Assembly: GCF_001886955.1 (NCBI RefSeq)
Contig: NZ_CP016804.1
Location: forward strand, 372,001 to 436,000
From: Halodesulfurarchaeum formicicum
GTDB lineage: Archaea; Halobacteriota; Halobacteria; Halobacteriales; Halobacteriaceae
Length of the DNA: 64,000 bases
Direction of reading: 5' to 3'
Both the position numbers and the translations under genes were made by a program. Shown piece after piece: positions 1 through 64,000 of this stretch. The stretch's first letter is position 1, and each line of letters opens with the position of its first letter. Below the pieces are notes generated by a model. The model worked only from the letters and a program-made list of their open reading frames with translations. It had not been told where the DNA came from and ran no database searches.

Positions 1-549
1 TACGTGGCGCTCTCGCCGCCGGGCCGGTCCGTCGAGGACCTCTCGCGACACGAGGTTCACACCGCCCTCCAGGAGAAAGTCCCCGTCGAGGCCCTGGAAC
101 GCGAGCGATCGACCGAGTCGGATTCGGCCACGGCTTCACAACCCGGATCCTCGGCGACCGACGGCGGTGGCGGCACCGTCGCGGTCACTACCGAGACGGT
201 GAGCCCCCAGCCCGCCGAGTCGGCCGACTCGGAACCCGACTCTGAAACCACGACGGGCGACACGGCGGCCACCCTGGCCGCACAGATCGAGGCTGTCAGC
301 GGGAGTGAGTCCGCCCGCGTGCTCGACGCGGAGTTCCGACTCCTCGAGAGCGGCGACCTGGATGCAGCCCGCTCGCTCGTCCGGGCGGCCGGCGACGACG
401 CGCGAACGGTCCTCGTCGACGGCTCGGTCGCCCAGCCCCTGCTCGATGTCGCGGCGAAACACGGTGTGACCGCGATTTATGGGACCGGCGAGGGCGATAT
501 CGTCAAGCAACCCGCCTCGGTGCGGATCCGCTCGCTCGACGCCAGCTAG
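1..549 (+). CDS. dnaG: Archaeal DnaG primase, C-terminal part (5' truncated by window)
   Basis: The reading frame is open from base 1, so only the last ~182 residues are present. They begin in the end of the Toprim-containing core (YVALSPPGRSVEDL, followed by a KVPVEAL segment), pass through a low-complexity Ser/Thr/Glu/Asp linker, and end in a compact domain finishing VRIRSLDAS. This matches the tail of haloarchaeal DnaG, the bacterial-type primase associated with the archaeal exosome. The catalytic region lies outside the window. The stop codon overlaps the convergent DUF92 gene by a few bases. The family call rests on recalled resemblance of the core/linker/tail order. Confidence 0.82.
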   Translation, partial: YVALSPPGRSVEDLSRHEVHTALQEKVPVEALERERSTESDSATASQPGSSATDGGGGTVAVTTETVSPQPAESADSEPDSETTTGDTAATLAAQIEAVSGSESARVLDAEFRLLESGDLDAARSLVRAAGDDARTVLVDGSVAQPLLDVAAKHGVTAIYGTGEGDIVKQPASVRIRSLDAS

Positions 550-1838
550 AAGAGAGCGAGGATCGCGCCCGCACAGCCACCGGCACTCGTGGCGATGAAG
601 TTCACGGCCTGATTCCCGACGTGTTCGCCCTCGATCGTGGCCCCGGCGAGGCTGTCGACTGTCATACCCACGAGTCCAGCGAGCACCACGAGCACGACGC
701 CGATCCCCGAGATCGGGAGGACCAACCACGCGAGCAGGCCGATGATCGTCGCGCCGCCAGCCCCCGCAAGTTCACCCTGCCAGGTCACCGCGCCGTCGGT
801 GCCCGGTTCGACCCGCGAGAGGGTGGTGACCAGGCGCGGCCGGTCGTACAGGCCACCGATTTCACTGGAGAGAGTGTCAGCCAGCGCGGTCGCCACGCTC
901 CCCGCGAAGGCATAGACGAAGACGATTCCCGGAACGGGAAGCTGGGCGTGGGCCGCATAGAGCAGCAGGGCAAAGAGCGCTGCCAGGGAGTTCCCGAGGA
1001 CGTTACCGGTCCCGCGAGCGCCCTCGTTCGGCTCCGCGACCCCTCGACTCACTTTCTCGTCGTAGCGGAACTTCGTGGAGAGCCCGCCGATCCCGAAGAA
1101 GGCGATCAGCAGGACGAACCAGCCGTACCCACCCAGCACGACCGCCAAAAGCGAGAGGAACACGCCGGTGAGCATCCCGGGAATCGAGGCGGTTTCGAGC
1201 GCGATCGAGAGCGAGCCGAACAGAAAGGACACGCCCAGGCCCACGAGCACCGCGGTCCAGGTAATGTCCCCGGCCAGCGCGGCGAGCAGCCAGAGCAGCA
1301 CGGTCAGAAACCCGAGCACCAGGGGATCGTTCCGGGCGACGAGCACCGAGCGGAGGAGCGCCCCGAGGAACGCGGCGCTCGCGGCGAGAAAGAGGATCGT
1401 CGGTCCGTGGCCGACCGCACCCGAAAACGCGTTCAAGAGGAGTTGGCCACCGATGCCGGCGGCCCCGCCGACGAACACGAACCCCGCCGTCGCGAGGATC
1501 GGGACTGGCCGGACCGCTTCAAAAATGCGTCGGCCCAGATCACCGAACCCGAGGGTCACCATCGCCGTGACGTAGACGGGTTTCGGGAGCTCGACGGCCA
1601 CGATCAGGGCCGCCAGTGCCGCCCCGGTGAGCGCAAACGAGATGAGGGTCCGCAGGCGACCGTCTTTTTCGTCGACGGCCGTCGAGAGCGCCTCGAAGAC
1701 CGGTCCTGTGGTCACCAGGGCCCCGGCGGTCGCGACCGCGAGAAAGGCTGTTATCGTCCCCCACACCGAAGGCGCCACGGCCAGGGAAACCGTGGACAGC
1801 GCCGCGAACGTCGCCGTTCGGGAGAGTGGACGGTTCAC
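546..1838 (-). CDS. DUF92 family integral membrane protein
   Basis: A 430-residue protein with many hydrophobic segments throughout. The conserved DUF92 (TIGR00297) hallmark is near residues 310-380: ATALADTLSSEIG followed by GAVTWQGELAGAGGA. A plant member, VTE6, is a phytyl-phosphate kinase, so a CTP-dependent polyprenyl-phosphate kinase role is plausible but inferred. It is transcribed divergently from a cis-prenyltransferase homologue, which fits isoprenoid metabolism. It overlaps the 3' end of dnaG by four bases on the opposite strand. Confidence 0.85.
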   Translation of the reverse strand: MNRPLSRTATFAALSTVSLAVAPSVWGTITAFLAVATAGALVTTGPVFEALSTAVDEKDGRLRTLISFALTGAALAALIVAVELPKPVYVTAMVTLGFGDLGRRIFEAVRPVPILATAGFVFVGGAAGIGGQLLLNAFSGAVGHGPTILFLAASAAFLGALLRSVLVARNDPLVLGFLTVLLWLLAALAGDITWTAVLVGLGVSFLFGSLSIALETASIPGMLTGVFLSLLAVVLGGYGWFVLLIAFFGIGGLSTKFRYDEKVSRGVAEPNEGARGTGNVLGNSLAALFALLLYAAHAQLPVPGIVFVYAFAGSVATALADTLSSEIGGLYDRPRLVTTLSRVEPGTDGAVTWQGELAGAGGATIIGLLAWLVLPISGIGVVLVVLAGLVGMTVDSLAGATIEGEHVGNQAVNFIATSAGGCAGAILALF

Positions 1839-1933
1839 ACGTCCTCGGGTTTTCGACGGCGCTCACTTAAGTATCTCGAACCGTCGCCGGGTCGATCCCG
1901 GCCCGTTTAGTAACGCCCGGTCGAACTGGGCCT

Positions 1934-2542
1934 GTGGCGCTTTACGACCGGTATCTGGGCCTTCGCGTTCGACTCGCGGCCGGCGAGCCACCGGCCCACG
2001 TCGCGCTGGTCATCACCGAGCGTGACCTCCTCGAACAGGGGGCCTACGGCAGCCTGGAGCGGTTCGTGGAACTCGCCTTCGACGTCGGGGCCGAGCGAGT
2101 GACGGTGTACGTGAGCGTGCTCGACGAGGCCGTCCTGGACACCGTCGAGCGGTCGGTCGAAGCTCTCGAGTTCCCACGCGAGGTCGCGGTCCGTGACCCG
2201 CGAACTCCCGAACCCGGCTCGGCCCCGATTCAGATCAACCTCGGGCTGGGGGGCAAAGAGGAGTTCGCCACCGCCGTGCGATCGATCGCCGAGGCCGTCG
2301 ATCGCGGGGATCTGGACCCGGATTCGATCGAGGCGGCGGACATCGAGGACCGACTGGTCTTCGCGGACGAACCCGACCTGGTCATCAAGACCGGGGAGGA
2401 GCGACTCTCGGATTTCATGATCTGGCAGTCGGTGTACTCCGAGTTGTACTTCACCGACGTCAACTGGCGGGACTTCCGTGACCGGGAGTTCTTCCGGGCC
2501 GTCCTGGAGTACAAACAGCGCACTCGTCGGTTCGGACAGTGA
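1934..2542 (+). CDS. Short cis-prenyltransferase homologue (non-catalytic subunit candidate)
   Basis: This 202-residue protein aligns by eye to undecaprenyl diphosphate synthase. The C-terminal half is well conserved (DLVIKTGEERLSDF, then WQSVYSELYFTDVNW). The N-terminal HVAxxxDGN catalytic motif reads HVALVITER, so the catalytic Asp is Thr28, and the usual His/Arg substrate segment is missing. Family knowledge: eukaryotic cis-prenyltransferases pair a catalytic subunit with a non-catalytic NgBR/Nus1-type subunit, and archaeal heteromers have been reported. The full-length partner may be the synthase at 10.6-11.5 kb. The GTG start lies ~27 bases after a TTTAGTA-like box, fitting a leaderless message. 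Confidence 0.75.
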   Translation: MALYDRYLGLRVRLAAGEPPAHVALVITERDLLEQGAYGSLERFVELAFDVGAERVTVYVSVLDEAVLDTVERSVEALEFPREVAVRDPRTPEPGSAPIQINLGLGGKEEFATAVRSIAEAVDRGDLDPDSIEAADIEDRLVFADEPDLVIKTGEERLSDFMIWQSVYSELYFTDVNWRDFRDREFFRAVLEYKQRTRRFGQ

Positions 2543-2543
2543 A

Positions 2544-3620
2544 TTAGAACAGGTCCTCCAATTCGTCGTTCTGGAAGGCGTTTTTCCGATCAGTTTCCTC
2601 CTCGACCGCCTGACTGGCTGCGGTGGCCCGTTCCAGGAACGATTGGAGCCGCGGCGACCCGGCGATACCCGAGAGGATGACGACTACGGCGATGCGGTCG
2701 CCCCGGATCGGTAGATCGCCGCCCCGGACGACCATAGTGCCCGTCTCGGACTCGATCCACTTCCGGGCCCGCTCGATTCCCTTTCGCGAGAGTCGGTCCG
2801 GATCGCCGGCCACGAGCACCAGCGCGGCCTCCCCGCGTGTGGTTTCCGGGACGCTCATGCCGGTCAGCAGGGCTCGCCGGGCCGTGCTCGTGATGACGTT
2901 CACGTTCTCGCCGGGATCGGGTGCGGCGTCCGCGGCGGCATAGCCCACGGCTGCCATGTCGCCCGGCCGGAGCGTGTTGATCACCTCGCTCGCGTCGACG
3001 ACCGACTCGCCGACTCCCTCGACCCCTTCGCCGGCGGCAAAGAGGAAATCGAGCCGTCGGGCGATCTTCTCGTTGATGGCCCGGAAGGACGCTGCGACAC
3101 TCTCATCGGCCTGTCGCCAGGCGTCGTTCTCGACCAGGAGCAACGAGTCGGCCTCCCGCGCGAAGGTCTTGAGCGACTGGCCGGCGTTTTGCTGGTAGAG
3201 CGCACCCTCGTCCCGGCCCGGAAGGATCCCGAGCCCGTAGATCGGCTGGTCGTAGATGCGTTTGAGCTCCTGGGCGAGAACCGGGCCGGCCCCGCTGCCG
3301 GTGCCACCGCCCAGTCCGGCGACGAGCACCACCGCGTCGGTTTCCGCGGTGATGATCCCGTCGAGTCCGGCCAGGACTTCGCCCCGATCGTCGGTCATGA
3401 TCTCCGCGCCGAGTTCGTTGTCGGCCCCCACGCCATGACCGGCCACGCGGTCCTGGCCGATCAACATGGTGTCCACGTCGAGGCCGGTGAGGTCCGTCCG
3501 TGCGGTGTTGACCGCCAGGACGCCCCCGACAGCCCCGTATCCGGCTTGCCGATCGGCGTCCCGGATCGCCTCGGCGATCCGTCCCCCTGCCTGTCCGAGC
3601 CCGACCAGGGCGGCTTTCAT
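2544..3620 (-). CDS. cetZ: CetZ, tubulin/FtsZ-superfamily GTPase
   Basis: The 358-residue protein starts MKAALVGLGQAGG. It carries the tubulin signature GGGTGSG at residues 104-110, the NTARTDL segment that contacts nucleotide, and a C-terminal tail ending NDELEDLF. This is the CetZ group, which controls cell shape and motility in haloarchaea through GTP-dependent polymerisation, rather than FtsZ1/FtsZ2. The ATG at 3620 was chosen because the conserved domain begins there; a longer frame to 3665 adds an unconserved 15 residues. It lies 41 bases downstream of the polymerase gene with an AT-rich patch (ATATTAATA) between, so it may also have its own promoter. Confidence 0.9.
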   Translation of the reverse strand: MKAALVGLGQAGGRIAEAIRDADRQAGYGAVGGVLAVNTARTDLTGLDVDTMLIGQDRVAGHGVGADNELGAEIMTDDRGEVLAGLDGIITAETDAVVLVAGLGGGTGSGAGPVLAQELKRIYDQPIYGLGILPGRDEGALYQQNAGQSLKTFAREADSLLLVENDAWRQADESVAASFRAINEKIARRLDFLFAAGEGVEGVGESVVDASEVINTLRPGDMAAVGYAAADAAPDPGENVNVITSTARRALLTGMSVPETTRGEAALVLVAGDPDRLSRKGIERARKWIESETGTMVVRGGDLPIRGDRIAVVVILSGIAGSPRLQSFLERATAASQAVEEETDRKNAFQNDELEDLF

Positions 3621-3661
3621 GCCACTCTCATTGTGGGGCTGACATATTAATATTGGGTGGT

Positions 3662-5791
3662 TCACATTTCTCGGGACACGGTCCAGCCGGTCACGCTCGT
3701 GGACTCGAAATCGGCCAGGTGGGACTCGATATCGCGTTCGCGAACGCCCAGGGGTGACAGCACCGACGCCGCTGCGCGAACGGCCCGTTTTCGATAGAAA
3801 TCGGCGTCGTAGTCCTCGAGTGGCTCTCCCTGTAGTCGCACCCGCTCTCGGGTGGTCTTCGAGTCGTCGACGACCACGTAGGAGACGTCCTGGCCGGGCG
3901 CGAGGTCGATCCCGGTGGCTCGCGTTCGCTTCAGTGCGGCCACGTTCCGCGTCGATTGGGTGTACTCCGCCAGCGGTTTTCCCACCCGGTTCGTGAGCAA
4001 CAGTCGCTCCGGGTCCACGGCCCCCCGGGCCAGTCGATCGAGTCGCTCCCTGAGCACATCGAGGACGGGTTCGGGTTCCCGGTGCTCGTCGAGGACCTCG
4101 ATCAGCGTCCGCTGCAGGTCGCCGACCCAGTCACAGGTCGAGCGCTGTCTGGCCTCGATCCCGCGAACCTTGACGGGGGACTCGTCCGGCGCGGGGTCGG
4201 CCCGTCGCCCGAAGTATCTGGTCAACGCGCCCGCTTCGGTGTCTTTCTTCGGGACGAAGGCCACCCAGTCGTAGGCGGCCTCGTACTCCAGTTCGATCCC
4301 GGTCGCCTCGGTAATCGCCGCCGTGATCTCCCCGAGCGGTCGCTGGTCGGTCTCCGCCATCGGGGTCACCCAGATGGAGTCGACGATCCCGTGGACCACG
4401 CGCCAGCCGCCGGCCTCCAGGCGTTCTTTTGCGGTGAGGAGGATCTCGCGGGCGTAGGCGTTGATGGCCTCGTGGGCCTCGATCCGGCCGAACTTCGCGT
4501 TCGAGAAGCCCTGATAGCCAAAGCAGGAGACGAGGATCCACTTGATCGCCTCGGCGCGGCCGGCGAGTGCCGCTCGTTGCTCCGGGTCGTCCGTCGCCGC
4601 CCGCTCGGCCTTGATCTCCTCGCGAGCCGTGACCAGCGGTTCGAGCACGTCGGGGAGATAGCCTGGCTGCTCACAGATCTCGTAGTCCAGTTCGGGCACC
4701 GTCGTCGAAGAGTCACAATCCCCCCGGATCGTCTCCGGGGAGATGTTTCGGGTGACGATGATGTTCGGATACATCGAGGCGAAATCGAGTTCGTGAACGT
4801 CCTCGTGGAGTCCCACGTCGGGCGAGAACGTGAACCCGCCGCGGTCGGCCGCCCGAAGCTGGCCCATCGTCTTGAACTGCTCGTGGCGGAAGGACCGCCA
4901 GGGGACCAGCACGTCCCGCCGTGTGGCCGCCCGGATCTGGATCGCCGTGAGGACGTTCCCGATCGACGCCCAGGCCAGCTCCTGGAGGGGTTTGTGCGAG
5001 CGTGCGACCAGATCGAGGACGCCGGCGAGGTTCGTCTGGGCGTAGAAGAACGTGTTCGAGCGGTCGATGATCGCCCGCCCCGGCACCGAATAGCGGGCCG
5101 GGGAGTGTCCGACCTGGCCGTAGCTCTCGTAGGTCGACTCGCCGGCGAGTTTCCGGTATCCGGGCAGTCGGCCGACGGCGATGGGGTCTCGCTCCTGTGT
5201 GTCGGCGATCGCGAACAGTTCGGGGACGATCTCGGCACTCGAAAGCACCAGCACGTCGGGGTCAGCGTCGTGGATCCGGTCGAGAACGCCGTCGAGCACC
5301 TGGGACGGATCGCCCGTGATCGACTCGCCCTCGACGGTGGCCTCGCGAAGGTGCCCCTCCCGGTGTACCTCGACTGCCGGCACGTCGATCGAGAGCGTGT
5401 GGAGCGAACCTGTCGGCACCGGCGACTGGCCCGTTTCGAGGCAGTACCGGAACCCCCGTGAGAAATCGACGTTGAAGAGGCGGAGGTCACCGGGCCGGCC
5501 CATGTTCGCCAACTGCGGCGCGAGCGCGTCGACCGCCTCGATGTCGGTCAGGGTCACTTCGAGCACGTCCTGGGGGTCGTGTCGCCAGCCCGGTCGTTTC
5601 GAGGCGACGGTCACTGAGGCCACGTTTGGATGGGCCGCGACGTGCTCCCGGTGGGTCTGGACGGTCTCCCACTCAGCGGCCCAGAGGTAGATCGTCGGTC
5701 GGTAGTCCGTGTCCACCGTGACTGTTGCCCCGTCCTCGGTCGTCGTCCAGCGGCGGACGGCCCCGTCCTCGCGGTAGTCGATTTTGAACAT
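3662..5791 (-). CDS. polB2: B-family DNA polymerase, PolB2-like, with degenerate motifs
   Basis: A 709-residue family B polymerase. Motif A is intact (DFASMYPNII, Asp336). Motif B is partly kept (Lys417, then CFGYQG). Motif C reads HGIVDSIWV where YGDTDS is usual, so only the second Asp (Asp471) remains. Exonuclease motif I reads SIDVPAVE (Asp136, with the usual Glu replaced by Pro), and I cannot find convincing Exo II or III motifs. Family knowledge: archaeal PolB2 proteins often have disrupted active sites and are not the main replicase. The gene starts immediately after the stop of the 85-aa gene, so the three upstream genes form one operon. A repair or translesion role is inference. Confidence 0.85.
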   Translation of the reverse strand: MFKIDYREDGAVRRWTTTEDGATVTVDTDYRPTIYLWAAEWETVQTHREHVAAHPNVASVTVASKRPGWRHDPQDVLEVTLTDIEAVDALAPQLANMGRPGDLRLFNVDFSRGFRYCLETGQSPVPTGSLHTLSIDVPAVEVHREGHLREATVEGESITGDPSQVLDGVLDRIHDADPDVLVLSSAEIVPELFAIADTQERDPIAVGRLPGYRKLAGESTYESYGQVGHSPARYSVPGRAIIDRSNTFFYAQTNLAGVLDLVARSHKPLQELAWASIGNVLTAIQIRAATRRDVLVPWRSFRHEQFKTMGQLRAADRGGFTFSPDVGLHEDVHELDFASMYPNIIVTRNISPETIRGDCDSSTTVPELDYEICEQPGYLPDVLEPLVTAREEIKAERAATDDPEQRAALAGRAEAIKWILVSCFGYQGFSNAKFGRIEAHEAINAYAREILLTAKERLEAGGWRVVHGIVDSIWVTPMAETDQRPLGEITAAITEATGIELEYEAAYDWVAFVPKKDTEAGALTRYFGRRADPAPDESPVKVRGIEARQRSTCDWVGDLQRTLIEVLDEHREPEPVLDVLRERLDRLARGAVDPERLLLTNRVGKPLAEYTQSTRNVAALKRTRATGIDLAPGQDVSYVVVDDSKTTRERVRLQGEPLEDYDADFYRKRAVRAAASVLSPLGVRERDIESHLADFESTSVTGWTVSREM

Positions 5792-6049
5792 CTAGTCCGC
5801 TTCGAGGCTGCTCACTCGCTCGGTGAGTGTCTGGATCGCTCGCTCCTGTTCCAGACAGACCGAGAGGAGGACGGTCTGCATCGGGTCGGCGGGGTTGTAC
5901 ATCCCGCTCGCGTCGGCGTGGGCCCGGGCGTGCTCCCAGAGTCGATCGAAGGGGCCCTGCTCGTGCTGGCGGAGGCTGCGCCGGTATGGGCCCCAGTCGG
6001 CTTCGAGGGCGTCGAGCCGGTCGCGATAGGTGGGGTTGGTCCGGCCCAT
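5792..6049 (-). CDS. Conserved small protein between RecA-like gene and PolB2
   Basis: 85 residues from ATG at 6049: MGRTNPTYRDRLDALEADWG through TLTERVSSLEAD. It is charged and predicted helical, with a C-terminal heptad-like stretch (QERAIQTLTERVSSLEAD) that could form a coiled coil. There is no signal, membrane segment or metal motif. Its ATG shares one base with the TGA of the upstream RecA-like gene, and its TAG directly abuts the polymerase ATG, so it is translationally coupled on both sides. That position suggests an adaptor or accessory subunit, which is inference; I do not recognise the family. Confidence 0.8.
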   Translation of the reverse strand: MGRTNPTYRDRLDALEADWGPYRRSLRQHEQGPFDRLWEHARAHADASGMYNPADPMQTVLLSVCLEQERAIQTLTERVSSLEAD

Positions 6050-6726
6050 CAGGGACTCACCTCCGCGATCGCCCGCTCCTGGCTGGGCTGTGTCTCGTGG
6101 GCCGGGCGTCGGGCCCGGAGGATCCGCGCCCAGTAGGTGAGTGTGGTCTGCATGGTCGGCCCCGACTCGGCGTAGATCTGGGTCTCGAAGTTCGGGCTCC
6201 GAAACCGGGGCCCGAACCGGGTTCGCTCGACCGTGATGGTGCTGTCCGCAACCTGGGAGACCGGCGCGCTGAACTCGTCGGCCGCGGCCCGGGTCGTGAG
6301 GACGGGGATCTCGGCCTCGCGAGCGTAGCGGGCGAGTCGGGCCACACTCCGGAGGAGCATCGACTGGGGTTCGGCCCCGCGAACGTCCTCGTCGCGGTAG
6401 AGCCCGTCGACGGCCGGCGCGACGACGAGACTCGTGTCGCCGTCGATCTCGGCCGCGGCGTCCTGGAGCAGCGACTGGTGCTGGTAGGGAGTGAACCCAC
6501 GGGCGACGCGAACCCGGTCGAGGACACGCGGGCTGGGCGCGACCTCGGCCAAATAGGTCGTGGTCGCGTGCCCGTGGGCGTCGATCCAGACGGCGGTGCC
6601 ACCCGTCACGAGCAGGTGATCGAGTACGAGCGCGTGCAGCGGGCCGATCGAGCGTCGCGGAGCGTCGAGGAGCCGGACCCCGGGCGAGAGCTGGGGGAGC
6701 TCCGGCACGGAACCTGTGTGATGCAT
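6049..6726 (-). CDS. RecA/RadA-like protein lacking the P-loop
   Basis: 225 residues from ATG at 6726 (MHHTGSVPEL). The segment WIDAHGHATTTYLAE resembles the RecA/RadA strand after the Walker A region, ARGFTPYQHQSLL resembles RadA's YARAFNSNHQ, and SLVVAPAVDGLYRDEDV matches the Walker B/L1 region. No GxxxxGK[ST] is present; the region that should hold it reads LVLDHLLVTGGTAVW. It is therefore likely a non-hydrolysing RecA-fold protein. It heads the operon with the 85-aa protein and PolB2. A longer open frame reaches 6912 but is low-complexity and not conserved-looking. Confidence 0.75.
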   Translation of the reverse strand: MHHTGSVPELPQLSPGVRLLDAPRRSIGPLHALVLDHLLVTGGTAVWIDAHGHATTTYLAEVAPSPRVLDRVRVARGFTPYQHQSLLQDAAAEIDGDTSLVVAPAVDGLYRDEDVRGAEPQSMLLRSVARLARYAREAEIPVLTTRAAADEFSAPVSQVADSTITVERTRFGPRFRSPNFETQIYAESGPTMQTTLTYWARILRARRPAHETQPSQERAIAEVSP

Positions 6727-6919
6727 GCTCCAACCGAGTTGTGCCGACGGGAAAACTCGAACACGGGCCCTTCCGGCCGTTCCGGACCGGCTGTAGGTGG
6801 ATCGAGAACAGTGAATTCGATACGAACACCCGCTGTGCCGACTGCTCCCCGCTTCCGAACGGCTTCCGGACCGAGAATCGCCACTATCGTTATCTGTCTG
6901 GTTGTACATCAAACATGAT

Positions 6920-7792
6920 ATGCCCGGAACTATTCGGTCGACGATCGACGCTCACCGACTGGCGAGTTTCCTCCTCGTCACGTACGCGTTCACGTGGACG
7001 ATCCAGGGGGCGCTCGCGGCCAGCGGGATGGAGGCCTCCTGGACACACTCCATCCTGATCGGGTTGGGGGGTTTCGGCCCGCCGGTCGGGGCGGCCGTCG
7101 TGGTCTGGGCGAGCGAGGGGAGTCTCCGGCAGTGGGTCGGCCAACTATTCAAGTGGCGGATCGGCGCGAAATGGTGGCTGCTCGCGCTCGGTCTCCCGCT
7201 TCTCATCCTCGCACTCGGGAGTGTCTTGTTCGTCGCCCTCGGCGGCCCGGTCGATCTCGGCTCCTTCCCCTTCCCGGGTATCTATCTCTTTGCCCTGGTC
7301 TGGGGGACCGTCTGGGGTGGCGGCCAGGAGGAACTCGGCTGGCGTGGGTTCATGCTCCCGGTGCTTCAGGAGCGGTACAGCGCGCTCGTCTCCAGCCTGG
7401 CGGTCGGAGTGGCCTGGGCCCTGTGGCACCTGCCGCTCCTGCTCAACGCCACGACGGTCCACGGCGGCTGGTCGCGCTCCCAGCAGTTCATCTGGTTTTT
7501 CACCATCATCGCGGGGTCGATCCTCTGGACCTGGATGTACAACAGTACCGGCGGGAGCGTCCTCGCCGTGGCCGTCTTCCACGCCGGCATCAACGCCATG
7601 GGGATCTTCCACCCGGCCGATATGGCGGTGCTCGCCCCCGGCGGTGTCCCCGATCCCTGGCTGAACTTCCTGGCCGAGGTCACGGGCGCGGTCCCGCTCG
7701 TCGCCCTCGCGGCCCTCCTGGTCGTGATCTACGGGGCCGAGCACCTCGCGCCCCGCGATCGCCCCGGGCTCGAACGCCTCGGTCTCGATTAG
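6920..7792 (+). CDS. CPBP-family intramembrane metalloprotease
   Basis: 290 residues with about eight hydrophobic segments. Motif 1 is QEELGWRG (Glu137/Glu138, Arg142). Motif 2 is WALWHLPLL (His170), and a later FHAGINAMG supplies another His. These are the CPBP/Abi (CAAX-like, Rce1-related) protease residues, with the active site in the membrane. Substrate unknown; family members act in prenyl-protein processing or bacteriocin self-protection. The ATG at 6920 was chosen over an upstream TTG at 6902. The 3' end overlaps the convergent orc gene by four bases. Confidence 0.9.
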   Translation: MPGTIRSTIDAHRLASFLLVTYAFTWTIQGALAASGMEASWTHSILIGLGGFGPPVGAAVVVWASEGSLRQWVGQLFKWRIGAKWWLLALGLPLLILALGSVLFVALGGPVDLGSFPFPGIYLFALVWGTVWGGGQEELGWRGFMLPVLQERYSALVSSLAVGVAWALWHLPLLLNATTVHGGWSRSQQFIWFFTIIAGSILWTWMYNSTGGSVLAVAVFHAGINAMGIFHPADMAVLAPGGVPDPWLNFLAEVTGAVPLVALAALLVVIYGAEHLAPRDRPGLERLGLD

Positions 7793-8832
7793 CTCGGCCG
7801 CGGTGCGTCCGGCCCCAGCCGGTACTCGCGTGCCTGTGCATGGCCCGAGGCGACGAGGAGGTCGTACTGTTCGAGCTTCCGGAGGTACTTCCGGACCGTC
7901 CGGCGCGAGCGGGGGTCGGCCATTCGATCGGCATAGCGCTCGTAGATCGCCCCCGGGCTGGCCGGTTCCGTGGCCGCGACGATCTCGTAAATCGCGTGCT
8001 GGTGGTCGTTGAGCCGGTCGAGTGTCTCGGACCGGACCGCCCGGCTCGCGGTCTCGATGGCCGTCTCGACGTGGGTATCCCGGATCCGTTCGGCCCCGTC
8101 CTCGACTGCCCGCTGGGCCGCCCCGTCGAGTGCGGCGATCGCGTCCCTGGCGTTCCCGTTTGCGGCCCGGGCGATCTGTCTCACCTGTGCGGCCTCGATC
8201 ACGTCGGGCTGGAGGCCGTGGTCGACCCGTTGCTGGAGGATCACGTCGAGTTCGGCGGCCGTGTAGGGCGCGAAGTGCACGTCGTGGAAGGTCCGGAGCC
8301 GGGACTGGATCCGCTCGTCGAGGCCGAGCAGCACGTCCGCTTTCGTGTTGGCCGTGGCGACGACGTGGAGCGCCGGCAGTTCGTAGAGCGTGTAGAGTAC
8401 GTCCGGCTCGTCGAGTTGATCGGCCTCGTCCAGGACGACGACCGTGGGCGTTTCGAGGTCGGCCAGCCGCTCCTGGAGTGCGGCTGCGGCGTGATCCCGG
8501 GTCCGTGCCCGGGGGCCGTCGACCGCTTCGACGATCCGTCGGAGCACCCGGTACCGGGAGTGATTCGACCAGCAGTTGACGGTGGCCGTCTCGAGGTGCC
8601 CGGCGTGCTCGTCGAGCTTTTCGAGGAGGTACTGGCTGCTGCTCGTCTTGCCCGTCCCCGAGGGGCCATGGAGGAACAGCCCCGAGGCTGGCTCGCCGTC
8701 GAGGATCGGTTCGAGGGCCGTCGCCATCGTGTTCAGTTCCGCGTCCCGGGAGCGAAAGTCCGCGGGGACCCAGCCGGCGTCGAACACCGCCGCGTTCGCG
8801 ACGATCTCGTTCCGGTGGGACCGGTGCAGCAT
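7789..8832 (-). CDS. orc: Orc1/Cdc6-family AAA+ initiator protein
   Basis: 347 residues. The AAA+ module has Walker A GPSGTGKT (56-63) and Walker B VVVLDEADQL (about 131-140), with sensor residues around HVVATANTK. A C-terminal winged-helix domain begins near residue 265 (SETLDRLNDHQHAIYEIV). Family role: binds origin recognition boxes and loads MCM. Haloarchaea carry many paralogues and this one need not sit at an active origin; I found no clear ORB array beside it. The gene is intact and convergent with the CPBP protease. Confidence 0.92.
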   Translation of the reverse strand: MLHRSHRNEIVANAAVFDAGWVPADFRSRDAELNTMATALEPILDGEPASGLFLHGPSGTGKTSSSQYLLEKLDEHAGHLETATVNCWSNHSRYRVLRRIVEAVDGPRARTRDHAAAALQERLADLETPTVVVLDEADQLDEPDVLYTLYELPALHVVATANTKADVLLGLDERIQSRLRTFHDVHFAPYTAAELDVILQQRVDHGLQPDVIEAAQVRQIARAANGNARDAIAALDGAAQRAVEDGAERIRDTHVETAIETASRAVRSETLDRLNDHQHAIYEIVAATEPASPGAIYERYADRMADPRSRRTVRKYLRKLEQYDLLVASGHAQAREYRLGPDAPRPS

Positions 8833-8923
8833 AACTCGAAGTGTGTTCGCCGGCGGCTAAACCCCGAGCCTACCGGAGTGAAAGTGAAACTGACCGCCGA
8901 CGAGTGGGGCCGTCGAAGGCCGG

Positions 8924-9874
8924 CTAGCGCAGGCCGGCCGGCGGGCCTCCCGGGAGCCGATCGCGGTCGTGGGGGGCCGAAAAGTCGAGTGACGGCCCGC
9001 GAGCGACGATTCGCTTGGGGTTGATCTGGGGATGCGTGCGGTAGTAGTGTTCCTTGATGTGATCGAGGTTGACCGTCTCGGCGACCCCGGGAAGCTGATA
9101 GATCTCGCGGGTGTGCCCCCAGAGGTTCGGGTAGTCCACGATTTGCTTCCTGTTGCACTTGAAGTGGGTGTGATAGACCGAATCGAAGCGAACGAGCGTG
9201 GCAAAGAGCCGGAGGTCCGCGAGGGTCACCTGCTCGCCGAGGAGATAGCGCTGCTCGGCGAGCACGCCGTCCCAGCGATCGAGGGCGGCAAAGAGGGTAT
9301 CGATCGCCTCGTCGTAGGCCTGCTGGGAGTCCGCGAAGCCGGCCCGGTAGACGCCGTTGTTGATCGCGTCGTAGAGTTTCGCGACGACCTGATCGATCTC
9401 CGCGCGCCGGTCGGCGGGGTAGAGGTCGACCGCCCCGTCCTGCTGGGGCTCGAAAGCGTCGGCCAGCATGGCCATGATCTCGATCGACTCGTTGTTGACG
9501 ATCGTCTCCCGCTTTCGGTCCCAGAGGACCGGCACGGTCGGGCGCTTTTCGTAGTCCGGATCGGCCAGTTCGTAGATCTCAGCCAGGTAGTCGACGTCGT
9601 TTACGGTATCCGGGGTGCAGCCCGGTTTCTCGGGGGTGAACTGCCAGCCCGCCGACTCGCGGTACGGGTCGAGCACGTCCATCGAGAGCACGTCTTCGAG
9701 CCCGAGAAGCGTCCGAACTAACACGGCGCCGTGCGCCCAGGGACAGGCCCGGGAGATGTAGAGGTGATACCGATCTGGTTCCGCTGGGAAGCGGGCGTCG
9801 GGATCTGCCTGGATGCGATCGCGGAAGGCCGCGTCCTGGCGCTGGAACCGGCCATCCGTATCAGACTCGAACAT
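8924..9874 (-). CDS. Xi-class glutathione S-transferase / thiol-dependent hydroquinone reductase
   Basis: 316 residues with the Xi-class signature SRACPWAHG; Cys44 is the expected catalytic residue that attacks the thiol-hydroquinone adduct. The downstream NESIEIMAML and the C-terminal helical domain (LADLRLFATLVRFDSVYHTHFKCN) follow YqjG/ECM4 enzymes. Family role: reductive removal of a thiol from quinone conjugates. Haloarchaea generally use gamma-glutamylcysteine rather than glutathione, so the physiological thiol is likely different (inference). It stands alone between orc and a lipoprotein gene. Confidence 0.9.
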   Translation of the reverse strand: MFESDTDGRFQRQDAAFRDRIQADPDARFPAEPDRYHLYISRACPWAHGAVLVRTLLGLEDVLSMDVLDPYRESAGWQFTPEKPGCTPDTVNDVDYLAEIYELADPDYEKRPTVPVLWDRKRETIVNNESIEIMAMLADAFEPQQDGAVDLYPADRRAEIDQVVAKLYDAINNGVYRAGFADSQQAYDEAIDTLFAALDRWDGVLAEQRYLLGEQVTLADLRLFATLVRFDSVYHTHFKCNRKQIVDYPNLWGHTREIYQLPGVAETVNLDHIKEHYYRTHPQINPKRIVARGPSLDFSAPHDRDRLPGGPPAGLR

Positions 9875-9920
9875 AGAGCGCGTACGCGCTCAGAGTGGAA
9901 ATACTCCGGGCCAGCGGCAG

Positions 9921-10553
9921 CTATGTGCCCGTGTGCTCGATACCTTCGAACATCTGATCGACGCCGGCCTGTTCGGCCGTCATGACCGAGGGATGGACGG
10001 CGACGCCGATCACGAAGTCACCGTCGTGCGCCACGCGAACCAGGTGGACGGTGACGTCGACGGACTGCCCGCCGAACTCGGTCGTCGCGTCGAAGGCCGT
10101 GACCGTAGCGTTCTCCCCGAGGATCGTCGCCGTGCGATTGTCACGGACGGTGACATCCGAGAGGTCGGCCCGGTTCGTGGCGACCGCTTCGAGGAGCTGT
10201 CGCGGGCTCATCGATCCGACCGGGTTGAGCGGCCGATCCACTACGGCCATCTGTGGGGTCGAAACCACGACCACGGTCCCGGTGGCCTCACTGGTCGTCA
10301 CCACCAGGTCCCGCTCGTAGGTGGCGATGTGGTTCGTCGCCTCGACGGTTCGCTCCTGGCCGGCGACCGAGACAGTCCGGTTGATCGACTGGGTGTCCAC
10401 GCCCACCAGGTCGTACTGGGCGGCGCTCTGGGCGTCCTCCGTGACTGTCGCGGGGCCGGCCGAGAATTCGAGGGTCTCGCCCGTGAGCAACGCACAGCCG
10501 CTGAGTGCGACGAGTCCGATTAGTGCCACGGCGAGGAGTGTACGTCTGTCCAT
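9921..10553 (-). CDS. Haloarchaeal lipoprotein (DUF6517-like)
   Basis: 210 residues from ATG at 10553 (MDRRTLL). An N-terminal hydrophobic segment ends in a lipobox (ALSGC), so the mature protein is probably lipid-anchored outside the membrane. The remainder is beta-rich with repeated Thr/Val stretches and a segment on the pattern YDLVGVDTQSINRTVSVAGQ, as in DUF6517 proteins. No catalytic motif is seen and the function is unknown. It follows uppS on the same strand with a 38-base gap. Confidence 0.75.
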   Translation of the reverse strand: MDRRTLLAVALIGLVALSGCALLTGETLEFSAGPATVTEDAQSAAQYDLVGVDTQSINRTVSVAGQERTVEATNHIATYERDLVVTTSEATGTVVVVSTPQMAVVDRPLNPVGSMSPRQLLEAVATNRADLSDVTVRDNRTATILGENATVTAFDATTEFGGQSVDVTVHLVRVAHDGDFVIGVAVHPSVMTAEQAGVDQMFEGIEHTGT

Positions 10554-10591
10554 GGCGCCCATAAGTAACTCCACGCTCCTGAACCTTCGTG

Positions 10592-11494
10592 TCAGTCGGC
10601 GCTCGACTCGGCCTCCTCGATCGGCTCCGTTCCGTCCGGGAGCGATTCACCGAGACGGTCGAGCACCCGGCGACCCCGCCCCTCGCCCAGCGCCCGGACC
10701 AGGGCGAGAGCCCGCTGGGTCCGGGTCTGCCGCCAGGAGGCTTCCCGGGCCTCGTAGGTCCGGATCGCCCGGAGGAAATCGACCTTCGAGAACTCCGGCC
10801 AGTAGGGTGTACAGAAGAAGGCCGCGGCCTCGTTGCCGTTCGCGTGCCAGGGCAGGAAGTTGCTCGTGCGTTCGTCCCCGCCGGTGCGGACGATCAGATC
10901 GACGTCCCGCAGTTCACCGTCGTAGAGCCGGGATTCGATGGCCTCGACGTCCACGTCCTCCGGTTCGAGATCGCCTGTGGCGACGCCGTCGGCGACGTCC
11001 TGGGCGACGTCGAGCAGGGCCGCCCGCCCCCCGTACGCGATGGCGACGTTGAGCGTCAGGTTGTCGTACGCCGCGGTCTGCTGTCTCGCGTAGGCGATCG
11101 CGTCCTGCACCCGTTCGGGAACCCGGTGGGTCTGACCGAGGGCTCGAATCCGGACGCCCTCCTCGTGGATTCGGTCGCTGTCCGCGAACTCGTAGAGCTT
11201 CTCGGTCAACAGGTCGAAGAGGTGTTCTCGCTCGGCGGCGGGTCGATCGAAGTTCTCCGTGGAGAAGGCATAGATCGTCAACTCCTCGATGCCCAGGTCC
11301 GCACACCACTCGAGTACCTGTTCGGTGGTCTCGGCCCCGGCCTCGTGGCCCCGCTTTGCCTCGGCTCCCTGTTCGCGGGCGTAGCGTCGGTTTCCGTCCT
11401 GGATGATCGCGACGTGAGTGGGGACCCCGGAGATCTCCCGCCGGAGGACCCGCTCGTAGACGGCCCGGACGCCGCGAGCGATCCAGTCTCTCAT
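10592..11494 (-). CDS. uppS: Cis-prenyltransferase (undecaprenyl diphosphate synthase family), catalytic
   Basis: 300 residues from MRDWIARG. HVAIIQDGNRR carries the catalytic Asp33 in an intact DGN motif, followed by GHEAGAE, TIYAFSTENFDR and IVRTGGDERTSNF. It builds the long-chain polyprenyl carrier (archaeal dolichol type) used for glycosylation. After RTGGDERTSNF the usual ELYF region reads AAAFFCTPYWPEF, so parts of the interface differ from bacterial homodimers. Together with the short homologue at 1.9-2.5 kb, which keeps the ELYF region but lacks DGN, this suggests a heteromer (inference). Confidence 0.92.
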   Translation of the reverse strand: MRDWIARGVRAVYERVLRREISGVPTHVAIIQDGNRRYAREQGAEAKRGHEAGAETTEQVLEWCADLGIEELTIYAFSTENFDRPAAEREHLFDLLTEKLYEFADSDRIHEEGVRIRALGQTHRVPERVQDAIAYARQQTAAYDNLTLNVAIAYGGRAALLDVAQDVADGVATGDLEPEDVDVEAIESRLYDGELRDVDLIVRTGGDERTSNFLPWHANGNEAAAFFCTPYWPEFSKVDFLRAIRTYEAREASWRQTRTQRALALVRALGEGRGRRVLDRLGESLPDGTEPIEEAESSAD

Positions 11495-11579
11495 CGTGCT
11501 GGTCAAGACGCCTGGCTGCTATCAGTTTTCCGCTCGGTGGACCGGAGGGGCTAAACCGGCCCTGGTCCTATCGCGGCCC

Positions 11580-11993
11580 ATGTCCGAGCAAGGCGACGTC
11601 GAACTCTACCAGCAGGCCGTCTCGCTTTTGCAACCGGGGGAGGCCGAACTCGTGGGCATCGTCGTCCACACGGACTTCGACCGGACCGAAGAACCGGCGA
11701 TGAACGAGTTGATGCTGGAGATCGGCGAGCGGATCGCCGCGGCGATCCAGGACGACGAGATGTACGTCTACAGCGGCGAGGACGACCACCGCTTCGGGGC
11801 TGGACAGTTCCACGGTCGCCGCCTGGGGGACGACGAGTTCATCTGGGAGTGCCAGCAGCTCTTCCGTGCGGATTCCTTCGATCTGGTCTTCTACTGGGAG
11901 CGGGCCGGGGCCCACGACGCCGTCGTCGACTCTGTCACCGAGGTCACGGATCGCGTCGTCCCGATCACTGAGGACGGCTTCGTTTCACGCTGA
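11580..11993 (+). CDS. Conserved haloarchaeal protein of unknown function
   Basis: 137 residues from ATG at 11580 (MSEQGDVELYQQAV). It is acidic with an alternating helix/strand pattern, including ELVGIVVHTDFDRTEE and a terminal DRVVPITEDGFVSR. No signal peptide, transmembrane segment or metal motif is visible. It may be the haloarchaeal DUF5778 group, which I recall only vaguely. It is divergent from uppS with an 85-base gap that must hold both promoters. Confidence 0.65.
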   Translation: MSEQGDVELYQQAVSLLQPGEAELVGIVVHTDFDRTEEPAMNELMLEIGERIAAAIQDDEMYVYSGEDDHRFGAGQFHGRRLGDDEFIWECQQLFRADSFDLVFYWERAGAHDAVVDSVTEVTDRVVPITEDGFVSR

Positions 11994-12058
11994 CACGAAA
12001 CGGGCGCTGATTACCGTGAGGGGAAGGGTGTTTTGGCCAGGAGCGCGTTGGCTAGTGT

Positions 12059-12334
12059 ATGAGTGACACACTCTCGGAGGACACGATTCACGAATCCTTG
12101 CCGGCAGACTGGGAGTACGACGGCACGGAGATACTCCGAACCGTCGAATTCGATTCGTATCTCGACGGGGTGGCGTTCGCTCGCGAGGTGGCCGAACTCG
12201 CCGACGAGGCGTTTCACCATCCGCGCATCGTCATCGAGTTTCGCGCCGTGACGGTGGCGTTCACCAGCCACGAGGCCGGTGGGGTAACCGAGCAGGATCT
12301 CGAACTCGCAGCCCGGGTGAACGATCTGGACTGA
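12059..12334 (+). CDS. 4a-hydroxytetrahydrobiopterin dehydratase (PCD/DCoH)
   Basis: 91 residues, the normal size. The active-site pattern is clear: EAFHHPRIVIEF gives the paired His, with a later aromatic/His (VAFTSHEAGG) and Asp (TEQDLELA). Family role: dehydrates 4a-hydroxy-pterin formed by aromatic amino acid hydroxylases. Archaea without such hydroxylases may use it in pterin or molybdopterin metabolism. That is speculative here, although moeA is nearby. Confidence 0.88.
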   Translation: MSDTLSEDTIHESLPADWEYDGTEILRTVEFDSYLDGVAFAREVAELADEAFHHPRIVIEFRAVTVAFTSHEAGGVTEQDLELAARVNDLD

Positions 12335-12377
12335 ACCAGCGCAAGGCACTTATCTGGCGACTGACAAGGGAGCCCGT

Positions 12378-13028
12378 ATGCAGCCCGAGGCCTACGACTT
12401 CTGGTTACTCGATCTCGACGGCACGATCGTCGACACCGAGTGGGCCTACACTCGCGAGGTCTTTGATGCCGTCGGCGAGCAACTGGGCTATGCGTTCTCC
12501 GACCGGGAGGCCCGGGCGCTCTGGCACGGTTTGCTCGGGTCGCGTGATGCCTACCTCGAAGAATTGGGGTTCGAACCGGTCGAGTTCTGGGAGACGTTTC
12601 ACGCCGTCGAGGACCCCCAGGAGCGGGCCGAAGCGACCTATCTCCACGAGGACGCCGCGTTCGTCGCCGACCTCGACGTGCCGGTCGGCGTGGTGACCCA
12701 CTCCCAGCCGTTCCTCGCTGACCCGGTCATGGCGAACCTGGACATCGCCGACTGGTTCGACACTGTGGTCACCTGTTCGTCCGAACTGGGCTGGAAGCCC
12801 GACCCCACCCCGCTCCAGGTCGCGATGGACGACCTGGGGGTCGATCCCCAGTCGGCCCGGGGCGTGATGGCCGGCGACGCGGATACCGACGTCGGCGCGG
12901 CCTGGAACGCGGGCCTCGACGCGATTCACGTCGAACGCCATGGGGCCTGTGAACGCGGGAAGTGTGTCCTCGGTGACTACCGCGTTGCTGACTTCTCGGA
13001 GTTGTTCTCCCGGTCCGCCTCGGACTGA
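12378..13028 (+). CDS. HAD-superfamily hydrolase
   Basis: 216 residues. Motif I is LLDLDGTIVDTE (Asp12 nucleophile, Asp14), motif II is near VGVVTHSQ, motif III is the WKPDPTP Lys, and motif IV is VMAGDADTDVGAAW. This is the phosphoglycolate-phosphatase/beta-phosphoglucomutase-like subgroup; the substrate cannot be told. The last ~50 bases overlap moeA, which runs convergently. Confidence 0.88.
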   Translation: MQPEAYDFWLLDLDGTIVDTEWAYTREVFDAVGEQLGYAFSDREARALWHGLLGSRDAYLEELGFEPVEFWETFHAVEDPQERAEATYLHEDAAFVADLDVPVGVVTHSQPFLADPVMANLDIADWFDTVVTCSSELGWKPDPTPLQVAMDDLGVDPQSARGVMAGDADTDVGAAWNAGLDAIHVERHGACERGKCVLGDYRVADFSELFSRSASD

Positions 13029-14206
13029 ACCGGTCGGGGACAGCCACCCCACTGCTCGACCGTGACCGATTCGCCCGCCGGGATCGCCGACCGAGATTCC
13101 GCGACCTGCACCCAGCCGTCGGTTTGTGAGAGCGACGGGAGCCCGTGACCCGACGCCTCGCTCACACCGCCGTCGAGGGACACGCCGTGAATCGTCCGCC
13201 GGCCCGGCTGACTCTTCAGTTCGGATTTGAGCGGGGCCCTCACCGAGGGTGGGCCCACGAGCGGCGTCCCGAGCGCCCGCGTGAGTGCCGGCCGGACGAG
13301 CACCCAGTCGAGTGCGAGGTTGGCCATCGGCGTCCCGGGGAGCATCGCGATCGGTGTTCCGTCCACGACCCCGATCCCGGCGCTGTGTCCGGGTCGGACT
13401 GCCAGTTCGGTGACCAGGACCTCGCCCAGGTCTTCGACGACCGCTGGCAGGAGATCCCGCTCGCCCACCGACGATCCACCGCTGGTGAGCACGAGATCGG
13501 CGTCCAGGTCCCGCTCGATCGCCTCTCGAAGGGCCTCTCGCTCGTCGGTCACGACCTCGCGGTAGCGGGGTGCCATCCCCCAGCGATCGAGGAGTTGTGC
13601 ACTGACCAGCCCGTTCGATTCGACGACCTGGCCGGGGCCCGGGTCGGCCTGGACGAGTTCCTCGCCGGTCGGAATCACGGCGACCGTCGGCGGTTCGATC
13701 ACCGACACGGTTCGGACGCCGGCGACTTTCAGTGCCCCCAGGTCCCCCGGTCGGAGCCGGTGGCCCGCTTCGAAGAGCGGTGTCCCGGCTTCGAGGTCTG
13801 CCCCGACCGGGACGACGTGGGTGCCGGCTTCGACCGATTCCGTGACTTCGATGCCTGCCCCCGTCTCGGTCGTCCACTCGACCATGACGACGGCGTCTGC
13901 GCCCTCGGGGACCGCCGACCCGGTGTGCACCCAGGCGGCCTCGCCAGGCCCGAGTGCGCCCTCGGTGGGGTCGAGCACGGTCGGGCTCGCTGCGGTCGCG
14001 GTTTCCGTGTCCGCAGCTCTCACGGCGTACCCGTCCCGGGTCGCCCGACGGTAGTGGGGCTGGGGCCGTTCGGCCGGGACGCCCGCAGCCAGGACCCGAC
14101 CGTCGGCCGACTGGAGCGGGACCGATTCGGTCCGATCGACGGCCCCCAGGTGCTCGGCCAGCGTCGAGATGGCATTCGCGAGTCGGACTGGCCCTGTCTC
14201 GGTCAT
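12977..14206 (-). CDS. moeA: Molybdopterin molybdenumtransferase MoeA
   Basis: 409 residues from ATG at 14206 (MTETGPVRL). The N-terminal MoeA domain shows PHYRRATRDGYAV, the conserved segment around the adenylyl-MPT site. The central MoCF-like domain has ESNGLVSAQLLDRWG and VLTSGGSSVGERD, and a C-terminal beta domain follows. It inserts molybdate or tungstate into adenylylated molybdopterin. This is the cofactor needed by the molybdoenzyme at 22.8-25.3 kb. A longer frame to 14272 adds 22 unconserved residues. The 3' end overlaps the HAD gene. Confidence 0.93.
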   Translation of the reverse strand: MTETGPVRLANAISTLAEHLGAVDRTESVPLQSADGRVLAAGVPAERPQPHYRRATRDGYAVRAADTETATAASPTVLDPTEGALGPGEAAWVHTGSAVPEGADAVVMVEWTTETGAGIEVTESVEAGTHVVPVGADLEAGTPLFEAGHRLRPGDLGALKVAGVRTVSVIEPPTVAVIPTGEELVQADPGPGQVVESNGLVSAQLLDRWGMAPRYREVVTDEREALREAIERDLDADLVLTSGGSSVGERDLLPAVVEDLGEVLVTELAVRPGHSAGIGVVDGTPIAMLPGTPMANLALDWVLVRPALTRALGTPLVGPPSVRAPLKSELKSQPGRRTIHGVSLDGGVSEASGHGLPSLSQTDGWVQVAESRSAIPAGESVTVEQWGGCPRPVQSEADRENNSEKSATR

Positions 14207-14306
14207 GATTCCGAATTGGTGCCCGCGGGCCAAAACACCCCTGGACCTGGCCGTGTCGGTGTCCGGTACCACTGCCTTTTACGCCCTCCCCGGCCTACGT
14301 CCCACT

Positions 14307-14657
14307 ATGGATATGATACGCGAGGCCCTGGCGACCCTTCCGGATGCAGTCTTTGCCGACCTCCTCGAATCGCCGACGTCCTATCGACTGATCCTGGACG
14401 TTCCCGGGGTCGACCGTTCGGGCCTGGACCTCGAAGCGACCGAACACCACCTCGAACTTCGTGCCACCCGGACAAAACAGGTCCCCGAGGGCTTCGAGTA
14501 TCACACCGACGCCCGCTCGATGACCCTCTCGGCGACCATCCCGATGCCGACCGACGCCGACCCGGAGGCGGCAAGCGCCACGCTGGAGAACGGGGTTCTC
14601 ACGATCGACGTCCCGCGACACGAGGAGTCGGGCCGATCGATCCCCATCGAGGGATAG
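14307..14657 (+). CDS. Small heat-shock protein, Hsp20/alpha-crystallin family
   Basis: 116 residues from ATG at 14307. The alpha-crystallin domain runs from SPTSYRLILDVPGVDRSG to NGVLTIDVPR, with the A-x-L-E-N-G-V-L-T signature in the last strands. It lacks a long N-terminal arm. Role: ATP-independent holdase. Only two bases separate its stop from the GTG of the downstream UbiB-like kinase, so the two are probably co-transcribed. Divergent from moeA. Confidence 0.9.
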   Translation: MDMIREALATLPDAVFADLLESPTSYRLILDVPGVDRSGLDLEATEHHLELRATRTKQVPEGFEYHTDARSMTLSATIPMPTDADPEAASATLENGVLTIDVPRHEESGRSIPIEG

Positions 14658-14659
14658 CC

Positions 14660-16348
14660 GTGGTGGCCCTTCGTTCGTACTGGCGGTTCGTGCTGGTCAC
14701 CTGGAACTTCATGCCGCTCCTGTTGCGGTGGCTCCGGGACCGCCGCCGCTATGTCCTCTTTGGCCCCTCGCGGTCGATCACGAGCGAGGAGCGACGCGAC
14801 CGGGCCCAGCAACTGTTGGACTCGCTTTTGACCCTCGGGCCCACGTTCATCAAGTTCGGCCAGATCCTCTCGACCCGGCCGGACGTGTTGCCACCCGAGT
14901 ACATCGAGGTCCTCACCCAGCTTCAGGACAAGGTGCCACCGGCCCCGTGGCCGGAGGCGAAGGCCGTCATCGAGGACGATATCGGGCCCATCGAGGCGAC
15001 GTTCGACGACTTCGACACGGACCCGATCAGCGGCGCGAGCCTGGGGCAGGTCTACCGGGCCACCGTCGACGGCGAGGAGGTGGCCGTGAAGGTCAGGCGA
15101 CCCGGCATCGAGGAACTGGTCGAGGCCGACCTCACGGCGATCAAGTGGGCCCTCCCGCTGTTGCTCTACTTCGTGGACGACGCCCGGGCCTTCTCCCTGG
15201 AGAACTTCGCCGACGAGTTCGCGGTCACGATCCGCGAGGAGATGGACTACGGCCGGGAGCGGGACATGCTCGTGGAGATCCGCCAGTACTACGAGGACGA
15301 TCCGAAGATCCGCATGCCGCCGGTCGTGGACACACACTCCAGTGATCGCGTGCTCACGATGGAGTACATCCCGGGGACGAAGATCACCGACATCTCGGAA
15401 CTCGACGCCCAGGGCATCGACCGGACCGAAATCGCCGAGCGGCTCACCCGGACCTACCTGGAGATGATCACCGAGCATGGGGTCTATCACGCCGACCCAC
15501 ACCCGGGAAACCTGGCGGTCCAGTCCGATGGCACCATCGTCTTCTATGACTTCGGGATGAGCGGCCGGGTCGATCAGTTCCTCCAGGAGAAGATCATCGA
15601 GTTCTACATCGCCGTCGCGAACCGCGAGGTGGACGAAATCCTGGACGTGCTGGTCGAGATGGGGACCCTCTCGCCCGACGCCGACCGACAGACGATGGCC
15701 GAGGTGATGGAACTCGCGATCCAGGACGCCCGGGGCGAGGAGATCGAGACCTGGCGGGTTCAGGAGATCCTCAACCGGGTCGAGGGGACGATTTACGAGT
15801 TCCCGTTCCGACTCCCGGAGAACCTGGCGCTCGTGATGCGGGTCGCGACCGTCGTCGAGGGGGTCTGTGTGACCCTGGACCCGGATTTCGACTTCATCGA
15901 GGTGGCCTCGGACTTCCTCACCGAGCGGGGCTACCGGGAGGAGTCGATCCAGAAGATCCTCTCCGAGACGGGGGACGATCTCGTGGCCGCCACCCGCTCC
16001 TCGCTCAAGATCCCGCCGAAACTCGACCGGGCGCTCAATCGCGTCGAGCGGGAGTCCCTGGTCGTCCAGGCCGAGGTGCGGGACGACGAGGGCGTGATCG
16101 ATCAGCTGGCCGGCCGGATCGTCCTCGGCCTCCTCGTGGCGGCCGGGATTCCGACGACGGCCCTGCTTTACGTGGAATCGGCTTTCCCGGCGGTCTGGGG
16201 GGCTGTGGGCCTCACGGCCGTCGCCGGGCTCTGGCTAATCCGGAGTTTCACCCGCCGGAAGGGGATTCGAACCGCCCCCGGCGTGGCCGATCAGTACTTC
16301 GACGAGCGCCAGCGCCACCGGGAGAGCCAGGAATCCGGAGACGACTAA
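14660..16348 (+). CDS. ABC1/AarF/UbiB-family atypical kinase
   Basis: About 562 residues. The KxGQ motif is FIKFGQILSTRPDVLP. The Ala-rich nucleotide loop is GASLGQVYRA, followed by VAVKVRRPG, HADPHPGN and FYDFGMSG. The C-terminus has two hydrophobic segments (IVLGLLVAAGIPTTALLYV and AVWGAVGLTAVAGLWLI) anchoring it in the membrane. Family role: UbiB/ADCK proteins act on isoprenoid lipid or quinone homeostasis. The start is GTG at 14660 or 14663; longer open frame upstream is antisense to moeA and not real. Confidence 0.92.
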   Translation: MVALRSYWRFVLVTWNFMPLLLRWLRDRRRYVLFGPSRSITSEERRDRAQQLLDSLLTLGPTFIKFGQILSTRPDVLPPEYIEVLTQLQDKVPPAPWPEAKAVIEDDIGPIEATFDDFDTDPISGASLGQVYRATVDGEEVAVKVRRPGIEELVEADLTAIKWALPLLLYFVDDARAFSLENFADEFAVTIREEMDYGRERDMLVEIRQYYEDDPKIRMPPVVDTHSSDRVLTMEYIPGTKITDISELDAQGIDRTEIAERLTRTYLEMITEHGVYHADPHPGNLAVQSDGTIVFYDFGMSGRVDQFLQEKIIEFYIAVANREVDEILDVLVEMGTLSPDADRQTMAEVMELAIQDARGEEIETWRVQEILNRVEGTIYEFPFRLPENLALVMRVATVVEGVCVTLDPDFDFIEVASDFLTERGYREESIQKILSETGDDLVAATRSSLKIPPKLDRALNRVERESLVVQAEVRDDEGVIDQLAGRIVLGLLVAAGIPTTALLYVESAFPAVWGAVGLTAVAGLWLIRSFTRRKGIRTAPGVADQYFDERQRHRESQESGDD

Positions 16349-16372
16349 ACCCCTGGCCCCGAGGGGGTGAGC

Positions 16373-17440
16373 ATGGACGTGCCACCGTTCGAACTCGAAC
16401 GCTTCTTCGCCGAGTACGAGCACGAGGCCGACATCATGCTCGCCGAGTCGGGTATTCGAAGCCTCCCCGCGGATCGCTTCGACCTCGACCCCGGGCCCCT
16501 GGGATATGTGATCCCGACGAACGGCGACCCGGCGCTTCGAGCCGAGATCGGCGGGCGATACGGGCGCAACCCCGAGGAGGTGTTACTCACGGTCGGCACC
16601 CAGGAGGCGAACTTCGTCCTCTTCCAGTCGCTTCTCTCCCGCGGGGACCACGCCGTCGTGGTGACCCCGACCTATCAGGCCTTGCACTCCCTGCCCGAGA
16701 CCATCGCGGACGTGACCCGGGTCGATCTGGAGCCCCCGGAATGGACACTCGACATGGACGAGGTGGCTGGGGCGATCCGGCCCGAAACCGAGTTGATCGT
16801 CATCAACAACCCGAACAACCCGACCGGCCGGTATCACGATCCCGAGACGATCCACGCCCTGTACGACCTCGCAGTCGACAACGACGCCTACCTGCACGCA
16901 GACGAGGTGTATCGGCTGCTCGACCCGGATCCGGACCCGCCGGTCGCCTCGCTGGGCCCACACGGTATCAGCACGGCCGGGCTCACGAAGGCCTACGGCC
17001 TGGCCGGGCTGCGATTCGGCTGGCTGGTCGCTGACGAGGCCGTGATCGACGCGGCCTGGCGCTGGAAGGATTACACGACGATATCGCCCTCGAAGATCGG
17101 TCAGCACGTCGCCAGGCAGGCGCTGGGCGAGCAGGAGGCCGACATTCTCGCGGAAAACCGCGAACTCGCCACTCGGAATCGCGAGATCGTCCGGGACTTC
17201 CTCGACGCACAGGACCTCGACTGGTTCGATCCGGTCGGCGTCAACGGGTTCGTCGAGGTGCCGCCAGAGTTCGAGAGCAGCGAGGCGTTCTGCCGCGAAT
17301 TCGTCGAGCAGGAGTCAGTCGTGCTCGCCCCAGGGGCCGCGTTTGGCTTCGACGGCTATTTCCGGATCGGCTTTGGGCTGCCGACCGACGAACTTCGCGA
17401 GGGGCTCGCTCGGCTGGAGTCGTTCCTCGGCGGACGCTAA
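16373..17440 (+). CDS. PLP-dependent aminotransferase, class I/II
   Basis: 355 residues from MDVPPFELER. NNPNNPTG (145-152) and HADEVY mark the fold-type I core. Lys206 in STAGLTKAYGLAGLRFG is the Schiff-base lysine, and RIGFG near the C-terminus supplies the carboxylate-binding Arg. The substrate is unknown. It resembles archaeal MalY/aspartate-aminotransferase-like enzymes. It precedes the aIF5A gene with a short gap. Confidence 0.9.
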   Translation: MDVPPFELERFFAEYEHEADIMLAESGIRSLPADRFDLDPGPLGYVIPTNGDPALRAEIGGRYGRNPEEVLLTVGTQEANFVLFQSLLSRGDHAVVVTPTYQALHSLPETIADVTRVDLEPPEWTLDMDEVAGAIRPETELIVINNPNNPTGRYHDPETIHALYDLAVDNDAYLHADEVYRLLDPDPDPPVASLGPHGISTAGLTKAYGLAGLRFGWLVADEAVIDAAWRWKDYTTISPSKIGQHVARQALGEQEADILAENRELATRNREIVRDFLDAQDLDWFDPVGVNGFVEVPPEFESSEAFCREFVEQESVVLAPGAAFGFDGYFRIGFGLPTDELREGLARLESFLGGR

Positions 17441-17485
17441 GGCGGTTCCAAACTGTTTATACACCGCAGGCGAAAAACCCGCGAT

Positions 17486-17863
17486 ATGCCCAGACAACAG
17501 AAGGAAGTGCGAGACCTTCAGGAGGGTAACTACGTGATGATGGAGGAGACCCCGTGCAAGATCACGGCCTACAGTACGGCCAAGCCGGGCAAACACGGCA
17601 GCGCCAAGGCCCGAATCGAGGGTCGCGGGGTCTTCGACGAGCGAAAGCGCTCGCTGTCCCAGCCGGTCGACCAGAAGGTATGGGTCCCAATCATCGACCG
17701 CAAACAGGGCCAGGTCGTCTCCGTCGAGGGTGACGACGCCCAGATCATGGACCTGGAGACCTACGAAACGTTCACGATGCGGGTCCCCGAGGACGAGTCC
17801 CTGTCCCCCGACGACGAGATCGAGTACCTCGAGTACGAGGGCCAGCGCAAGATCCTCGAGTAA
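17486..17863 (+). CDS. eif5A: Translation initiation factor aIF5A
   Basis: 125 residues, full length. Residues [13 protein letters not shown] contain Lys36, the expected hypusination site, followed by an SH3-like and an OB-fold domain. It relieves ribosome stalling at difficult peptide bonds. The TAA is followed without a gap by the ATG of an agmatinase-like gene, and deoxyhypusine synthase lies 2.2 kb away. This links factor, modifying enzyme and polyamine enzyme in one neighbourhood. Confidence 0.97.
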
Positions 17864-18664
17864 ATGTTTCCGGGGGCGAACGCGGCTCGTGAGGACGCCG
17901 ACTTCGTGATCGTTGGCGCGCCGCTGGACGTCTCGACTAGCTTCCAGCCGGGGACCCGTTTCGGCCCCGACCGGATCCGCCGCTTCGCCCGGAGCTTCGA
18001 GGACTACGATCACCACACCGACAGTCGATTTACTGACCTCGCGGTCCACGACCACGGCGATATCGGGGCCTGGGATGACGCCCGTGACTACCTGGATTAC
18101 CTCTCGGGGGTGCTCGCCGACGTTCACCGCGAGGACGCCGTTCCGATCCTTCTCGGCGGCGAGCACACCGTGACCGTCGCCGGCGTCGAGGCCGTCGAAC
18201 CGGACGTGTTCGTCACAGTGGATGCGCATCTCGATCTTCGGGAGTCCTATGCGGGCAACGAGTGGAGCCACGCTACGGTTACCCGGCACGCACTCGACGT
18301 GGCTGATCGGGCGGTCATCCTGGGTGCCAGAGCCGGGAGCGAGGCCGAATGGGAGCGGGCCACGGCTGGGGACGTCACCGTCGTCCCGCCGCCGGCGGTC
18401 GGGGACTGGGAGCCCGACTTCGGCGAGGAATCGGTCTATCTCAGCGTGGACATCGACGCTGCCGATCCGGCGTTTGCCCCCGGCACGGGCACGAAAGAGC
18501 CCTTCGGCCTCGACTCGCGGACGATGCGAACGGTCCTGACGCGGGTCGCGCCCGCGATGGACGGCTTCGACGTGGTCGAGGTCAACGACCAGGACGACGG
18601 GCAGGCGGCCACGCTCGCGGCCAAACTCCTGCGGCGGGCGGTCTTCGATCACGCCGATCGCTAA
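17864..18664 (+). CDS. speB: Agmatinase-like ureohydrolase
   Basis: 266 residues. Metal-binding motifs are LLGGEHT (His101), TVDAHLDLR (Asp120, His122, Asp124) and SVDIDAADPAFAPG. The family cleaves agmatine, arginine or related guanidino compounds with two Mn ions. It directly follows aIF5A (stop and start adjoin). Published haloarchaeal work suggests agmatine is the donor for deoxyhypusination, with an agmatinase-like enzyme acting on the modified factor; the adjacency fits that. Free agmatine hydrolysis remains an alternative. Confidence 0.9.
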   Translation: MFPGANAAREDADFVIVGAPLDVSTSFQPGTRFGPDRIRRFARSFEDYDHHTDSRFTDLAVHDHGDIGAWDDARDYLDYLSGVLADVHREDAVPILLGGEHTVTVAGVEAVEPDVFVTVDAHLDLRESYAGNEWSHATVTRHALDVADRAVILGARAGSEAEWERATAGDVTVVPPPAVGDWEPDFGEESVYLSVDIDAADPAFAPGTGTKEPFGLDSRTMRTVLTRVAPAMDGFDVVEVNDQDDGQAATLAAKLLRRAVFDHADR

Positions 18665-18724
18665 TCTGGGACTGGGTGCCGGCCGAGCCCATGACTCTTT
18701 GTGACCGGGCCCGAATCGCAGCCC

Positions 18725-19492
18725 ATGGAAGCGTCAGTGCTCTACGACCGTCTGGACGAGGAACTTGCCGTCGAGGACTACGCCGACGTGGACGCCAGCG
18801 CCAACGGACTGCAGGTCGGGTCAGGCGCGGGAGCGGTCGACCGCGTGGCCGTGGCCGTCGACGGCGTGCAGGCAACCTTCGAGGCCGCGGCCGACTGGGA
18901 CGCCGACGCGATGGTCGTCCACCACGGGCTCTCCTGGGGCGGCATCGACCGGATCACGGGTCGCACCTACGATCGTGTCGCCGCGCTCGTCGAGAACGAC
19001 ATCGACCTCTACGCGGTTCACCTGCCCCTCGACGGCCATCCCCAGTACGGCAACGCCGCCGGCCTGGCCGACCGGCTGAACCTGGGGAATCGCGCGCCCT
19101 TCGGCCGCCTGGGGCCAGTCACCGTCGGCCAGCAGGGCTGGCTCCAGCAGCCCGCGTCCCCGGCGGCGCTGCACGAGACCCTCGAAGACCTGCTGGATCA
19201 CGGCGGCCAGGGGGTCCGCCTGCTTGATTTCGGTCCCGAGGAGATCGAGTCGGTCGCGATCCTCACCGGGAGCGGGACTGACTGGCTCGACGAAGCCGTC
19301 GCGGCCGACGTCGACGCCTACGTCACCGGCGAACCGGAGGGCAAACTCTACCACATGGCCAGGGAGGCCGGCGTGAACGTCTTCCTCGGCGGGCACTACG
19401 GGACCGAGACCTTCGGGGTCCGCGCCCTCGCGGACCTGATTGCCGAGTGGGGCCCGGAGACGGCCTTCCTCGACGAACCGACCGGGCTCTAA
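18725..19492 (+). CDS. Nif3-like dinuclear metal centre protein
   Basis: 255 residues from MEASVLYDRL. The family pattern is visible: NGLQVGSG, the metal ligands in AMVVHHGLSWGG, VHLPLDGHPQYGN, and the second-half motif GGHYGTETFG. Family members are hexameric (YbgI/NIF3/DUF34) and bind two metals. Their function is unsettled; GTP cyclohydrolase-like and metal-handling roles have been proposed. It is separated from agmatinase by a 60-base gap. Confidence 0.9.
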   Translation: MEASVLYDRLDEELAVEDYADVDASANGLQVGSGAGAVDRVAVAVDGVQATFEAAADWDADAMVVHHGLSWGGIDRITGRTYDRVAALVENDIDLYAVHLPLDGHPQYGNAAGLADRLNLGNRAPFGRLGPVTVGQQGWLQQPASPAALHETLEDLLDHGGQGVRLLDFGPEEIESVAILTGSGTDWLDEAVAADVDAYVTGEPEGKLYHMAREAGVNVFLGGHYGTETFGVRALADLIAEWGPETAFLDEPTGL

Positions 19493-19579
19493 GACAGTCC
19501 GACGCCCCGATTCGGCGCGCAGTTCGTCGTGTCAGGAGGATCGATTATATGTAGGCGAGGCACCAAGTCACTTACTGTC

Positions 19580-19906
19580 ATGTCACACGACGACGATCCG
19601 CCCGAAGAGATGCCCTCGACCCCGAGCCAGTTCGCCCGCGACCATCCCGCAGTTTGGGACGCCTACGCAGACCTGGGGGCGGCCACGGCCGAAGCTGGCC
19701 CGCTAGAGGGCGAGGAAAAACGGCTCGTGAAACTCGCGCTCGCCATCGGCGCCCAGTCGGAGGGTGCGGTCCACTCCCACGTCAGGCGGGGTCTCGACGA
19801 GGGGCTGGATCCCGCTGCGATGCGACAGGTCGCCATCCTCTCGATTCCGACGCTCGGCTTCCCTGAGGCGATGGCGGGCCTGAGTTGGATCAACGACCTG
19901 GCCTGA
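19580..19906 (+). CDS. Carboxymuconolactone decarboxylase (CMD/AhpD-like) family protein
   Basis: 108 residues from ATG at 19580. The conserved helix pair reads KRLVKLALAIGAQSEGAVHSHVRRGLDEG, with the conserved Glu and His but no CxxC. It is therefore the CMD-like type without AhpD peroxidase-recycling cysteines. Function unknown. A T-run 24 bases after the stop could terminate its transcript. Confidence 0.88.
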   Translation: MSHDDDPPEEMPSTPSQFARDHPAVWDAYADLGAATAEAGPLEGEEKRLVKLALAIGAQSEGAVHSHVRRGLDEGLDPAAMRQVAILSIPTLGFPEAMAGLSWINDLA

Positions 19907-19929
19907 GCTGAGTACCGCTTCCCGAACGA

Positions 19930-19934
19930 TTTTT
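19930..19934 (+). terminator. T5 run after CMD gene
   Basis: A run of five T lies 24 bases after the CMD stop codon. Archaeal termination needs only a U-run, so this may end the transcript before the 41-aa zinc protein. Short, so weak. Confidence 0.35.
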
Positions 19935-19958
19935 GGCTCGCGCCGGAGATCGTATACT

Positions 19959-20084
19959 GTGTCAACGGCCCCCACGGAGCAACCGACTTGTCCGGCCTGT
20001 GACCGCCCCCTGTACAGCCGGCACTGCAAGTACGTCTGCCCGAGCCACGGTGTGGTTTTCGACTGTTCGGACCCGTTCTGGTGA
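19959..20084 (+). CDS. 41-aa zinc-finger small protein
   Basis: A GTG-initiated ORF of 41 codons, absent from length-filtered ORF calls: VSTAPTEQPTCPACDRPLYS, then RHCKYVCPSHGVVFDCSDPFW. It has CPxC at 11-14, CxxxC at 23-27, His30 and Cys36, enough for one or two zinc sites. It ends in Trp and has a strongly non-random codon pattern. I believe similar micro zinc-finger proteins are conserved in haloarchaea. It ends five bases before the convergent deoxyhypusine synthase stop. A TATACT sequence lies immediately upstream, too close to be its own TATA box. Confidence 0.72.
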   Translation: MSTAPTEQPTCPACDRPLYSRHCKYVCPSHGVVFDCSDPFW

Positions 20085-20089
20085 CCGAA

Positions 20090-21064
20090 TTAGAGGTCTT
20101 CGAGGACGCCGGCGACGATCAGCGGGAGGACCAGGGTCGCCTCGGCCTCGACGAGGGTGTGATTTCGGTCGCCGTCCTTGATCTTGCCCCAGGAGACGGC
20201 CTCCTTGGGCGGCGCGCCGGAGAGCGAGCCATCCCCCTCCATCCCGGTCGAGACGTACACCGCGTAGTCCGCGCCGCCGCGGAAGAGGTTCGTCATGATC
20301 GCCTGGTGTTTCGGGACGCCCCCGCCGAGGACGATCAGTCCGGTCTCCTCGGCGAGCAGGCCTTCGTCGATCAGCGAGTCATAATCCTCCAGGATCTCGA
20401 TGCCGACCTCGGGCTCTTCGTTCTGCCGGTAGTAGAAGAGGAAGTTCCCGACCTCGGCGTCGACCAGCGCGGGGCAGTACACCGGCACGTCGTTTGCCGC
20501 GGCCTGGGACAGCACCGAGTCCGGATCGTCCAGCCGCTCGCCGATCTCACGGGAGAAGGCGGTGGGGGTGCGGACCTTCTGTTCGGCGAAGAAGTCCGGG
20601 AAGAAGTCGTTGAGATAGGATTCGAGCCAGACATAGCGGTCCGAGGGGACGAAGATGTTGCCCAGTCGGTTGATCCCCGACTCGCGCATCTCGGCCTCGT
20701 CGACCTCCCACTCGCCCATCTTGAAGGGTTTCTCCGATTTGATGATGTCCTCGGTGATCGAGCCGGAGGTGGTGATCAGCACGTCGACCAGCCCTTCCCG
20801 AACCATCGCCGCGACGACCTCCCGCAGGCCGGAGGAGACGATGTTCGAAGTGAGGGTGAGGTAGATCGTGGCATCCGCCTCGCGCATCTGCTCGATCAGG
20901 TCGATGGCCTCCGCCACCGCGGTGGCCTGGAAGCCGGTGGTCGCGTAGCTCTCCAGGAGTTCCCCGACATCGAACTCCCCGCGGAAGTCATAGCCGCGGA
21001 CGTCCGGGCTGTCAAGTTCCGTCTCGGAGCCCGGGATAACGTTCTCTTTCGTGTCCTCGGTCAT
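20090..21064 (-). CDS. dys: Deoxyhypusine synthase
   Basis: 324 residues. SNIVSSGLREV and TTSGSITEDI form the NAD-binding part, GGGVPKHQ follows, and SWGKIKDG near the C-terminus carries Lys294, equivalent to the catalytic lysine that carries the aminobutyl intermediate. It modifies aIF5A (17.5 kb) at Lys36. In haloarchaea the donor may be agmatine. Convergent with the 41-aa gene. Confidence 0.96.
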   Translation of the reverse strand: MTEDTKENVIPGSETELDSPDVRGYDFRGEFDVGELLESYATTGFQATAVAEAIDLIEQMREADATIYLTLTSNIVSSGLREVVAAMVREGLVDVLITTSGSITEDIIKSEKPFKMGEWEVDEAEMRESGINRLGNIFVPSDRYVWLESYLNDFFPDFFAEQKVRTPTAFSREIGERLDDPDSVLSQAAANDVPVYCPALVDAEVGNFLFYYRQNEEPEVGIEILEDYDSLIDEGLLAEETGLIVLGGGVPKHQAIMTNLFRGGADYAVYVSTGMEGDGSLSGAPPKEAVSWGKIKDGDRNHTLVEAEATLVLPLIVAGVLEDL

Positions 21065-21381
21065 ATTCTATGGGCCGTGACGAGCGGGTAAGAGTCCATC
21101 ACTTTCGACCTCGCGGACCGCAGGTGGTTTTTGCCCGCCGCGTGTAGCGTGGGTTGGCCGATGACGATGCACCGGGCCGAGCCGGCGTAGGCACCCGGCG
21201 ATGACGAGCCCTATGAGTACCGAGGCCAGCTTTCGACGACAACACAGCACCATCTGAGTCTGTTGCTGATCTGCAGCAGCCACCACCCAATCGCTGGAGG
21301 TTACGGCCGTCCTGAATCATTGTATTCGTGTGGGACGAGAAGCCCGCTGAAAGCAAAATACTGTTAGTAAGTCTCTCCCAA
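21065..21381. other. Intergenic region with no supported gene
   Basis: About 320 bases between deoxyhypusine synthase and the PRC-barrel protein. Short overlapping frames exist on both strands but none has a conserved-looking sequence. Two near-identical GATGACGA words sit about 40 bases apart. No tRNA or known RNA pattern is evident. The right end (from about 21350) is AT-rich and holds the promoter of the PRC gene. Confidence 0.5.
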
Positions 21382-21408
21382 ACCTATTCGACGGTCGCGC
21401 GAATAGGT
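21382..21408 (+). promoter_or_regulatory. Perfect 9-bp inverted repeat before PRC-barrel gene
   Basis: ACCTATTCG and CGAATAGGT are separated by 9 bases (ACGGTCGCG), ending 6 bases before the ATG. A TATA-like AAAATACT lies ~25 bases upstream of the repeat, so it overlaps the expected transcription start or 5' leader. It could be an operator or an mRNA hairpin. Confidence 0.6.
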
Positions 21409-21414
21409 CTAGGC

Positions 21415-21654
21415 ATGGTTGCGCAGTTCACCGACAGACACCTGGGAAAGCGGGTGGTCGACCACAACGGCGTCGAGGTCGGGACCGTGGATGACGTCCG
21501 GAACGGCGACCTCTATGTAAAAGTCGGCCCGGACGCCGATTCGGAGACACTCTCGGAACTGCACTGGGACGGAACGGTGAACAAGGAAGTTCACCGCTTA
21601 CCCGACCAGTACGTTTCGGACATCACCGACACGACCGTCCGAATCACCATCTGA
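21415..21654 (+). CDS. PRC-barrel domain protein
   Basis: 79 residues from ATG at 21415 (MVAQFTDRHLGKRVVD). The fold pattern GKRVVDHNGVEVGTVDDVRNGDLYVKVGPD is typical of a PRC-barrel, as in haloarchaeal stand-alone proteins and the RimM C-terminus. No membrane segment. Role unknown; such proteins are often stress- or RNA-related. The start was chosen by domain onset and a hairpin immediately upstream. Confidence 0.8.
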   Translation: MVAQFTDRHLGKRVVDHNGVEVGTVDDVRNGDLYVKVGPDADSETLSELHWDGTVNKEVHRLPDQYVSDITDTTVRITI

Positions 21655-21759
21655 ACCAGTCGAAGCAGGTTTCTCACGAAGTGAATAGAGGCGTAAAGCA
21701 ATAACCCATTGGCGTACTAACGTGAGGACGCACACGCGAGTGAGCTATCCGCATCCATC

Positions 21760-22374
21760 ATGCATGAAGAGTCACGGAGTGTCCCCTCGCGGAATGCAAG
21801 GGGAACCCTGGTGGTCGAAATCGCCCTCGAATTCGGTACCGGCACGAAGTGCTGTGCAGCGAGGGGGCTGGGGACGCCGATCGAGCACCACCTCATCGAC
21901 GACACGTGCTATGTCACCTGTCGGAGCCCGGACTCCGACTCGGAACTCATTCACGACACGGTACCGGTCGATATGGTGTGTGCGTGCCGTGTGCTGGCCA
22001 GTCACGGCTGTATCCCGTCGTTAGAATCGATCGACAGCGAGCGGATGGTAGTGCGCACGAACCCAGAGAACAGGCGGGTGCTTCGCGAACTGATGGCGGA
22101 TCTCGACGACATCGCCGACAGCGTTGGGCTCCGCAGTCTCGTCGTCAATGGCGCCCAATCGGACTCGGATTCGGCACTCGTGAACCTGCAGGAACTAACG
22201 GTCCTGGAACGTGAAACAGTCGAGGCGGCGATACTGGCAGGCTACTACGACCGGTCCGGCGGCGCAGGATTCGGTGACCTCGCTCGCGACTTAGCGATCA
22301 CGAAATCCGCACTATCCAAACGGCTGAGTTCGGCGGAAGCAAAGATAATGCGGAATTTGTACCGTAACGAATAG
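21760..22374 (+). CDS. Bat-type HTH regulator with Cys-rich sensor domain (DmsR-like)
   Basis: 204 residues. The C-terminal third (LTVLERETVEAAILAGYYD through LAITKSALSKRLSSAEAKI) is the bacterio-opsin-activator HTH_10 domain. The N-terminal 90 residues contain seven Cys (31, 32, 50, 54, 74, 76, 84), unusual for a haloarchaeal protein, and could bind Fe-S or zinc or act as a thiol redox sensor. It lies just upstream of, and co-directional with, the molybdoenzyme operon. By analogy to DmsR of Halobacterium it is the likely activator (inference). Confidence 0.82.
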   Translation: MHEESRSVPSRNARGTLVVEIALEFGTGTKCCAARGLGTPIEHHLIDDTCYVTCRSPDSDSELIHDTVPVDMVCACRVLASHGCIPSLESIDSERMVVRTNPENRRVLRELMADLDDIADSVGLRSLVVNGAQSDSDSALVNLQELTVLERETVEAAILAGYYDRSGGAGFGDLARDLAITKSALSKRLSSAEAKIMRNLYRNE

Positions 22375-22420
22375 CCTCACGCAGCCAGTTCTTATCGGTG
22401 TAGAGTCACCGTCTCACGCG

Positions 22421-22433
22421 TTTACTCTATATG
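22421..22433 (+). promoter_or_regulatory. Promoter of respiratory operon
   Basis: TTTACTCTATATG, with a CTATAT core centred ~28 bases before the ATG at 22458, the spacing of a leaderless haloarchaeal start. A second possible box (CTTAAA, 22442-22447) would instead place the start near 22470. Confidence 0.5.
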
Positions 22434-22457
22434 TAGTAGTACTTAAAGGAGGAAACT

Positions 22458-22502
22458 ATGGCCGTGCGGACGGATGGTGGCGAGACTCCTATGCCTTTCT
22501 AG
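22458..22502 (+). CDS. Possible 14-aa leader peptide ahead of respiratory operon
   Basis: MAVRTDGGETPMPF followed by TAG. It is preceded by a strong Shine-Dalgarno-like AGGAGG at 22448-22453 and sits at leaderless distance from the TATA box. It ends 11 bases before the first operon gene. It may be a translated leader controlling entry of ribosomes, or a chance ORF. Confidence 0.35.
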   Translation: MAVRTDGGETPMPF

Positions 22503-22513
22503 GGGAAATCACA

Positions 22514-22765
22514 ATGCATACCGATCGAGGTCCGCGAACGGTGGCGGATCTGTTGAACGACGAGGACTGGCAACAGACAGTCGATGACGCACTCGAAGCG
22601 AGTGCCAACGACACGGAACTGGGAAAGCGCATGGGTCGGGACGCGATCCGGCTCAGCATCGGCGAGCTGTCCGAGGACGAATTCCACGAGAAGTATCACG
22701 AGGACGTCGTCGAAGAGTTCGGCGTCGATGACAGGCCGATAACGCCGGAGAACCACGATGAGTGA
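22514..22765 (+). CDS. Small accessory protein of molybdoenzyme operon
   Basis: 83 residues, acidic and helical: DLLNDEDWQQTVDDALEASA, ELGKRMGRDAIRLSIGELSE, then EEFGVDDRP. I recall similar short proteins preceding anaerobic molybdoenzymes in haloarchaea, sometimes annotated as a ferredoxin N-terminal domain, but no Cys is present here. Its 3' end overlaps the molybdoenzyme start by 8 bases, indicating coupled translation. It may aid maturation or complex assembly (inference). Confidence 0.75.
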   Translation: MHTDRGPRTVADLLNDEDWQQTVDDALEASANDTELGKRMGRDAIRLSIGELSEDEFHEKYHEDVVEEFGVDDRPITPENHDE

Positions 22766-25256
22766 CGAGGACAACGGCGTCAGTCGACGGTCCGTACTGC
22801 TGGGTGCAGGGGCCGCAGCGGGGGTTCTCGGGCTCGGTGGCACGGATTACAATTTTTCGCTCTCGGCGACGAATCCGGCACAGACTGGCGGCCTCCTCGA
22901 CAAATCCAAGGTCGTCAGGACCGCGTGTGCGCCGAACTGTCGGGGCAAATGCCCACTGAACGTCTACGTGCGCGATGGCGAGATCAAGTTCGTCGAACCC
23001 CAGATGACCGACGACGAGCAGTATCGTCGGGCGTGTCTTCTGGGGCAGTCCCAGATTCAACGGGTCTACAGCCCGAAGCGGCTGAAGTATCCGATGGTCC
23101 GTTCCGATTGGGAGCCCGGCAACCCCAATCCGGAGGGCCGTGGCCCTGACGCTGAGTACGAGCGTGTCTCCTGGGACACCGCACTCACGTACGTCGCGGA
23201 GGAGATGACACGCCTCAGGGATGAGTATGGTCCCGAAAGTATGTGGATGCATACAGCATCGGGAGACAATGGGGTCGGCGGAAACCTCATCGGGCGATTC
23301 GCGCAGGTGTGGGGTGCGACCCAGTGGCGGACGGCGATCGACACGAACGTCGGTCGGGGATTCAACAGGATCACCGGCTATGGCTTCTACCTCCCGCCGA
23401 CGAATCTCTCCGAAGACTGGGAGAACGCCCAGACCATCATCGTCTGGGGATCTGATATTTTCGAGAGCCAGTTCCAAAACGATGCCTCAAAGCTTCACAA
23501 GGCGATCGAAAACGGGGCGAAACTAGTCGTCGTCGACCCGGTTTACACGACGACCGCCGCCAAAGCGGATCTGTGGCTTCCAATCCGGCCGGGCAAGGAC
23601 GTCTACCTCGGACTTGCCATGATCCAGGAGATCCTCGCGGAGGAACTGTACGACACTCGATTCCTCCGCGAGCGGACGACCGCTGGGGCACTGGTCCGGG
23701 ATGACACCCAAGAGCTGGTGCGAATGGCTGATCTCGACGGTAATTCCGACGATGACGACCGCGTCGTTGGTATCGACGCCGAATCGGGAGCGCCAGTTCC
23801 GCTCGAAGCAGATACGTATGCCAACGTCGAATTGTTCGGGTCGTACACCGTCGATGGCATCGCGGCCACGACGGGCCTCACGCTGCTTGAAGCACACGTC
23901 GAGGAGTACCGACCGGAGGCCATCGCGGAGGTGACCGGATTGAACGTCGAGGACATTCGGACGGCGACGAGGTGGCTGGCAACCCGGGGCCCCGGTGGGA
24001 TTGCTCCGAGCTACGCGGTGGGACGGTACAAGTATGGCCACATCTTTGGGCAGACCTACGCCATCATCATGGCGCTCACTGGCGATTACGGGAAGTCGGG
24101 AACCATCCACTCCCACCATCCGAGTGGCGCATCGCTCAATACCGGCGATTACGGGACGCCGGAGGGCGTCGAGGGTATCGAGGGCGTCGAGGGCGCCGCG
24201 ACGGTGAAGATGGAAGACATTCAGGAGGTCATCAGGACCGGCGACCCCCATCCGATCAAAGCCGTCTACGGGATGCAGTCGAACCGCCTTATCAACCAGG
24301 TTCCTGACAGGCAAAGCCGCATAGAGATGCTGAAGGGCCTCGACATGGTCGTCTGGGCCGATTTCGTCAAATCCTCGACGGTCGAGTGGGCGGACATCAT
24401 CTTGCCAGCGGCCCACTGGTTCGAAAAAGAGGACATCACCGACGCCTGGGGCTCTCACCCGCACATCTCATACCGGGAGAAGGCTCACGAACCGCTCTGG
24501 GAGGCCCGCGACGACTACTACATCCTCGCGGAGTTAGCCGAAAAACTCGGCTACGAGGACCTCTTTCTCGGTGACAAGCGGGCCGAACTGCGAAAGATCG
24601 CATCGAACGATGACCGCTTTTCCTTCGATGAACTGCGCAGGAAGGGCAACATCCGGGTCGAAGACGAGGTCATCAAATACACCGACCCGTTCCCGACGGA
24701 GACTGGACGGATCGAGATCTACGACGAGAGCAAACCGGTCGAAGACGAAGGGACCGTCCTCGATCTCCCGCGTCCGATCGAGGACCGAAGCGCCGACGAT
24801 CACGAACTGGCTGACCAGTATCCGCTCATGTTCATGCAGAAACACCCGAAGTGGCGGATCCACTCTCAGTGGGCGGACAATGCCGTGGTCCGCAAGTTCG
24901 AACCTGAGCCGTCACTCGACATCCATCCGTCGGATGCAGCGAGCCGGGGTTTCGGTGATGGCGAGTACGTTCGAGTGTTTAACGACCGGGGTGAGGCGGT
25001 CGTCAAAGCCAATTACAACGAGGGACAGCAGCCCGGGTTGGTAAACATCGATCAGGGATGGTGGCACGAGGACTTCATTCGGGGGGACTTGCAGGATCTC
25101 ACCCACGACGAGGTGAACAAGCTGGCACCGACGTTCGTCTACTACGACGTGCGCGTGGAAGTCGAGCCCGCTCCCGAAGACATTGATACGAGTATGTACG
25201 AGGACGCAGAGCCAGCTGACTGGCTCGAAACGGGGACAATGGGTGGTGAGGACTGA
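22758..25256 (+). CDS. Molybdopterin oxidoreductase, catalytic subunit (DMSO/sulfur-compound reductase type)
   Basis: 832 residues. The N-terminus has a Tat signal (SRRSVLLGAG), so it is exported folded. The FS0 4Fe-4S cluster ligands are Cys57, 61, 65 and 93. The molybdopterin-binding core includes WGSDIFESQ and VVVDPVYTTTAAKADLWLPI; a C-terminal dinucleotide-binding domain follows. It belongs to the DmsA/PsrA/PhsA group; the natural acceptor (DMSO, TMAO, polysulfide or thiosulfate) cannot be read from sequence. Near the metal-ligand position I see AIDTNVGRGF, suggesting an Asp ligand (Asp195). Co-transcribed with the ferredoxin, NrfD and TorD genes. Confidence 0.9.
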   Translation: MSDEDNGVSRRSVLLGAGAAAGVLGLGGTDYNFSLSATNPAQTGGLLDKSKVVRTACAPNCRGKCPLNVYVRDGEIKFVEPQMTDDEQYRRACLLGQSQIQRVYSPKRLKYPMVRSDWEPGNPNPEGRGPDAEYERVSWDTALTYVAEEMTRLRDEYGPESMWMHTASGDNGVGGNLIGRFAQVWGATQWRTAIDTNVGRGFNRITGYGFYLPPTNLSEDWENAQTIIVWGSDIFESQFQNDASKLHKAIENGAKLVVVDPVYTTTAAKADLWLPIRPGKDVYLGLAMIQEILAEELYDTRFLRERTTAGALVRDDTQELVRMADLDGNSDDDDRVVGIDAESGAPVPLEADTYANVELFGSYTVDGIAATTGLTLLEAHVEEYRPEAIAEVTGLNVEDIRTATRWLATRGPGGIAPSYAVGRYKYGHIFGQTYAIIMALTGDYGKSGTIHSHHPSGASLNTGDYGTPEGVEGIEGVEGAATVKMEDIQEVIRTGDPHPIKAVYGMQSNRLINQVPDRQSRIEMLKGLDMVVWADFVKSSTVEWADIILPAAHWFEKEDITDAWGSHPHISYREKAHEPLWEARDDYYILAELAEKLGYEDLFLGDKRAELRKIASNDDRFSFDELRRKGNIRVEDEVIKYTDPFPTETGRIEIYDESKPVEDEGTVLDLPRPIEDRSADDHELADQYPLMFMQKHPKWRIHSQWADNAVVRKFEPEPSLDIHPSDAASRGFGDGEYVRVFNDRGEAVVKANYNEGQQPGLVNIDQGWWHEDFIRGDLQDLTHDEVNKLAPTFVYYDVRVEVEPAPEDIDTSMYEDAEPADWLETGTMGGED

Positions 25257-26011
25257 TGACAAGTTATGGAATGGTAATCGACCTCGAGCGGTGTATCGGC
25301 TGTCAGGCCTGTGCGATATCCTGCAGCCAGGAGAACAACGTCTCCCTGGACCAGCAGTGGAACCGGGTCCTGACCGAGGGGGGAACCAATATGGACACGC
25401 CTGCAGGGACGTACCCGGAGTCCGGCCGCGATGGCACCCTGGAGATGAACCACCAGCCGACAGCCTGTCAACACTGTCAGAACGCCCCGTGTGTCAAGGT
25501 CTGTCCGGTCAATGCGACCTACACCCGTGAGGACGGTATCGTCGAAATCGACTACGACAAGTGTATGGGCTGTCGCTACTGCATGGCCGCCTGTCCGTAC
25601 AACGCTCGCGTGTTCAACTTCGGCGAATCGAAGACCATCCCTGCAGCCGGGACTGGCCACGTCGAGGAGCGGCCCCAGGGTGTCGTCGAAAAGTGCACCT
25701 TCTGCACTCACCGCCTGGAGAAGGGTATCGACCCCGCGTGTGTGGTCGGCTGCCCGTCGGATGCTCGGATCTTCGGCGACCTCGACGATCCGGACAGCAC
25801 GGTCTCACGCTACGTAAAAAAGTACGAAACCGACCGACTGCTCGAAGACCTGGACACCGAGCCCAACACCTACTACGTTCGTGGGGACATGTCCCCCGGC
25901 CGTCCGCAAACCGGCAACGAACTGGAGGGAACTCCAAAAAAGGAGTCGCTGGCTGACGGGGACGACACGCCCCCACTGGGATTTGCCTCGACCAACGGAG
26001 GTGAGGACTGA
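25256..26011 (+). CDS. Four-cluster ferredoxin subunit (DmsB/PsrB type)
   Basis: 251 residues. The first cluster motif is CIGCQACAISC, then CQHCQNAPCVKVC, CMGCRYCMAAC and CTFCTHRLEKG with a later CVVGC. These give four 4Fe-4S clusters in the usual DmsB/PsrB layout. It wires electrons between the membrane subunit and the catalytic subunit. It has no signal of its own, so is exported with the Tat-bearing partner. The ATG overlaps the upstream TGA (TGATG). The C-terminal tail is acidic. Confidence 0.95.
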   Translation: MTSYGMVIDLERCIGCQACAISCSQENNVSLDQQWNRVLTEGGTNMDTPAGTYPESGRDGTLEMNHQPTACQHCQNAPCVKVCPVNATYTREDGIVEIDYDKCMGCRYCMAACPYNARVFNFGESKTIPAAGTGHVEERPQGVVEKCTFCTHRLEKGIDPACVVGCPSDARIFGDLDDPDSTVSRYVKKYETDRLLEDLDTEPNTYYVRGDMSPGRPQTGNELEGTPKKESLADGDDTPPLGFASTNGGED

Positions 26012-27360
26012 TGAGCACTGAACACTCCGGGCTCGCCATTCCGCAGTTTGGCACCAAAGGTCGCATCTGGCTCCTCGCACTTGGCGTTCTGGTCGCGGCT
26101 GGGTTCGTTGCCTGGCTGTATCAACTCAGCCAGGGCCTGGTCGCGACCGGTATGGACAACGTCTTCTCGTGGGCGCTTTATATCATGCTCTTTGTCTTCT
26201 TCGTGGGGCTCTCAGCGGGGGGTCTCATCATTTCGAGTGTGCCCAAGTTCTTCCATTCGAAACGGTACGACAGTCTCGCGCAACTGGGCGTGTTGCTCAG
26301 CTTCGCCTGTATCGTCGTCGCCGGCCTGATGATCATCCCGGACCTGGGCCGTCCAAGCCAGATTACCGGCTTCATCACTTCCCCGGACTTCCGCTCGCCG
26401 ATGGTCTGGGACTTCGGGATCGTCGTGGTCTATGGCCTCTTCAGCGCCGGGTACCTCTGGCTTTTGACCCGCCGTGACCTCGCGCAGATGGGTTCACCGC
26501 TCGCCTTCGGTGTCACGGACACCGAAGATGGTCGAAAGGCCGACCGCAAAAAGGCCTTCTGGGCGGCGGCGGTCGCCATCCCGCTTGCGATCATGCTTCA
26601 CTCCGTGACGGGGTGGATCTTCGGTCTCCAGGTCGGCCGCGGCGACTGGTTCAGCCCGCTTGTCGCGCCGATGTTCATCATGAAGGCACTCGTCTCCGGT
26701 CTCGGTCTCCTGTTGGTGACTGCCGTGCTGGTGGATAAATTCACCCGCTATGAGTTGCCCCAGAAGTTGGTGCCGGACCTCGGAAAGATACTCGGCGTGT
26801 TCATCGCGGTGCACATCGTCTATCTCGTGGCAGCCGAGCGGCTCCCCCACGCGTGGGCCTCGAACTTCGAGTTCTGGGCCATCACGAGTTCGTTTCTGGT
26901 CGGGGACTCGACCTACTTCTGGATCTGGACGGTCGTCGGTGGCGCGATTCCACTCGCGCTGCTCATTGTGCCGTCGATACGCCAACAGGTCTGGGCGGTC
27001 GTCACCGCGAGCGTCCTGGCAATCGTCGGCATCCTCTTCGAGGGGATCTACCTCGTGTTCACCGGATATACCGATTTGAACATCACGGCCGCTCCGGGTG
27101 TGACCACGGGTCGTGGCTACACCGGGCTTGGAGCGGACGTCTGGACGACCATCGGTGTCTACACGCCGACGGCCGTCGAGCTCCTCATCTCGGTGGGTAT
27201 CATCGCGCTTGGCGCGTTGATCGTGACCGTCGGACTGCGGTTCATCCCGATGCAGCCCGGCAACGGCGTCGAATTCCACGAACGCGAAACGCCCGTGACG
27301 GATACGGCAGTCGCCGACGGCGGCTCTGAACGCCTCGACGACGAGCGTGGGGAGCCGTGA
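26011..27360 (+). CDS. NrfD/PsrC-type membrane anchor
   Basis: 449 residues with about ten hydrophobic segments; the first is ALGVLVAAGFVAWLYQLSQG. The NrfD pattern appears in GLSAGGLIISSVPKFF and in MIIPDLGRP. It oxidises membrane quinol and passes electrons to the ferredoxin subunit outside. No haem ligand pair is evident, as in NrfD/PsrC. The start overlaps the preceding stop (TGATG), and the 3' end overlaps the TorD gene by one base. Confidence 0.92.
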   Translation: MSTEHSGLAIPQFGTKGRIWLLALGVLVAAGFVAWLYQLSQGLVATGMDNVFSWALYIMLFVFFVGLSAGGLIISSVPKFFHSKRYDSLAQLGVLLSFACIVVAGLMIIPDLGRPSQITGFITSPDFRSPMVWDFGIVVVYGLFSAGYLWLLTRRDLAQMGSPLAFGVTDTEDGRKADRKKAFWAAAVAIPLAIMLHSVTGWIFGLQVGRGDWFSPLVAPMFIMKALVSGLGLLLVTAVLVDKFTRYELPQKLVPDLGKILGVFIAVHIVYLVAAERLPHAWASNFEFWAITSSFLVGDSTYFWIWTVVGGAIPLALLIVPSIRQQVWAVVTASVLAIVGILFEGIYLVFTGYTDLNITAAPGVTTGRGYTGLGADVWTTIGVYTPTAVELLISVGIIALGALIVTVGLRFIPMQPGNGVEFHERETPVTDTAVADGGSERLDDERGEP

Positions 27361-27887
27361 TGCCAGTCGCCGAGGACACCGAACGACTGGCCCAGGGGTA
27401 TGCAGTGCTCGGGCGCTGCTGGCGCCAGCCGGACGAGGCGCTGGTTGAAGCGATCAACTCCGGGACCCTCTCGACAGTCGTTCCGGACGTGGAGTCAGTG
27501 ACGGTCAAGGACCTGCGCATCGAGCACACCCGCCTGTTTGTCGGGCCGGGCGGACCGCCGTGTCCACCATACGAAAGTGTCTACCGTGATGGGGAAGGCG
27601 ACGCCCGCGGAAACGTGCTTGGGCCGTCGACTGGAGCCGTCGTAACGTGGTATCAGGCCCACGGCCTGGGGCTGGATCGGGACTGGTCGGACCTCCCTGA
27701 CCATGTCGCCACCGAACTCGAGTTCGTTTCCCACCTCGCTGCCGACGGGTCCGAGGATCTTCGAGAGCAATTCCTCGATGAACACCCGCGCCAGTGGATG
27801 CGACCGTTTCTCGACGGAGTGCGTGCCGAGACCCACGAATCGTTCTACGCCGGGCTTGCAGACGCCACCGAAGACGCGCTCTTCTGA
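27360..27887 (+). CDS. TorD/DmsD-family molybdoenzyme chaperone
   Basis: 175 residues, all-helical. The family motif region is PCPPYESVYRDGE, followed by GAVVTWYQAHGL, PDHVATELEFVSHLA and EHPRQWMRPF. It binds the Tat signal and apo-enzyme until the cofactor is inserted. It is the last gene of the operon, with ATG overlapping the NrfD stop. A GTG three bases upstream is an alternative start. Confidence 0.93.
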   Translation: MPVAEDTERLAQGYAVLGRCWRQPDEALVEAINSGTLSTVVPDVESVTVKDLRIEHTRLFVGPGGPPCPPYESVYRDGEGDARGNVLGPSTGAVVTWYQAHGLGLDRDWSDLPDHVATELEFVSHLAADGSEDLREQFLDEHPRQWMRPFLDGVRAETHESFYAGLADATEDALF

Positions 27888-28002
27888 CCTCGGCCGTCTG
27901 TCCGGGTGACAGGGAGGGGCGATTCCTTCACCCACGGCGGCTGAGACTGATCGGCCCGCTATAGGCGACCATTGATTAGGCTCTCACGCGTCATCTCGAT
28001 AC

Positions 28003-28842
28003 ATGACTGCCCAGCAGTCGACGCCGGTACCCACGGGCCGCCGGGAACGGGTCCGCTTCTACCTGCTGGACCACGAGACCCCGATCGGGAAGGCCATCGA
28101 TATCGCGCTACTGGTCCTCAACGTCGCCTTCATCGCCGTCTTCGTCGCCCAGACCTACCCGGTCTCGACCCAGGTGCGTTCGGCGCTCTGGGGGTTCGAA
28201 GTCCTGCTCGCCGTGATCTTCGGGGTGGAGTATATCCTTCGGCTCTATGGCGCAAAGAGCCGCTTTGGGGAAGCGACCGACTCCTACACCGTCGTCGACC
28301 TCTTGTCGATTCTCCCGACCTTCGCGCTGCTCCTGGTGCCGGGATCGGTGTTCGTGCAACTCGGCTTCCTCCGGGCGCTCCGGGTGATCCGGGTCCTCCG
28401 ATTCTATCGGTTCACGCATGACGCGGAGTTTTTCTTCGGCACGATCAGCATCTCGGCGCTGCGCGTTCTCAAACTCGGGTTGACGGTGTTTGTCATCTTC
28501 TTCACGAGCGCGGGGTTGTTCTACAGCGTCGAGGTCCAGGCCAATCCGGGCATCGCCCACTTCGGTGACGCATTCTACTATATCGTCATCGCGCTCGCCA
28601 CGGTCGGATTCGGAGACATCGTGCCAACTACCGTGGCGGGTCGCTGGGTGACGGTGGGGGCCGTGCTCACCGCGATTATTCTGGTGCCCCGCCAGGCCGG
28701 GGCCATCATCCGAACCTGGACACACAAGGGCAAGGTCGAAGTGACCTGCCCGAACTGCGGCCTGCAGTATCACGATCAGGACGCCTCACACTGCAAGGCC
28801 TGCGGGCACGTGATCTATCAGGAGTACGACTCCCGGGAGTGA
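28003..28842 (+). CDS. Voltage-gated K+ channel with C-terminal zinc ribbon
   Basis: 279 residues. S1-S4 voltage sensor: S4 is LRALRVIRVLRFYRF with Arg every third residue. The pore selectivity filter is TVGFGD. After S6 the cytoplasmic tail holds a two-CxxC zinc ribbon (CPNCGLQYHDQDASHCKACG). KvAP-like channels normally lack such a ribbon. It is an intact single gene with its own upstream region after the respiratory operon. Confidence 0.93.
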   Translation: MTAQQSTPVPTGRRERVRFYLLDHETPIGKAIDIALLVLNVAFIAVFVAQTYPVSTQVRSALWGFEVLLAVIFGVEYILRLYGAKSRFGEATDSYTVVDLLSILPTFALLLVPGSVFVQLGFLRALRVIRVLRFYRFTHDAEFFFGTISISALRVLKLGLTVFVIFFTSAGLFYSVEVQANPGIAHFGDAFYYIVIALATVGFGDIVPTTVAGRWVTVGAVLTAIILVPRQAGAIIRTWTHKGKVEVTCPNCGLQYHDQDASHCKACGHVIYQEYDSRE

Positions 28843-28856
28843 GAATCCGACGAAGG

Positions 28857-28862
28857 ATTTAC
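28857..28862 (+). promoter_or_regulatory. TATA-like box before mini-ORF/ZIP gene
   Basis: ATTTAC, centred 28 bases before the ATG at 28888. This places the transcription start at that ATG rather than at the GTG of the ZIP gene. Confidence 0.45.
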
Positions 28863-28887
28863 CGTACGCCAAGCGGTAGCTCAAACC

Positions 28888-28917
28888 ATGAACCTGGGGT
28901 GGGGGTGTGATCCGTAG
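28888..28917 (+). CDS. Possible 9-aa leader minigene before ZIP transporter
   Basis: ATG AAC CTG GGG TGG GGG TGT GAT CCG TAG encodes MNLGWGCDP. Its stop shares a base with the ZIP GTG start (TAGTG). The ATG is at leaderless distance from a TATA-like box, so ribosomes may enter here and reinitiate on the weak GTG. Not proven. Confidence 0.35.
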   Translation: MNLGWGCDP

Positions 28918-29642
28918 TGCCAGGCCCTGAGCTGTACTGGATTGCGGCCTTCGCTATCGTGGCGGCGGTGGTGAACGGGGCCGGGATCTTCGCGGTGTTC
29001 GCTCACCGGGAGTGGGCCGAGCGATCGATTACCTACTTCATGTGTTTTGCCGCCGGGGTGTTGCTCACCACGCCGCTGGTGCTGGCTCTCCCGAACGCCC
29101 TGGGCCGAACCCCGAACGCGGGGCTCAGCGCGCTGGGTGGGTTTCTCTTCATGTATGGCTCGAATCAGCTCATCAAATATCGGACCCACGAGGAGACGCT
29201 GGCCTTCGGGGTGACGGCCGCGGAGGGCATCGGCATTCACTCCCTGGTCGACGGCGTGGTCTACACCGTCACGTTCAGCATTTCGGTGCTCACGGGCATC
29301 CTGGCGGGGACCGGCCTGGTCGTCCACGAGTTCGCCGAGGGGGTCATCACCTACCTGGTGCTCCTGAAAGGCGACGTGGCGGAGCGCACCGCTGCCGTGT
29401 CCGCCTTCTTCGTCGCCGCGTTGACGACCCCGATCGGAGCGTTCGTGGCGTATCCGCTTGTTAGCCGCCTCGGCGGGCAGGATCTCGGCCTCCTGTTGGG
29501 CTTTGTCGCCGGCGTGTTGCTCTACGTCTCAGCCGCACACCTGTTGCCGGAGGCCCGTGAACACGAGTCCGAACACTCGATGCTCGCCTTTGGGGCCGGT
29601 ATCCTCCTGGCGCTTTTCATCGTTTTTGCCCGGACGGCGTGA
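28917..29642 (+). CDS. ZIP-family metal transporter
   Basis: 241 residues with eight predicted membrane segments. ZIP signatures are GIGIHSLVDGVVY in TM4 and VVHEFAEGVITY in TM5, supplying the His/Glu/Asp metal sites. It likely imports Zn or another divalent metal. The GTG start directly overlaps the stop of a possible 9-aa leader. A short gap with its own TATA-like box precedes the CNNM gene. Confidence 0.88.
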   Translation: MPGPELYWIAAFAIVAAVVNGAGIFAVFAHREWAERSITYFMCFAAGVLLTTPLVLALPNALGRTPNAGLSALGGFLFMYGSNQLIKYRTHEETLAFGVTAAEGIGIHSLVDGVVYTVTFSISVLTGILAGTGLVVHEFAEGVITYLVLLKGDVAERTAAVSAFFVAALTTPIGAFVAYPLVSRLGGQDLGLLLGFVAGVLLYVSAAHLLPEAREHESEHSMLAFGAGILLALFIVFARTA

Positions 29643-29654
29643 GTGGGTCAAGGT

Positions 29655-29660
29655 CTTTAC
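29655..29660 (+). promoter_or_regulatory. TATA-like box before mini-ORF/CNNM gene
   Basis: CTTTAC, centred about 25 bases before the ATG at 29683, consistent with a leaderless start there. Confidence 0.45.
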
Positions 29661-29682
29661 TGCAGGCCGGCGAAAGGCCCGT

Positions 29683-29733
29683 ATGTCCAGTTCATTCGGC
29701 ACCGGTCGCCTGCTCGGAGGGCGTGAATGGTAA
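29683..29733 (+). CDS. Possible 16-aa leader minigene overlapping CNNM start
   Basis: ATG at 29683 opens a 16-codon frame, MSSSFGTGRLLGGREW, ending TAA at 29731-29733. The stop lies just inside the CNNM gene, whose ATG is at 29727. GGAGGG inside it could act as a ribosome-binding site for the CNNM start. Could be chance. Confidence 0.35.
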   Translation: MSSSFGTGRLLGGREW

Positions 29734-31067
29734 ACGTCGCCCTGTCGGTCGGCCAGCTAGTGCTCGCGCTGGGACTCGTGATACTGAATGGGTTTTTCGT
29801 CGCGGCGGAGTTTGCCTTCGTCCGTGTCCGGGCGACCTCGGTCGAACAGCTGGCGGCGGAGGGCCGAACCGGCTCGAAGTCACTCCAGGGAGTCGTCGAA
29901 AAGCTCGATGACTATCTGGCGGTCACCCAACTGGGTATCACGATCGCCTCACTGGGACTGGGATGGGTCGGCGAACCGGCCATCGCGTCGCTCATCCAGC
30001 CCGTGATCGGCCCGTGGCTGCCGGGGAATCTGGTCCATCTCGTGGCGTTTGCCCTCGGCTTTTCCATCATTACGTTCCTCCACGTCGTCTTCGGGGAACT
30101 CGCGCCGAAGACGATCGCGATCGCCCAGGCCGAACGGCTCTCACTCTTCGTCGCGCCGCCGATGCGGGCCTTCTACTACCTGTTTTACCCCGGGATCGTC
30201 GTCTTCAACGGTACGGCCAACGCCTTCACTACACTCCTGGGCGTTCCCCCGGCTTCCGAGACCGAGGAGACCTTGGAGGAACGGGAGATCTTGCGGGTCC
30301 TCTCCCGATCAGGGGAGGCCGGGCACGTCGACATGGCGGAGGTGGAGATGATCGAGCGGGTCTTTGACCTCAACGACACCATCGTGCGCGAGGTGATGGT
30401 CCCACGGCCGGACGTGACGACCATTCCGAAAGGGGCCTCGGTCGAGACCGCCCGCTCGATCGCGGTCGGGTCGGGACACACCCGGTATCCGGTGGTGGCA
30501 TCCGAGGACGAGGATCAGATCGTCGGACTGCTGGACAGCAAGGACCTGCTCCGGGCGGCCAGTGACGACGGCACGGACGATCGCAGGGTTGCGGATCTGG
30601 CCCGGGACATTTTGATCGTTCCGGAGACGACCCCGATCAACGAGCTATTGCTCCAGTTCCGGGACGAGAACCAGCAGATGGCCGCGGTCATCGACGAATG
30701 GGGGGCCTTCGAGGGCCTGGCGACCGTCGAGGACGTGGTCGAGGCCGTCGTGGGCGATCTCCGCGACGAGTTCGACAGCGCTCACGAGCCCTCGATCCGA
30801 CGGCTGGAGGGCGGCGGGTACGAGATCGACGGGAGTGTCGTGCTCGATGTGGTGAACGAGACACTTGGGGTGGCCTTCGAGAGCGGGAGCTTCGAGACGA
30901 TCGGTGGGGTCGTCCTCGGCCGATTGGGACAGGCTCCCGAACCCGGCGATCAGGTCGAGATGGATGGATACCGCTTCGAGGTACAATCCGTCGACGGGAA
31001 TCGCATCTCGACACTCCAGGTTAGGGAGGTCGAGACAGCCCCAACCGACGAGACGGAAGAAGCCTGA
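29727..31067 (+). CDS. CNNM/CorC-family transporter with CBS pair
   Basis: 446 residues. The N-terminal DUF21/CNNM membrane domain (about 1-190) has GFFVAAEFAFVRVR and VVFGELAPKTIAI. Two CBS domains (about 205-330) follow MVPRPDVTTI, and a C-terminal CorC/HlyC domain ends in LQVREVE. Family role: Mg or other divalent cation export/homeostasis, with CBS domains sensing nucleotides. Transcribed with or just after the ZIP gene, making a divalent-metal pair. Confidence 0.92.
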   Translation: MVNVALSVGQLVLALGLVILNGFFVAAEFAFVRVRATSVEQLAAEGRTGSKSLQGVVEKLDDYLAVTQLGITIASLGLGWVGEPAIASLIQPVIGPWLPGNLVHLVAFALGFSIITFLHVVFGELAPKTIAIAQAERLSLFVAPPMRAFYYLFYPGIVVFNGTANAFTTLLGVPPASETEETLEEREILRVLSRSGEAGHVDMAEVEMIERVFDLNDTIVREVMVPRPDVTTIPKGASVETARSIAVGSGHTRYPVVASEDEDQIVGLLDSKDLLRAASDDGTDDRRVADLARDILIVPETTPINELLLQFRDENQQMAAVIDEWGAFEGLATVEDVVEAVVGDLRDEFDSAHEPSIRRLEGGGYEIDGSVVLDVVNETLGVAFESGSFETIGGVVLGRLGQAPEPGDQVEMDGYRFEVQSVDGNRISTLQVREVETAPTDETEEA

Positions 31068-31071
31068 CCGG

Positions 31072-31686
31072 TCAGTCCGACCGAGCCCGAAAGACCCGGA
31101 TCGTGTCCCGATCTCGCTCCTCGACTGCCACCTGCTCGAAACCAAACGCCGTGAAGATAGCCCCCCAGTCCCGGTAGTAGAGCGGGAACTCGTCGTTGAT
31201 GTAGTTCACTGACTCCTCTTCCTCGGCCGATCCCTCGTTCTCGACGGTGACGATGAGCTCACCGGCGATCCGCGCCAGGGCCTCGAAGACCCAGTCGTCG
31301 TCCGGATGGACGTGCTGGAGGGTCTCGACCGAGTAGACCACGTCGAAGGCGTCGTCCGCGAACTCGGAGACGACCGATTCGATGGCGTCGAAGTGAAAGG
31401 TCCCCTGCGATGCGAGTTCTGGGTAATTCTCCTCCATCACCGGCTTCGCCTCGGGGTTGAGTTCGACCCCGGCCAGGTCCGTGTACCCGGCTTCGAGGAG
31501 GCCGGCGAGGTGTCGCCCAGCGCTACTCCCGACCTCCAGGATTGCCGGATCGGGGCGCGCGAGGTGCTCATCGAGGGCCGCGCGCACCGCGTCGGTCTTG
31601 TCGTCCGGTCCGTAGTAGGCGTAATACGCGGGCGAGTACTCGCCGGAGCGGGCTCGCCACTCGCGACGGACCTCTTGAGAATCCAC
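31072..31686 (-). CDS. Class I SAM-dependent methyltransferase
   Basis: 204 residues. SAM-binding motif I is ILEVGSSAGRHLAGL, motif II is GVELNPEAKPV, and an acidic segment (DDAFDVVYSVETLQHV) follows. The substrate is unknown; small-molecule type by size. Convergent with CNNM (4-base gap). Downstream of the 57-aa acidic gene on the same strand. Confidence 0.88.
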   Translation of the reverse strand: MDSQEVRREWRARSGEYSPAYYAYYGPDDKTDAVRAALDEHLARPDPAILEVGSSAGRHLAGLLEAGYTDLAGVELNPEAKPVMEENYPELASQGTFHFDAIESVVSEFADDAFDVVYSVETLQHVHPDDDWVFEALARIAGELIVTVENEGSAEEEESVNYINDEFPLYYRDWGAIFTAFGFEQVAVEERDRDTIRVFRARSD

Positions 31687-31727
31687 ATGCAGTCACCGGG
31701 CTGACGCCCTAAAGGCCCGTCGACGGA

Positions 31728-31901
31728 TCACTCCTCCTCGATGAGCGCTTCGAGTTCGTCGGCACACCGGTTGATCCCGTCAGAGGCCTCGATCAGGCCC
31801 AGGCTCATCCGGTCGTCGGCCCGCTCCCGGAACTGGTCGACGAGCGTCTCGAGCTCGGCCACTGGTACCGCGTCCTCGGGCGTCTCGTCCGTGTCTGTCA
31901 T
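31728..31901 (-). CDS. 57-aa acidic helical protein
   Basis: Read from ATG at 31901: [20 protein letters not shown], then [20 protein letters not shown] and [17 protein letters not shown]. It is strongly acidic and predicted as two helices, with one Cys. Codon use is biased as in neighbours, and a start/stop pair fits between the methyltransferase and the APC promoter. The family is not recognised. A frame on the other strand over the same bases is non-haloarchaeal in composition and rejected. Confidence 0.6.
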
Positions 31902-31999
31902 CAGCCATCGCTTGGACCCCTGGCTATATGAATCTGGTACTCAGTCTCCGCCGCAGGGTGTGGGTTTATGCGGCCGGCGGGCGAATTGCCCTGACACGC

Positions 32000-33409
32000 G
32001 TGGCTCCCACGGAGAACACTGCACCCGAGACCGGTGAGCCCGAGCCGGATGCAGCCTCGGGACTGTTCGATGACACGTCGGAAAACGCCGAACTGGAGCG
32101 AACCATCGGCCTGGCGGGTGGATTGACAATCGGCATCGGGACGATGATCGGGGCCGGCATCTTCGTCTTCCCCGGCCTCGCGGCCAACCGGGCCGGGCCG
32201 GCCGCCGCACTCTCCTTTGTCATCGGGGGTGTCATCGCGCTGCTCGTGGCGTTGCCGGCCTCTGAACTGGCGACGGCTATGCCCCGGAGCGGGGGTGGAT
32301 ATTTCTTCGTTTCACGCAGTCTGGGAACCGCCGCGGGGGCGATTGTCGGACTCGGTCTCTGGCTCGGCCTGGTCTTTGCCTCGGCGTTTTACCTCGTCGG
32401 CCTGGGCCACTACGCGAGTGCGGCCCTCGCCGAACTGGGGCTGGAGCTGCCGCTGAACCCAGTGATTCCCCTGGCGGTGGTCTTCGCGGCCGGGCTGACT
32501 GTGGCGAGCCTGTTCGGGACCGAGAACACCGCGAAACTCCAGAACTACATCGTCGCCGGGCTGCTCGTCATCCTCGTTGTCTTCCTCTCCTACGGTGGCC
32601 TCGACGCGCTGGGTGTCTTCGGCCGGGAGTCGGTCCCCGGCGTTTTCTTCTCCCGGGGCTACCTCCCGGTCATTTCGACGGCCGGGCTCGTTTTCACCTC
32701 CTATCTGGGCTTCGCGCAGGTCGCCACGGTGGCGGGGGACATCAAGAACCCCTCGCGGTCGCTCCCCATCGCGATGGTGGGGTCGGTAATCGTCGTGACG
32801 ATCCTCTACGTGGTGACGATCTTCGTCGCGACCAGCGCGTTCGGGGCCGATCACCTGGGGACGCTGGGCGAGACCGCCATCGTGGAGGTTGCCCGTGAGT
32901 TCCTCGGGACGCCGGGGGCGATCGCCATCCTCGTCGCCGGGATCTTCGCGACGATCTCCAGTGCGAACGCCTCGATTCTGAGCGCCTCCCGGACCGTCTA
33001 TGCCCTGAGCCGGGACGCCCTGCTCCCGGATCGGGCGAGTAGGATCAACCTGCGCTATGGCACGCCCCACATCGCGTTGCTTGCCGCTGGGGGCCCGATT
33101 CTGCTGCTCGCGGCGACCGGCCAGGTGGCAATCCTCGCGGAGGTCGCCTCCTTCCTTCACCTGATCATGTACGGGCTCATCGCCATCGCGGTGATCGTTT
33201 TGCGACGGGACCAGCCGTCCTGGTACGATCCGACTTACGAGATGCCCGGCGTCCCGGTCCTCCCGGGGATCGCTGCGGTCGCGAGCTTCGGCCTGGCGCT
33301 GGCGATGCAGCCCGGTGCGATCGTTATTGGGGTAGTGGTCATGGCCGTCTCGTATGGCTGGTATCGCTACTACGCGAACACGGTCGACCTGAAAGGAGCG
33401 TTCAACTGA
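32000..33409 (+). CDS. APC-superfamily amino acid/cation transporter
   Basis: About 469 residues with twelve membrane segments. The APC signature [19 protein letters not shown] is in TM1, and [20 protein letters not shown] follows TM6. It ends in a short cytoplasmic tail. The start is uncertain. A TATA box (CTATAT, 31924-31929) lies upstream, and in-frame GTG codons are at 31958 and 32000; the ATG at 31928 overlaps the TATA box so is unlikely. The stop overlaps the UspA ATG, so transporter and stress protein form an operon, a common haloarchaeal pairing. Confidence 0.88.
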
Positions 33410-34152
33410 TGACAGACAGACCCACCGTCCTGGTGCCAATCGAAGTACTCGAAGGCGAATCGATTCCCGAAGGAGTGCCGGCCCTGCTGGCGGCGGCTCA
33501 CGTTCTGGTGCTTGGCTATCACGAGGTGCCGGAACAGACCGCCACCGAACAGGCGAGCGAACAGTACGAAGGTCGGGCGACCGAGCGCCTGAACGAGTTC
33601 GCGAAGATGTTCGAGGACGCGGGTGCGACCGTCGAGACACGACTCGTGTTCACCCACGAGCGCCAGCAGACGATCAACCGGGTGATCCTGGAGACGGACA
33701 GTCGGGCTGTACTGGTGCCGGGTTCCGTCTCGGCTGTCGAGGATGTCCTGGTCGCGGTTGGCGGCACCGTCAGTCTCGATCGAATCGCCGAGGTCGTGGG
33801 CGGGCTTTTCGGGGGCGGCTCGGCCCGGATCACGCTCTATCACGCGACCGGGGGCGAGGAGTCGAATCGGTCGGTCTCCGAACTCCTGGATGCGCTCGAA
33901 GATCAACTCCTCGAGGCTGGTGTCGGCTCCCATCAGATCCAGACGCTCGTCGAACAGCGCGATCGGCCACTCGCCGCGATCGAGTCGGCGGCGGAAGACT
34001 ACGACGTGGTGGTCATGGGCGAGACCGATCCCTCGGTCGCGACGTTCGTCTTCGGGATGCCCCACGATCAGGTCGCTTCGCAGTTTCTCGGCCCGGTGCT
34101 GGTCGTCCAGCGCCCGCCGCCCGAGCCCGACAGCGACAAGACACAGCGTTAA
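33409..34152 (+). CDS. Universal stress protein, two UspA-like halves
   Basis: 247 residues. The first half resembles a USP fold (TVLVPIEVLEG, ILETDSRAVLVPGSVSAVEDVLV). The second half has DVVVMGETDPSV and a C-terminal GPVLVVQRP. The canonical G-2x-G-9x-G nucleotide loop is not complete. It is translationally coupled to the APC transporter (ATGA overlap), suggesting regulation of that transporter, an inference supported by similar APC-UspA pairs. Confidence 0.83.
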   Translation: MTDRPTVLVPIEVLEGESIPEGVPALLAAAHVLVLGYHEVPEQTATEQASEQYEGRATERLNEFAKMFEDAGATVETRLVFTHERQQTINRVILETDSRAVLVPGSVSAVEDVLVAVGGTVSLDRIAEVVGGLFGGGSARITLYHATGGEESNRSVSELLDALEDQLLEAGVGSHQIQTLVEQRDRPLAAIESAAEDYDVVVMGETDPSVATFVFGMPHDQVASQFLGPVLVVQRPPPEPDSDKTQR

Positions 34153-34204
34153 TACGACCTGCCGGAGGAGTCTTCGATAAGACACCACTGGTGTCGATTC
34201 GAAC

Positions 34205-35545
34205 ATGGCGGAGGAATACGACCTTATCATCGTCGGCGGGGGCATCAGCGGGGCATCGCTACTGTACGCCGTCTCGAAGTTCTCCGATATCGAGCACGTG
34301 GCGCTGTTCGAGAAGGAAGCCGAGATCGGCGCGATCAACACCTATCACACGAACAACTCACAGACCCTCCACTTCGGGGACATCGAGACGAACTACACCC
34401 TGGAGAAGGCCGAGTCCGTCAAGGAGGGGGCCGAAACCCTGGCGGGTTATCTCGAGGCGACCGACCCCGAGCGGACCATGTACGACCGCCGCTCCAAGAT
34501 GGTCATCGCGGTCGGCGAGGAAGAAGTCGATCGGCTGGAACGCCGCTATCACGAGAAGGGATTTGGCGACCTCTACCCGAAACTCGAACTGATCGGGCGA
34601 GAGCGCATTGCGGAACTCGAACCGGCCGTGGTCGAGGGCCGCGATCCGTCGGTCGAAATTCGGGCGCTTTACACCCCGGACGGCTACGTCGTCGATTACG
34701 GGGAGACAGCCCAATCGCTCGTCGCCGAGGCCACGGAGTCGACCGGCGTCGACGTGTACACCGACACGCCGGTCGAGGGGATCGTCGAGACCGCGGATGG
34801 CTATGCGGTCCGGACGAGTGCCGGTACGGCAATGGCGGAGGGCATCGTGGTGAGTGCGGGCTCACACAGCCTCCAGTTCGCCAAGCAACTCGGGTACGGC
34901 GAGGACATGGCGCTGTTGCCCATCGCGGGGAGTTTCTTCCTGGCCGAGGACTTCCTCAACGGGAAGGTCTACACGCTCCAGATGGCGAAGTTGCCCTTCG
35001 CGGCGGTCCACGGCGACGCTGACGTGCACGACGCCTCGGTCACCAGATTCGGCCCGACCGCGAAGCCGGTCCCGGCCCTCGAACGTGGGGAACTCTCCAC
35101 GGTCGGGGACTTCTTCGACGTGTTCGGCCTCGACCTGGATTCCTTCCTGAGCTACGCCAACATCCTCGCCGACAAGGTCCTGCTGCCCTACGTGCTCCGA
35201 AACCTGGTCTATGACCTCCCGGAGATCGGCGAGCGGGCCTTCCTGCCACACGTCCAGAAGGTCGTTCCAGGTGCCACCCTCGATGACATCGAGCCCGCCC
35301 GTGGCTATGGTGGCATCCGGCCACAGATCGTCGACACGTCGGCTCGCAGTCTGGACATGGGTGAGGCGACGATCGAGGGCGAGGACATCATCTTCAACAT
35401 CACGCCCTCGCCCGGGGCCTCGACCTGCCTGAAGAACGCCCGTCGGGACGCCCAGTCGGTCGTGTCGTTCCTCGATGGGGACTACACCTTCGACGCCGAG
35501 GCCTTCGATCAGGCGACCATCGAGAACTTCCCCCGCGGGACGTAG
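34205..35545 (+). CDS. FAD-dependent oxidoreductase, malate:quinone-oxidoreductase-like
   Basis: 446 residues. The FAD-binding GGGISGA is at 11-17 and the C-terminal half ends with ITPSPGASTCLKNA. NTYHTNNSQTLHFGDIETNYT resembles the Mqo sequence around its NNAGTGHS motif. Family role: oxidises malate (or another 2-hydroxy acid) at the membrane and reduces quinone, feeding the respiratory chain. An L-2-hydroxyglutarate oxidase-like role is an alternative. Confidence 0.8.
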   Translation: MAEEYDLIIVGGGISGASLLYAVSKFSDIEHVALFEKEAEIGAINTYHTNNSQTLHFGDIETNYTLEKAESVKEGAETLAGYLEATDPERTMYDRRSKMVIAVGEEEVDRLERRYHEKGFGDLYPKLELIGRERIAELEPAVVEGRDPSVEIRALYTPDGYVVDYGETAQSLVAEATESTGVDVYTDTPVEGIVETADGYAVRTSAGTAMAEGIVVSAGSHSLQFAKQLGYGEDMALLPIAGSFFLAEDFLNGKVYTLQMAKLPFAAVHGDADVHDASVTRFGPTAKPVPALERGELSTVGDFFDVFGLDLDSFLSYANILADKVLLPYVLRNLVYDLPEIGERAFLPHVQKVVPGATLDDIEPARGYGGIRPQIVDTSARSLDMGEATIEGEDIIFNITPSPGASTCLKNARRDAQSVVSFLDGDYTFDAEAFDQATIENFPRGT

Positions 35546-35587
35546 GCAAACAGAATTCCTTTGGCAGTACCCGAGTAAATCCCGGCT

Positions 35588-37060
35588 GTGGGATCGTTCA
35601 GAAACACCATCCGGGGAGCCCTCCGTAACCCGATGCGAGCCCTGCTCGTACTCATCGGGTCGGTTCTGGCCAGGCTCGGCCTCATCACGAAAGAGCGGGC
35701 CGAAAAGACCGTCGAGTTGGCCTGGCCGCGCATTCTCACCGGCATCGCCCGGATGTCGAAAAACGCCGCCGACGTGGCGATGGTGGGGATCGCCCTCGAC
35801 GCGGCCGCGATCAACGGCGTGGGGTTCGCGACGCCCTACTGGGGGATCGCGTTCAGCCTGGGCGGCGGGCTGGCCGCGGGGACGATCGCGCTCGTCTCCC
35901 AGCGCTACGGCGCTGAACGCTTCGACCAGCTCGGCCAGGCGATCAGATCGAGTGCGGCCCTGCTGATCGCGATCACCATTCCGGTGGCGGTCACCTTCGC
36001 GCTCGTTCCCGAAGCCCTGGTCTCCGTACTCACGGACTCACCCGCCGAAATCGATTACGGCGCCCGCTACCTCCGTATTCTCGCCCTCGGCGTGCCCTTC
36101 GCCTCGCTGAACCTCATCGGGAGCCGGGCGCTCATCGGGGCCGACGACGCCTGGATCCCGATGCTGTTGCGCGGATCCGGGGCCATCGCGAACGTCCTGC
36201 TCAACGCCGTGTTCATCTTCGGACTCGGGATGGGCGTCGAAGGGGCGGCCTGGGGGAGTGTGCTCGCGAACGTGTTCGTCGCGGCCTCCCTGGCGATCGG
36301 ACTCGCCAGAGGTGGGTTACCCGGCGTCGGGGCCTTCCCCGTCCAGGTCAATCCCGTCGGCCGGTACGTCCATCTGGACACCTTCCGGGACCTGATCTCG
36401 ATCGGGTTACCGGTGATCGGCCGCAATTCGGTCTGGACGGTCGCTCGGTTCCCGACCCTGGCCTTCGTCAGCATGTTCGGCACCCAGGTCACGGCGGCCT
36501 ACATCATCACCCGCCGGATCTGGGGCGTGATGAACACGCCGGGGTGGGGCTTTGGCCTCGCCGCGAGCAGTCTCGTCGGCCAGGAACTCGGTCAGGGCAA
36601 CGAATCGACGGCCGAATCTTTCGGGTTCGAGATCACCCGGTTCTCGGTCGCGACCTACGCCGTGGCGGGTGGGGCGATCGCCCTCTTTGCCGAACCGATC
36701 GTCATGCTCTTCATGGGTTCGGGATCCGACCCGTCGATCGCCATCGCGGTGCCGATGGTCTACGTGGCCGCCCTCGCGATCGTCCCCCAGGGCGTGACGA
36801 GCACCATCGCTGGAGCCCTCGACGCGACCGGGGACACCCGCTGGCCCTTCTATAGCCGGGCCCTTGGTATGTTCGGGTTCTCGATTCCGCTGGTCTATCT
36901 GGGCGCGACGACCCCACTCGGTATCTGGGGCATTTACCTCTCCTTCTTCGGCGAGACGACCGTCTCGGGGGTCATCAACTACTACCGGTTCAAGACGGGC
37001 AAGTGGAAGGCGATCAGTCGGGGGTATCGGCCCGAAACGGCTGGTACCGTCGACGATTAA
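35588..37060 (+). CDS. MATE-family efflux transporter
   Basis: 490 residues, about twelve membrane segments in two similar halves; LAWPRILTGIARMSKNAADVAMVG is the usual MATE opening. A characteristic second-half segment is GWGFGLAASSLVGQELGQGN. It exports organic cations or drugs using Na+ or H+. The start is GTG at 35588. The last codons overlap the convergent PPOX gene by four bases. Confidence 0.9.
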   Translation: MGSFRNTIRGALRNPMRALLVLIGSVLARLGLITKERAEKTVELAWPRILTGIARMSKNAADVAMVGIALDAAAINGVGFATPYWGIAFSLGGGLAAGTIALVSQRYGAERFDQLGQAIRSSAALLIAITIPVAVTFALVPEALVSVLTDSPAEIDYGARYLRILALGVPFASLNLIGSRALIGADDAWIPMLLRGSGAIANVLLNAVFIFGLGMGVEGAAWGSVLANVFVAASLAIGLARGGLPGVGAFPVQVNPVGRYVHLDTFRDLISIGLPVIGRNSVWTVARFPTLAFVSMFGTQVTAAYIITRRIWGVMNTPGWGFGLAASSLVGQELGQGNESTAESFGFEITRFSVATYAVAGGAIALFAEPIVMLFMGSGSDPSIAIAVPMVYVAALAIVPQGVTSTIAGALDATGDTRWPFYSRALGMFGFSIPLVYLGATTPLGIWGIYLSFFGETTVSGVINYYRFKTGKWKAISRGYRPETAGTVDD

Positions 37061-37446
37061 TAGACGGTGTAACTGGCGGTGCCCACGTCGATTTTGACCA
37101 GCGTGTTCTCGCTGTAAGCGTCGGGTTCGGCCCCGTACTTGGCGTTGATCTCTCTGCGAACCCGTCGCTCTTCGGCCGTATCATCGATTATTTCGGCCGT
37201 CCCGAGGAGAGTCACCATCCACTCCGGGGTGCCGGCGTCGGCCTTCTGGACGGCGAGTGAGACCCTGGGATTCTCTCGGATGTTCGCGAGTTTTCGGCCG
37301 GTGGTCGTCAACTCGATCACGCCGTCGGCATATTGGTACCAGAGCGGGGCGACGTGGGGCTTGTCCTCGACACTGGTCGCCAGAAACCCAGCCAGTGGCT
37401 CGGATTCGAGCAAGCGTTCGGCTTCGTCGGGAACCTGGTCGCTCAT
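37057..37446 (-). CDS. Pyridoxamine 5'-phosphate oxidase-like flavin/F420 protein
   Basis: 129 residues. The split-barrel pattern is GFLATSVEDKPHVAPLWYQY and ELTTTGRKLANIRENPRVSLAV, ending KIDVGTASYTVY. Such PPOX-class proteins bind FMN or F420 and reduce unknown substrates. The size is typical. No partner gene is evident; the aIF1A gene is upstream on the same strand with a 66-base gap. Confidence 0.88.
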   Translation of the reverse strand: MSDQVPDEAERLLESEPLAGFLATSVEDKPHVAPLWYQYADGVIELTTTGRKLANIRENPRVSLAVQKADAGTPEWMVTLLGTAEIIDDTAEERRVRREINAKYGAEPDAYSENTLVKIDVGTASYTVY

Positions 37447-37512
37447 ACTGTGGCTTTGTCACACAGCCTCAAAATCACTCCGCCCCTGGCAATCCCGGCC
37501 GCCGGTCCGTGC

Positions 37513-37797
37513 TCAGTCGATGTGCCCTTCGCGCTGAAGCTGCTCGGCGTCGGCATCGCTGTACCGCCACTCGATGTCGCCCTTCTCGTCCTGCCAGTCC
37601 CACGGATCGATGAGAACCACGTCGTCCTTTTCGATCCAGGTCCGATACTTCATTCGGCCGGGAATCCGGCCGAGACGGGTCTCACCGTCCGCACAGCGGA
37701 CCCGGACGTGGTTTCCACCGAGGTGTTGTGTTACGACGCCGAACTGCTCGGACCCCGAGGGCATTCGGAGGTCCTTTTCCTCTCGTTGTTCAGTCAC
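37513..37797 (-). CDS. eif1A: Translation initiation factor aIF1A
   Basis: 94 residues. The S1/OB fold reads QFGVVTQHLGGNHVRVRCADGETRLGRIPGRMKYRTWIEKDDVVLIDPWDW, the typical eIF1A core. It supports start-codon scanning and subunit joining. Haloarchaea often have more than one aIF1A; which paralogue this is cannot be told. Confidence 0.96.
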   Translation of the reverse strand: MTEQREEKDLRMPSGSEQFGVVTQHLGGNHVRVRCADGETRLGRIPGRMKYRTWIEKDDVVLIDPWDWQDEKGDIEWRYSDADAEQLQREGHID

Positions 37798-37893
37798 GTC
37801 AGTATTTCGGGGCCCGAGCGGGATAAAGCCATCTGAGGGGGCGTGCTACCATCGCCCAGAGTGATTTTTACGCCCGCAGAAAAATCGGGAGAT

Positions 37894-38997
37894 ATGGACC
37901 CCATTGCCGTGGTTGGTGGCGGCGTCGTCGGGACGAGCATCGCGGCGGCCCTCGCCGAGCAGGATCTGCCGGTTCGACTGTACGAGAAAGACTCCCTGGG
38001 TGCGGGGACGACCTCGAAGTCCATGGCCATCTTCTTCTGGCACCAGGACGACCCGAACGGGACCGAACACCGGTTTCGGGAACGGGCCTGGGAGACCTAC
38101 GGTCCGCTGATCGAGGCTGGCACCCTGGAGTTCACGCAGGTCGGGACCCTGGAGACGGCTCCGGAACTGACAGACGTGCCCGCGGTCCGTGCGGTCTGGA
38201 AAGGAATGCAGGAGCTTGGGGTCGAGACCGAGTGGCTCGAACCCGAAGCCCTGGCGGCGAAGGGACTCGATCCCGAGGCCTTCGAAGGGGCGCTTTTCGT
38301 CCCGGCGGACGGCTTTCTCGATCCCTCCGAGATCATCCAGCACTTCACCGACCGCGCCACCGAGGGCCCGGCGACCATCGAGACGGGTGTCGAAATCACC
38401 GACATCCACACCGAGGACGGGCGCGTGACAGCCATCGAAACCTCCGACGGGACCGAGTCCGTCAGCGGCGTGGTGAACGCGGCGGGGCCGTGGGCCCCCC
38501 AGATCAACGACCTCGTGGGCGTGGACCTGCCACTCCGACACACTCGCGGACCGATCGTCGTTCTCTCCCGCGAGGCGGAGTTCTCCCTGCCCTTCATGAT
38601 TCTCCGGAACGAGCACTACTTCCGCGAGGACGGCCGGAACCAGGCCTTCGGTGGCCGGTTCGATACGAGCTACGAGACGGCCGAGCAGTTCGACCCGGAC
38701 GCGAACCACACGGTCGATCAGACGTTCTACCTCGACATCGCGGGCGAGATCGAACAGTCCGTTCCCCGGCTGGCGGACGCCGAGATCGTGAACGACTGGG
38801 TCGGGTTCCGAACGATCACCCCGGACGGCCGGCCCTTCGTGGGCGAGACAGCCGTCGAGGGCTTCTACACGGCAGTCGGGATGTCAGGATACGGCGTCAC
38901 GCGCGCCCCGTTCGTGGGCGAGTTGCTCGCCGATCAGATCGCCGGCGAGCCCGTCGACTCGGAACTCGCCGACTGGGTCGCTCCCGATCGAGTGTAA
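37894..38997 (+). CDS. FAD-dependent oxidoreductase (DAO/glycine-sarcosine oxidase type)
   Basis: 367 residues. The FAD motif is VVGGGVVGTS (Gly8, Gly10, Gly13) and YEKDSLGAGTTSKS follows. WHQDDPNG sits where other DAO enzymes have GGxR. A C-terminal GMSGYGVTRAPFVGELLAD closes the FAD site. It oxidises an amine or amino acid not identifiable here. A GATTTTTACG promoter box lies 27 bases before the ATG, fitting a leaderless transcript. Confidence 0.88.
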   Translation: MDPIAVVGGGVVGTSIAAALAEQDLPVRLYEKDSLGAGTTSKSMAIFFWHQDDPNGTEHRFRERAWETYGPLIEAGTLEFTQVGTLETAPELTDVPAVRAVWKGMQELGVETEWLEPEALAAKGLDPEAFEGALFVPADGFLDPSEIIQHFTDRATEGPATIETGVEITDIHTEDGRVTAIETSDGTESVSGVVNAAGPWAPQINDLVGVDLPLRHTRGPIVVLSREAEFSLPFMILRNEHYFREDGRNQAFGGRFDTSYETAEQFDPDANHTVDQTFYLDIAGEIEQSVPRLADAEIVNDWVGFRTITPDGRPFVGETAVEGFYTAVGMSGYGVTRAPFVGELLADQIAGEPVDSELADWVAPDRV

Positions 38998-39663
38998 TCA
39001 GGCCGATCGGTGGACGATATCGGGGAGTTCGGCGAGTGACTCGATCTCGTAGGTGGGTGGGACAGCGAGTTCGGTCTCGGCCCGGTGATCCCGCCGGATG
39101 AACACCGAATCGACCCCGGCCGCCCGGGCGGCCTGTACGTCCGACTCGCTGTCACCGACGAAAAGCGGGTTTTCGGCTCCCAAATCGCCGATCGCCAGGT
39201 CGAGGTAGTGCGGGTCGGGTTTCTTCCGTGCGAGACTCTCCGGTTCCATCTCCCGCCCGTAGACGGTCTCGAAGTAGTGGCCGATGTCGTGTTGCTCCAG
39301 GATCGCCGCGACGGTGCGGTGCTGGTTCGAACTGACGATGCCAAGCGGGCGATCGATGGCGTCGAGAGCCTCGAAGTCCCGGTAGAGGGCCTTTCGGCCC
39401 GCTCTAACTTCCCGTTCCTGCACCAGCGAGGAGCGCATGTCCCGGCGGTACCAGAGCGGACGTGGGGCCAGGCCGTATCGATCGGAGACGGACTGGAGGA
39501 TCTCGGGGGTGACCCCGTAGATCAGCTGCTCCACGTCCTCGGGGTCGGGATCGGCGACGCCCATGTCCTGGAACGCCCCGCGGACGGCCCGGACCATGAC
39601 CGATCGGTCGGTCATGGTGGTGAGCACGCCGTCGTTGTCGAGGACGACCGCGTCGTAGGTCAT
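38998..39663 (-). CDS. HAD-superfamily hydrolase
   Basis: 221 residues from ATG at 39663. Motif I is VVLDNDGVLTT (Asp9, Asp11); motif II is LGIVSSNQ; Lys is in ARKKPDPHYL; motif IV is FVGDSESDVQAA. Phosphoglycolate phosphatase-like. Convergent and directly abutting the flavoprotein. Transcribed downstream of TFS. Confidence 0.87.
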   Translation of the reverse strand: MTYDAVVLDNDGVLTTMTDRSVMVRAVRGAFQDMGVADPDPEDVEQLIYGVTPEILQSVSDRYGLAPRPLWYRRDMRSSLVQEREVRAGRKALYRDFEALDAIDRPLGIVSSNQHRTVAAILEQHDIGHYFETVYGREMEPESLARKKPDPHYLDLAIGDLGAENPLFVGDSESDVQAARAAGVDSVFIRRDHRAETELAVPPTYEIESLAELPDIVHRSA

Positions 39664-39706
39664 TTGCCGTTGGTACAGCGTGCCCGCGGAAAACGGTTTC
39701 GCGGTG

Positions 39707-40027
39707 TCAGGCGTACTCGCGCCAGCGGTGCCCACACTCCTTGCACTTGAAGAATCGCGTCGGTGGTTCGTCCGCGGAACCGGTCTGCTTGATGGTGTAC
39801 CAGGCCTCCTCGTGACCACATTCGGGACACTCGATTTCCGCGGTGGGCTTGCCCTCGAAGTTCATGCCCGCCTCGGTCTCGATGACGTCACTCTCGTCCT
39901 GTTCCTCGGTCGAGACGTACTGTTCGGCCATTGTTTCGTCCCGGGGCTCCTCGTGCCCGCAACTCGAACAGACCATCACGCCGTCCTCGGCGTGCATCAT
40001 TGACCCGCACTCGGGACAGAACTGCAT
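39707..40027 (-). CDS. tfs: Transcription factor S (TFS, RPA12/TFIIS-like)
   Basis: 106 residues. The N-terminal zinc ribbon has CPECGSMM and CSSCG; the C-terminal TFIIS-like ribbon has CPECGHEEAWY and CKECGHRWREY. The hairpin TGSADEPPT carries the acidic Asp-Glu pair that stimulates RNA polymerase transcript cleavage. It rescues stalled polymerase. It lies downstream of two uncharacterised Cys-containing proteins on the same strand (34-base gap). Confidence 0.96.
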   Translation of the reverse strand: MQFCPECGSMMHAEDGVMVCSSCGHEEPRDETMAEQYVSTEEQDESDVIETEAGMNFEGKPTAEIECPECGHEEAWYTIKQTGSADEPPTRFFKCKECGHRWREYA

Positions 40028-40061
40028 ACTCGCCCTAGGGCCCCGGGTCCCAAAAGTCCGA

Positions 40062-40550
40062 TTACTCCTCGCTTCGCTTCGTTTCGCCCTCCGGCCCGAC
40101 CATCGGACAGGCCGAAACCCGGACGTGTCCCACGTCGACGAGTTCGTGGATGGTCGTCCCCTCGTGTGTACACTGGAGGGCCGGCGGGTCGGCGAGGAAC
40201 TCACAGCGCTCGCAGATCCGCTTCGAGATGACCAGCGTCGAGTCCGCGCCCGATTCGGCCGTGAACTGCCCTTCGCCGGCGTCGGCGTCCATCAACAGGT
40301 CGGCCCAGACACCCGCCGAGTCGATGGGTTCGACGTCCTCCTCGATGAACGCGCCCGACACGTCCGTCTCGGTGTCCTCGTTCTGCTGACGAACCGTGTC
40401 CCGGAGTCCCGACAGGGGGGTGTCGTCGTCCCTGGTGCTCGATTCCGTCGGTTCCCCGTCGAGTTCGGATCGCAACTCCGAGAGTGGAATCGAGTCCGGC
40501 TCGGCCTCCGCTTTGGCGTCCCGTTCTGTCTTCTCTTCAGTGTCCGTCAT
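40062..40550 (-). CDS. Haloarchaeal protein with C-terminal Cys module
   Basis: 162 residues. The first ~80 are acidic, Ser/Thr-rich and probably disordered. The C-terminal half has ICERCEFLADPPALQC followed by THEGT and SACPMV, so four cysteines and one or two His may hold a metal. Overlaps the upstream coiled-coil gene by four bases (ATGA), so they are coupled. No recognised family; close to TFS. Confidence 0.7.
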   Translation of the reverse strand: MTDTEEKTERDAKAEAEPDSIPLSELRSELDGEPTESSTRDDDTPLSGLRDTVRQQNEDTETDVSGAFIEEDVEPIDSAGVWADLLMDADAGEGQFTAESGADSTLVISKRICERCEFLADPPALQCTHEGTTIHELVDVGHVRVSACPMVGPEGETKRSEE

Positions 40551-41239
40551 CGGTCCTCACCGTCTTCGGTCCAGTCCAGTGCCGAGCGGGGTTCCTCGGA
40601 GTCCTCCGCATCCGCGGTCAACGTGTCCAGGTCGGGCGCCGCGGCTTCGGTGCCGCCTTCCAGGGCCGGCCGGTCGCCCGTTTCGAGGACGGAGGTGCCG
40701 AAAAAGCCCGGGTTCGCATCGAGCGTGTGGAAGTTCGCCCCGCAACTCGGGCAGGTCCCGTCGCTCAGGAGCGCGATGTCCACTTTCGTGTTGCAGTCCT
40801 GGCACTTGGCGGTTCGAACCCCCCGTGCCGCCGCGGTCTGCTTGAGGTGGTCGGCCCTGGCCCGGCGCTGCTCCCGCTCGGCGACGGTTTCGAGGGTCCG
40901 CTTCATGGAACGAACCGCCTGTCCCAGGGTTTGAACGTCCGCCTCCAGGTCCGCAGTCCGGTCGAATAACGTCTCCAGGATCTCCTCGAAGTTCTCGAAC
41001 CCGCCGTCGAGTTTCGACTCGGTTTGCTCTACGGCCGATCGAACTGCCTCCAGATCCGACTCCAGGGCGGTGAGCCGGGCCGCGAGCTCCTCGTGATCGT
41101 GCTCGGCCGCGGCCTTCCGGTCCGTCTCGCGTTTGACCTGGACGATCCGGTCGCGAACGTCCTCTATCTTCTGCGCCGTGTCTGATTCCAGGGTCTCGAC
41201 CCGCTCGTGGAGCGCTTCGAGATCTTGCTCCGCGGTCAT
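40547..41239 (-). CDS. Coiled-coil protein with central zinc ribbon
   Basis: 230 residues. Residues 1-130 form a long coiled coil (heptads from LEALHERVETLESD through AVRSMKRTLETVAERE). A CQDCNTKVDIALLSDGTCPSC zinc ribbon follows around residues 144-164, and the rest is acidic and Ala-rich. It may bridge complexes. Coupled to the 162-aa protein and upstream of TFS. Function unknown. Confidence 0.72.
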   Translation of the reverse strand: MTAEQDLEALHERVETLESDTAQKIEDVRDRIVQVKRETDRKAAAEHDHEELAARLTALESDLEAVRSAVEQTESKLDGGFENFEEILETLFDRTADLEADVQTLGQAVRSMKRTLETVAEREQRRARADHLKQTAAARGVRTAKCQDCNTKVDIALLSDGTCPSCGANFHTLDANPGFFGTSVLETGDRPALEGGTEAAAPDLDTLTADAEDSEEPRSALDWTEDGEDR

Positions 41240-41360
41240 AGGTCACTCCAGCAGACAAATGATTGCCCGTCTACCCGCCGCGGTCGTTCCAGGAGACGGC
41301 GCTGACTCATTCTCGTCACTGGATTTGTGGCTTGGGGGCATAAAGATGCCCCACGCGGCA

Positions 41361-42197
41361 TTATCTGATTTTCCTGACATTCGAGACGTCGAAGCCGGCG
41401 TCGTGGATCTCCGTCTCGAAGCGAATGATGTCCTCGGCTTCGAGTTGGGAGAGTACGCCCCGGAATTCGGGGACGTACATCGTGCGAACCCGCTCGTTGC
41501 CGCCGGTCTCCCACTCGAACTGCAGCGTGCCATCGACGGCCGTCATCAGGCTCCCGAGTTCCTCGTCGGTCACGGCGTCTTTGGTCAAAAGCAGGAGGAT
41601 CAGGCTGTTCCACTCCCTGGCGATCCGTCTGAGCCCCTTGAGAGTCAAGACGAGATCCCGGATGGTGTGATGGCGACCCCGGGCCGCGATAAGATCGGAA
41701 AGCGAGTCGATCAGGACCAGGCTTCCGCTTGCGTGGGCATCAAGGTAGTTGGCCGTGGCCGTGAGTACACCCTGGCGGTCGGCATCCTGGCCCAGATCGG
41801 TGATGTCCCGGTGGGCCGGGCCGTACCACTCCCGGGGCACGGGGCTGAGCTGGAAGTACTCCGCGGAGAGGTCCTCGAAGGCGATCGGGTCCAGCCCCGC
41901 CTCGACGAGCTGATCGTCCATGGTGTAAGTAATCTCGGTCGAGAGCGTCTCGGCGTCGGCGGTAAATGAGAGGTAGTGAATCGAGTCCGGGGCGTCGGTG
42001 GTTCCGGGCCGATCACCGTAGTGCAGGGAGAAAAGCTCCGGGTCGGCCTCCGCGAGGCCGTTCATCACGGCACTCGTATAGAGGAACTCCCGGGCCCCTG
42101 CGCCACTCTCGCCTGCCAGGAGGACGACACTCCCGGCCGGCGGGCCGCCGCCGATCCGCGAGTCGAGGCCTGCGATTCCGAAGGGGATCCGGGCCAT
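41361..42197 (-). CDS. KaiC/RecA-superfamily HTR-like protein with altered P-loop
   Basis: 278 residues. The fold is KaiC-like: FGIAGLDSRIGGGPPAGSVVLLAGESGAGAREF then LVLIDSLSDLIAARG for Walker B. The Walker A lysine and Ser/Thr are replaced by Ala35 and Arg36 (GESGAGAR), so ATP hydrolysis is doubtful. Haloarchaea have many such HTR-like proteins of unknown function, often linked to signal transduction. Confidence 0.78.
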   Translation of the reverse strand: MARIPFGIAGLDSRIGGGPPAGSVVLLAGESGAGAREFLYTSAVMNGLAEADPELFSLHYGDRPGTTDAPDSIHYLSFTADAETLSTEITYTMDDQLVEAGLDPIAFEDLSAEYFQLSPVPREWYGPAHRDITDLGQDADRQGVLTATANYLDAHASGSLVLIDSLSDLIAARGRHHTIRDLVLTLKGLRRIAREWNSLILLLLTKDAVTDEELGSLMTAVDGTLQFEWETGGNERVRTMYVPEFRGVLSQLEAEDIIRFETEIHDAGFDVSNVRKIR

Positions 42198-42280
42198 GCC
42201 GGCCCGTCTCGCGCTGGCTGCTTACGCGTTTCGGCCAGTTGCCCTGATTTGGGGAAAGCCATAAGTATAGTGACCATGTT

Positions 42281-42290
42281 TACCATGGTA
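42281..42290 (+). promoter_or_regulatory. 10-bp palindrome near GYD promoter
   Basis: TACCATGGTA is a perfect palindrome about 20 bases after a TATA-like AAGTATAG, covering the expected transcription start of the GYD gene. It is an operator candidate. Confidence 0.45.
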
Positions 42291-42324
42291 CAGAGTTCCA
42301 AGATAACAACTGTCACACTCACCC

Positions 42325-42615
42325 ATGCCAACCTACATCCGCCTCACCAACCTGACCGCCGACGGCTTCGCAGAGATCGAACAAAGCGCCTCCCGCACCG
42401 AGCAGATGAAGGCGATGGCCGAAGAGATGGGCGGGGAGATCAGGGACGTCTTCTTGACCATGGGGGATTTCGACTTCGTCACCATCGCGGAGTTCCCCAA
42501 CGACCAGATGTACACGCAGTTCGCGCTGCGCTTCGCCGAGAAAGGAGTTGCAGATACCGAGACGCTCAAGGCGATCGACGAACCGGAGTACCTGGATCTC
42601 GTCCAGGATCTCTAG
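42325..42615 (+). CDS. GYD-domain protein
   Basis: 96 residues, ferredoxin-like fold typical of GYD proteins: YIRLTNLTADGFAEIE, then MGDFDFVTIAEFPNDQ and the C-terminal half. In this family the named Gly-Tyr-Asp is replaced by GDFD here. Function unknown. Probably monocistronic: it has its own promoter with a palindrome and ends in a strong T-run. Confidence 0.85.
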   Translation: MPTYIRLTNLTADGFAEIEQSASRTEQMKAMAEEMGGEIRDVFLTMGDFDFVTIAEFPNDQMYTQFALRFAEKGVADTETLKAIDEPEYLDLVQDL

Positions 42616-42626
42616 GACGGCCCTGG

Positions 42627-42635
42627 TTTTTTTTT
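42627..42635 (+). terminator. T9 terminator after GYD gene
   Basis: Nine consecutive T follow 12 bases after the GYD stop, the longest T-run noted in the window and a classical archaeal terminator. Confidence 0.75.
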
Positions 42636-42803
42636 GGCCATCGGTCGGTAGAACACGGTGATATCTCCTGGATCGCGGTACTTATGCCGGGTTAGGCCTT
42701 ACTCGGAGGTAACCAAAGGATCCTTTCAGATGCCTCGAAACACCCGTAACACTGTTTGCATATACCACCGGCATGGGAATGTAATAAATGGCCATCCAAT
42801 TTC

Positions 42804-42816
42804 AATATTTGATATT
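42804..42816 (+). promoter_or_regulatory. Inverted repeat at start of winged-helix gene
   Basis: AATAT-TTG-ATATT, ending 2 bases before the ATG and about 20 bases after a TAATAAA box. Its position over the expected transcription start suggests autoregulation. Confidence 0.45.
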
Positions 42817-42818
42817 CA

Positions 42819-43109
42819 ATGAGGCTTGCCGAACCCACTGACTTCGAAATTCTGGAGGCCCTGTCCGACGGGAAACGAAACACGGCGGCGAATCTCTCAT
42901 ACATCCTCGACAAGGATCGATCGTACATCAACACCCGGCTGCCAATTCTGGCTGACTACGGGCTGGTTGATCGCGTTGGCCCTGCTCCAAACAGCGGCCT
43001 GTACGAGATCACCGAGCGCGGCATCGCCGTGATCGACATCCGTGAGTCGGCCACCGAAGGGGCGGACATCGACTTCGACGCTCGCCTCGAAGAACGGCTC
43101 GGTGCCTGA
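42819..43109 (+). CDS. Winged-helix transcriptional regulator (PhiH1-repressor-like)
   Basis: 96 residues. DFEILEALSDGKRNTAANLS, IDKD-type turn and SYINTRLPILADYGLVDRVG form the winged helix; YEITERGIAVIDI is the wing end. Such haloarchaeal PhiH1-like regulators are often single-domain repressors. It lies 50 bases upstream of the FNT channel on the same strand and probably regulates itself and the channel (inference). Confidence 0.83.
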   Translation: MRLAEPTDFEILEALSDGKRNTAANLSYILDKDRSYINTRLPILADYGLVDRVGPAPNSGLYEITERGIAVIDIRESATEGADIDFDARLEERLGA

Positions 43110-43159
43110 GCAGTCGAAGAGGGCAATTCATATCGGGGCGGGCCGAAAAGGAGTCTCCA

Positions 43160-44989
43160 ATGGCCGATGAGGGATCAGACGCCGAGGACTCCGTACGGGA
43201 AGCGGTCGAGCGGTCCCGAAGTGGTGCACCAGCGGTCGGTCGGGTCGTCAGAGACCGGTTTTCGACGGACGAGGTCTTCCAGCGCATCGTCGCCGCGGCG
43301 GACGAGGAGATCACGGCGAGCAATCGCGAACTCTTCTTCAGTGGCCTCGCTGCGGGCTTCTCGATTACGATTACCGTCCTGCTTTACGTCTCGCTGACCG
43401 CCTCGACGGATGGCCACCCCGTTTTGAGTGTACTTCTCTATCCGCTCGGATTCATCTACATCATTCTCGGGGGCTATCAACTGTACACCGAGAATACGCT
43501 CCCCCCGGTGGCGTTGACACTCGAACGACTGGCAAGCATCCCGGCCTTGCTCCGCAACTGGGTTGTGGTACTCGCCGGGAACTTCCTGGGTGGAATGGCT
43601 GGCGCGGCCGCCCTCGCCTGGGGCGGTGTCCTCTCCCCCGAGGCGGCAGCCGTCGCGATCGACGTGGCTCACAAGGGCATCGAAACCCCAGTCTGGCCGC
43701 TGTTCTTCAAGGCGGTCTTCGCGGGGCTGATCGTCGCCGGGGTCGTCTGGGTCGAGTATGCCGCCCGGGATACGATCTCGCGGCTGGTCGTCATCTATCT
43801 GGCCTTTCTCGCGATTCCCCTCGGGGGCCTGTTCCACGTGGTCGTCTCGTTCACCGAAACGATGTACCTCGCATTCATGGGCGATGTGAGTCTCCTCGTG
43901 GGTCTCACCGACTTTGTCATCCCTGTACTCCTGGGGAACACCGTCGGCGGCGTGGTGCTCGTGACGCTTGTTAACTGGTTCCAGACCAGCGAAGAGCGAC
44001 TGGTCGGGGCCCGATTCGAGGGCGCCCGTCGCCAGCTGTCACGCCGCGAAATGCTCTTCGGTGGGATTCCCGGTCGTCCGTTCGGCTTTGCCGGTCGCTC
44101 GTATGTCCCACTCGTCGACACGACGGGCAGTGAGGCGGGGACGAAGGGTCCATATCACGTCCTCGTTCCGGTCGCAAACCCGACCGAGTCTGCGACACTC
44201 GTCTCGCTCGCCGAGGCCGTCGCGTCGGCAAAGGACGAGGCGATCGTGAGTTTCGTCCACATTCTACCCGAGTACGAGGCTCACTCGCGGTACTCCTCGA
44301 CCAGCAACCGGCAACGACTGGTCGCAGAATCGACTGCCGACCTGGAGCGTCTCTGTGACTCGATCGAGTCCGAGGAACTGGACTGCCGGACCTCGACGGT
44401 CATCTCCCATCGCTCATTCGCGGAGATCTTCGACATCGCCGAGCGCCAGGATGTCGACTTGCTGCTCATGGAACGGGACGAGGACTCGCCCTGGGGGGCG
44501 GGCCGGCCTGAGGACGTGATCCAGGAACTCGGCAGCCACTTGCCCTGTGACCTCCTCATCCTCGAGGATCGCGGCTTTGACCCCGAGAAGATCCTCCTCC
44601 GGGTTCTCGATAACCCCCACGCGGATCTCAACGCCCAGGTGGCCCGGTCACTCCGCGATGTCTACGACGCGTCGATCACGTTGCTCTCTGTCGTCGACAC
44701 TGAGGAGGAGCGTGAACGGGCCGAGGAGTTCCTCCGCAACTGGGCCATCGACCACGACCTCGAAGACCAGCCACAGGTAATCGAGACCGGCGACATCGAG
44801 ACGGCGATCGAGCACGGGGCCAGAGAGCACACGATGATTCTGGTCGGCGCGACCGAGAGTGGGCTCCTCTCCCGTCTCGTCTCCGACTCGCTTTACGTCG
44901 ACAATATCACCGAGACCGAGCGATCCGTCGTGCTGGCCGAACGGCCCACCGAACGGTCGGCCCTCGACCGACTTCGGGACTGGTTTTAG
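43160..44989 (+). CDS. Formate/nitrite-type channel fused to two UspA domains
   Basis: 609 residues. Residues ~1-290 are FNT: six membrane segments, GGYQLYTEN and LAGNFLGG and VLLGNTVGG in place of the usual GxLFTGN/GNxxG loops. Residues ~325-460 (YHVLVPVANPTESATLVSL) and ~470-600 (EKILLRVLDNPHADLNAQV) are two UspA-like domains. Fusion of a channel to UspA suggests control by nucleotide or energy status. Formate, nitrite or another small anion is the likely substrate. Downstream of a winged-helix regulator. Confidence 0.9.
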   Translation: MADEGSDAEDSVREAVERSRSGAPAVGRVVRDRFSTDEVFQRIVAAADEEITASNRELFFSGLAAGFSITITVLLYVSLTASTDGHPVLSVLLYPLGFIYIILGGYQLYTENTLPPVALTLERLASIPALLRNWVVVLAGNFLGGMAGAAALAWGGVLSPEAAAVAIDVAHKGIETPVWPLFFKAVFAGLIVAGVVWVEYAARDTISRLVVIYLAFLAIPLGGLFHVVVSFTETMYLAFMGDVSLLVGLTDFVIPVLLGNTVGGVVLVTLVNWFQTSEERLVGARFEGARRQLSRREMLFGGIPGRPFGFAGRSYVPLVDTTGSEAGTKGPYHVLVPVANPTESATLVSLAEAVASAKDEAIVSFVHILPEYEAHSRYSSTSNRQRLVAESTADLERLCDSIESEELDCRTSTVISHRSFAEIFDIAERQDVDLLLMERDEDSPWGAGRPEDVIQELGSHLPCDLLILEDRGFDPEKILLRVLDNPHADLNAQVARSLRDVYDASITLLSVVDTEEERERAEEFLRNWAIDHDLEDQPQVIETGDIETAIEHGAREHTMILVGATESGLLSRLVSDSLYVDNITETERSVVLAERPTERSALDRLRDWF

Positions 44990-45048
44990 TCCGGGCGGGA
45001 AGCCCCCCTGCCGGTAGATGTATTTGGTATGGTACCGAATTACACATA

Positions 45049-45066
45049 CGACAGTCACAACTGTCG
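45049..45066 (+). promoter_or_regulatory. Perfect inverted repeat upstream of SDR gene
   Basis: CGACAGT-CACA-ACTGTCG, ending 9 bases before the ATG. Two GGTACC sites (45031-45036 and 45067-45072) flank it. A TATTTG box near 45022 places the transcription start inside the repeat. Operator or 5' hairpin. Confidence 0.6.
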
Positions 45067-45075
45067 GGTACCACT

Positions 45076-45834
45076 ATGAGGGGAATTCAAGACAGCGTCG
45101 CGATCGTCACCGGAGCGAGTTCAGGAATCGGCCGGGCCGCAGCCAAGCGGTTCGCCGAAGAGGGCGCCTCGGTCGTCGCGGCCGACGTGGACGTGGATGG
45201 GGGGAACGAGACAGTCGAACAGATCACCGAGGCGGGCGGGGAGGCCGTGTTCGTCCAGGCTGATGTCACCAACGAGGGGGACATCCAGGCGGTGGTAGAC
45301 ACCGCCGTCGACACCTACGGTGGCCTCGACATCGCATACAACAACGCCGGCATCGAGGGGCCGAACGAGGCAACGACTGACCAGACCCTGGAAGGCTGGG
45401 ACCGGGTCGTCGACATCAACCTCCGGGGAGTCTTCCTCGGCATGCGTGCCGAGATCCCCGCGATGATGGAAAGCGGTGGTGGGGCTATCGTCAACACCGC
45501 GTCGATCGCCGGCATCCTGGGCTTCCCCAACCTCGCACCGTACGTCGCGAGCAAGCACGGCGTGGTCGGCCTGACAAAGACCGCCGCCGTCGAGTTCAGT
45601 GCCGACGGGGTCCGGATAAACGCGGTACTGCCGGGTGTCATCGAGACGCCGATGGTCGCCCGTACCAAAGAGGAGGACCCGGAACAGATCGAGGGAACGA
45701 TCGCCGCCACCCCGATCGATCGACTGGGCCAACCCGAAGAGATCGCGGCCGCGGCCGTCTGGCTGGCTTCCGAGGACGCCTCGTTTGTCACCGGCGAATC
45801 GCTCGTCGTCGACGGCGGCTTCTCCGTGCAGTAG
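45076..45834 (+). CDS. Short-chain dehydrogenase/reductase
   Basis: 252 residues. Classical SDR: TGASSGIGRAA at 11-21, NNAGIEG, the catalytic Ser in NTASIAG, Tyr and Lys in YVASKHG, and a C-terminal VTGESLVVDGGF. Asp at the end of strand 2 (AADVDVDG) favours NAD. Substrate unknown, 3-oxoacyl reductase/alcohol dehydrogenase-like. Convergent with cobT (2-base gap). Confidence 0.92.
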   Translation: MRGIQDSVAIVTGASSGIGRAAAKRFAEEGASVVAADVDVDGGNETVEQITEAGGEAVFVQADVTNEGDIQAVVDTAVDTYGGLDIAYNNAGIEGPNEATTDQTLEGWDRVVDINLRGVFLGMRAEIPAMMESGGGAIVNTASIAGILGFPNLAPYVASKHGVVGLTKTAAVEFSADGVRINAVLPGVIETPMVARTKEEDPEQIEGTIAATPIDRLGQPEEIAAAAVWLASEDASFVTGESLVVDGGFSVQ

Positions 45835-45836
45835 GC

Positions 45837-46868
45837 TCAGTTCGAGACGCCGGCCTCTTCGAAGGTCGCCATCTCTCGAAGCGTGGCACACGCGCCCTTG
45901 TAGACCGCAATTCCGAGGGCGGCGCCCGTTCCCTCCCCCAGCCGCAGGTCAAGGTCGAAAAGCGGGTCGAGCCTCAGGGCCTCGTGTTGAATCGAGTGCC
46001 CGGACTCGACTGAACTGTGGGAGGGCAGGAGATAGTCGGTTACCGCGGGTTCGATCTGGGCGGCCACGAGCGCGCCAGCCCCCGTGATGAAGCCGTCGAC
46101 CACGATCGGGGTCCGGCGGCTCGCCCCTTCGAGGGCGATTCCGGCCAGCGCGCCGATCTCGAAGCCGCCGACGGAGCGAAGCACGTCGATGCCGTCCTCC
46201 GGGTCCGGGGCATCGTTCTCCAGGGCTCGCTCGACCACTGCCACCTTCCGCTCGAAGGTCTCCTCGTCGATCCCGGAGCCGTGATCGGTCACCGCTTCCG
46301 GGGGGTAGCCGGTGATGGCGGCCGTGACCGCCGCGCTGGGAGTTGTGTTCCCGATACCCATGTCGCCCAGGCCGATGATGTCGGCCTCAGGGGCGTGTTC
46401 GGCGACGACCGAGCGGCCGACCTCGATCGCGGCCTCGGCGTCCGCCCGTGACATCGCCGCTCCCGTCGCGATGTTGTCAGTGCCGTTCCCGACTTTGTCG
46501 ACGACGACGGAGTCCATTCCCGGGTACTCCGCCGCGGCCACGCCCGCGTCGACGATGAGGTTTCTCGCGTCGACGGTGTTCGCAAGCGCGTTCACGCCAG
46601 CGCCGCCGTGAGCGAAGTTCGCGACCATCTGGGCGGTCACGTCCTGCGGGAAGGCGCTGACGCCCTCCGCCACGACACCGTGATCGCCGGCGACTGTGGC
46701 GATCACTGCCTCCTCCAGTTCGGGGGTCGGCTCGTCCGTGATACCGGCAATTTCGACGGAGAAGGTCTCCAGTCGACCGAGGCTTCCGGGGGGCTTCGTC
46801 AGGTTCTGCTGTCGCTTTCGGGCCTGATCCATCGCGGTCTCTGAAAGCGGTGGGATGCCGATCTCCAT
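45837..46868 (-). CDS. cobT: Nicotinate-nucleotide:dimethylbenzimidazole phosphoribosyltransferase
   Basis: 343 residues. KPPGSLGRLE, then AGDHGVVAEGVS, GLGDMGIGNTT and DGFITGAGALVA, ending in RLGEGTGAALGI where Glu312 is the catalytic base. It attaches the lower base in cobamide synthesis, the bacterial CobT form. No other cobalamin gene lies in the window. Confidence 0.95.
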   Translation of the reverse strand: MEIGIPPLSETAMDQARKRQQNLTKPPGSLGRLETFSVEIAGITDEPTPELEEAVIATVAGDHGVVAEGVSAFPQDVTAQMVANFAHGGAGVNALANTVDARNLIVDAGVAAAEYPGMDSVVVDKVGNGTDNIATGAAMSRADAEAAIEVGRSVVAEHAPEADIIGLGDMGIGNTTPSAAVTAAITGYPPEAVTDHGSGIDEETFERKVAVVERALENDAPDPEDGIDVLRSVGGFEIGALAGIALEGASRRTPIVVDGFITGAGALVAAQIEPAVTDYLLPSHSSVESGHSIQHEALRLDPLFDLDLRLGEGTGAALGIAVYKGACATLREMATFEEAGVSN

Positions 46869-46924
46869 GCCCGAAAACCGGGCCCGAACACAATCAAATT
46901 TGCTCTTTGTCTATCAGAACTGTA

Positions 46925-48457
46925 TTAGTGCTCTTTTTCGGCTTCGAGTCGCGAGACCGAGTCCTGGATCTCCTGGACGCTTGCGGCCTGTTCCTCGGTG
47001 CTGGCGGCCACGTCCTCAGTTTCGGTCGCCACGTCGTCGGCTTTCTCCCGGGCCTGATCGACCATCGCGGCGATCTCCTCGGCGCTTGCGGCCTGCTCGT
47101 CGGTCGCCGCCGAGACCTCCTCGATGCCCGCGACGGTATCGGAAACCAGCGTCGCGATCTCATCGAGCATGTCGATGGACTCGTCCACTTCCGCGACCCC
47201 CTGCTGGATCTGTTCCCGGGTCGATTCGAGGCTGTCGACGGTTTCGTTCGTGTTCGCCCGGATGTCCTCGATCATCGATTCGATCTCGCCGGCCTGTTGC
47301 TGGGATTCCTCGGCCAGGGACTTGACCTCGTCAGCCACGACCGCAAAGCCCGACCCTGCCTCGCCGGCCCGGGCCGCCTCGATGTTTGCGTTGAGTGCAA
47401 GCAGGTTCGTCTGGTCCGCGATGTCGTTGATGACCGTGACGATCTCGTCGATCTCCTCGACGGTCCGCTGGAGTTCGCTGACGTCCCGCTGGACCTGCTC
47501 GCTGGCCTCGTTGACCGCCTCCATGACCTCCCGGGCGTGTTCGCCGGTCTCCTGGCCCGTCTCGGCCATCTCCTTTGCGTCCTGGCTCTGGGAGGCGACG
47601 GTGTTCGCGCTGGAGGCGACCTCCTCGATCGTGGCCGAGAGGTTCGACACCTCGCCGGCGATCTGGTCCATGCTATCCCGCTGATCGTCGGCCAGCCCGC
47701 TGATCTCGTTGGTGCTGCCCGCGACGGTGTCCGCGGCCGCCGCGAGTTCGTCGATGGCACTCTGGACCTCGGTGGCGACGGATCGCTGGCGCTCGATCGT
47801 CTCGTCGAGCGTTTCGGTGTAGGAGTGAATGTAGGTGTCCGCGACGACCTGCATGTCCAGATCGATGAGCTTCAGGATCGAGTGGAGTTCGTTTACGCCC
47901 TCCTCGACGGCCCCGTTTGCGGCCTCGATGGCCGCGTTGACGGCCTCGTCGTCGACCTCGTCCGGGAGTTCCTCCTGCACTGTCGTTTCGACCTGATCCT
48001 GGATGCGATCTGTGACGAGTGGTACCAGGAGGTTGTAGTAGACCCCGTACTGGCCGATGTACTGTTTCATCGGCATCTCCAGGAGGTCATGGAGCTTCCC
48101 GATCCGGGCCCGGTTCCGGAAGTAGTCCTCGCCGTACTCGCCGCTCGCGAGGGACACCAGGTAGGCCTCCTGGGTCTGCTTGAGCTGTTCGATCCCCTTC
48201 GGCGAGCGACCGATGACCTCGGTGGTCTCCTCGTGGGCGGTGATGTTCTCGTAGAACATCTCCGCGATGTCTTCTTTGTGTTCCTCGAAGACCGACTGAT
48301 AGCGCTTTAGCCGCTCGACGTCGCCCTCGTCGAAGTCCACGAAGTCCTTGCGCCAGGCGATCTCCTCGCGATCCAGTCCGATATCCTCGAGCAACGCGTC
48401 CGGGTCGACGTGGGCGTTCAATCCACCCTGCCCGAACTGCGCCGAATGATCGACCAT
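46925..48457 (-). CDS. hemAT: HemAT globin-coupled aerotaxis transducer
   Basis: 510 residues. Residues 1-190 are a protoglobin sensor with proximal His123 in RIGKLHDLLEMP. Residues 230-510 form a soluble methyl-accepting signalling domain; the hairpin tip is near TVINDIADQTNLLALNANIEAARAGEAG. It has no membrane segment. It senses O2 (or CO/NO) through haem and signals to CheA. Upstream on the same strand are a CheW-like and a soluble transducer gene. Confidence 0.95.
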   Translation of the reverse strand: MVDHSAQFGQGGLNAHVDPDALLEDIGLDREEIAWRKDFVDFDEGDVERLKRYQSVFEEHKEDIAEMFYENITAHEETTEVIGRSPKGIEQLKQTQEAYLVSLASGEYGEDYFRNRARIGKLHDLLEMPMKQYIGQYGVYYNLLVPLVTDRIQDQVETTVQEELPDEVDDEAVNAAIEAANGAVEEGVNELHSILKLIDLDMQVVADTYIHSYTETLDETIERQRSVATEVQSAIDELAAAADTVAGSTNEISGLADDQRDSMDQIAGEVSNLSATIEEVASSANTVASQSQDAKEMAETGQETGEHAREVMEAVNEASEQVQRDVSELQRTVEEIDEIVTVINDIADQTNLLALNANIEAARAGEAGSGFAVVADEVKSLAEESQQQAGEIESMIEDIRANTNETVDSLESTREQIQQGVAEVDESIDMLDEIATLVSDTVAGIEEVSAATDEQAASAEEIAAMVDQAREKADDVATETEDVAASTEEQAASVQEIQDSVSRLEAEKEH

Positions 48458-48530
48458 TATCGCCAGGAAAGGGGAAGGGGGGTTGTGAAAGTACCGGGTA
48501 AATCTCAGTTATGATATTTTGGATCCCGGA

Positions 48531-48956
48531 TCACGTCGCCTCGAGTGCGGTATCGTGAATCGACGTCGGGTCGACCCAGATCGAGAACGTCTCCTCCCGC
48601 TTGAACACGCCGTTCACGGCGTCGGTGGCGACTGATTCGTCCAGGGCTCTCTCCTCGTGGGCCGCCACCTGCGAGACGTCCTCGATAAGCCACCCGATTG
48701 GCTCCTCGTCGGTGGCGAAGACGACGACGTACTTCGCCTCGGCTCCGGTGGAGAGTCCCAGGGCGCGTCTGGGGTCGATGATGGTCGTGGTCTCGCCGCG
48801 GAGATCCGTGACACCGACCACCTCGGCTGGGGCCTGTGGGATCTCGGTGATTTCGTTTTCGTTCGTGACGATTTCGTCGACGGCCTCGAGGGCCACACAG
48901 TACCGTTTTCCGCCGAGTTCGAACTCCAGAACCTGGTAGGCGGCGACGGCGGCCAT
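48531..48956 (-). CDS. cheW: CheW-like adaptor
   Basis: 141 residues: QVLEFELGGKRYCVALEAVDEIV, then EVVGVTDLRGETTTIIDPRRALGL and a C-terminal SIWVDP. It links transducers to the CheA kinase. Its ATG sits exactly at the end of the soluble transducer gene (one-base overlap), so the two are coupled. It is probably dedicated to the local transducers rather than a global CheW. Confidence 0.93.
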   Translation of the reverse strand: MAAVAAYQVLEFELGGKRYCVALEAVDEIVTNENEITEIPQAPAEVVGVTDLRGETTTIIDPRRALGLSTGAEAKYVVVFATDEEPIGWLIEDVSQVAAHEERALDESVATDAVNGVFKREETFSIWVDPTSIHDTALEAT

Positions 48957-49879
48957 CAGTCCCCTCCGGCGAGTTCGTCGACGGCCTGATTGACATCCGT
49001 GACCATCGCGGTTTGCTGTTCGATGGCCGAGCCGATGCCGTCGATCTCGTCGGTGATCTGGTCGGCGTTTTCGCGAGTCTGCTCGACCATGCTGGCCACC
49101 TCTTCGGTGGAGGCAGCCTGTTGATCGGTCGCACTAGCGACTTCTTCGATCGCCGCCGAGACTTCTTGCACGGAGTTCGTAATGTCGCCCATGTTGGAGA
49201 TCGCTGTCTCGACCTCCTCGACGCCTTCAGTGACTTTCTCGTTGTTCGTCTCCAGGCTTTCGGCTGCGAGGTCCATGCTCTCGTGGATGTCCGTGACCAT
49301 CCCTTCGATCTCGGCGGCCTGATCGATAGACTGCTCAGCGAGGTCCTTGATCTCCTCGGCGACGACCGAGAAGCCCTGTCCGGCCTCCCCGGCACGAGCC
49401 GCCTCGATCGAGGCGTTGAGTGCCAGGAGGTTCGTCTGATCGGCGATGTCGTTGATGACCTCGACGACCTCGTCGATCTGTGAGACCCGAGTCTGGATCT
49501 CGTCGAACTTCGCGGTCAGGTCATCGGAGGCAGTGTCGATGGCCTCCATGGCGTCCATAGCGGACTCCGCGGATCGTCGGGAGTCCGTCGCCGCCTGGCT
49601 CAGTCCCTCGCTTTCGTTTGCGACTTCCTCGGCCGAGGAGGCTATCTCCTGAACTGATGCGGAGAGGTCCGAGATCTCGTCGACGACCTCGCCCATGCCC
49701 GAACGCTGTTCGCGCGCGAGTTCGATCACGTCGCCCGACCGATCCGCGATCTCCTCGGTGGCCGACTGGAGCTCGGCGATGGCTGTCTGGATCTCGTTCG
49801 CTGCCTCAGTGTCGTATGCTGACTCGTCATCGATGTCGTCTGATACTTCGGCAACCGTCGTTTCGGAGTCGGTTGACAT
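48956..49879 (-). CDS. Soluble methyl-accepting signalling protein without sensor domain
   Basis: 307 residues, entirely coiled coil: short acidic N-terminus, then the conserved hairpin VVEVINDIADQTNLLALNAS and IEAARAGEAGQGFSVVAEEI. It has no transmembrane or obvious sensor domain, so it may take input from a partner protein or from cytoplasmic cues. Co-transcribed with the CheW-like gene and upstream of HemAT. Confidence 0.92.
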   Translation of the reverse strand: MSTDSETTVAEVSDDIDDESAYDTEAANEIQTAIAELQSATEEIADRSGDVIELAREQRSGMGEVVDEISDLSASVQEIASSAEEVANESEGLSQAATDSRRSAESAMDAMEAIDTASDDLTAKFDEIQTRVSQIDEVVEVINDIADQTNLLALNASIEAARAGEAGQGFSVVAEEIKDLAEQSIDQAAEIEGMVTDIHESMDLAAESLETNNEKVTEGVEEVETAISNMGDITNSVQEVSAAIEEVASATDQQAASTEEVASMVEQTRENADQITDEIDGIGSAIEQQTAMVTDVNQAVDELAGGD

Positions 49880-49993
49880 CGGCGACGAAAATGTCTGTTA
49901 GAATGTCACATAAAAAATTGGGTGCCGGTTATCAATTTACACATATTGAAATAACTCTGCGAATACCGAGTTTAAACCGCGCTTCGGGGTCCC

Positions 49994-51433
49994 TCAGAAC
50001 CCCCCTCCCGACTCATCGGAACGGCTCTCTCCCACCTCTTTCGGCTCGATCGTCATCGTTACACAACTCCCGCCCAGGTCCGAATCGCCGAATTGCAGGG
50101 TTCCGCCAGCCCGCGTGACGATTCGCTTGACCATCCAGAGTCCCATCCCGCTGCTGTGAACGAGCGGGTCGATCTCTCGGCATTCGGTGACGACGATCCG
50201 CTCCTCTGTCGGGATGCCGGGCCCATCGTCGCCGATCATGACCGTTGCCCGGTCGTCCGCTCGTTCCGCGGTGATCCGGACCATCGGCTCGTCGGCCGGG
50301 TTGTGGACGATGGCGTTCTCGATCAACTCCCGGATCGCCTGTTCGACCGACCGGATCGTCGTGACTTCGAAGTCCTCGGGAATCGAGACGGTGATCGTTA
50401 CGTTCGGGTAGTCCTCGCTGCAGTCTTCGACCACGCGCTCGACCATCTCCCGGAGGTCCACCGTCGTCTGTTCGGGTGGCCCGGAGAGCAACGCGAGAAT
50501 CTGCCGTTCCTTCTCGGCTTCGGAAAGCAATCGGTCGGCAGCGTCGGTGATCGGCCCGGTCAGCGAGGCGATTTCGGCGTCGCCACGGTCGGCGATCATC
50601 GCCGCGTATCCCCGGATGACGGTGAGATCGTTCCGAAGGTTGTGCCTGAGGAGCCGATCGAGGGAGAGGAGGTGTTGTTCGCGCTCGATTTGCTTCGAGA
50701 CGTCCCGCATTATGGCGACGACCCCCTCGGGAGCGAATCCCGCTCCCCCGAGCGGGTAGTACCTGATGTCGAAGACCCGATCCGGCTTACCCGAGCGAGT
50801 TCTGGTCATCCGGTAGGCCACCTCCTGGCCCGCCATGGCGAGTTCGGCGTAGGGTTCGATGGTCTCGAAGTCCTGCGGGCCGAGGACGTCCGAAAGGTGC
50901 ATCCCGGTCACCGACGGGCCGAGGTAGTGGGCGTTCCGGTAGGCCTCGTTGGCAAAGAGCAATTTGTAGTCCTCGTCGACGGCGGCGATGGCCTCACCAG
51001 CCCCCTCGATGGCGAGTTTGTACTGGGCCGTGGTTTGCTCTTCGAGCACCCGGTCCGTGATGTCGACGTGGGCTACGATGGCATAGCGATCCCCGCCGAT
51101 GGTGAACGCCGAGGCCCGGAGCAGGAACCACCGCTTCTCGTCCGGCGAGTGACACGGGTACTCCAGTTCGAATTCGGTTCGCTGGCCCTGGAGCAGTTCG
51201 TCGAGCCCGGCGTGGGCCGCGAGCGCGTACTCGTCCTCGCCCGCCGCCGTCGCATCGAGGTAGTTGACCCCGACGGTGTCGGGTGCGAGTTCGATGTCGT
51301 TTGCGACGCCGAACTCCTGCCACGAGGCGTTCGTCCACAGAATCTCCCCCTCGGCGTCGAGAATTGCGACGTTCGACGGCAGCGTGTCCAGTGCTGCGCC
51401 GAGCAGTTCTCTGGCGACCGAGAAAGTTTGCAT
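49994..51433 (-). CDS. Sensor histidine kinase with two PAS domains
   Basis: 479 residues from MQTFSVAREL. PAS1 is about 10-125, PAS2 about 135-250. The H-box is LLRHNLRNDLTVIRGYA, typical of haloarchaeal kinases. The ATPase has ELIENAIVHN, DDGPGIP and SSGMGLWMVKRIV. No membrane segment. No response regulator is nearby. It is adjacent to, but separately transcribed from, the taxis cluster. Confidence 0.93.
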   Translation of the reverse strand: MQTFSVARELLGAALDTLPSNVAILDAEGEILWTNASWQEFGVANDIELAPDTVGVNYLDATAAGEDEYALAAHAGLDELLQGQRTEFELEYPCHSPDEKRWFLLRASAFTIGGDRYAIVAHVDITDRVLEEQTTAQYKLAIEGAGEAIAAVDEDYKLLFANEAYRNAHYLGPSVTGMHLSDVLGPQDFETIEPYAELAMAGQEVAYRMTRTRSGKPDRVFDIRYYPLGGAGFAPEGVVAIMRDVSKQIEREQHLLSLDRLLRHNLRNDLTVIRGYAAMIADRGDAEIASLTGPITDAADRLLSEAEKERQILALLSGPPEQTTVDLREMVERVVEDCSEDYPNVTITVSIPEDFEVTTIRSVEQAIRELIENAIVHNPADEPMVRITAERADDRATVMIGDDGPGIPTEERIVVTECREIDPLVHSSGMGLWMVKRIVTRAGGTLQFGDSDLGGSCVTMTIEPKEVGESRSDESGGGF

Positions 51434-51600
51434 TAGCTTTGTTACAATTCGAGTGGCGGCCAAATAAAGGCACGTGAAGGTGGATGCTCAGAATTCCGGA
51501 GGATTTCGCTTGCTCTCCGAAATTACGACGTTCAGTATCCGCCCGACTTAACTGGAGCTCTCTTCATCGGATTTAGGTGGCTTGAGATGCACTTCCTCCT

Positions 51601-51930
51601 ATGGTCCTTGACACTGGAGTCAAGAACCCCAATTCACTGCTTCCAAGCCTTACGACTGCAATCAAACGGGCACTCTCGCTGGAGATCTGGGTTTCAAATT
51701 CCCGCGTGCGGGTCGCCTCGGATGCGTTCATCCGTCGGCACACGCAGTTCGACTCGGTGGCAGAATTCTGTGCGGCCTGTCCGTGTGACGAGGATACGAT
51801 TTCGGGCGTCCAACGGCTCTCGACCGACAAACGGGACGCGTTCGTGGCGCGAACGACTGATTTTGAGACGTGGGCGGAGATGAAGCAAAGTGCGGCCATC
51901 CAGGACCTCGTCGTGCTCCAGAACGTCTGA
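51601..51930 (+). CDS. Hypothetical haloarchaeal protein
   Basis: 109 residues: VSNSRVRVASDAFIRRHTQF then FCAACPCDEDTISGVQRLST and a C-terminal helix. Cys-Ala-Ala-Cys-Pro-Cys is notable. No recognised domain. The stop abuts the convergent phosphate transporter. Composition is less acidic than neighbours, but start and stop fit. Divergent from the kinase with a 167-base gap. Confidence 0.6.
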   Translation: MVLDTGVKNPNSLLPSLTTAIKRALSLEIWVSNSRVRVASDAFIRRHTQFDSVAEFCAACPCDEDTISGVQRLSTDKRDAFVARTTDFETWAEMKQSAAIQDLVVLQNV

Positions 51931-53139
51931 CTATCCCAGTCCTGGCAGTGCAGCGAGTGTGTGATAGAGCGCGTAACTGAGCGCGCCACCGCCGATCATC
52001 GAGGCGATCCAGGCCCCGACCGTGTACCCTGTTTTCGCGGCTGATACCCCCCTAGATTTCGACGACCCACTGACCAGTCCAGCCCCGACGATACTGGAAA
52101 TCATCACCTTGTTGAACGAGATGGGGTAGCCGAGAGCGATTGCAGCCTGAGCGATGAGAAACGCGGGAATGAACGCGGCGATCGAGCGTTTTGGACCGAG
52201 TGCGGCGTACTCCCGGGCCACGGCCTGAATAAGACGTGGTGACCGGAACCAGCCACCGAGGAGAATTCCAAGGCCCCCAAGTCCGAGCAAGTATACTGAG
52301 GGGAGACCGAGCGAGGACTCGAAGACGGATTCCAGTGGCCCGGTGGCGAGACCAACCTGCGATCCGCCGCTGGTGAATACAACGACGAGGGCAAGTCCGA
52401 CCAGCATCCGGTTGATTCCGGTCGTGACATCACGCCGGAGTTGCCAGTAGACTACTGCGACCGTCAGAAGACCGATCACGCTCCCGACAATGACGACCCC
52501 GGCTTCGCCAACTGCCGTCAACGTGACGTCGAACTGGCGGGTGATGACGCCCGCGATCGACCCTTGCTCGCTCTGGGGCGCCGGGAGAAACGACAATTGG
52601 ATGTTGGCAAGTGCGTAGCCGACACCGCCGGCGAGCAGCGGAATACTCACCTCATCTGAGACTCGCTCGTCTAGCAACAGCCACGCGAGACCGTACGCGA
52701 GGATGCCCTCGACGACCGGAATCGCAAACCAGAATCCCAGAATTTTGGCGTACGTCCCAGCTGCAAAACCCCCGCCCAGCGCGACACCCGCACCAATTGC
52801 CGCTCCCGTCACCGTGAACGCGGAGGGGATGGGGTAGCCCCGTGAGTTCCCGATGGTGATGAGTGTGGCTGCGGTAAGCAGCGTCGCCGTGGCGGCCAGT
52901 GGGGTAATCGTCACGCCGGTCACCAACCCGTGGCCGATCGTCTCAGAGATACTGCCACCCTGTGCAATGGCACCGAGACCGGCGACGAGGCCGACCAATA
53001 GTGCCCCTCGAAGCGTCGACAACGCATTTGCCCCGACGGCCGGCGCAATTGGAGCAGAGTTGCTGTTTGCCCCGACGGTGAAGGACATAAAAAGCGATGC
53101 AACGAGCGCGACAGAGACGATCCCGATTACTGAGGACAT
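51931..53139 (-). CDS. PiT-family inorganic phosphate transporter
   Basis: 402 residues from ATG at 53139. Signature sequences are SFTVGANSNSAPIAPAVGANAL near the N-terminus and GYPISFNKVMISSIVGAGLVSG near the C-terminus, equivalent to the PiT GANDVANA repeats. About ten membrane segments. Na+ or H+ coupled phosphate uptake. A longer frame to 53253 has no conserved sequence. Confidence 0.9.
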   Translation of the reverse strand: MSSVIGIVSVALVASLFMSFTVGANSNSAPIAPAVGANALSTLRGALLVGLVAGLGAIAQGGSISETIGHGLVTGVTITPLAATATLLTAATLITIGNSRGYPIPSAFTVTGAAIGAGVALGGGFAAGTYAKILGFWFAIPVVEGILAYGLAWLLLDERVSDEVSIPLLAGGVGYALANIQLSFLPAPQSEQGSIAGVITRQFDVTLTAVGEAGVVIVGSVIGLLTVAVVYWQLRRDVTTGINRMLVGLALVVVFTSGGSQVGLATGPLESVFESSLGLPSVYLLGLGGLGILLGGWFRSPRLIQAVAREYAALGPKRSIAAFIPAFLIAQAAIALGYPISFNKVMISSIVGAGLVSGSSKSRGVSAAKTGYTVGAWIASMIGGGALSYALYHTLAALPGLG

Positions 53140-53288
53140 GGATAACCGGTTTACGGCTGTCTTGTAATTCGGAGTCGGGTCCCGATAGGCCACTTTCCCG
53201 AACAGAAACGTATGACACTGTCGATAGCGTTCTTTTGTATCAAGGATCGACAACGTCGCAAGTCAAAACCGAGCCTCGAACCACACGA

Positions 53289-53429
53289 ACGGCGGCTTCG
53301 CCGCCGTGAGTGGAGAGCGGTGCGCGAAGCGCACCCGACGATGAAAAATGTCCATGGGACCAACGAGAGACGACTCCGTCGTCTCTCTGGCTCCCACTTT
53401 TGCCGTCACTTCGTTCCGCCAAAAGTGGG
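53289..53429 (-). other. Four perfect hairpins directly 3' of tRNA-Pro
   Basis: In 141 bases: 8-bp stem (53289-53296/53300-53307, loop 3), 7-bp stem (53319-53325/53329-53335, loop 3), 10-bp stem (53365-53374/53378-53387, loop 3) and 10-bp stem (53393-53402/53420-53429, loop 17). The last stem includes the tRNA terminal CCCA. On the minus strand a T5 run lies at 53343-53347 after the first two hairpins. It may be a structured trailer, regulatory RNA or a repeated palindromic element. Confidence 0.7.
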
Positions 53430-53498
53430 ACCGTTGAGATTCGAACTCAAGTCCGACGCCCCCCAGGCGCCGAGGATACCAAGCTACCCCACGGTCCC
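53426..53498 (-). tRNA. tRNA-Pro(GGG)
   Basis: 73 nucleotides read on the minus strand. The acceptor stem pairs GGGACCG with CGGTCCC, the anticodon stem pairs GGCGC with GCGTC around loop CTGGGGG (anticodon GGG), and the T arm is TTGAG-TTCGAAT-CTCAA. The discriminator base is A and CCA is not encoded. The T-loop TTCGAAT is canonical. Lies upstream of the PiT gene and downstream of cbf5 on the same strand. Confidence 0.95.
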
Positions 53499-53545
53499 GC
53501 ACTCGGGGAGATGAGTGAGCGAGCATTAAGGCCTTCGCTTGTCGC

Positions 53546-54433
53546 TCAGACCAGGACCGCTTCGAGTTCGACGACGACCCCCGACTCCGCCTCGGGATCA
53601 CCCACCTGCCGGCCCAGACAGACGGCCGCGCCGTTCGGGGTTTTACAGACGACCAGTCCCGAGGGCGGTTCGGCCGGCCCTTCGATAACCCCCGGCGCGT
53701 ACACCGGCGCGCCGTTGGCCACTTCTGCGGCCGCACTCGGGGCGATGACGACCTCCGGAATGTGGGTCAACGCCCGCTCGGCCGGGTGAACTACCTCCCG
53801 GAGCCAGTCCTCCTGGCCCGACTCCTCGTACCGGGCCAGGGCATCGGCCAGATCGTGCAGGGTGACGAGCGTGGTGTCGTCGAAGGGCGTGGTCGCCGTC
53901 CGACGCAGATCGCCCATGTGCGCACCGGTCCCCAGCGCCAACCCGATGTCGTGACAGAGCTTTCGGACGTAGGTCCCACTCTCGACGTCCATGCGAATGA
54001 GGGCCTGGCGGTCCTCGACTTCCAGAACGTCGAGGTCGTGGACCCGGCGGGTCCGGAGCCGTCGGGCGACGGCGCTCTTCCGGGGCGGCTTCTGGTAGAT
54101 CTCCCCCTCGAATTTGGCGATCGTCGCTTCGAGATCCGCGGGTGGACTCGCGTGGAGTTCCAGAACCGCGACGTACTCCTTCGTTCCTTCGAGGAGCGCT
54201 GGCACCAGGCGAGTCGCGTTCCCCAGGAGGACTGGCAGGACACCCGTGACCTTGGGATCGAGGGTTCCGGCGTGGGCGGCCCGGTCCAGGCCGGTGAGGT
54301 CCTTGATCCAGGCCGAGACCTGATGGGCCGAGGGGCCGGGTGGCTTGTCGAGGTTGATGACGCCGAACTCCAGGAGTGACTCTGGGTCCCGCTCCGCGGG
54401 CGGCCCACGAAGGCCGGGCCGGTCAGAACTCAT
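53546..54433 (-). CDS. cbf5: RNA-guided pseudouridine synthase Cbf5/TruB
   Basis: 295 residues from [27 protein letters not shown] and [11 protein letters not shown] with catalytic Asp59; [12 protein letters not shown] follows. The C-terminal PUA domain covers about the last 80 residues. With H/ACA guide RNAs and Nop10, Gar1 and L7Ae it modifies rRNA. The start overlaps the cmk stop. The order adk-DUF106-cmk-cbf5 is conserved in archaea. Confidence 0.95.
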
Positions 54434-55001
54434 AGTCGACATCCGTGACCGGGACCGCCCCCTCGTCCGTGGCCTCGTCGTAGGCGTCGATGGCCGTATC
54501 GAGGATCCTGAGGACGGCCTCGGGGTCCCAGCGGGCGGTGTTCATCGACAGGTCGTAGATCGAGTGGTCGGTAAAGTCGATTCCGTAATAGGCCTGGTAG
54601 CGTTTGGCCTCGCTCTCGCCTCTGGCCCGCAACTCCGAGAGGGCGGTCTCGAAGTCCCGGTCCTCACGGTCGGCGACCCGGGCGGCCCGGATCTTCTCGG
54701 GAGCGTCGAACCAGAACTTCAGGTCGGCGTGCTCGCCAGCCATCCAGCCGGCCAGCCGCGATTCGAGCACCAGGTCGTCCCGCTCGGCGGCGATCTCGCG
54801 GAGCCGACGGTCCAGATCGCGGTCGATCTGGTCGTCCTCCTCGGCGAGTTTGTTGAACTCCAGGGGCGTGTACCCACGCTCGGCGGCCAAATCGCGAAAG
54901 ATGTCACCACCGGAGACGTGATCGAACTCCCGTGCTTCGGCGAGGGCAGTCGCCACGGTCGACTTGCCGCTCCCGATCGGGCCGGAGATGGTGATCAACA
55001 T
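54423..55001 (-). CDS. cmk: Cytidylate kinase (archaeal type)
   Basis: 192 residues. P-loop GPIGSGKST at 7-15, then [10 protein letters not shown], and LESRLAGW and a lid/Arg segment RVADREDRD. Phosphorylates CMP/dCMP. Directly downstream of DUF106 and overlaps cbf5 by a few bases, so it is part of the adk-DUF106-cmk-cbf5 operon. Confidence 0.94.
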
Positions 55002-55053
55002 ACAAGCAGTCCGAACGGGGCGCTCATATCCCTTGTGAACCGCCGTGGGCCAC

Positions 55054-55944
55054 CTACGTCGGGGAGGTCTGGATGTTCAGGGCTTTCCGGATGATCTGGG
55101 AGAAGCCAATCGAGTTGAGGATATACCAGAGGATCCAGGCCTGGAGCGGGCCCACCACGCCGGCGGCCAGTTCTACCTCCCCGACCATGGGCATGACCAT
55201 CGACGCCTCGGCGGGATTGATGTGGGCCGGCGGGCGGATCTTCCAGTACATCCAGAGGAACACGGGGATGGTGATGACCATGATCCACACCATGGGCCGC
55301 AGCTGTTCCTTGAACATTCCCAGCTGATCGCCCATCGCATCCATCTGCTCCTCGCGGATGCGCTCGACGGCCTCGTCGTCACCACGCTCCTTGGCAGCCT
55401 TCTGGCGCTCCTGGATCTCCTTCATCTTCTCCTGGTAGGCCCCCATCTTCTCGGTGTCCATCAGGGCGTTCTGGAGGATCGAGGAGTACAGTCCGGTGAC
55501 GACTGCCAGGACCATGATGACCGCGAAAAACGGCAGTGCACTGTCGAGCGGGCCGAGGAACAGGTCGAGCACGTTGCCGACGGCCGACCGGACGGAGCCG
55601 ACCGAGTAGCCGGCGAACATCCCAAGTGCACCGACCGCCGCGGCCTTGTCGTAGGTACTCCAGGAGGATTCCGAATCGTCGACATCCACGTCGGTTTCGA
55701 ACTCCATCTCGTCGGTCCGGCCCAGGGCTTCCTCGACGGCCTCCCGGTCCGCGAACTGGAATCCGTCCTCGCCCTCGACGAGGATGTCCTTCTGGAGCAG
55801 GCGGCCCCACTGGCCGCTCGTCATGTCGTCTTTCACGTCCCGCCAGCGGAGTTCGTCCTCCCGGTCCAGCAACTCGGAGAGAACGGCCTCGAACTCCGGA
55901 TTTTCGCGGACGAGGTCCGCTACCTTCTCCGCGGTTCGGTTCAT
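55054..55944 (-). CDS. DUF106 membrane protein (Oxa1-superfamily, EMC3-like)
   Basis: 296 residues from [10 protein letters not shown]. An N-terminal cytoplasmic helical region (about 100 residues, acidic) precedes three membrane segments; a cytoplasmic coiled coil ([19 protein letters not shown]) lies between segments 1 and 2, as in Oxa1/EMC3/YidC. Likely a membrane-protein insertase. Lies between adk and cmk, the usual archaeal order near secY. The start at 55944 was chosen over 55956. Confidence 0.88.
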
Positions 55945-55979
55945 TATCCCAGCCAACGAGAGGGGGCGTAATGAACCTT

Positions 55980-56621
55980 TTACTCCGCGTCCGTGTGGGC
56001 CTCGACGGCCGCCTCGATGTCCTCGAAGACGCTCTCGGGGTCCTGCTCGCCGTCGATTTCGACCAGGGCTCCGGTCTCCCGGAAGTGCTCGACGACGGCC
56101 GCAGTGTTCTCCTCGTAGACCCGGATCCGCTCGCGGGCCGTCTCCTCGGTGTCATCGTCCCGCTGGTAGAGTTCGCCGCCACACTCGTCACAGACCCCCT
56201 CCTTTGCGGGCGGGTCGTACTTGACGTGGTAGGACCGGCCACACTCCGAACACACTCGTCGGCCCGTCAGCCGATCGATGAGTTCGGACTCGGCGACATC
56301 GAGGTAGAGGACCACGTCCAGTTCGGTAATGTCCTCCAGGTACTCGACCTGTGACTCGTTCCGGGGGTAGCCGTCGAGGACAAAGCCGTCGGCGTCGTCG
56401 ATCGCCGCCTCGACGATTTCGTTGACGACTGGATCCGGAACGAGTTCCCCGGCGTCCATGAATTCCCGCGGGGTCCCATACTCGGTCTCCATGTCCTTGT
56501 TCGCCCGGAGGGCGTCACCGGTCGTGATGTGCTCGAGGTCGAAGGCCGCCGTGAGTCGATCGGCCTGTGTCCCTTTGCCGGCACCCGGTGCACCCAGAAT
56601 TAGCACGCGTGGATCGGACAT
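55980..56621 (-). CDS. adk: Adenylate kinase with zinc lid
   Basis: 213 residues. P-loop GAPGAGKGT (10-18), [18 protein letters not shown], and a LID with [10 protein letters not shown] and [11 protein letters not shown] carrying four Cys for Zn. Balances AMP/ADP/ATP. First gene of the adk-DUF106-cmk-cbf5 cluster, with a 35-base gap before DUF106. Confidence 0.96.
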
Positions 56622-56710
56622 AACTGCCCTTCCTGCGTTCGGTTTAAGGGCTTGTCGAACCGGTTGAGCCCGAACCCGGCGCTTTTCCGCCCGCCCCGTT
56701 CAGTACTGTC

Positions 56711-57106
56711 ATGAGCAGATTTGACGCCACCTCGCCGGCCGAGCGAATCGACCTGGTCGTCGCGGCGATCCGTGCCCACCGGGCCCGGGACAGTGCCTTT
56801 CTCACGCTGGAGACCGACCCGGAAATCGAGGATTCGAGTAGCGGCCCGCCCCCCTGGGTCCAGTACCGCGACCAGGAGCAGACGCTCAATCTCGACTGCA
56901 CCGACGTGGAACTGGACTCGATTCGAGCCGCAATCGATGAGTTCGGCGGCGTGCGAATCACCGACCAGCACGAGACGGAGGCGGGAACGAACCTGCGAAT
57001 CGAAGTTCCGGGCGACGACGAGCGGGTCGCCCAGGTGATCGAGTCCCTTCTCGTCGACGGCTTCGGGTGTCCCGAGGACGTTCGCCTCTGGGCCGCGGCG
57101 GTCTGA
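56711..57106 (+). CDS. Conserved haloarchaeal protein of unknown function
   Basis: 131 residues: MSRFDATSPAERIDLVVAAI, then a beta-rich middle (LTLETDPEIED and PPPWVQYRDQEQTLNLDCTD) and C-terminal helix. One Cys and no metal motif; possibly a DUF797x-type family member, but I do not recall which. Divergent from adk (89-base gap) and convergent with trkH, which starts one base after its stop. Confidence 0.65.
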   Translation: MSRFDATSPAERIDLVVAAIRAHRARDSAFLTLETDPEIEDSSSGPPPWVQYRDQEQTLNLDCTDVELDSIRAAIDEFGGVRITDQHETEAGTNLRIEVPGDDERVAQVIESLLVDGFGCPEDVRLWAAAV

Positions 57107-58675
57107 TCACCGGTCGCGCAGCCCGGTCACGAAGATCGCGAGCACCGGGACGATTTCGAGTCGGCCCAGCCACATCAGCCCGGTCATGAGCAGCTTCGAG
57201 GTATCCGGGAAGAAGAGGTAACTCCCGAATGGCCCGAGGCGGCCGAATCCCGGCCCGATGTTCCCGAGTGTCGCGAGCGAGGCGCTGAGCGCTTCGAGGA
57301 CCGTCAGGTCGATGCCGATTCGCGCGGTGTCCAGACTGAAAAAGACCGCCGCGGAAGCAAACAGCACCAGATAGAGGATCGTGAAGGTCATAATGCCGCG
57401 GATCGCGTCCTCGTCGACGACGTTGCCGGCCAGTCGAACCGGTTCGATGACTTCCGGGTGGCCCGTCGTGTAAAGCTCCCGGCGGATGGTCTTGAGTACG
57501 ACGAGCCAGCGAACCACCTTGACCCCACCGCCGGTCGAGCCGGCCGAGCCCCCGATGAACATCGCGAAGAAGAGGATCATCTGGCCGGCCGAACTCCACT
57601 CGGCGAAGTTCGCGTTCGCGTAGCCAGTCGAGTTCAAAAGCGAGCCGATCTGGAACGCGGCGTGTCGAAGTGAGGGCTCCGTGAGGCCCTCGGTCGCCCC
57701 GCCGATTTCGAGCACGGGAGCGGCCCCCCGGAACAACACGACGGCCAGGATCGCAGTGATTACCGCGATCATTCCCGTGTAGGCCCGGAACTCCGAGTTT
57801 CGGTACAGCTGTTCGGCCTCCCCTTTCAGCACGTGCCAGAACAGGGCGAAGTTCGTTCCGGCCACGACCATGAAGGGGATGATGGCCCACTGGACGGCCG
57901 CGGAGAACGCGGCGATGCTGTCGGCCTGCGGGGAGAAGCCGCCGGTTGGGAGCGTGGTGAACCCGTGGGCGACGGCGTTGTAGAGGTTCATCTTCGGCGC
58001 GTACCCGGCCAGATGGAGACCGAAGAGTAGGGCGACGAGGACGACGGTGAACCCGAAGTAGAGGATCCAGAGTGCGCGGGCCGTCTCGGCGATCCGTGGG
58101 GTGAGCTTCTGGAGGTCCGGGCCCGGTGCTTCCGACTGCATCAACTGCGCCCCGTTGACCGCGAGTTCCGGCAGGATGGCGATCATCAACACGATGATCC
58201 CCATCCCGCCCAGCCACTGGATGAGCTGTCGCCAGATCAGGATCGCATGGGAGTGACGCTCCAGACTGATCTCTCCGAGCACGGTCGCGCCAGTCGTTGT
58301 GAACCCGCTTGTCGATTCGAACAGCGCGTTGACGATCGAACTGAAGGCCGCACCCGGTGAGGCGAGTGAGAGTCCGATGGTCGACTCGGTGCCGATTCCC
58401 GCGAGAAGAAACGGAATCGCGCCGAAGATCGACGCGGTGGTCCAGGCCAGCGAGACCAGCAACAGGGCCTCTCGTGGCCCGAGGTCCGGTTCGGGATCGA
58501 GCCGTTCGAGGGCGAAGCCGGCAGCGGCGGTCAGCGCCATCGAGACGAGAAATACCCAGATGTCCTCCCCGTAGACCACACCGACGAAGATCGGCACCAG
58601 CATCGAGATCGAGAGGAACTTCACCATGGTGCCGAGGCTGGCGAGACTCGCCCGCCACTGGATGGTGAAGCTCAC
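57107..58675 (-). CDS. trkH: TrkH-family K+ transport membrane protein
   Basis: 522 residues, about ten membrane segments. The pore-loop repeats include STSGFTTTGATVL, LPTGGFSPQAD and GSAGSTGGGVKVVRW, each with a conserved Gly of the selectivity filter. It forms the K+ path and is gated by the TrkA protein encoded just upstream on the same strand. Overlapping long frames on the same region are shadows. Confidence 0.95.
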   Translation of the reverse strand: MSFTIQWRASLASLGTMVKFLSISMLVPIFVGVVYGEDIWVFLVSMALTAAAGFALERLDPEPDLGPREALLLVSLAWTTASIFGAIPFLLAGIGTESTIGLSLASPGAAFSSIVNALFESTSGFTTTGATVLGEISLERHSHAILIWRQLIQWLGGMGIIVLMIAILPELAVNGAQLMQSEAPGPDLQKLTPRIAETARALWILYFGFTVVLVALLFGLHLAGYAPKMNLYNAVAHGFTTLPTGGFSPQADSIAAFSAAVQWAIIPFMVVAGTNFALFWHVLKGEAEQLYRNSEFRAYTGMIAVITAILAVVLFRGAAPVLEIGGATEGLTEPSLRHAAFQIGSLLNSTGYANANFAEWSSAGQMILFFAMFIGGSAGSTGGGVKVVRWLVVLKTIRRELYTTGHPEVIEPVRLAGNVVDEDAIRGIMTFTILYLVLFASAAVFFSLDTARIGIDLTVLEALSASLATLGNIGPGFGRLGPFGSYLFFPDTSKLLMTGLMWLGRLEIVPVLAIFVTGLRDR

Positions 58676-58751
58676 GGCGATCCCCTCGGCCCGGTCATGA
58701 ACGGGTGTGGTCCCCGGTCGCTAAAGAAAGGCCCGAATCGGTCCGCTGCCA

Positions 58752-60086
58752 TCAGAACTGTGGCACGACGTCGTTCAGGACCTCGGCGTCGACGAAGATG
58801 ATGACGTGGTCGCCGGTCTGGAAGACCGTCTCGCCCCGTGGTGCGAGAAGCGTCCCGTCACGGGAAATCGCGCCGATCACGACACCGTCCGGAAGGTCGC
58901 TGACGACATCGACCAGCTTTCGCCCGGCGACTGGGCTCGTCTCGTCGAGTTCGACTTCCAGGACTTCGGCCCGGTCGTGCTGGAGCATCGCGACCTTCTC
59001 GGTGTGGCCCTCTCTCGTGAACCGGACGATCTCCTCGGCGGTCTCCATGCGCGGGTCGACGGCGATATTGACCCCCACCGCTTCGAAGAGATCCGAGTAG
59101 TCCGCGGTCTCGACGATGGCGACCGTCCGCTTGGCGCCCAGCTTCCGGGCGAGCAAGGAAACGAGGAGGTTCTTCTCGTCGCTCTCCAGACAGACGACCA
59201 CCACGTCGGCCTCCCCGACGTGCTCTCTGGCGAGGAACTCGACGTCCGTGGCGTCACTCTCCAGGACCGTCGTCTGCTGCAACTCCTCGGCGAGGTAGCG
59301 GGCCCGATCCCGGTCCTTCTCGATCAGACGTGGCCGATAGCCGTGCTCTTCGAAGACCCGGGCCGTTTGATGGCCGGTTTTGCTGCCGCCGATGACCACC
59401 ACGTCCTCGATCTCCTCGTCGACCTCGGTCGCACTCTCGTTGGCGAACGATCGAACCGACGACGGACTGCCGATGACCACGATGCTGTCCCCCGCCTGAA
59501 TCGTCGTCTCGCCGGTCACCACGATCAACTCCCCGTCGCGGAAGATCGCCGCGAAGGTCATCGAATCGTACTGGTCGGCCTCACGGACTGATTTGCCCAC
59601 GACCGGGCTCCCTGCATCGACCTTGAGCTCGACCATCTGGACCAGCCCGTTCGAGAACTCATCAACGTCGTGGGCATGTGGCACCGCCGAGATTCGGTAG
59701 ATGGCCTCCGCGGTTACGAGGTCCGAACACACCATGAAGTCGACCCCGAAAGCCCCGTGTGATTGCTCCCAGGTCGTGAGCAGTTGCCGGCGCTTGACCC
59801 TGGCAATCGTAAACGTGTCCGTCACCGTCTTGGCCGTCCCGCTGATGACGATGTTCGTTTCGTCGCTGTCCGTCGCCGCGATCACCATGTCGGCGCGATC
59901 GATGTCCGCGTCCCGGAGGACTTCGAGATCCGTCCCGTCCCCCTGGACGGCCAGCACGTCCAGCGAGTAGTTCAACTTCTCGACGAGCACGGGGTCCTGC
60001 TCGATGACCACGACCTCGTGTGTGGCCGCGAGGTTGGCCGCGATCGAGGAGCCGACCTCCCCGGCCCCGACGATCAAAATGCGCAT
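58752..60086 (-). CDS. trkA: TrkA K+ uptake regulatory protein
   Basis: 444 residues from MRILIVGAGEVGSS. Two RCK units: NAD-binding GAGEVGSSIA and a second VVVIGGSKTGHQTA, each followed by a TrkA_C domain. Binds NAD(H)/ATP and gates TrkH. A long N-terminal extension to 60182 is antisense to the 54-aa gene promoter and not conserved. K+ uptake is central to osmotic balance in salt-in haloarchaea. Confidence 0.95.
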   Translation of the reverse strand: MRILIVGAGEVGSSIAANLAATHEVVVIEQDPVLVEKLNYSLDVLAVQGDGTDLEVLRDADIDRADMVIAATDSDETNIVISGTAKTVTDTFTIARVKRRQLLTTWEQSHGAFGVDFMVCSDLVTAEAIYRISAVPHAHDVDEFSNGLVQMVELKVDAGSPVVGKSVREADQYDSMTFAAIFRDGELIVVTGETTIQAGDSIVVIGSPSSVRSFANESATEVDEEIEDVVVIGGSKTGHQTARVFEEHGYRPRLIEKDRDRARYLAEELQQTTVLESDATDVEFLAREHVGEADVVVVCLESDEKNLLVSLLARKLGAKRTVAIVETADYSDLFEAVGVNIAVDPRMETAEEIVRFTREGHTEKVAMLQHDRAEVLEVELDETSPVAGRKLVDVVSDLPDGVVIGAISRDGTLLAPRGETVFQTGDHVIIFVDAEVLNDVVPQF

Positions 60087-60133
60087 GAGCGACCCCTCCC
60101 TGCGATCATAGTTGCGGGATTGGCCGGCCGCCC

Positions 60134-60143
60134 TATAAAAATC
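60134..60143 (+). promoter_or_regulatory. TATA box between trkA and the 54-aa gene
   Basis: CTATAAAAAT, about 35 bases before the ATG of the 54-aa gene. The reverse strand also offers an A/T-rich box 50 bases before trkA, so the same region may serve both genes. Confidence 0.45.
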
Positions 60144-60172
60144 CACGCACACGAACGCAGCGAACCGACGGA

Positions 60173-60337
60173 ATGACCGCATCCGGGGTGGAAGATCGTG
60201 TCGAGGCCGTCGAGGATCGGGTGGCTGACGAGGTCGAGATCCACCTCGAATCGGCAGTCGAACAGCAGGTCAGCGACGAAGTCAAGGACCAGGTCGAATC
60301 TGAAGTCACCGACCGTCTGGACGACGAATCCGAATAG
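60173..60337 (+). CDS. 54-aa coiled-coil protein
   Basis: From ATG at 60173: MTASGVEDRVEAVEDRVADE, then VEIHLESAVEQQVSDEVKDQ and VESEVTDRLDDESE. Val/Leu at heptad a/d positions over the whole length and high Glu/Asp predict a coiled coil. It is too short for length-filtered ORF lists but has a TATA box and a clear stop. Divergent from trkA. Function not recognised. Confidence 0.65.
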   Translation: MTASGVEDRVEAVEDRVADEVEIHLESAVEQQVSDEVKDQVESEVTDRLDDESE

Positions 60338-60390
60338 CCGACGCGAAAAAATTCGGTTGTGTTAGGATTCGATCGGGATCTCGGTCCCGG

Positions 60391-60687
60391 TTACCGCTCC
60401 ATGCCGAACGGATGGCCCTTTTCACGTCCGTTCTCGCCCATTTTTGGCAATTCGGTGGCGCAAACACGGCAGTACCGGAAGCCCGGCTCGTTCGCGGCCC
60501 CGCACTCAGGACAGACCACGGTTTCCCGGGCATCGTCCGGTCGCCCATTCGATGACTCTGTTGTATCTCTGGAGTCCTCCCGGGACAGCCGACGGAACTG
60601 GAGATACACCAGCAGATGGAGCACCCCGATGACGAGCAGGAGCCCGATCTGCCAGTGCTGGTCGAGCACACGTCTCACCCAATTCAT
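60391..60687 (-). CDS. Membrane-anchored zinc-ribbon protein
   Basis: 98 residues. One membrane segment (WQIGLLLVIGVLHLLVYLQF, 13-32), a Ser/Thr/Asp linker, then CPECGAANEPGFRYCRVC as a treble-clef or zinc-ribbon, ending in a charged tail. Topology with the ribbon inside the cell is likely. Function unknown; similar proteins occur widely in haloarchaea. Confidence 0.75.
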   Translation of the reverse strand: MNWVRRVLDQHWQIGLLLVIGVLHLLVYLQFRRLSREDSRDTTESSNGRPDDARETVVCPECGAANEPGFRYCRVCATELPKMGENGREKGHPFGMER

Positions 60688-60903
60688 ACCTAATTATTCA
60701 GATAGTTTAACGCTTGCGGCCGTCATACACCCCGGATGGTTCGCCGCGCCGACGCAATCGTTGCGGCCAAATCAACGCCATTGTTGGGTGTTTTTGGGCT
60801 GGTCTGGGGATGAATTTGGGTGAGAGGTGGGTCGGACTCAGGAGATAGTTCGGAATACGTATATGAACTACCTGCACCTTGGATGATTCGTGGTCGAAAC
60901 ACA

Positions 60904-61407
60904 ATGAAGACGACAACCAAACTGCTGGGCGTGGCACTCGTGGCCCTCGTGGTGTTCACGGGCTTTGCCGCGGCTGGCGCCGGTGGCTTCGCTGCAGGCA
61001 CCGCCGATCAGACTCCCGTCGAATCGCCGAACGCGAATGTGACAATTGAGCAGGCCCAGGATGGCTCGAACAGCCCCTGGGTCACCGGCGACGAGCGTCT
61101 GGAACTGTTCCAGGAGCGTTTTGATCTGACTGACGAGCAGGTAGCGACGATCCAGAGCGAGGTGCAGTCGATGATCGAGACCGACGCCTCGCCCACCGAG
61201 ATTCGTGACACCGTGCGGACGATGTTGGCGGACTACGGCGTCGAGAACCCTACTCTTGGTCCGTCTGCGGACGGCTTCCAGGGTGACGGCCAGTATGGCC
61301 AGGGGCACGGATTCGGGACTGACGCCGCGCAGGACGGATCCGGATTCGGTGGCCACGGTAGTTTCGGGAACCAGGGTGGCTACGGTAACGGCCACTGTCT
61401 CGCCTGA
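60904..61407 (+). CDS. Secreted small protein, LTxxQ/Spy-like
   Basis: 167 residues from MKTTTKLLG. The N-terminus is a Sec-type signal peptide (VALVALVVFTGFAAAGAGG). The middle FDLTDEQVATIQSEVQSMIE resembles the LTxxQ motif of Spy/CpxP proteins. The C-terminal third is Gly/Gln/Phe-rich with three His and ends in GHCLA. The HTH and membrane genes that follow are on the same strand. Extracytoplasmic chaperone or metal-binding role is inference. Confidence 0.7.
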   Translation: MKTTTKLLGVALVALVVFTGFAAAGAGGFAAGTADQTPVESPNANVTIEQAQDGSNSPWVTGDERLELFQERFDLTDEQVATIQSEVQSMIETDASPTEIRDTVRTMLADYGVENPTLGPSADGFQGDGQYGQGHGFGTDAAQDGSGFGGHGSFGNQGGYGNGHCLA

Positions 61408-61480
61408 GATCGAATTTAAACGTGCGCCGTAGAGAAGGGCAGTTATTTAGCCGTCTTACCCGAATCCGAGACGTGACTCG

Positions 61481-61774
61481 ATGCGGAAGGTACTCTGGTG
61501 GTTGATCGGTGGAGCCCGCGGTGGCAGCAACCGGTTTCGAATCATCAGAACTCTGGAGCGTGAACCGATGAACGCGAATCAACTCGCCTCCGAACTCGAC
61601 CTGGACTACAAGACTATCCGCCACCACCTCGATCTGTTGACCGAGAACGACGTTCTCGAACCGGTGGGGGACGGGTACGGTGACGTGTACTTCCTGACCG
61701 AGCGGATGGAATCGAACATGGATGTCCTCGATACGATCGCCGAACAGGCCGACCTGGGTGATGTCGATGTCTGA
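61481..61774 (+). CDS. ArsR-type winged-helix regulator
   Basis: 97 residues: RFRIIRTLEREPMNANQLASELDLDYKTIRHHLDLLTENDVLEP, a classical winged helix, followed by a wing GDGYGDVYFLTERMES. No Cys, so metal sensing by Cys is unlikely. Its stop overlaps the start of the membrane protein gene. Probably regulates the three-gene cluster. Confidence 0.86.
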   Translation: MRKVLWWLIGGARGGSNRFRIIRTLEREPMNANQLASELDLDYKTIRHHLDLLTENDVLEPVGDGYGDVYFLTERMESNMDVLDTIAEQADLGDVDV

Positions 61775-62210
61775 GCGGGCCGGCCCGGCTGGGGTCCTCG
61801 GGCGCGTGGGCCTCATCGTCGTCGGTGCTGCCATTATCAGTGCCCTCGTCGCTCTCCTGGTCGAACCGCAGTCCGGCGGCGGGATGATGATGGGATCTGG
61901 GATGATGCGTCCGCCCCAGCACACGGGCTGGGAGACCGACCTCCGAATGTTTCTCTCGACGTACAACGTCATTCTCCTTCTGGCACTGACGTGGTCGTAC
62001 CTCGTGGTCTATCGCGACCTGCCCAACCGGTTCACGGGAAGTTTGCTCCTCTTTGCAGTCGCACTGTTGCTCTACGCGATGGCCTCCAACCCGGCGATCC
62101 ACGTCCTCTTCGGGTTCCGCGGCGGGCCCGAACTGGGTCCGTTTGCCTTCCTGCCGGACCTCTTTGCCGCTTTCGCGGTGACGGTCCTGCTCTATCAGAG
62201 TTTTCAGTAG
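61767..62210 (+). CDS. Membrane protein with Met-rich loop
   Basis: 147 residues from ATG at 61767 (or 61761). Four membrane segments; the loop between the first and second holds GGGMMMGSGMMRPPQH, a Met cluster like copper-binding segments. Other parts have no recognised domain. Overlaps the HTH gene by eight bases, so is co-translated. Could sense or bind Cu(I) (inference). Convergent with the kinase. Confidence 0.7.
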   Translation: MSERAGPAGVLGRVGLIVVGAAIISALVALLVEPQSGGGMMMGSGMMRPPQHTGWETDLRMFLSTYNVILLLALTWSYLVVYRDLPNRFTGSLLLFAVALLLYAMASNPAIHVLFGFRGGPELGPFAFLPDLFAAFAVTVLLYQSFQ

Positions 62211-64000
62211 TCAGTCGCCGGTTCGAATCTCGAAGCGGGCCCCGCCGTTCGTTGCGGTCTCCAGCTCGACGGTCCAGCCGTGGGCTTCAACGATGTCGGC
62301 GACGATATCCAGTCCCAGGCCGGTCCCGTCCCGCGAGGTCGTATAGCCGGACTCGAAGACTGTCTCTCGGTCTTCCGCGGGAATCCCGGGCCCGTCGTCC
62401 TCGACGTAAAAGCCGTCGTCGAGGTCACCGACGGTCACTGTCACTTCCGAGCCGGCGTGTTCGACGGCGTTCCAGAAGAGGTTTTCCAGGGCCCGCCGGA
62501 GCCGACCTCGGTCAGCCGCGAGAGTGGCGGTCGTCTTCACGTCGAGGGTGGCAGCAGGGGCGTCGACGGTCTCCCAGCATATCGGAACCAGATCGGCTAG
62601 CTCGATCGGTTCTCGCTCCTCGGGTTCAACTGTCCGCCCCTCGCGTGTGAGCGTGAGCACGTCGTCGATGATGGCGTCCGTCCGCTCGATCGCCTCCTCG
62701 ACGGCCCCGAGGTGCTCGCTCTCACACGTTTCGGCCGCCAGATCGAGTCGGCCGCTGGCCACCGTGAGCGGGGACCTGAGATCGTGGGCGACGATGCTGG
62801 CGAACCGTTCGAGTCGTTCGTTCTCCCGCTTTAGTTTCTGTTCGCGCTCTTTCTGTTCCGTGAGGTCGACGTAGATGGCCAGCGCCTCCGTGTTTACCCC
62901 GGCATCCAGCAGCGACGAACGGAGTCTGAACGTCCGGTCTCCCTCCGTGGTTCGGCGGACCACCTCCCGCTCGACGGTTCGCTCCGTCGCGGCGGTCCCG
63001 TCGATCTTCCGAGCGGATTCTCGGTGATCCGGCGGAACGATCAACTCGTTGAGCGAGCGCCCCTCGATCCCGGCCGACTCGTAGCCGAAGGTCCGCTCGA
63101 ACGCCGAGTTGACGGCGACGACGGTCGGGCTCTCCGTTTCGTACTCGACGTGTGCGACCGGTTCTGGGATGGCCTCGAAGACCGCGGCCAGGCGGTTTCG
63201 TTCGCGGCTCAGGGAGGCAGTTCGGTGGCGGAGCGTCTCGACGTGCTCCAGGCGTGCGAGTGCGTTTCGGACGTGTGAAACGAGGAGTTCGGCCAGATCC
63301 AGGTCGGTCTCGTCGAAGGCGCCGGGCTCCCTGTCGACGGCCTGAAAGACGCCGTACTCGCCGATCGGGACGGTCAGTGCCGAGCGGAACTCGTTTTCGA
63401 CCTCTGTCGCGTCGCTTTGATCGAGGTCCCGAACCAACGAGGACTCGCCGGACCGGTAAGTCCGTGTCCCGAGTTTCGACTCGTCGTCGATCGGGACCCG
63501 GTCGAAGTAGGCGTCGACCGGCACGTCAGACGAGACGGCCTGGGTGAGCAGGTATCCGTCCTCGGCAACGTCGGCGATCGCGATGTCGAATTGGAGGATA
63601 TCCTCGGCCGCCTCGACCAGCGCCCGAAAAACCTCCGCCTCGGAAGCTGCGGCCTGCATGTCCATTGCCACCTCGTGGAGTACCTCGATTTTCGATTGGT
63701 GGTTTTGGAGTCGCCGGTCGCGTTCGGCTTGGATCTCGTGAAACTGGCAGTGCGTGTCGGTGTGTTCACCATTAACGTATTTGGCTCGCCCCTCGAATCT
63801 GACGGTAAATCCTTTCCCACCCGCGTGTCTGAGCGTCAACTCCACGTCTGCCACCTGGTCCCGATCGGCGAGGGTCGAGAAGGCGTCCCGGAACGTCTCG
63901 ACCGAGTCCGGCATCAGAAACTCCACGAACGGCCGACCGATCACTGCCTCGCGCTCGTACCCCAGTCTATCCAGCCAGGCGCGGTTCACCTGCTGGATGG
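62211..64000 (-). CDS. PAS/GAF sensor histidine kinase (5' end outside window)
   Basis: At least 596 residues; the frame is open through the window end, so an apparent GTG start at 63989 is only an internal Val. Order: first PAS (end), GAF domain (about 130-270), second PAS (about 275-390), H-box RFASIVAHDLRSPLTVASG, and ATPase with NLFWNAVEHAG, DDGPGIP and GTGLGLDIV. Soluble. The partner regulator is not seen. Confidence 0.9.
   Translation of the reverse strand, partial: IQQVNRAWLDRLGYEREAVIGRPFVEFLMPDSVETFRDAFSTLADRDQVADVELTLRHAGGKGFTVRFEGRAKYVNGEHTDTHCQFHEIQAERDRRLQNHQSKIEVLHEVAMDMQAAASEAEVFRALVEAAEDILQFDIAIADVAEDGYLLTQAVSSDVPVDAYFDRVPIDDESKLGTRTYRSGESSLVRDLDQSDATEVENEFRSALTVPIGEYGVFQAVDREPGAFDETDLDLAELLVSHVRNALARLEHVETLRHRTASLSRERNRLAAVFEAIPEPVAHVEYETESPTVVAVNSAFERTFGYESAGIEGRSLNELIVPPDHRESARKIDGTAATERTVEREVVRRTTEGDRTFRLRSSLLDAGVNTEALAIYVDLTEQKEREQKLKRENERLERFASIVAHDLRSPLTVASGRLDLAAETCESEHLGAVEEAIERTDAIIDDVLTLTREGRTVEPEEREPIELADLVPICWETVDAPAATLDVKTTATLAADRGRLRRALENLFWNAVEHAGSEVTVTVGDLDDGFYVEDDGPGIPAEDRETVFESGYTTSRDGTGLGLDIVADIVEAHGWTVELETATNGGARFEIRTGD

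Follow-up and report, generated by a model that had tools for sequence, protein, structure and literature searches.

Among the systems described so far, the closest is a set of archaeal genes centred on the B-family DNA polymerase PolB2. The operon was noted by Makarova et al. 2014 and in work cited there (PMC4104785), and Timinskas et al. 2025 modelled its products as a PolB2 mutasome composed of PolB2, PPB2 and iRadA (PMC11791011). In the latter work, PPB2 bears an MGRT motif and is modelled as a trimer that forms a heteropentamer with PolB2 and iRadA, all three genes are damage-induced in Sulfolobales, orc1/cdc6 genes are enriched nearby, and the structural parallel offered is E. coli Pol V (UmuC, UmuD', RecA). 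The Sulfolobus polymerase, Dpo2, is active and exonuclease-free and extends mismatched as well as lesion-opposed primer ends (PMC8764526), and the non-initiator Orc of that genus, Orc1-2, activates Dpo2 and is needed for its damage induction (PMC9738581). Within the haloarchaea, TTTCACTTTCA is known as the UV-B promoter element of Halobacterium radA1, top6B, vng17 and vng280 (PMC2556686).

Here we describe three genes within a 64,000-nucleotide stretch of haloarchaeal DNA (the window) taken from a genome that consists of a single 2.09-Mb contig. Almost certainly they represent the PolB2 mutasome family in a haloarchaeon. An earlier note on this DNA had proposed an archaeal mutasome-like unit, a reading that turned out to be right, yet one that had already been published (PMC4104785; PMC11791011): the protein set is not new and is that of the PolB2 operon and the PolB2 mutasome, respectively. 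What is new is a promoter element upstream of the operon and the sharing of this element with a divergent clade of orc genes.

Three adjacent genes and the proteins they encode

The three genes lie back to back on the minus strand: iRadA (6049..6726; 225 aa, starting from the ATG at 6726), the arCOG07300-like PPB2 (5792..6049; 85 aa, ATG start) and PolB2 (3662..5791; 709 aa, ATG start). The TGA of iRadA overlaps the ATG of the 85-aa PPB2 frame (TGATG), and the TAG stop of PPB2 is followed immediately by the ATG of PolB2; this layout, as given in the earlier note, is exact to the base in its coordinates and at both junctions. The iRadA frame remains open further upstream of the ATG at 6726, and the relatives of iRadA begin at the same point too.

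The earlier note had made its unit depend on linkage of the three genes across haloarchaea, and this linkage was borne out: iRadA, PPB2 and PolB2 were contiguous and on the same strand in 45 of the 51 haloarchaeal PolB2 loci examined (a script counted 44, and L063, in which the PPB2 start is mis-called, adds one), which is far beyond chance, although the fraction describes loci that have PolB2, since the 51 were picked from good PolB2 matches. Many haloarchaeal genomes gave only a PolB3-level match, i.e. they are without PolB2. The exceptions comprised one locus at a contig end (L043), two in which PolB2 is located 5-6.5 kb from the iRadA-PPB2 pair (L044, L046), two in which no iRadA was detected (L056, L072) and one in which PolB2 stands alone (L066). 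Two neighbours of the operon were rejected as members of the unit. A CetZ-type tubulin gene (2544-3620) starts 42 bp after PolB2, and a direct search found this linkage only in the window and the sister genome (L065), most other CetZ profile matches overlapping PolB2 and being taken as shadow frames; a CAAX protease gene (6902-7792, plus strand) lies between orc and iRadA and was present there only in the window's genome and the sister genome.

PolB2 operons also occur elsewhere in these genomes and on other replicons. The window's genome carries a second intact PolB2 operon (L064, G000:C1:1197000-1216500), whose PolB2 is 71% identical. A cas3-cas4-cas1 cluster, a 39-repeat CRISPR array and the remnant of an Orc C-terminus immediately precede it; behind it, apparently in one run, come five unknown genes and an AddA-like UvrD/PD-(D/E)XK protein of 1165 aa. 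In the sister genome, an additional iRadA on a 170-kb contig (G012:C2:81098, L138) has the tandem repeat described below, which points to extra mutasome genes on secondary replicons, and haloarchaeal PolB2 was found on many plasmids (103 PLSDB records). In Halobacterium NRC-1, polB2 (L213, pNRC200 282090-298246) adjoins an IS200/IS605 transposase, and neither iRadA nor PPB2 is annotated directly next to it; the operon of this model strain may thus be broken.

iRadA scored only 23.9 bits against Pfam Rad51. A RadA/Rad51 fold was supported both by a family profile built from 37 relatives, which matched RadA in the PDB (3.9e-12), and by an AlphaFold2 model (pLDDT 85), which matched humanised RadA and DMC1 (about 4e-11). 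The P-loop pattern [AG]xxxxGK[ST] is present in the genome's own RadA and RadB and was found in none of 47 iRadA relatives, in agreement with the earlier note, which had read the protein as RecA-like without a Walker A motif and would have taken a functional P-loop in relatives as evidence against the unit. Furthermore, the alignment column of the Walker B Asp is occupied by Pro in 45 of 47 relatives, and the N-terminal helical domain of RadA is missing. Thus, at the level of sequence, iRadA is a RadA fold with lost ATPase motifs. PADLOC defence models gave no convincing match to iRadA or PPB2, and a HEC-01B match to iRadA (0.00056) was taken as generic RecA-like similarity.

PPB2 is predicted to be all helical (pLDDT 93), and a fold search against the PDB returned no significant match. 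Its N-terminal arm reads MGRTNPTYRD, in which M, G, R, T and the R/D position show little or no variation among 35 aligned relatives, and GRT/S/M was found close to the N-terminus in 45 of 49 PPB2 sequences.

PolB2 matched NCBIfam NF004418 with an E-value of 2.9e-296 and 984 bits (cut-off 692) and also matched Pfam DNA_pol_B; its closest solved relatives are the PolB enzymes of Pyrococcus and Thermococcus. Its motifs were compared by alignment with those of the genome's own PolB3 (L084). Motif C is HGIVDS in PolB2 and YGDTDS in PolB3, i.e. the first Asp of DxD is lost and the second kept, the motif A Asp is retained, and the ExoI Glu and the ExoII/III acidic residues are missing. DxD was absent from all 50 PolB2 sequences inspected. 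The D(K/R) loop motif is present as IIDR (243-244), with DE or DA in some relatives. In the last 22 residues, a motif resembling [LVI]x[AGST][FYW] occurred in 48 of 51 PolB2 sequences (shuffled mean 10) and is perhaps a truncated clamp-binding motif; in the PolB2 of the window it is degenerate (SVTGW).

The loss of one Asp from motif C raises the question of whether the operon encodes a structural, polymerase-inactive complex that would serve replication or the clearing of stalled forks and not lesion bypass. The family was first called inactivated (PMC2527604, PMC4104785), and Halobacterium NRC-1 tolerates deletion of polB2 (PMC1906834). However, the motif A Asp and the second Asp of motif C are retained, and the active Dpo2 of Sulfolobus is likewise without the first Asp of DxD (PMC8764526, PMC11791011), and we consider an inactive complex improbable. 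By analogy with Dpo2, a role of the haloarchaeal PolB2 operon in bypass is likely.

A tandem YCGGAA element upstream of iRadA

Short-word counts in the 150 bp upstream of iRadA revealed a strong excess of CGGAA-containing words. The element is a tandem YCGGAA-N3-YCGGAA with a 9-bp period, positioned just above the BRE/TATA of iRadA. In the window, the first CGGAA of the proximal element CCGGAACGGCCGGAAG (6770..6785, minus strand) precedes the iRadA ATG by 58 nt, and a distal second pair, CGGAAGCCGTTCGGAA (6853..6868, minus strand), is located at -142; the sister genome has the distal pair as well, and two genomes of the same family have it at -132. A TATA-like AT patch (TTTT, 6752..6755, minus strand) occupies -29 to -26 of iRadA, and the same positions are AT-rich across 26 aligned operon promoters. 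Thus, the repeat ends just above the expected BRE/TATA, if, as we infer, the transcript begins at the start codon or close to it.

These promoters repeatedly contain [CT]GGAA twice, mostly at a spacing of 9 bp, and this exact spacing was present in 20 of 47 regions (at most 2 in the null). The first copy was located at -70..-45 in 27 of 47 loci and at -58 in most (mean 0.07 and maximum 1 in Markov shuffles), these distances being blurred by start codons that are sometimes mis-called in GC-rich genomes. With the patterns used, 11 of the 47 operons showed neither the tandem repeat nor the UV element described below; in some of these the start is mis-called, or the copies are single or degenerate (e.g. 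Haloarcula marismortui pNG600). A held-out set of 15 further loci lay outside motif discovery, and iRadA was identified in 11 of them. The repeat was present in 10 of these 11 iRadA operons, about 51-65 nt and mostly 57-62 nt from the start codon.

The strict repeat is rare. Across 15 genomes, among them genomes used for motif discovery, it had 2-11 sites per genome versus 0-4 for the reversed pattern, and in the whole genome of the window it had four sites, two of which are the promoters of the two PolB2 operons. Two gene families recurred behind the repeat sites of the 15 genomes at about 58-63 nt, namely iRadA and Orc/Cdc6, and orc promoters had played no part in defining the motif. The tandem repeat is very probably a genuine regulatory site. 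A 111-121-aa protein behind five of the sites was not counted as part of the regulon, its distances varying from 45 to 111 nt. A small protein with cysteines that is conserved in both Halodesulfurarchaeum genomes (MSVWESPDEATWCPQCQRER...; L113, G000:C1:901417; L136, G012) likewise has the repeat in front of it and is a possible further member of the regulon. We found no description of a haloarchaeal CCGGAA promoter motif in a search of an open-access library, the matches noted in the most relevant paper being primers, and neither the promoter element nor its sharing with orc appears in the inspected parts of PMC11791011 and PMC4104785.

The divergent Orc/Cdc6 clade and its promoters

The window encodes a divergent Orc/Cdc6 paralogue (7789..8832, minus strand) with an AAA+ domain and a C-terminal region, which belongs to the PolB2-linked clade and is the regulator we propose. 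Genes of this divergent type are frequent neighbours of the operon. In the tree, divergent and initiator Orcs split with 100/99 support (29 versus 23 rows), two long rows being placed unsurely. Among the orc genes of six genomes, seven of the nine divergent, low-scoring ones carry either the tandem repeat or the UV element (position about -58 wherever a start codon could be assigned), and the other two carry neither; by comparison, neither was found in any of the 22 initiator-class genes (Fisher p about 1.4e-5).

As orc genes are often found at origins, and as haloarchaeal polB2 often resides on plasmids, the repeat could in principle represent replication-origin-like Orc binding boxes in place of a transcriptional switch. 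Such boxes are very unlikely, given that the repeat keeps a constant spacing from both start codon and TATA, is found upstream of iRadA, which is not an orc gene, and is absent from the 22 initiator-class promoters. A transcriptional switch is the reading we follow here, and the sharing of the repeat with the PolB2-linked Orc makes that Orc a candidate damage-response switch. At L047, the orc and iRadA promoters share one and the same variant repeat, ATCTGGACGTCTGGAC (TCTGGAC-N2-TCTGGAC), and the occurrence of the same changed repeat at both promoters looks like co-evolution with one binding protein. By analogy with Orc1-2, we see an even chance that the divergent Orc is itself the protein that binds the tandem repeat.

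The promoter of the window's own orc is without the tandem repeat and has in its place TTTCACTTTCA (8879..8889, minus strand), 57 nt upstream of the ATG. This UV element precedes orc in both Halodesulfurarchaeum genomes and radA in four of four genomes searched of the window's family (at about -59 in the window's genome). Thus, orc in this genus appears to be connected to the radA regulon, whereas it is the tandem repeat that precedes the mutasome operon. In the family of the window, TTTCACTTTCA also precedes a gene whose start resembles that of top6B. Furthermore, a 52-61-aa cysteine-rich protein (MLADLxxTCxRCxAPL...) is located exactly 59 nt behind TTTCACTTTCA in four of four genomes searched (L225, L227, L228, L234) and is a candidate for a conserved UV-regulon gene.

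These promoters could also be explained if the tandem repeat were the operator of another damage-response factor and the Orc merely a co-regulated target. radA has a different element at the same promoter position, the radA-type element before orc in this genus means that some upstream factor must act on orc, and an unknown regulator has been proposed (PMC2556686). However, apart from iRadA, the divergent Orc clade is the only group before which the repeat recurs at a fixed distance, the variants of the repeat at L047 agree between the promoters of orc and iRadA, and Sulfolobus provides a precedent for an Orc as regulator (PMC9738581). We therefore regard a separate factor as possible rather than probable, and we keep the Orc as the leading candidate.

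A proposed damage-response circuit and its described relatives

Taken together, the observations are probably best explained by a PolB2 mutasome operon in which the repeat acts as a damage operator and the linked Orc is its most likely binder. DNA damage would turn the operon on through the tandem repeat, with the linked divergent Orc as the likeliest repeat-binding protein, usually autoregulated and, in the window's genus, itself under the radA-type UV element. PolB2 would then extend primer ends past lesions and mismatches, as its Sulfolobus orthologue does, and, in line with the published models (PMC11791011), iRadA would dock on PolB2 via a contact like that of Rad51 oligomerisation while a PPB2 trimer would hold the PolB2-iRadA pair by its N-terminal arm. 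In its full form, this circuit would be a haloarchaeal SOS-like switch: a non-initiator Orc would bind tandem YCGGAA just upstream of BRE/TATA and activate the mutasome operon as well as, in most lineages, the gene that encodes it, with a two-step cascade in the window's genus via the radA-type UV element. The arguments for and against this full form appear to us evenly balanced.

We know of no regulator identified so far for the haloarchaeal DNA-damage response, and the shared repeat points to a single candidate regulator with one operator sequence and a pair of target genes. If true, this would suggest that Crenarchaeota and haloarchaea alike use an Orc protein as transcription factor of the damage response, and that such use is not peculiar to Sulfolobus. 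Moreover, a clean haloarchaeal PolB2 mutasome makes its mutagenesis open to study in genetically tractable mesophilic archaea.

The bacterial systems Pol V (UmuC-UmuD'-RecA) and ImuA-ImuB-DnaE2 likewise bring together a bypass polymerase, a protein of the RecA family and a small partner. However, their polymerases are of the Y and C families, whereas that of the window is of the B family, and in Pol V the small partner UmuD' is unrelated to PPB2 and the RecA is active, whereas iRadA appears ATPase-dead. The parallel with ImuA-ImuB-DnaE2 drawn by the earlier note thus stands as a functional likeness only and does not extend to the components: with a B-family polymerase, without the Y-family ImuB and without the C-family DnaE2, the operon is not a member of that system. 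The PolB2 mutasome, as set out in PMC11791011 and PMC4104785, has the same three families in the same order, iRadA-PPB2-PolB2, with orc nearby. The MGRT arm, D(K/R), the lost first Asp of DxD, the lost exonuclease and the dead RadA ATPase are all common to it and the window, and every hallmark open to testing in sequence was found here. There is no difference in the protein set, and the promoter element and its sharing with orc are additional. In the Dpo2/Orc1-2 system of Sulfolobus, the damage response is run by a non-initiator Orc (PMC9738581), as we propose by analogy for haloarchaea. The promoter motif there is likewise located just upstream of BRE/TATA; however, it is the hexanucleotide ANTTTC (PMC5817253) and not tandem YCGGAA, and the genomic linkage differs too. 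Finally, the UV-B element of Halobacterium (PMC2556686) is an 11-mer identical to that at orc and radA in the window's genome, a tandem repeat just upstream of TATA being a further common feature, and the link between this UV-B element and orc is new here.
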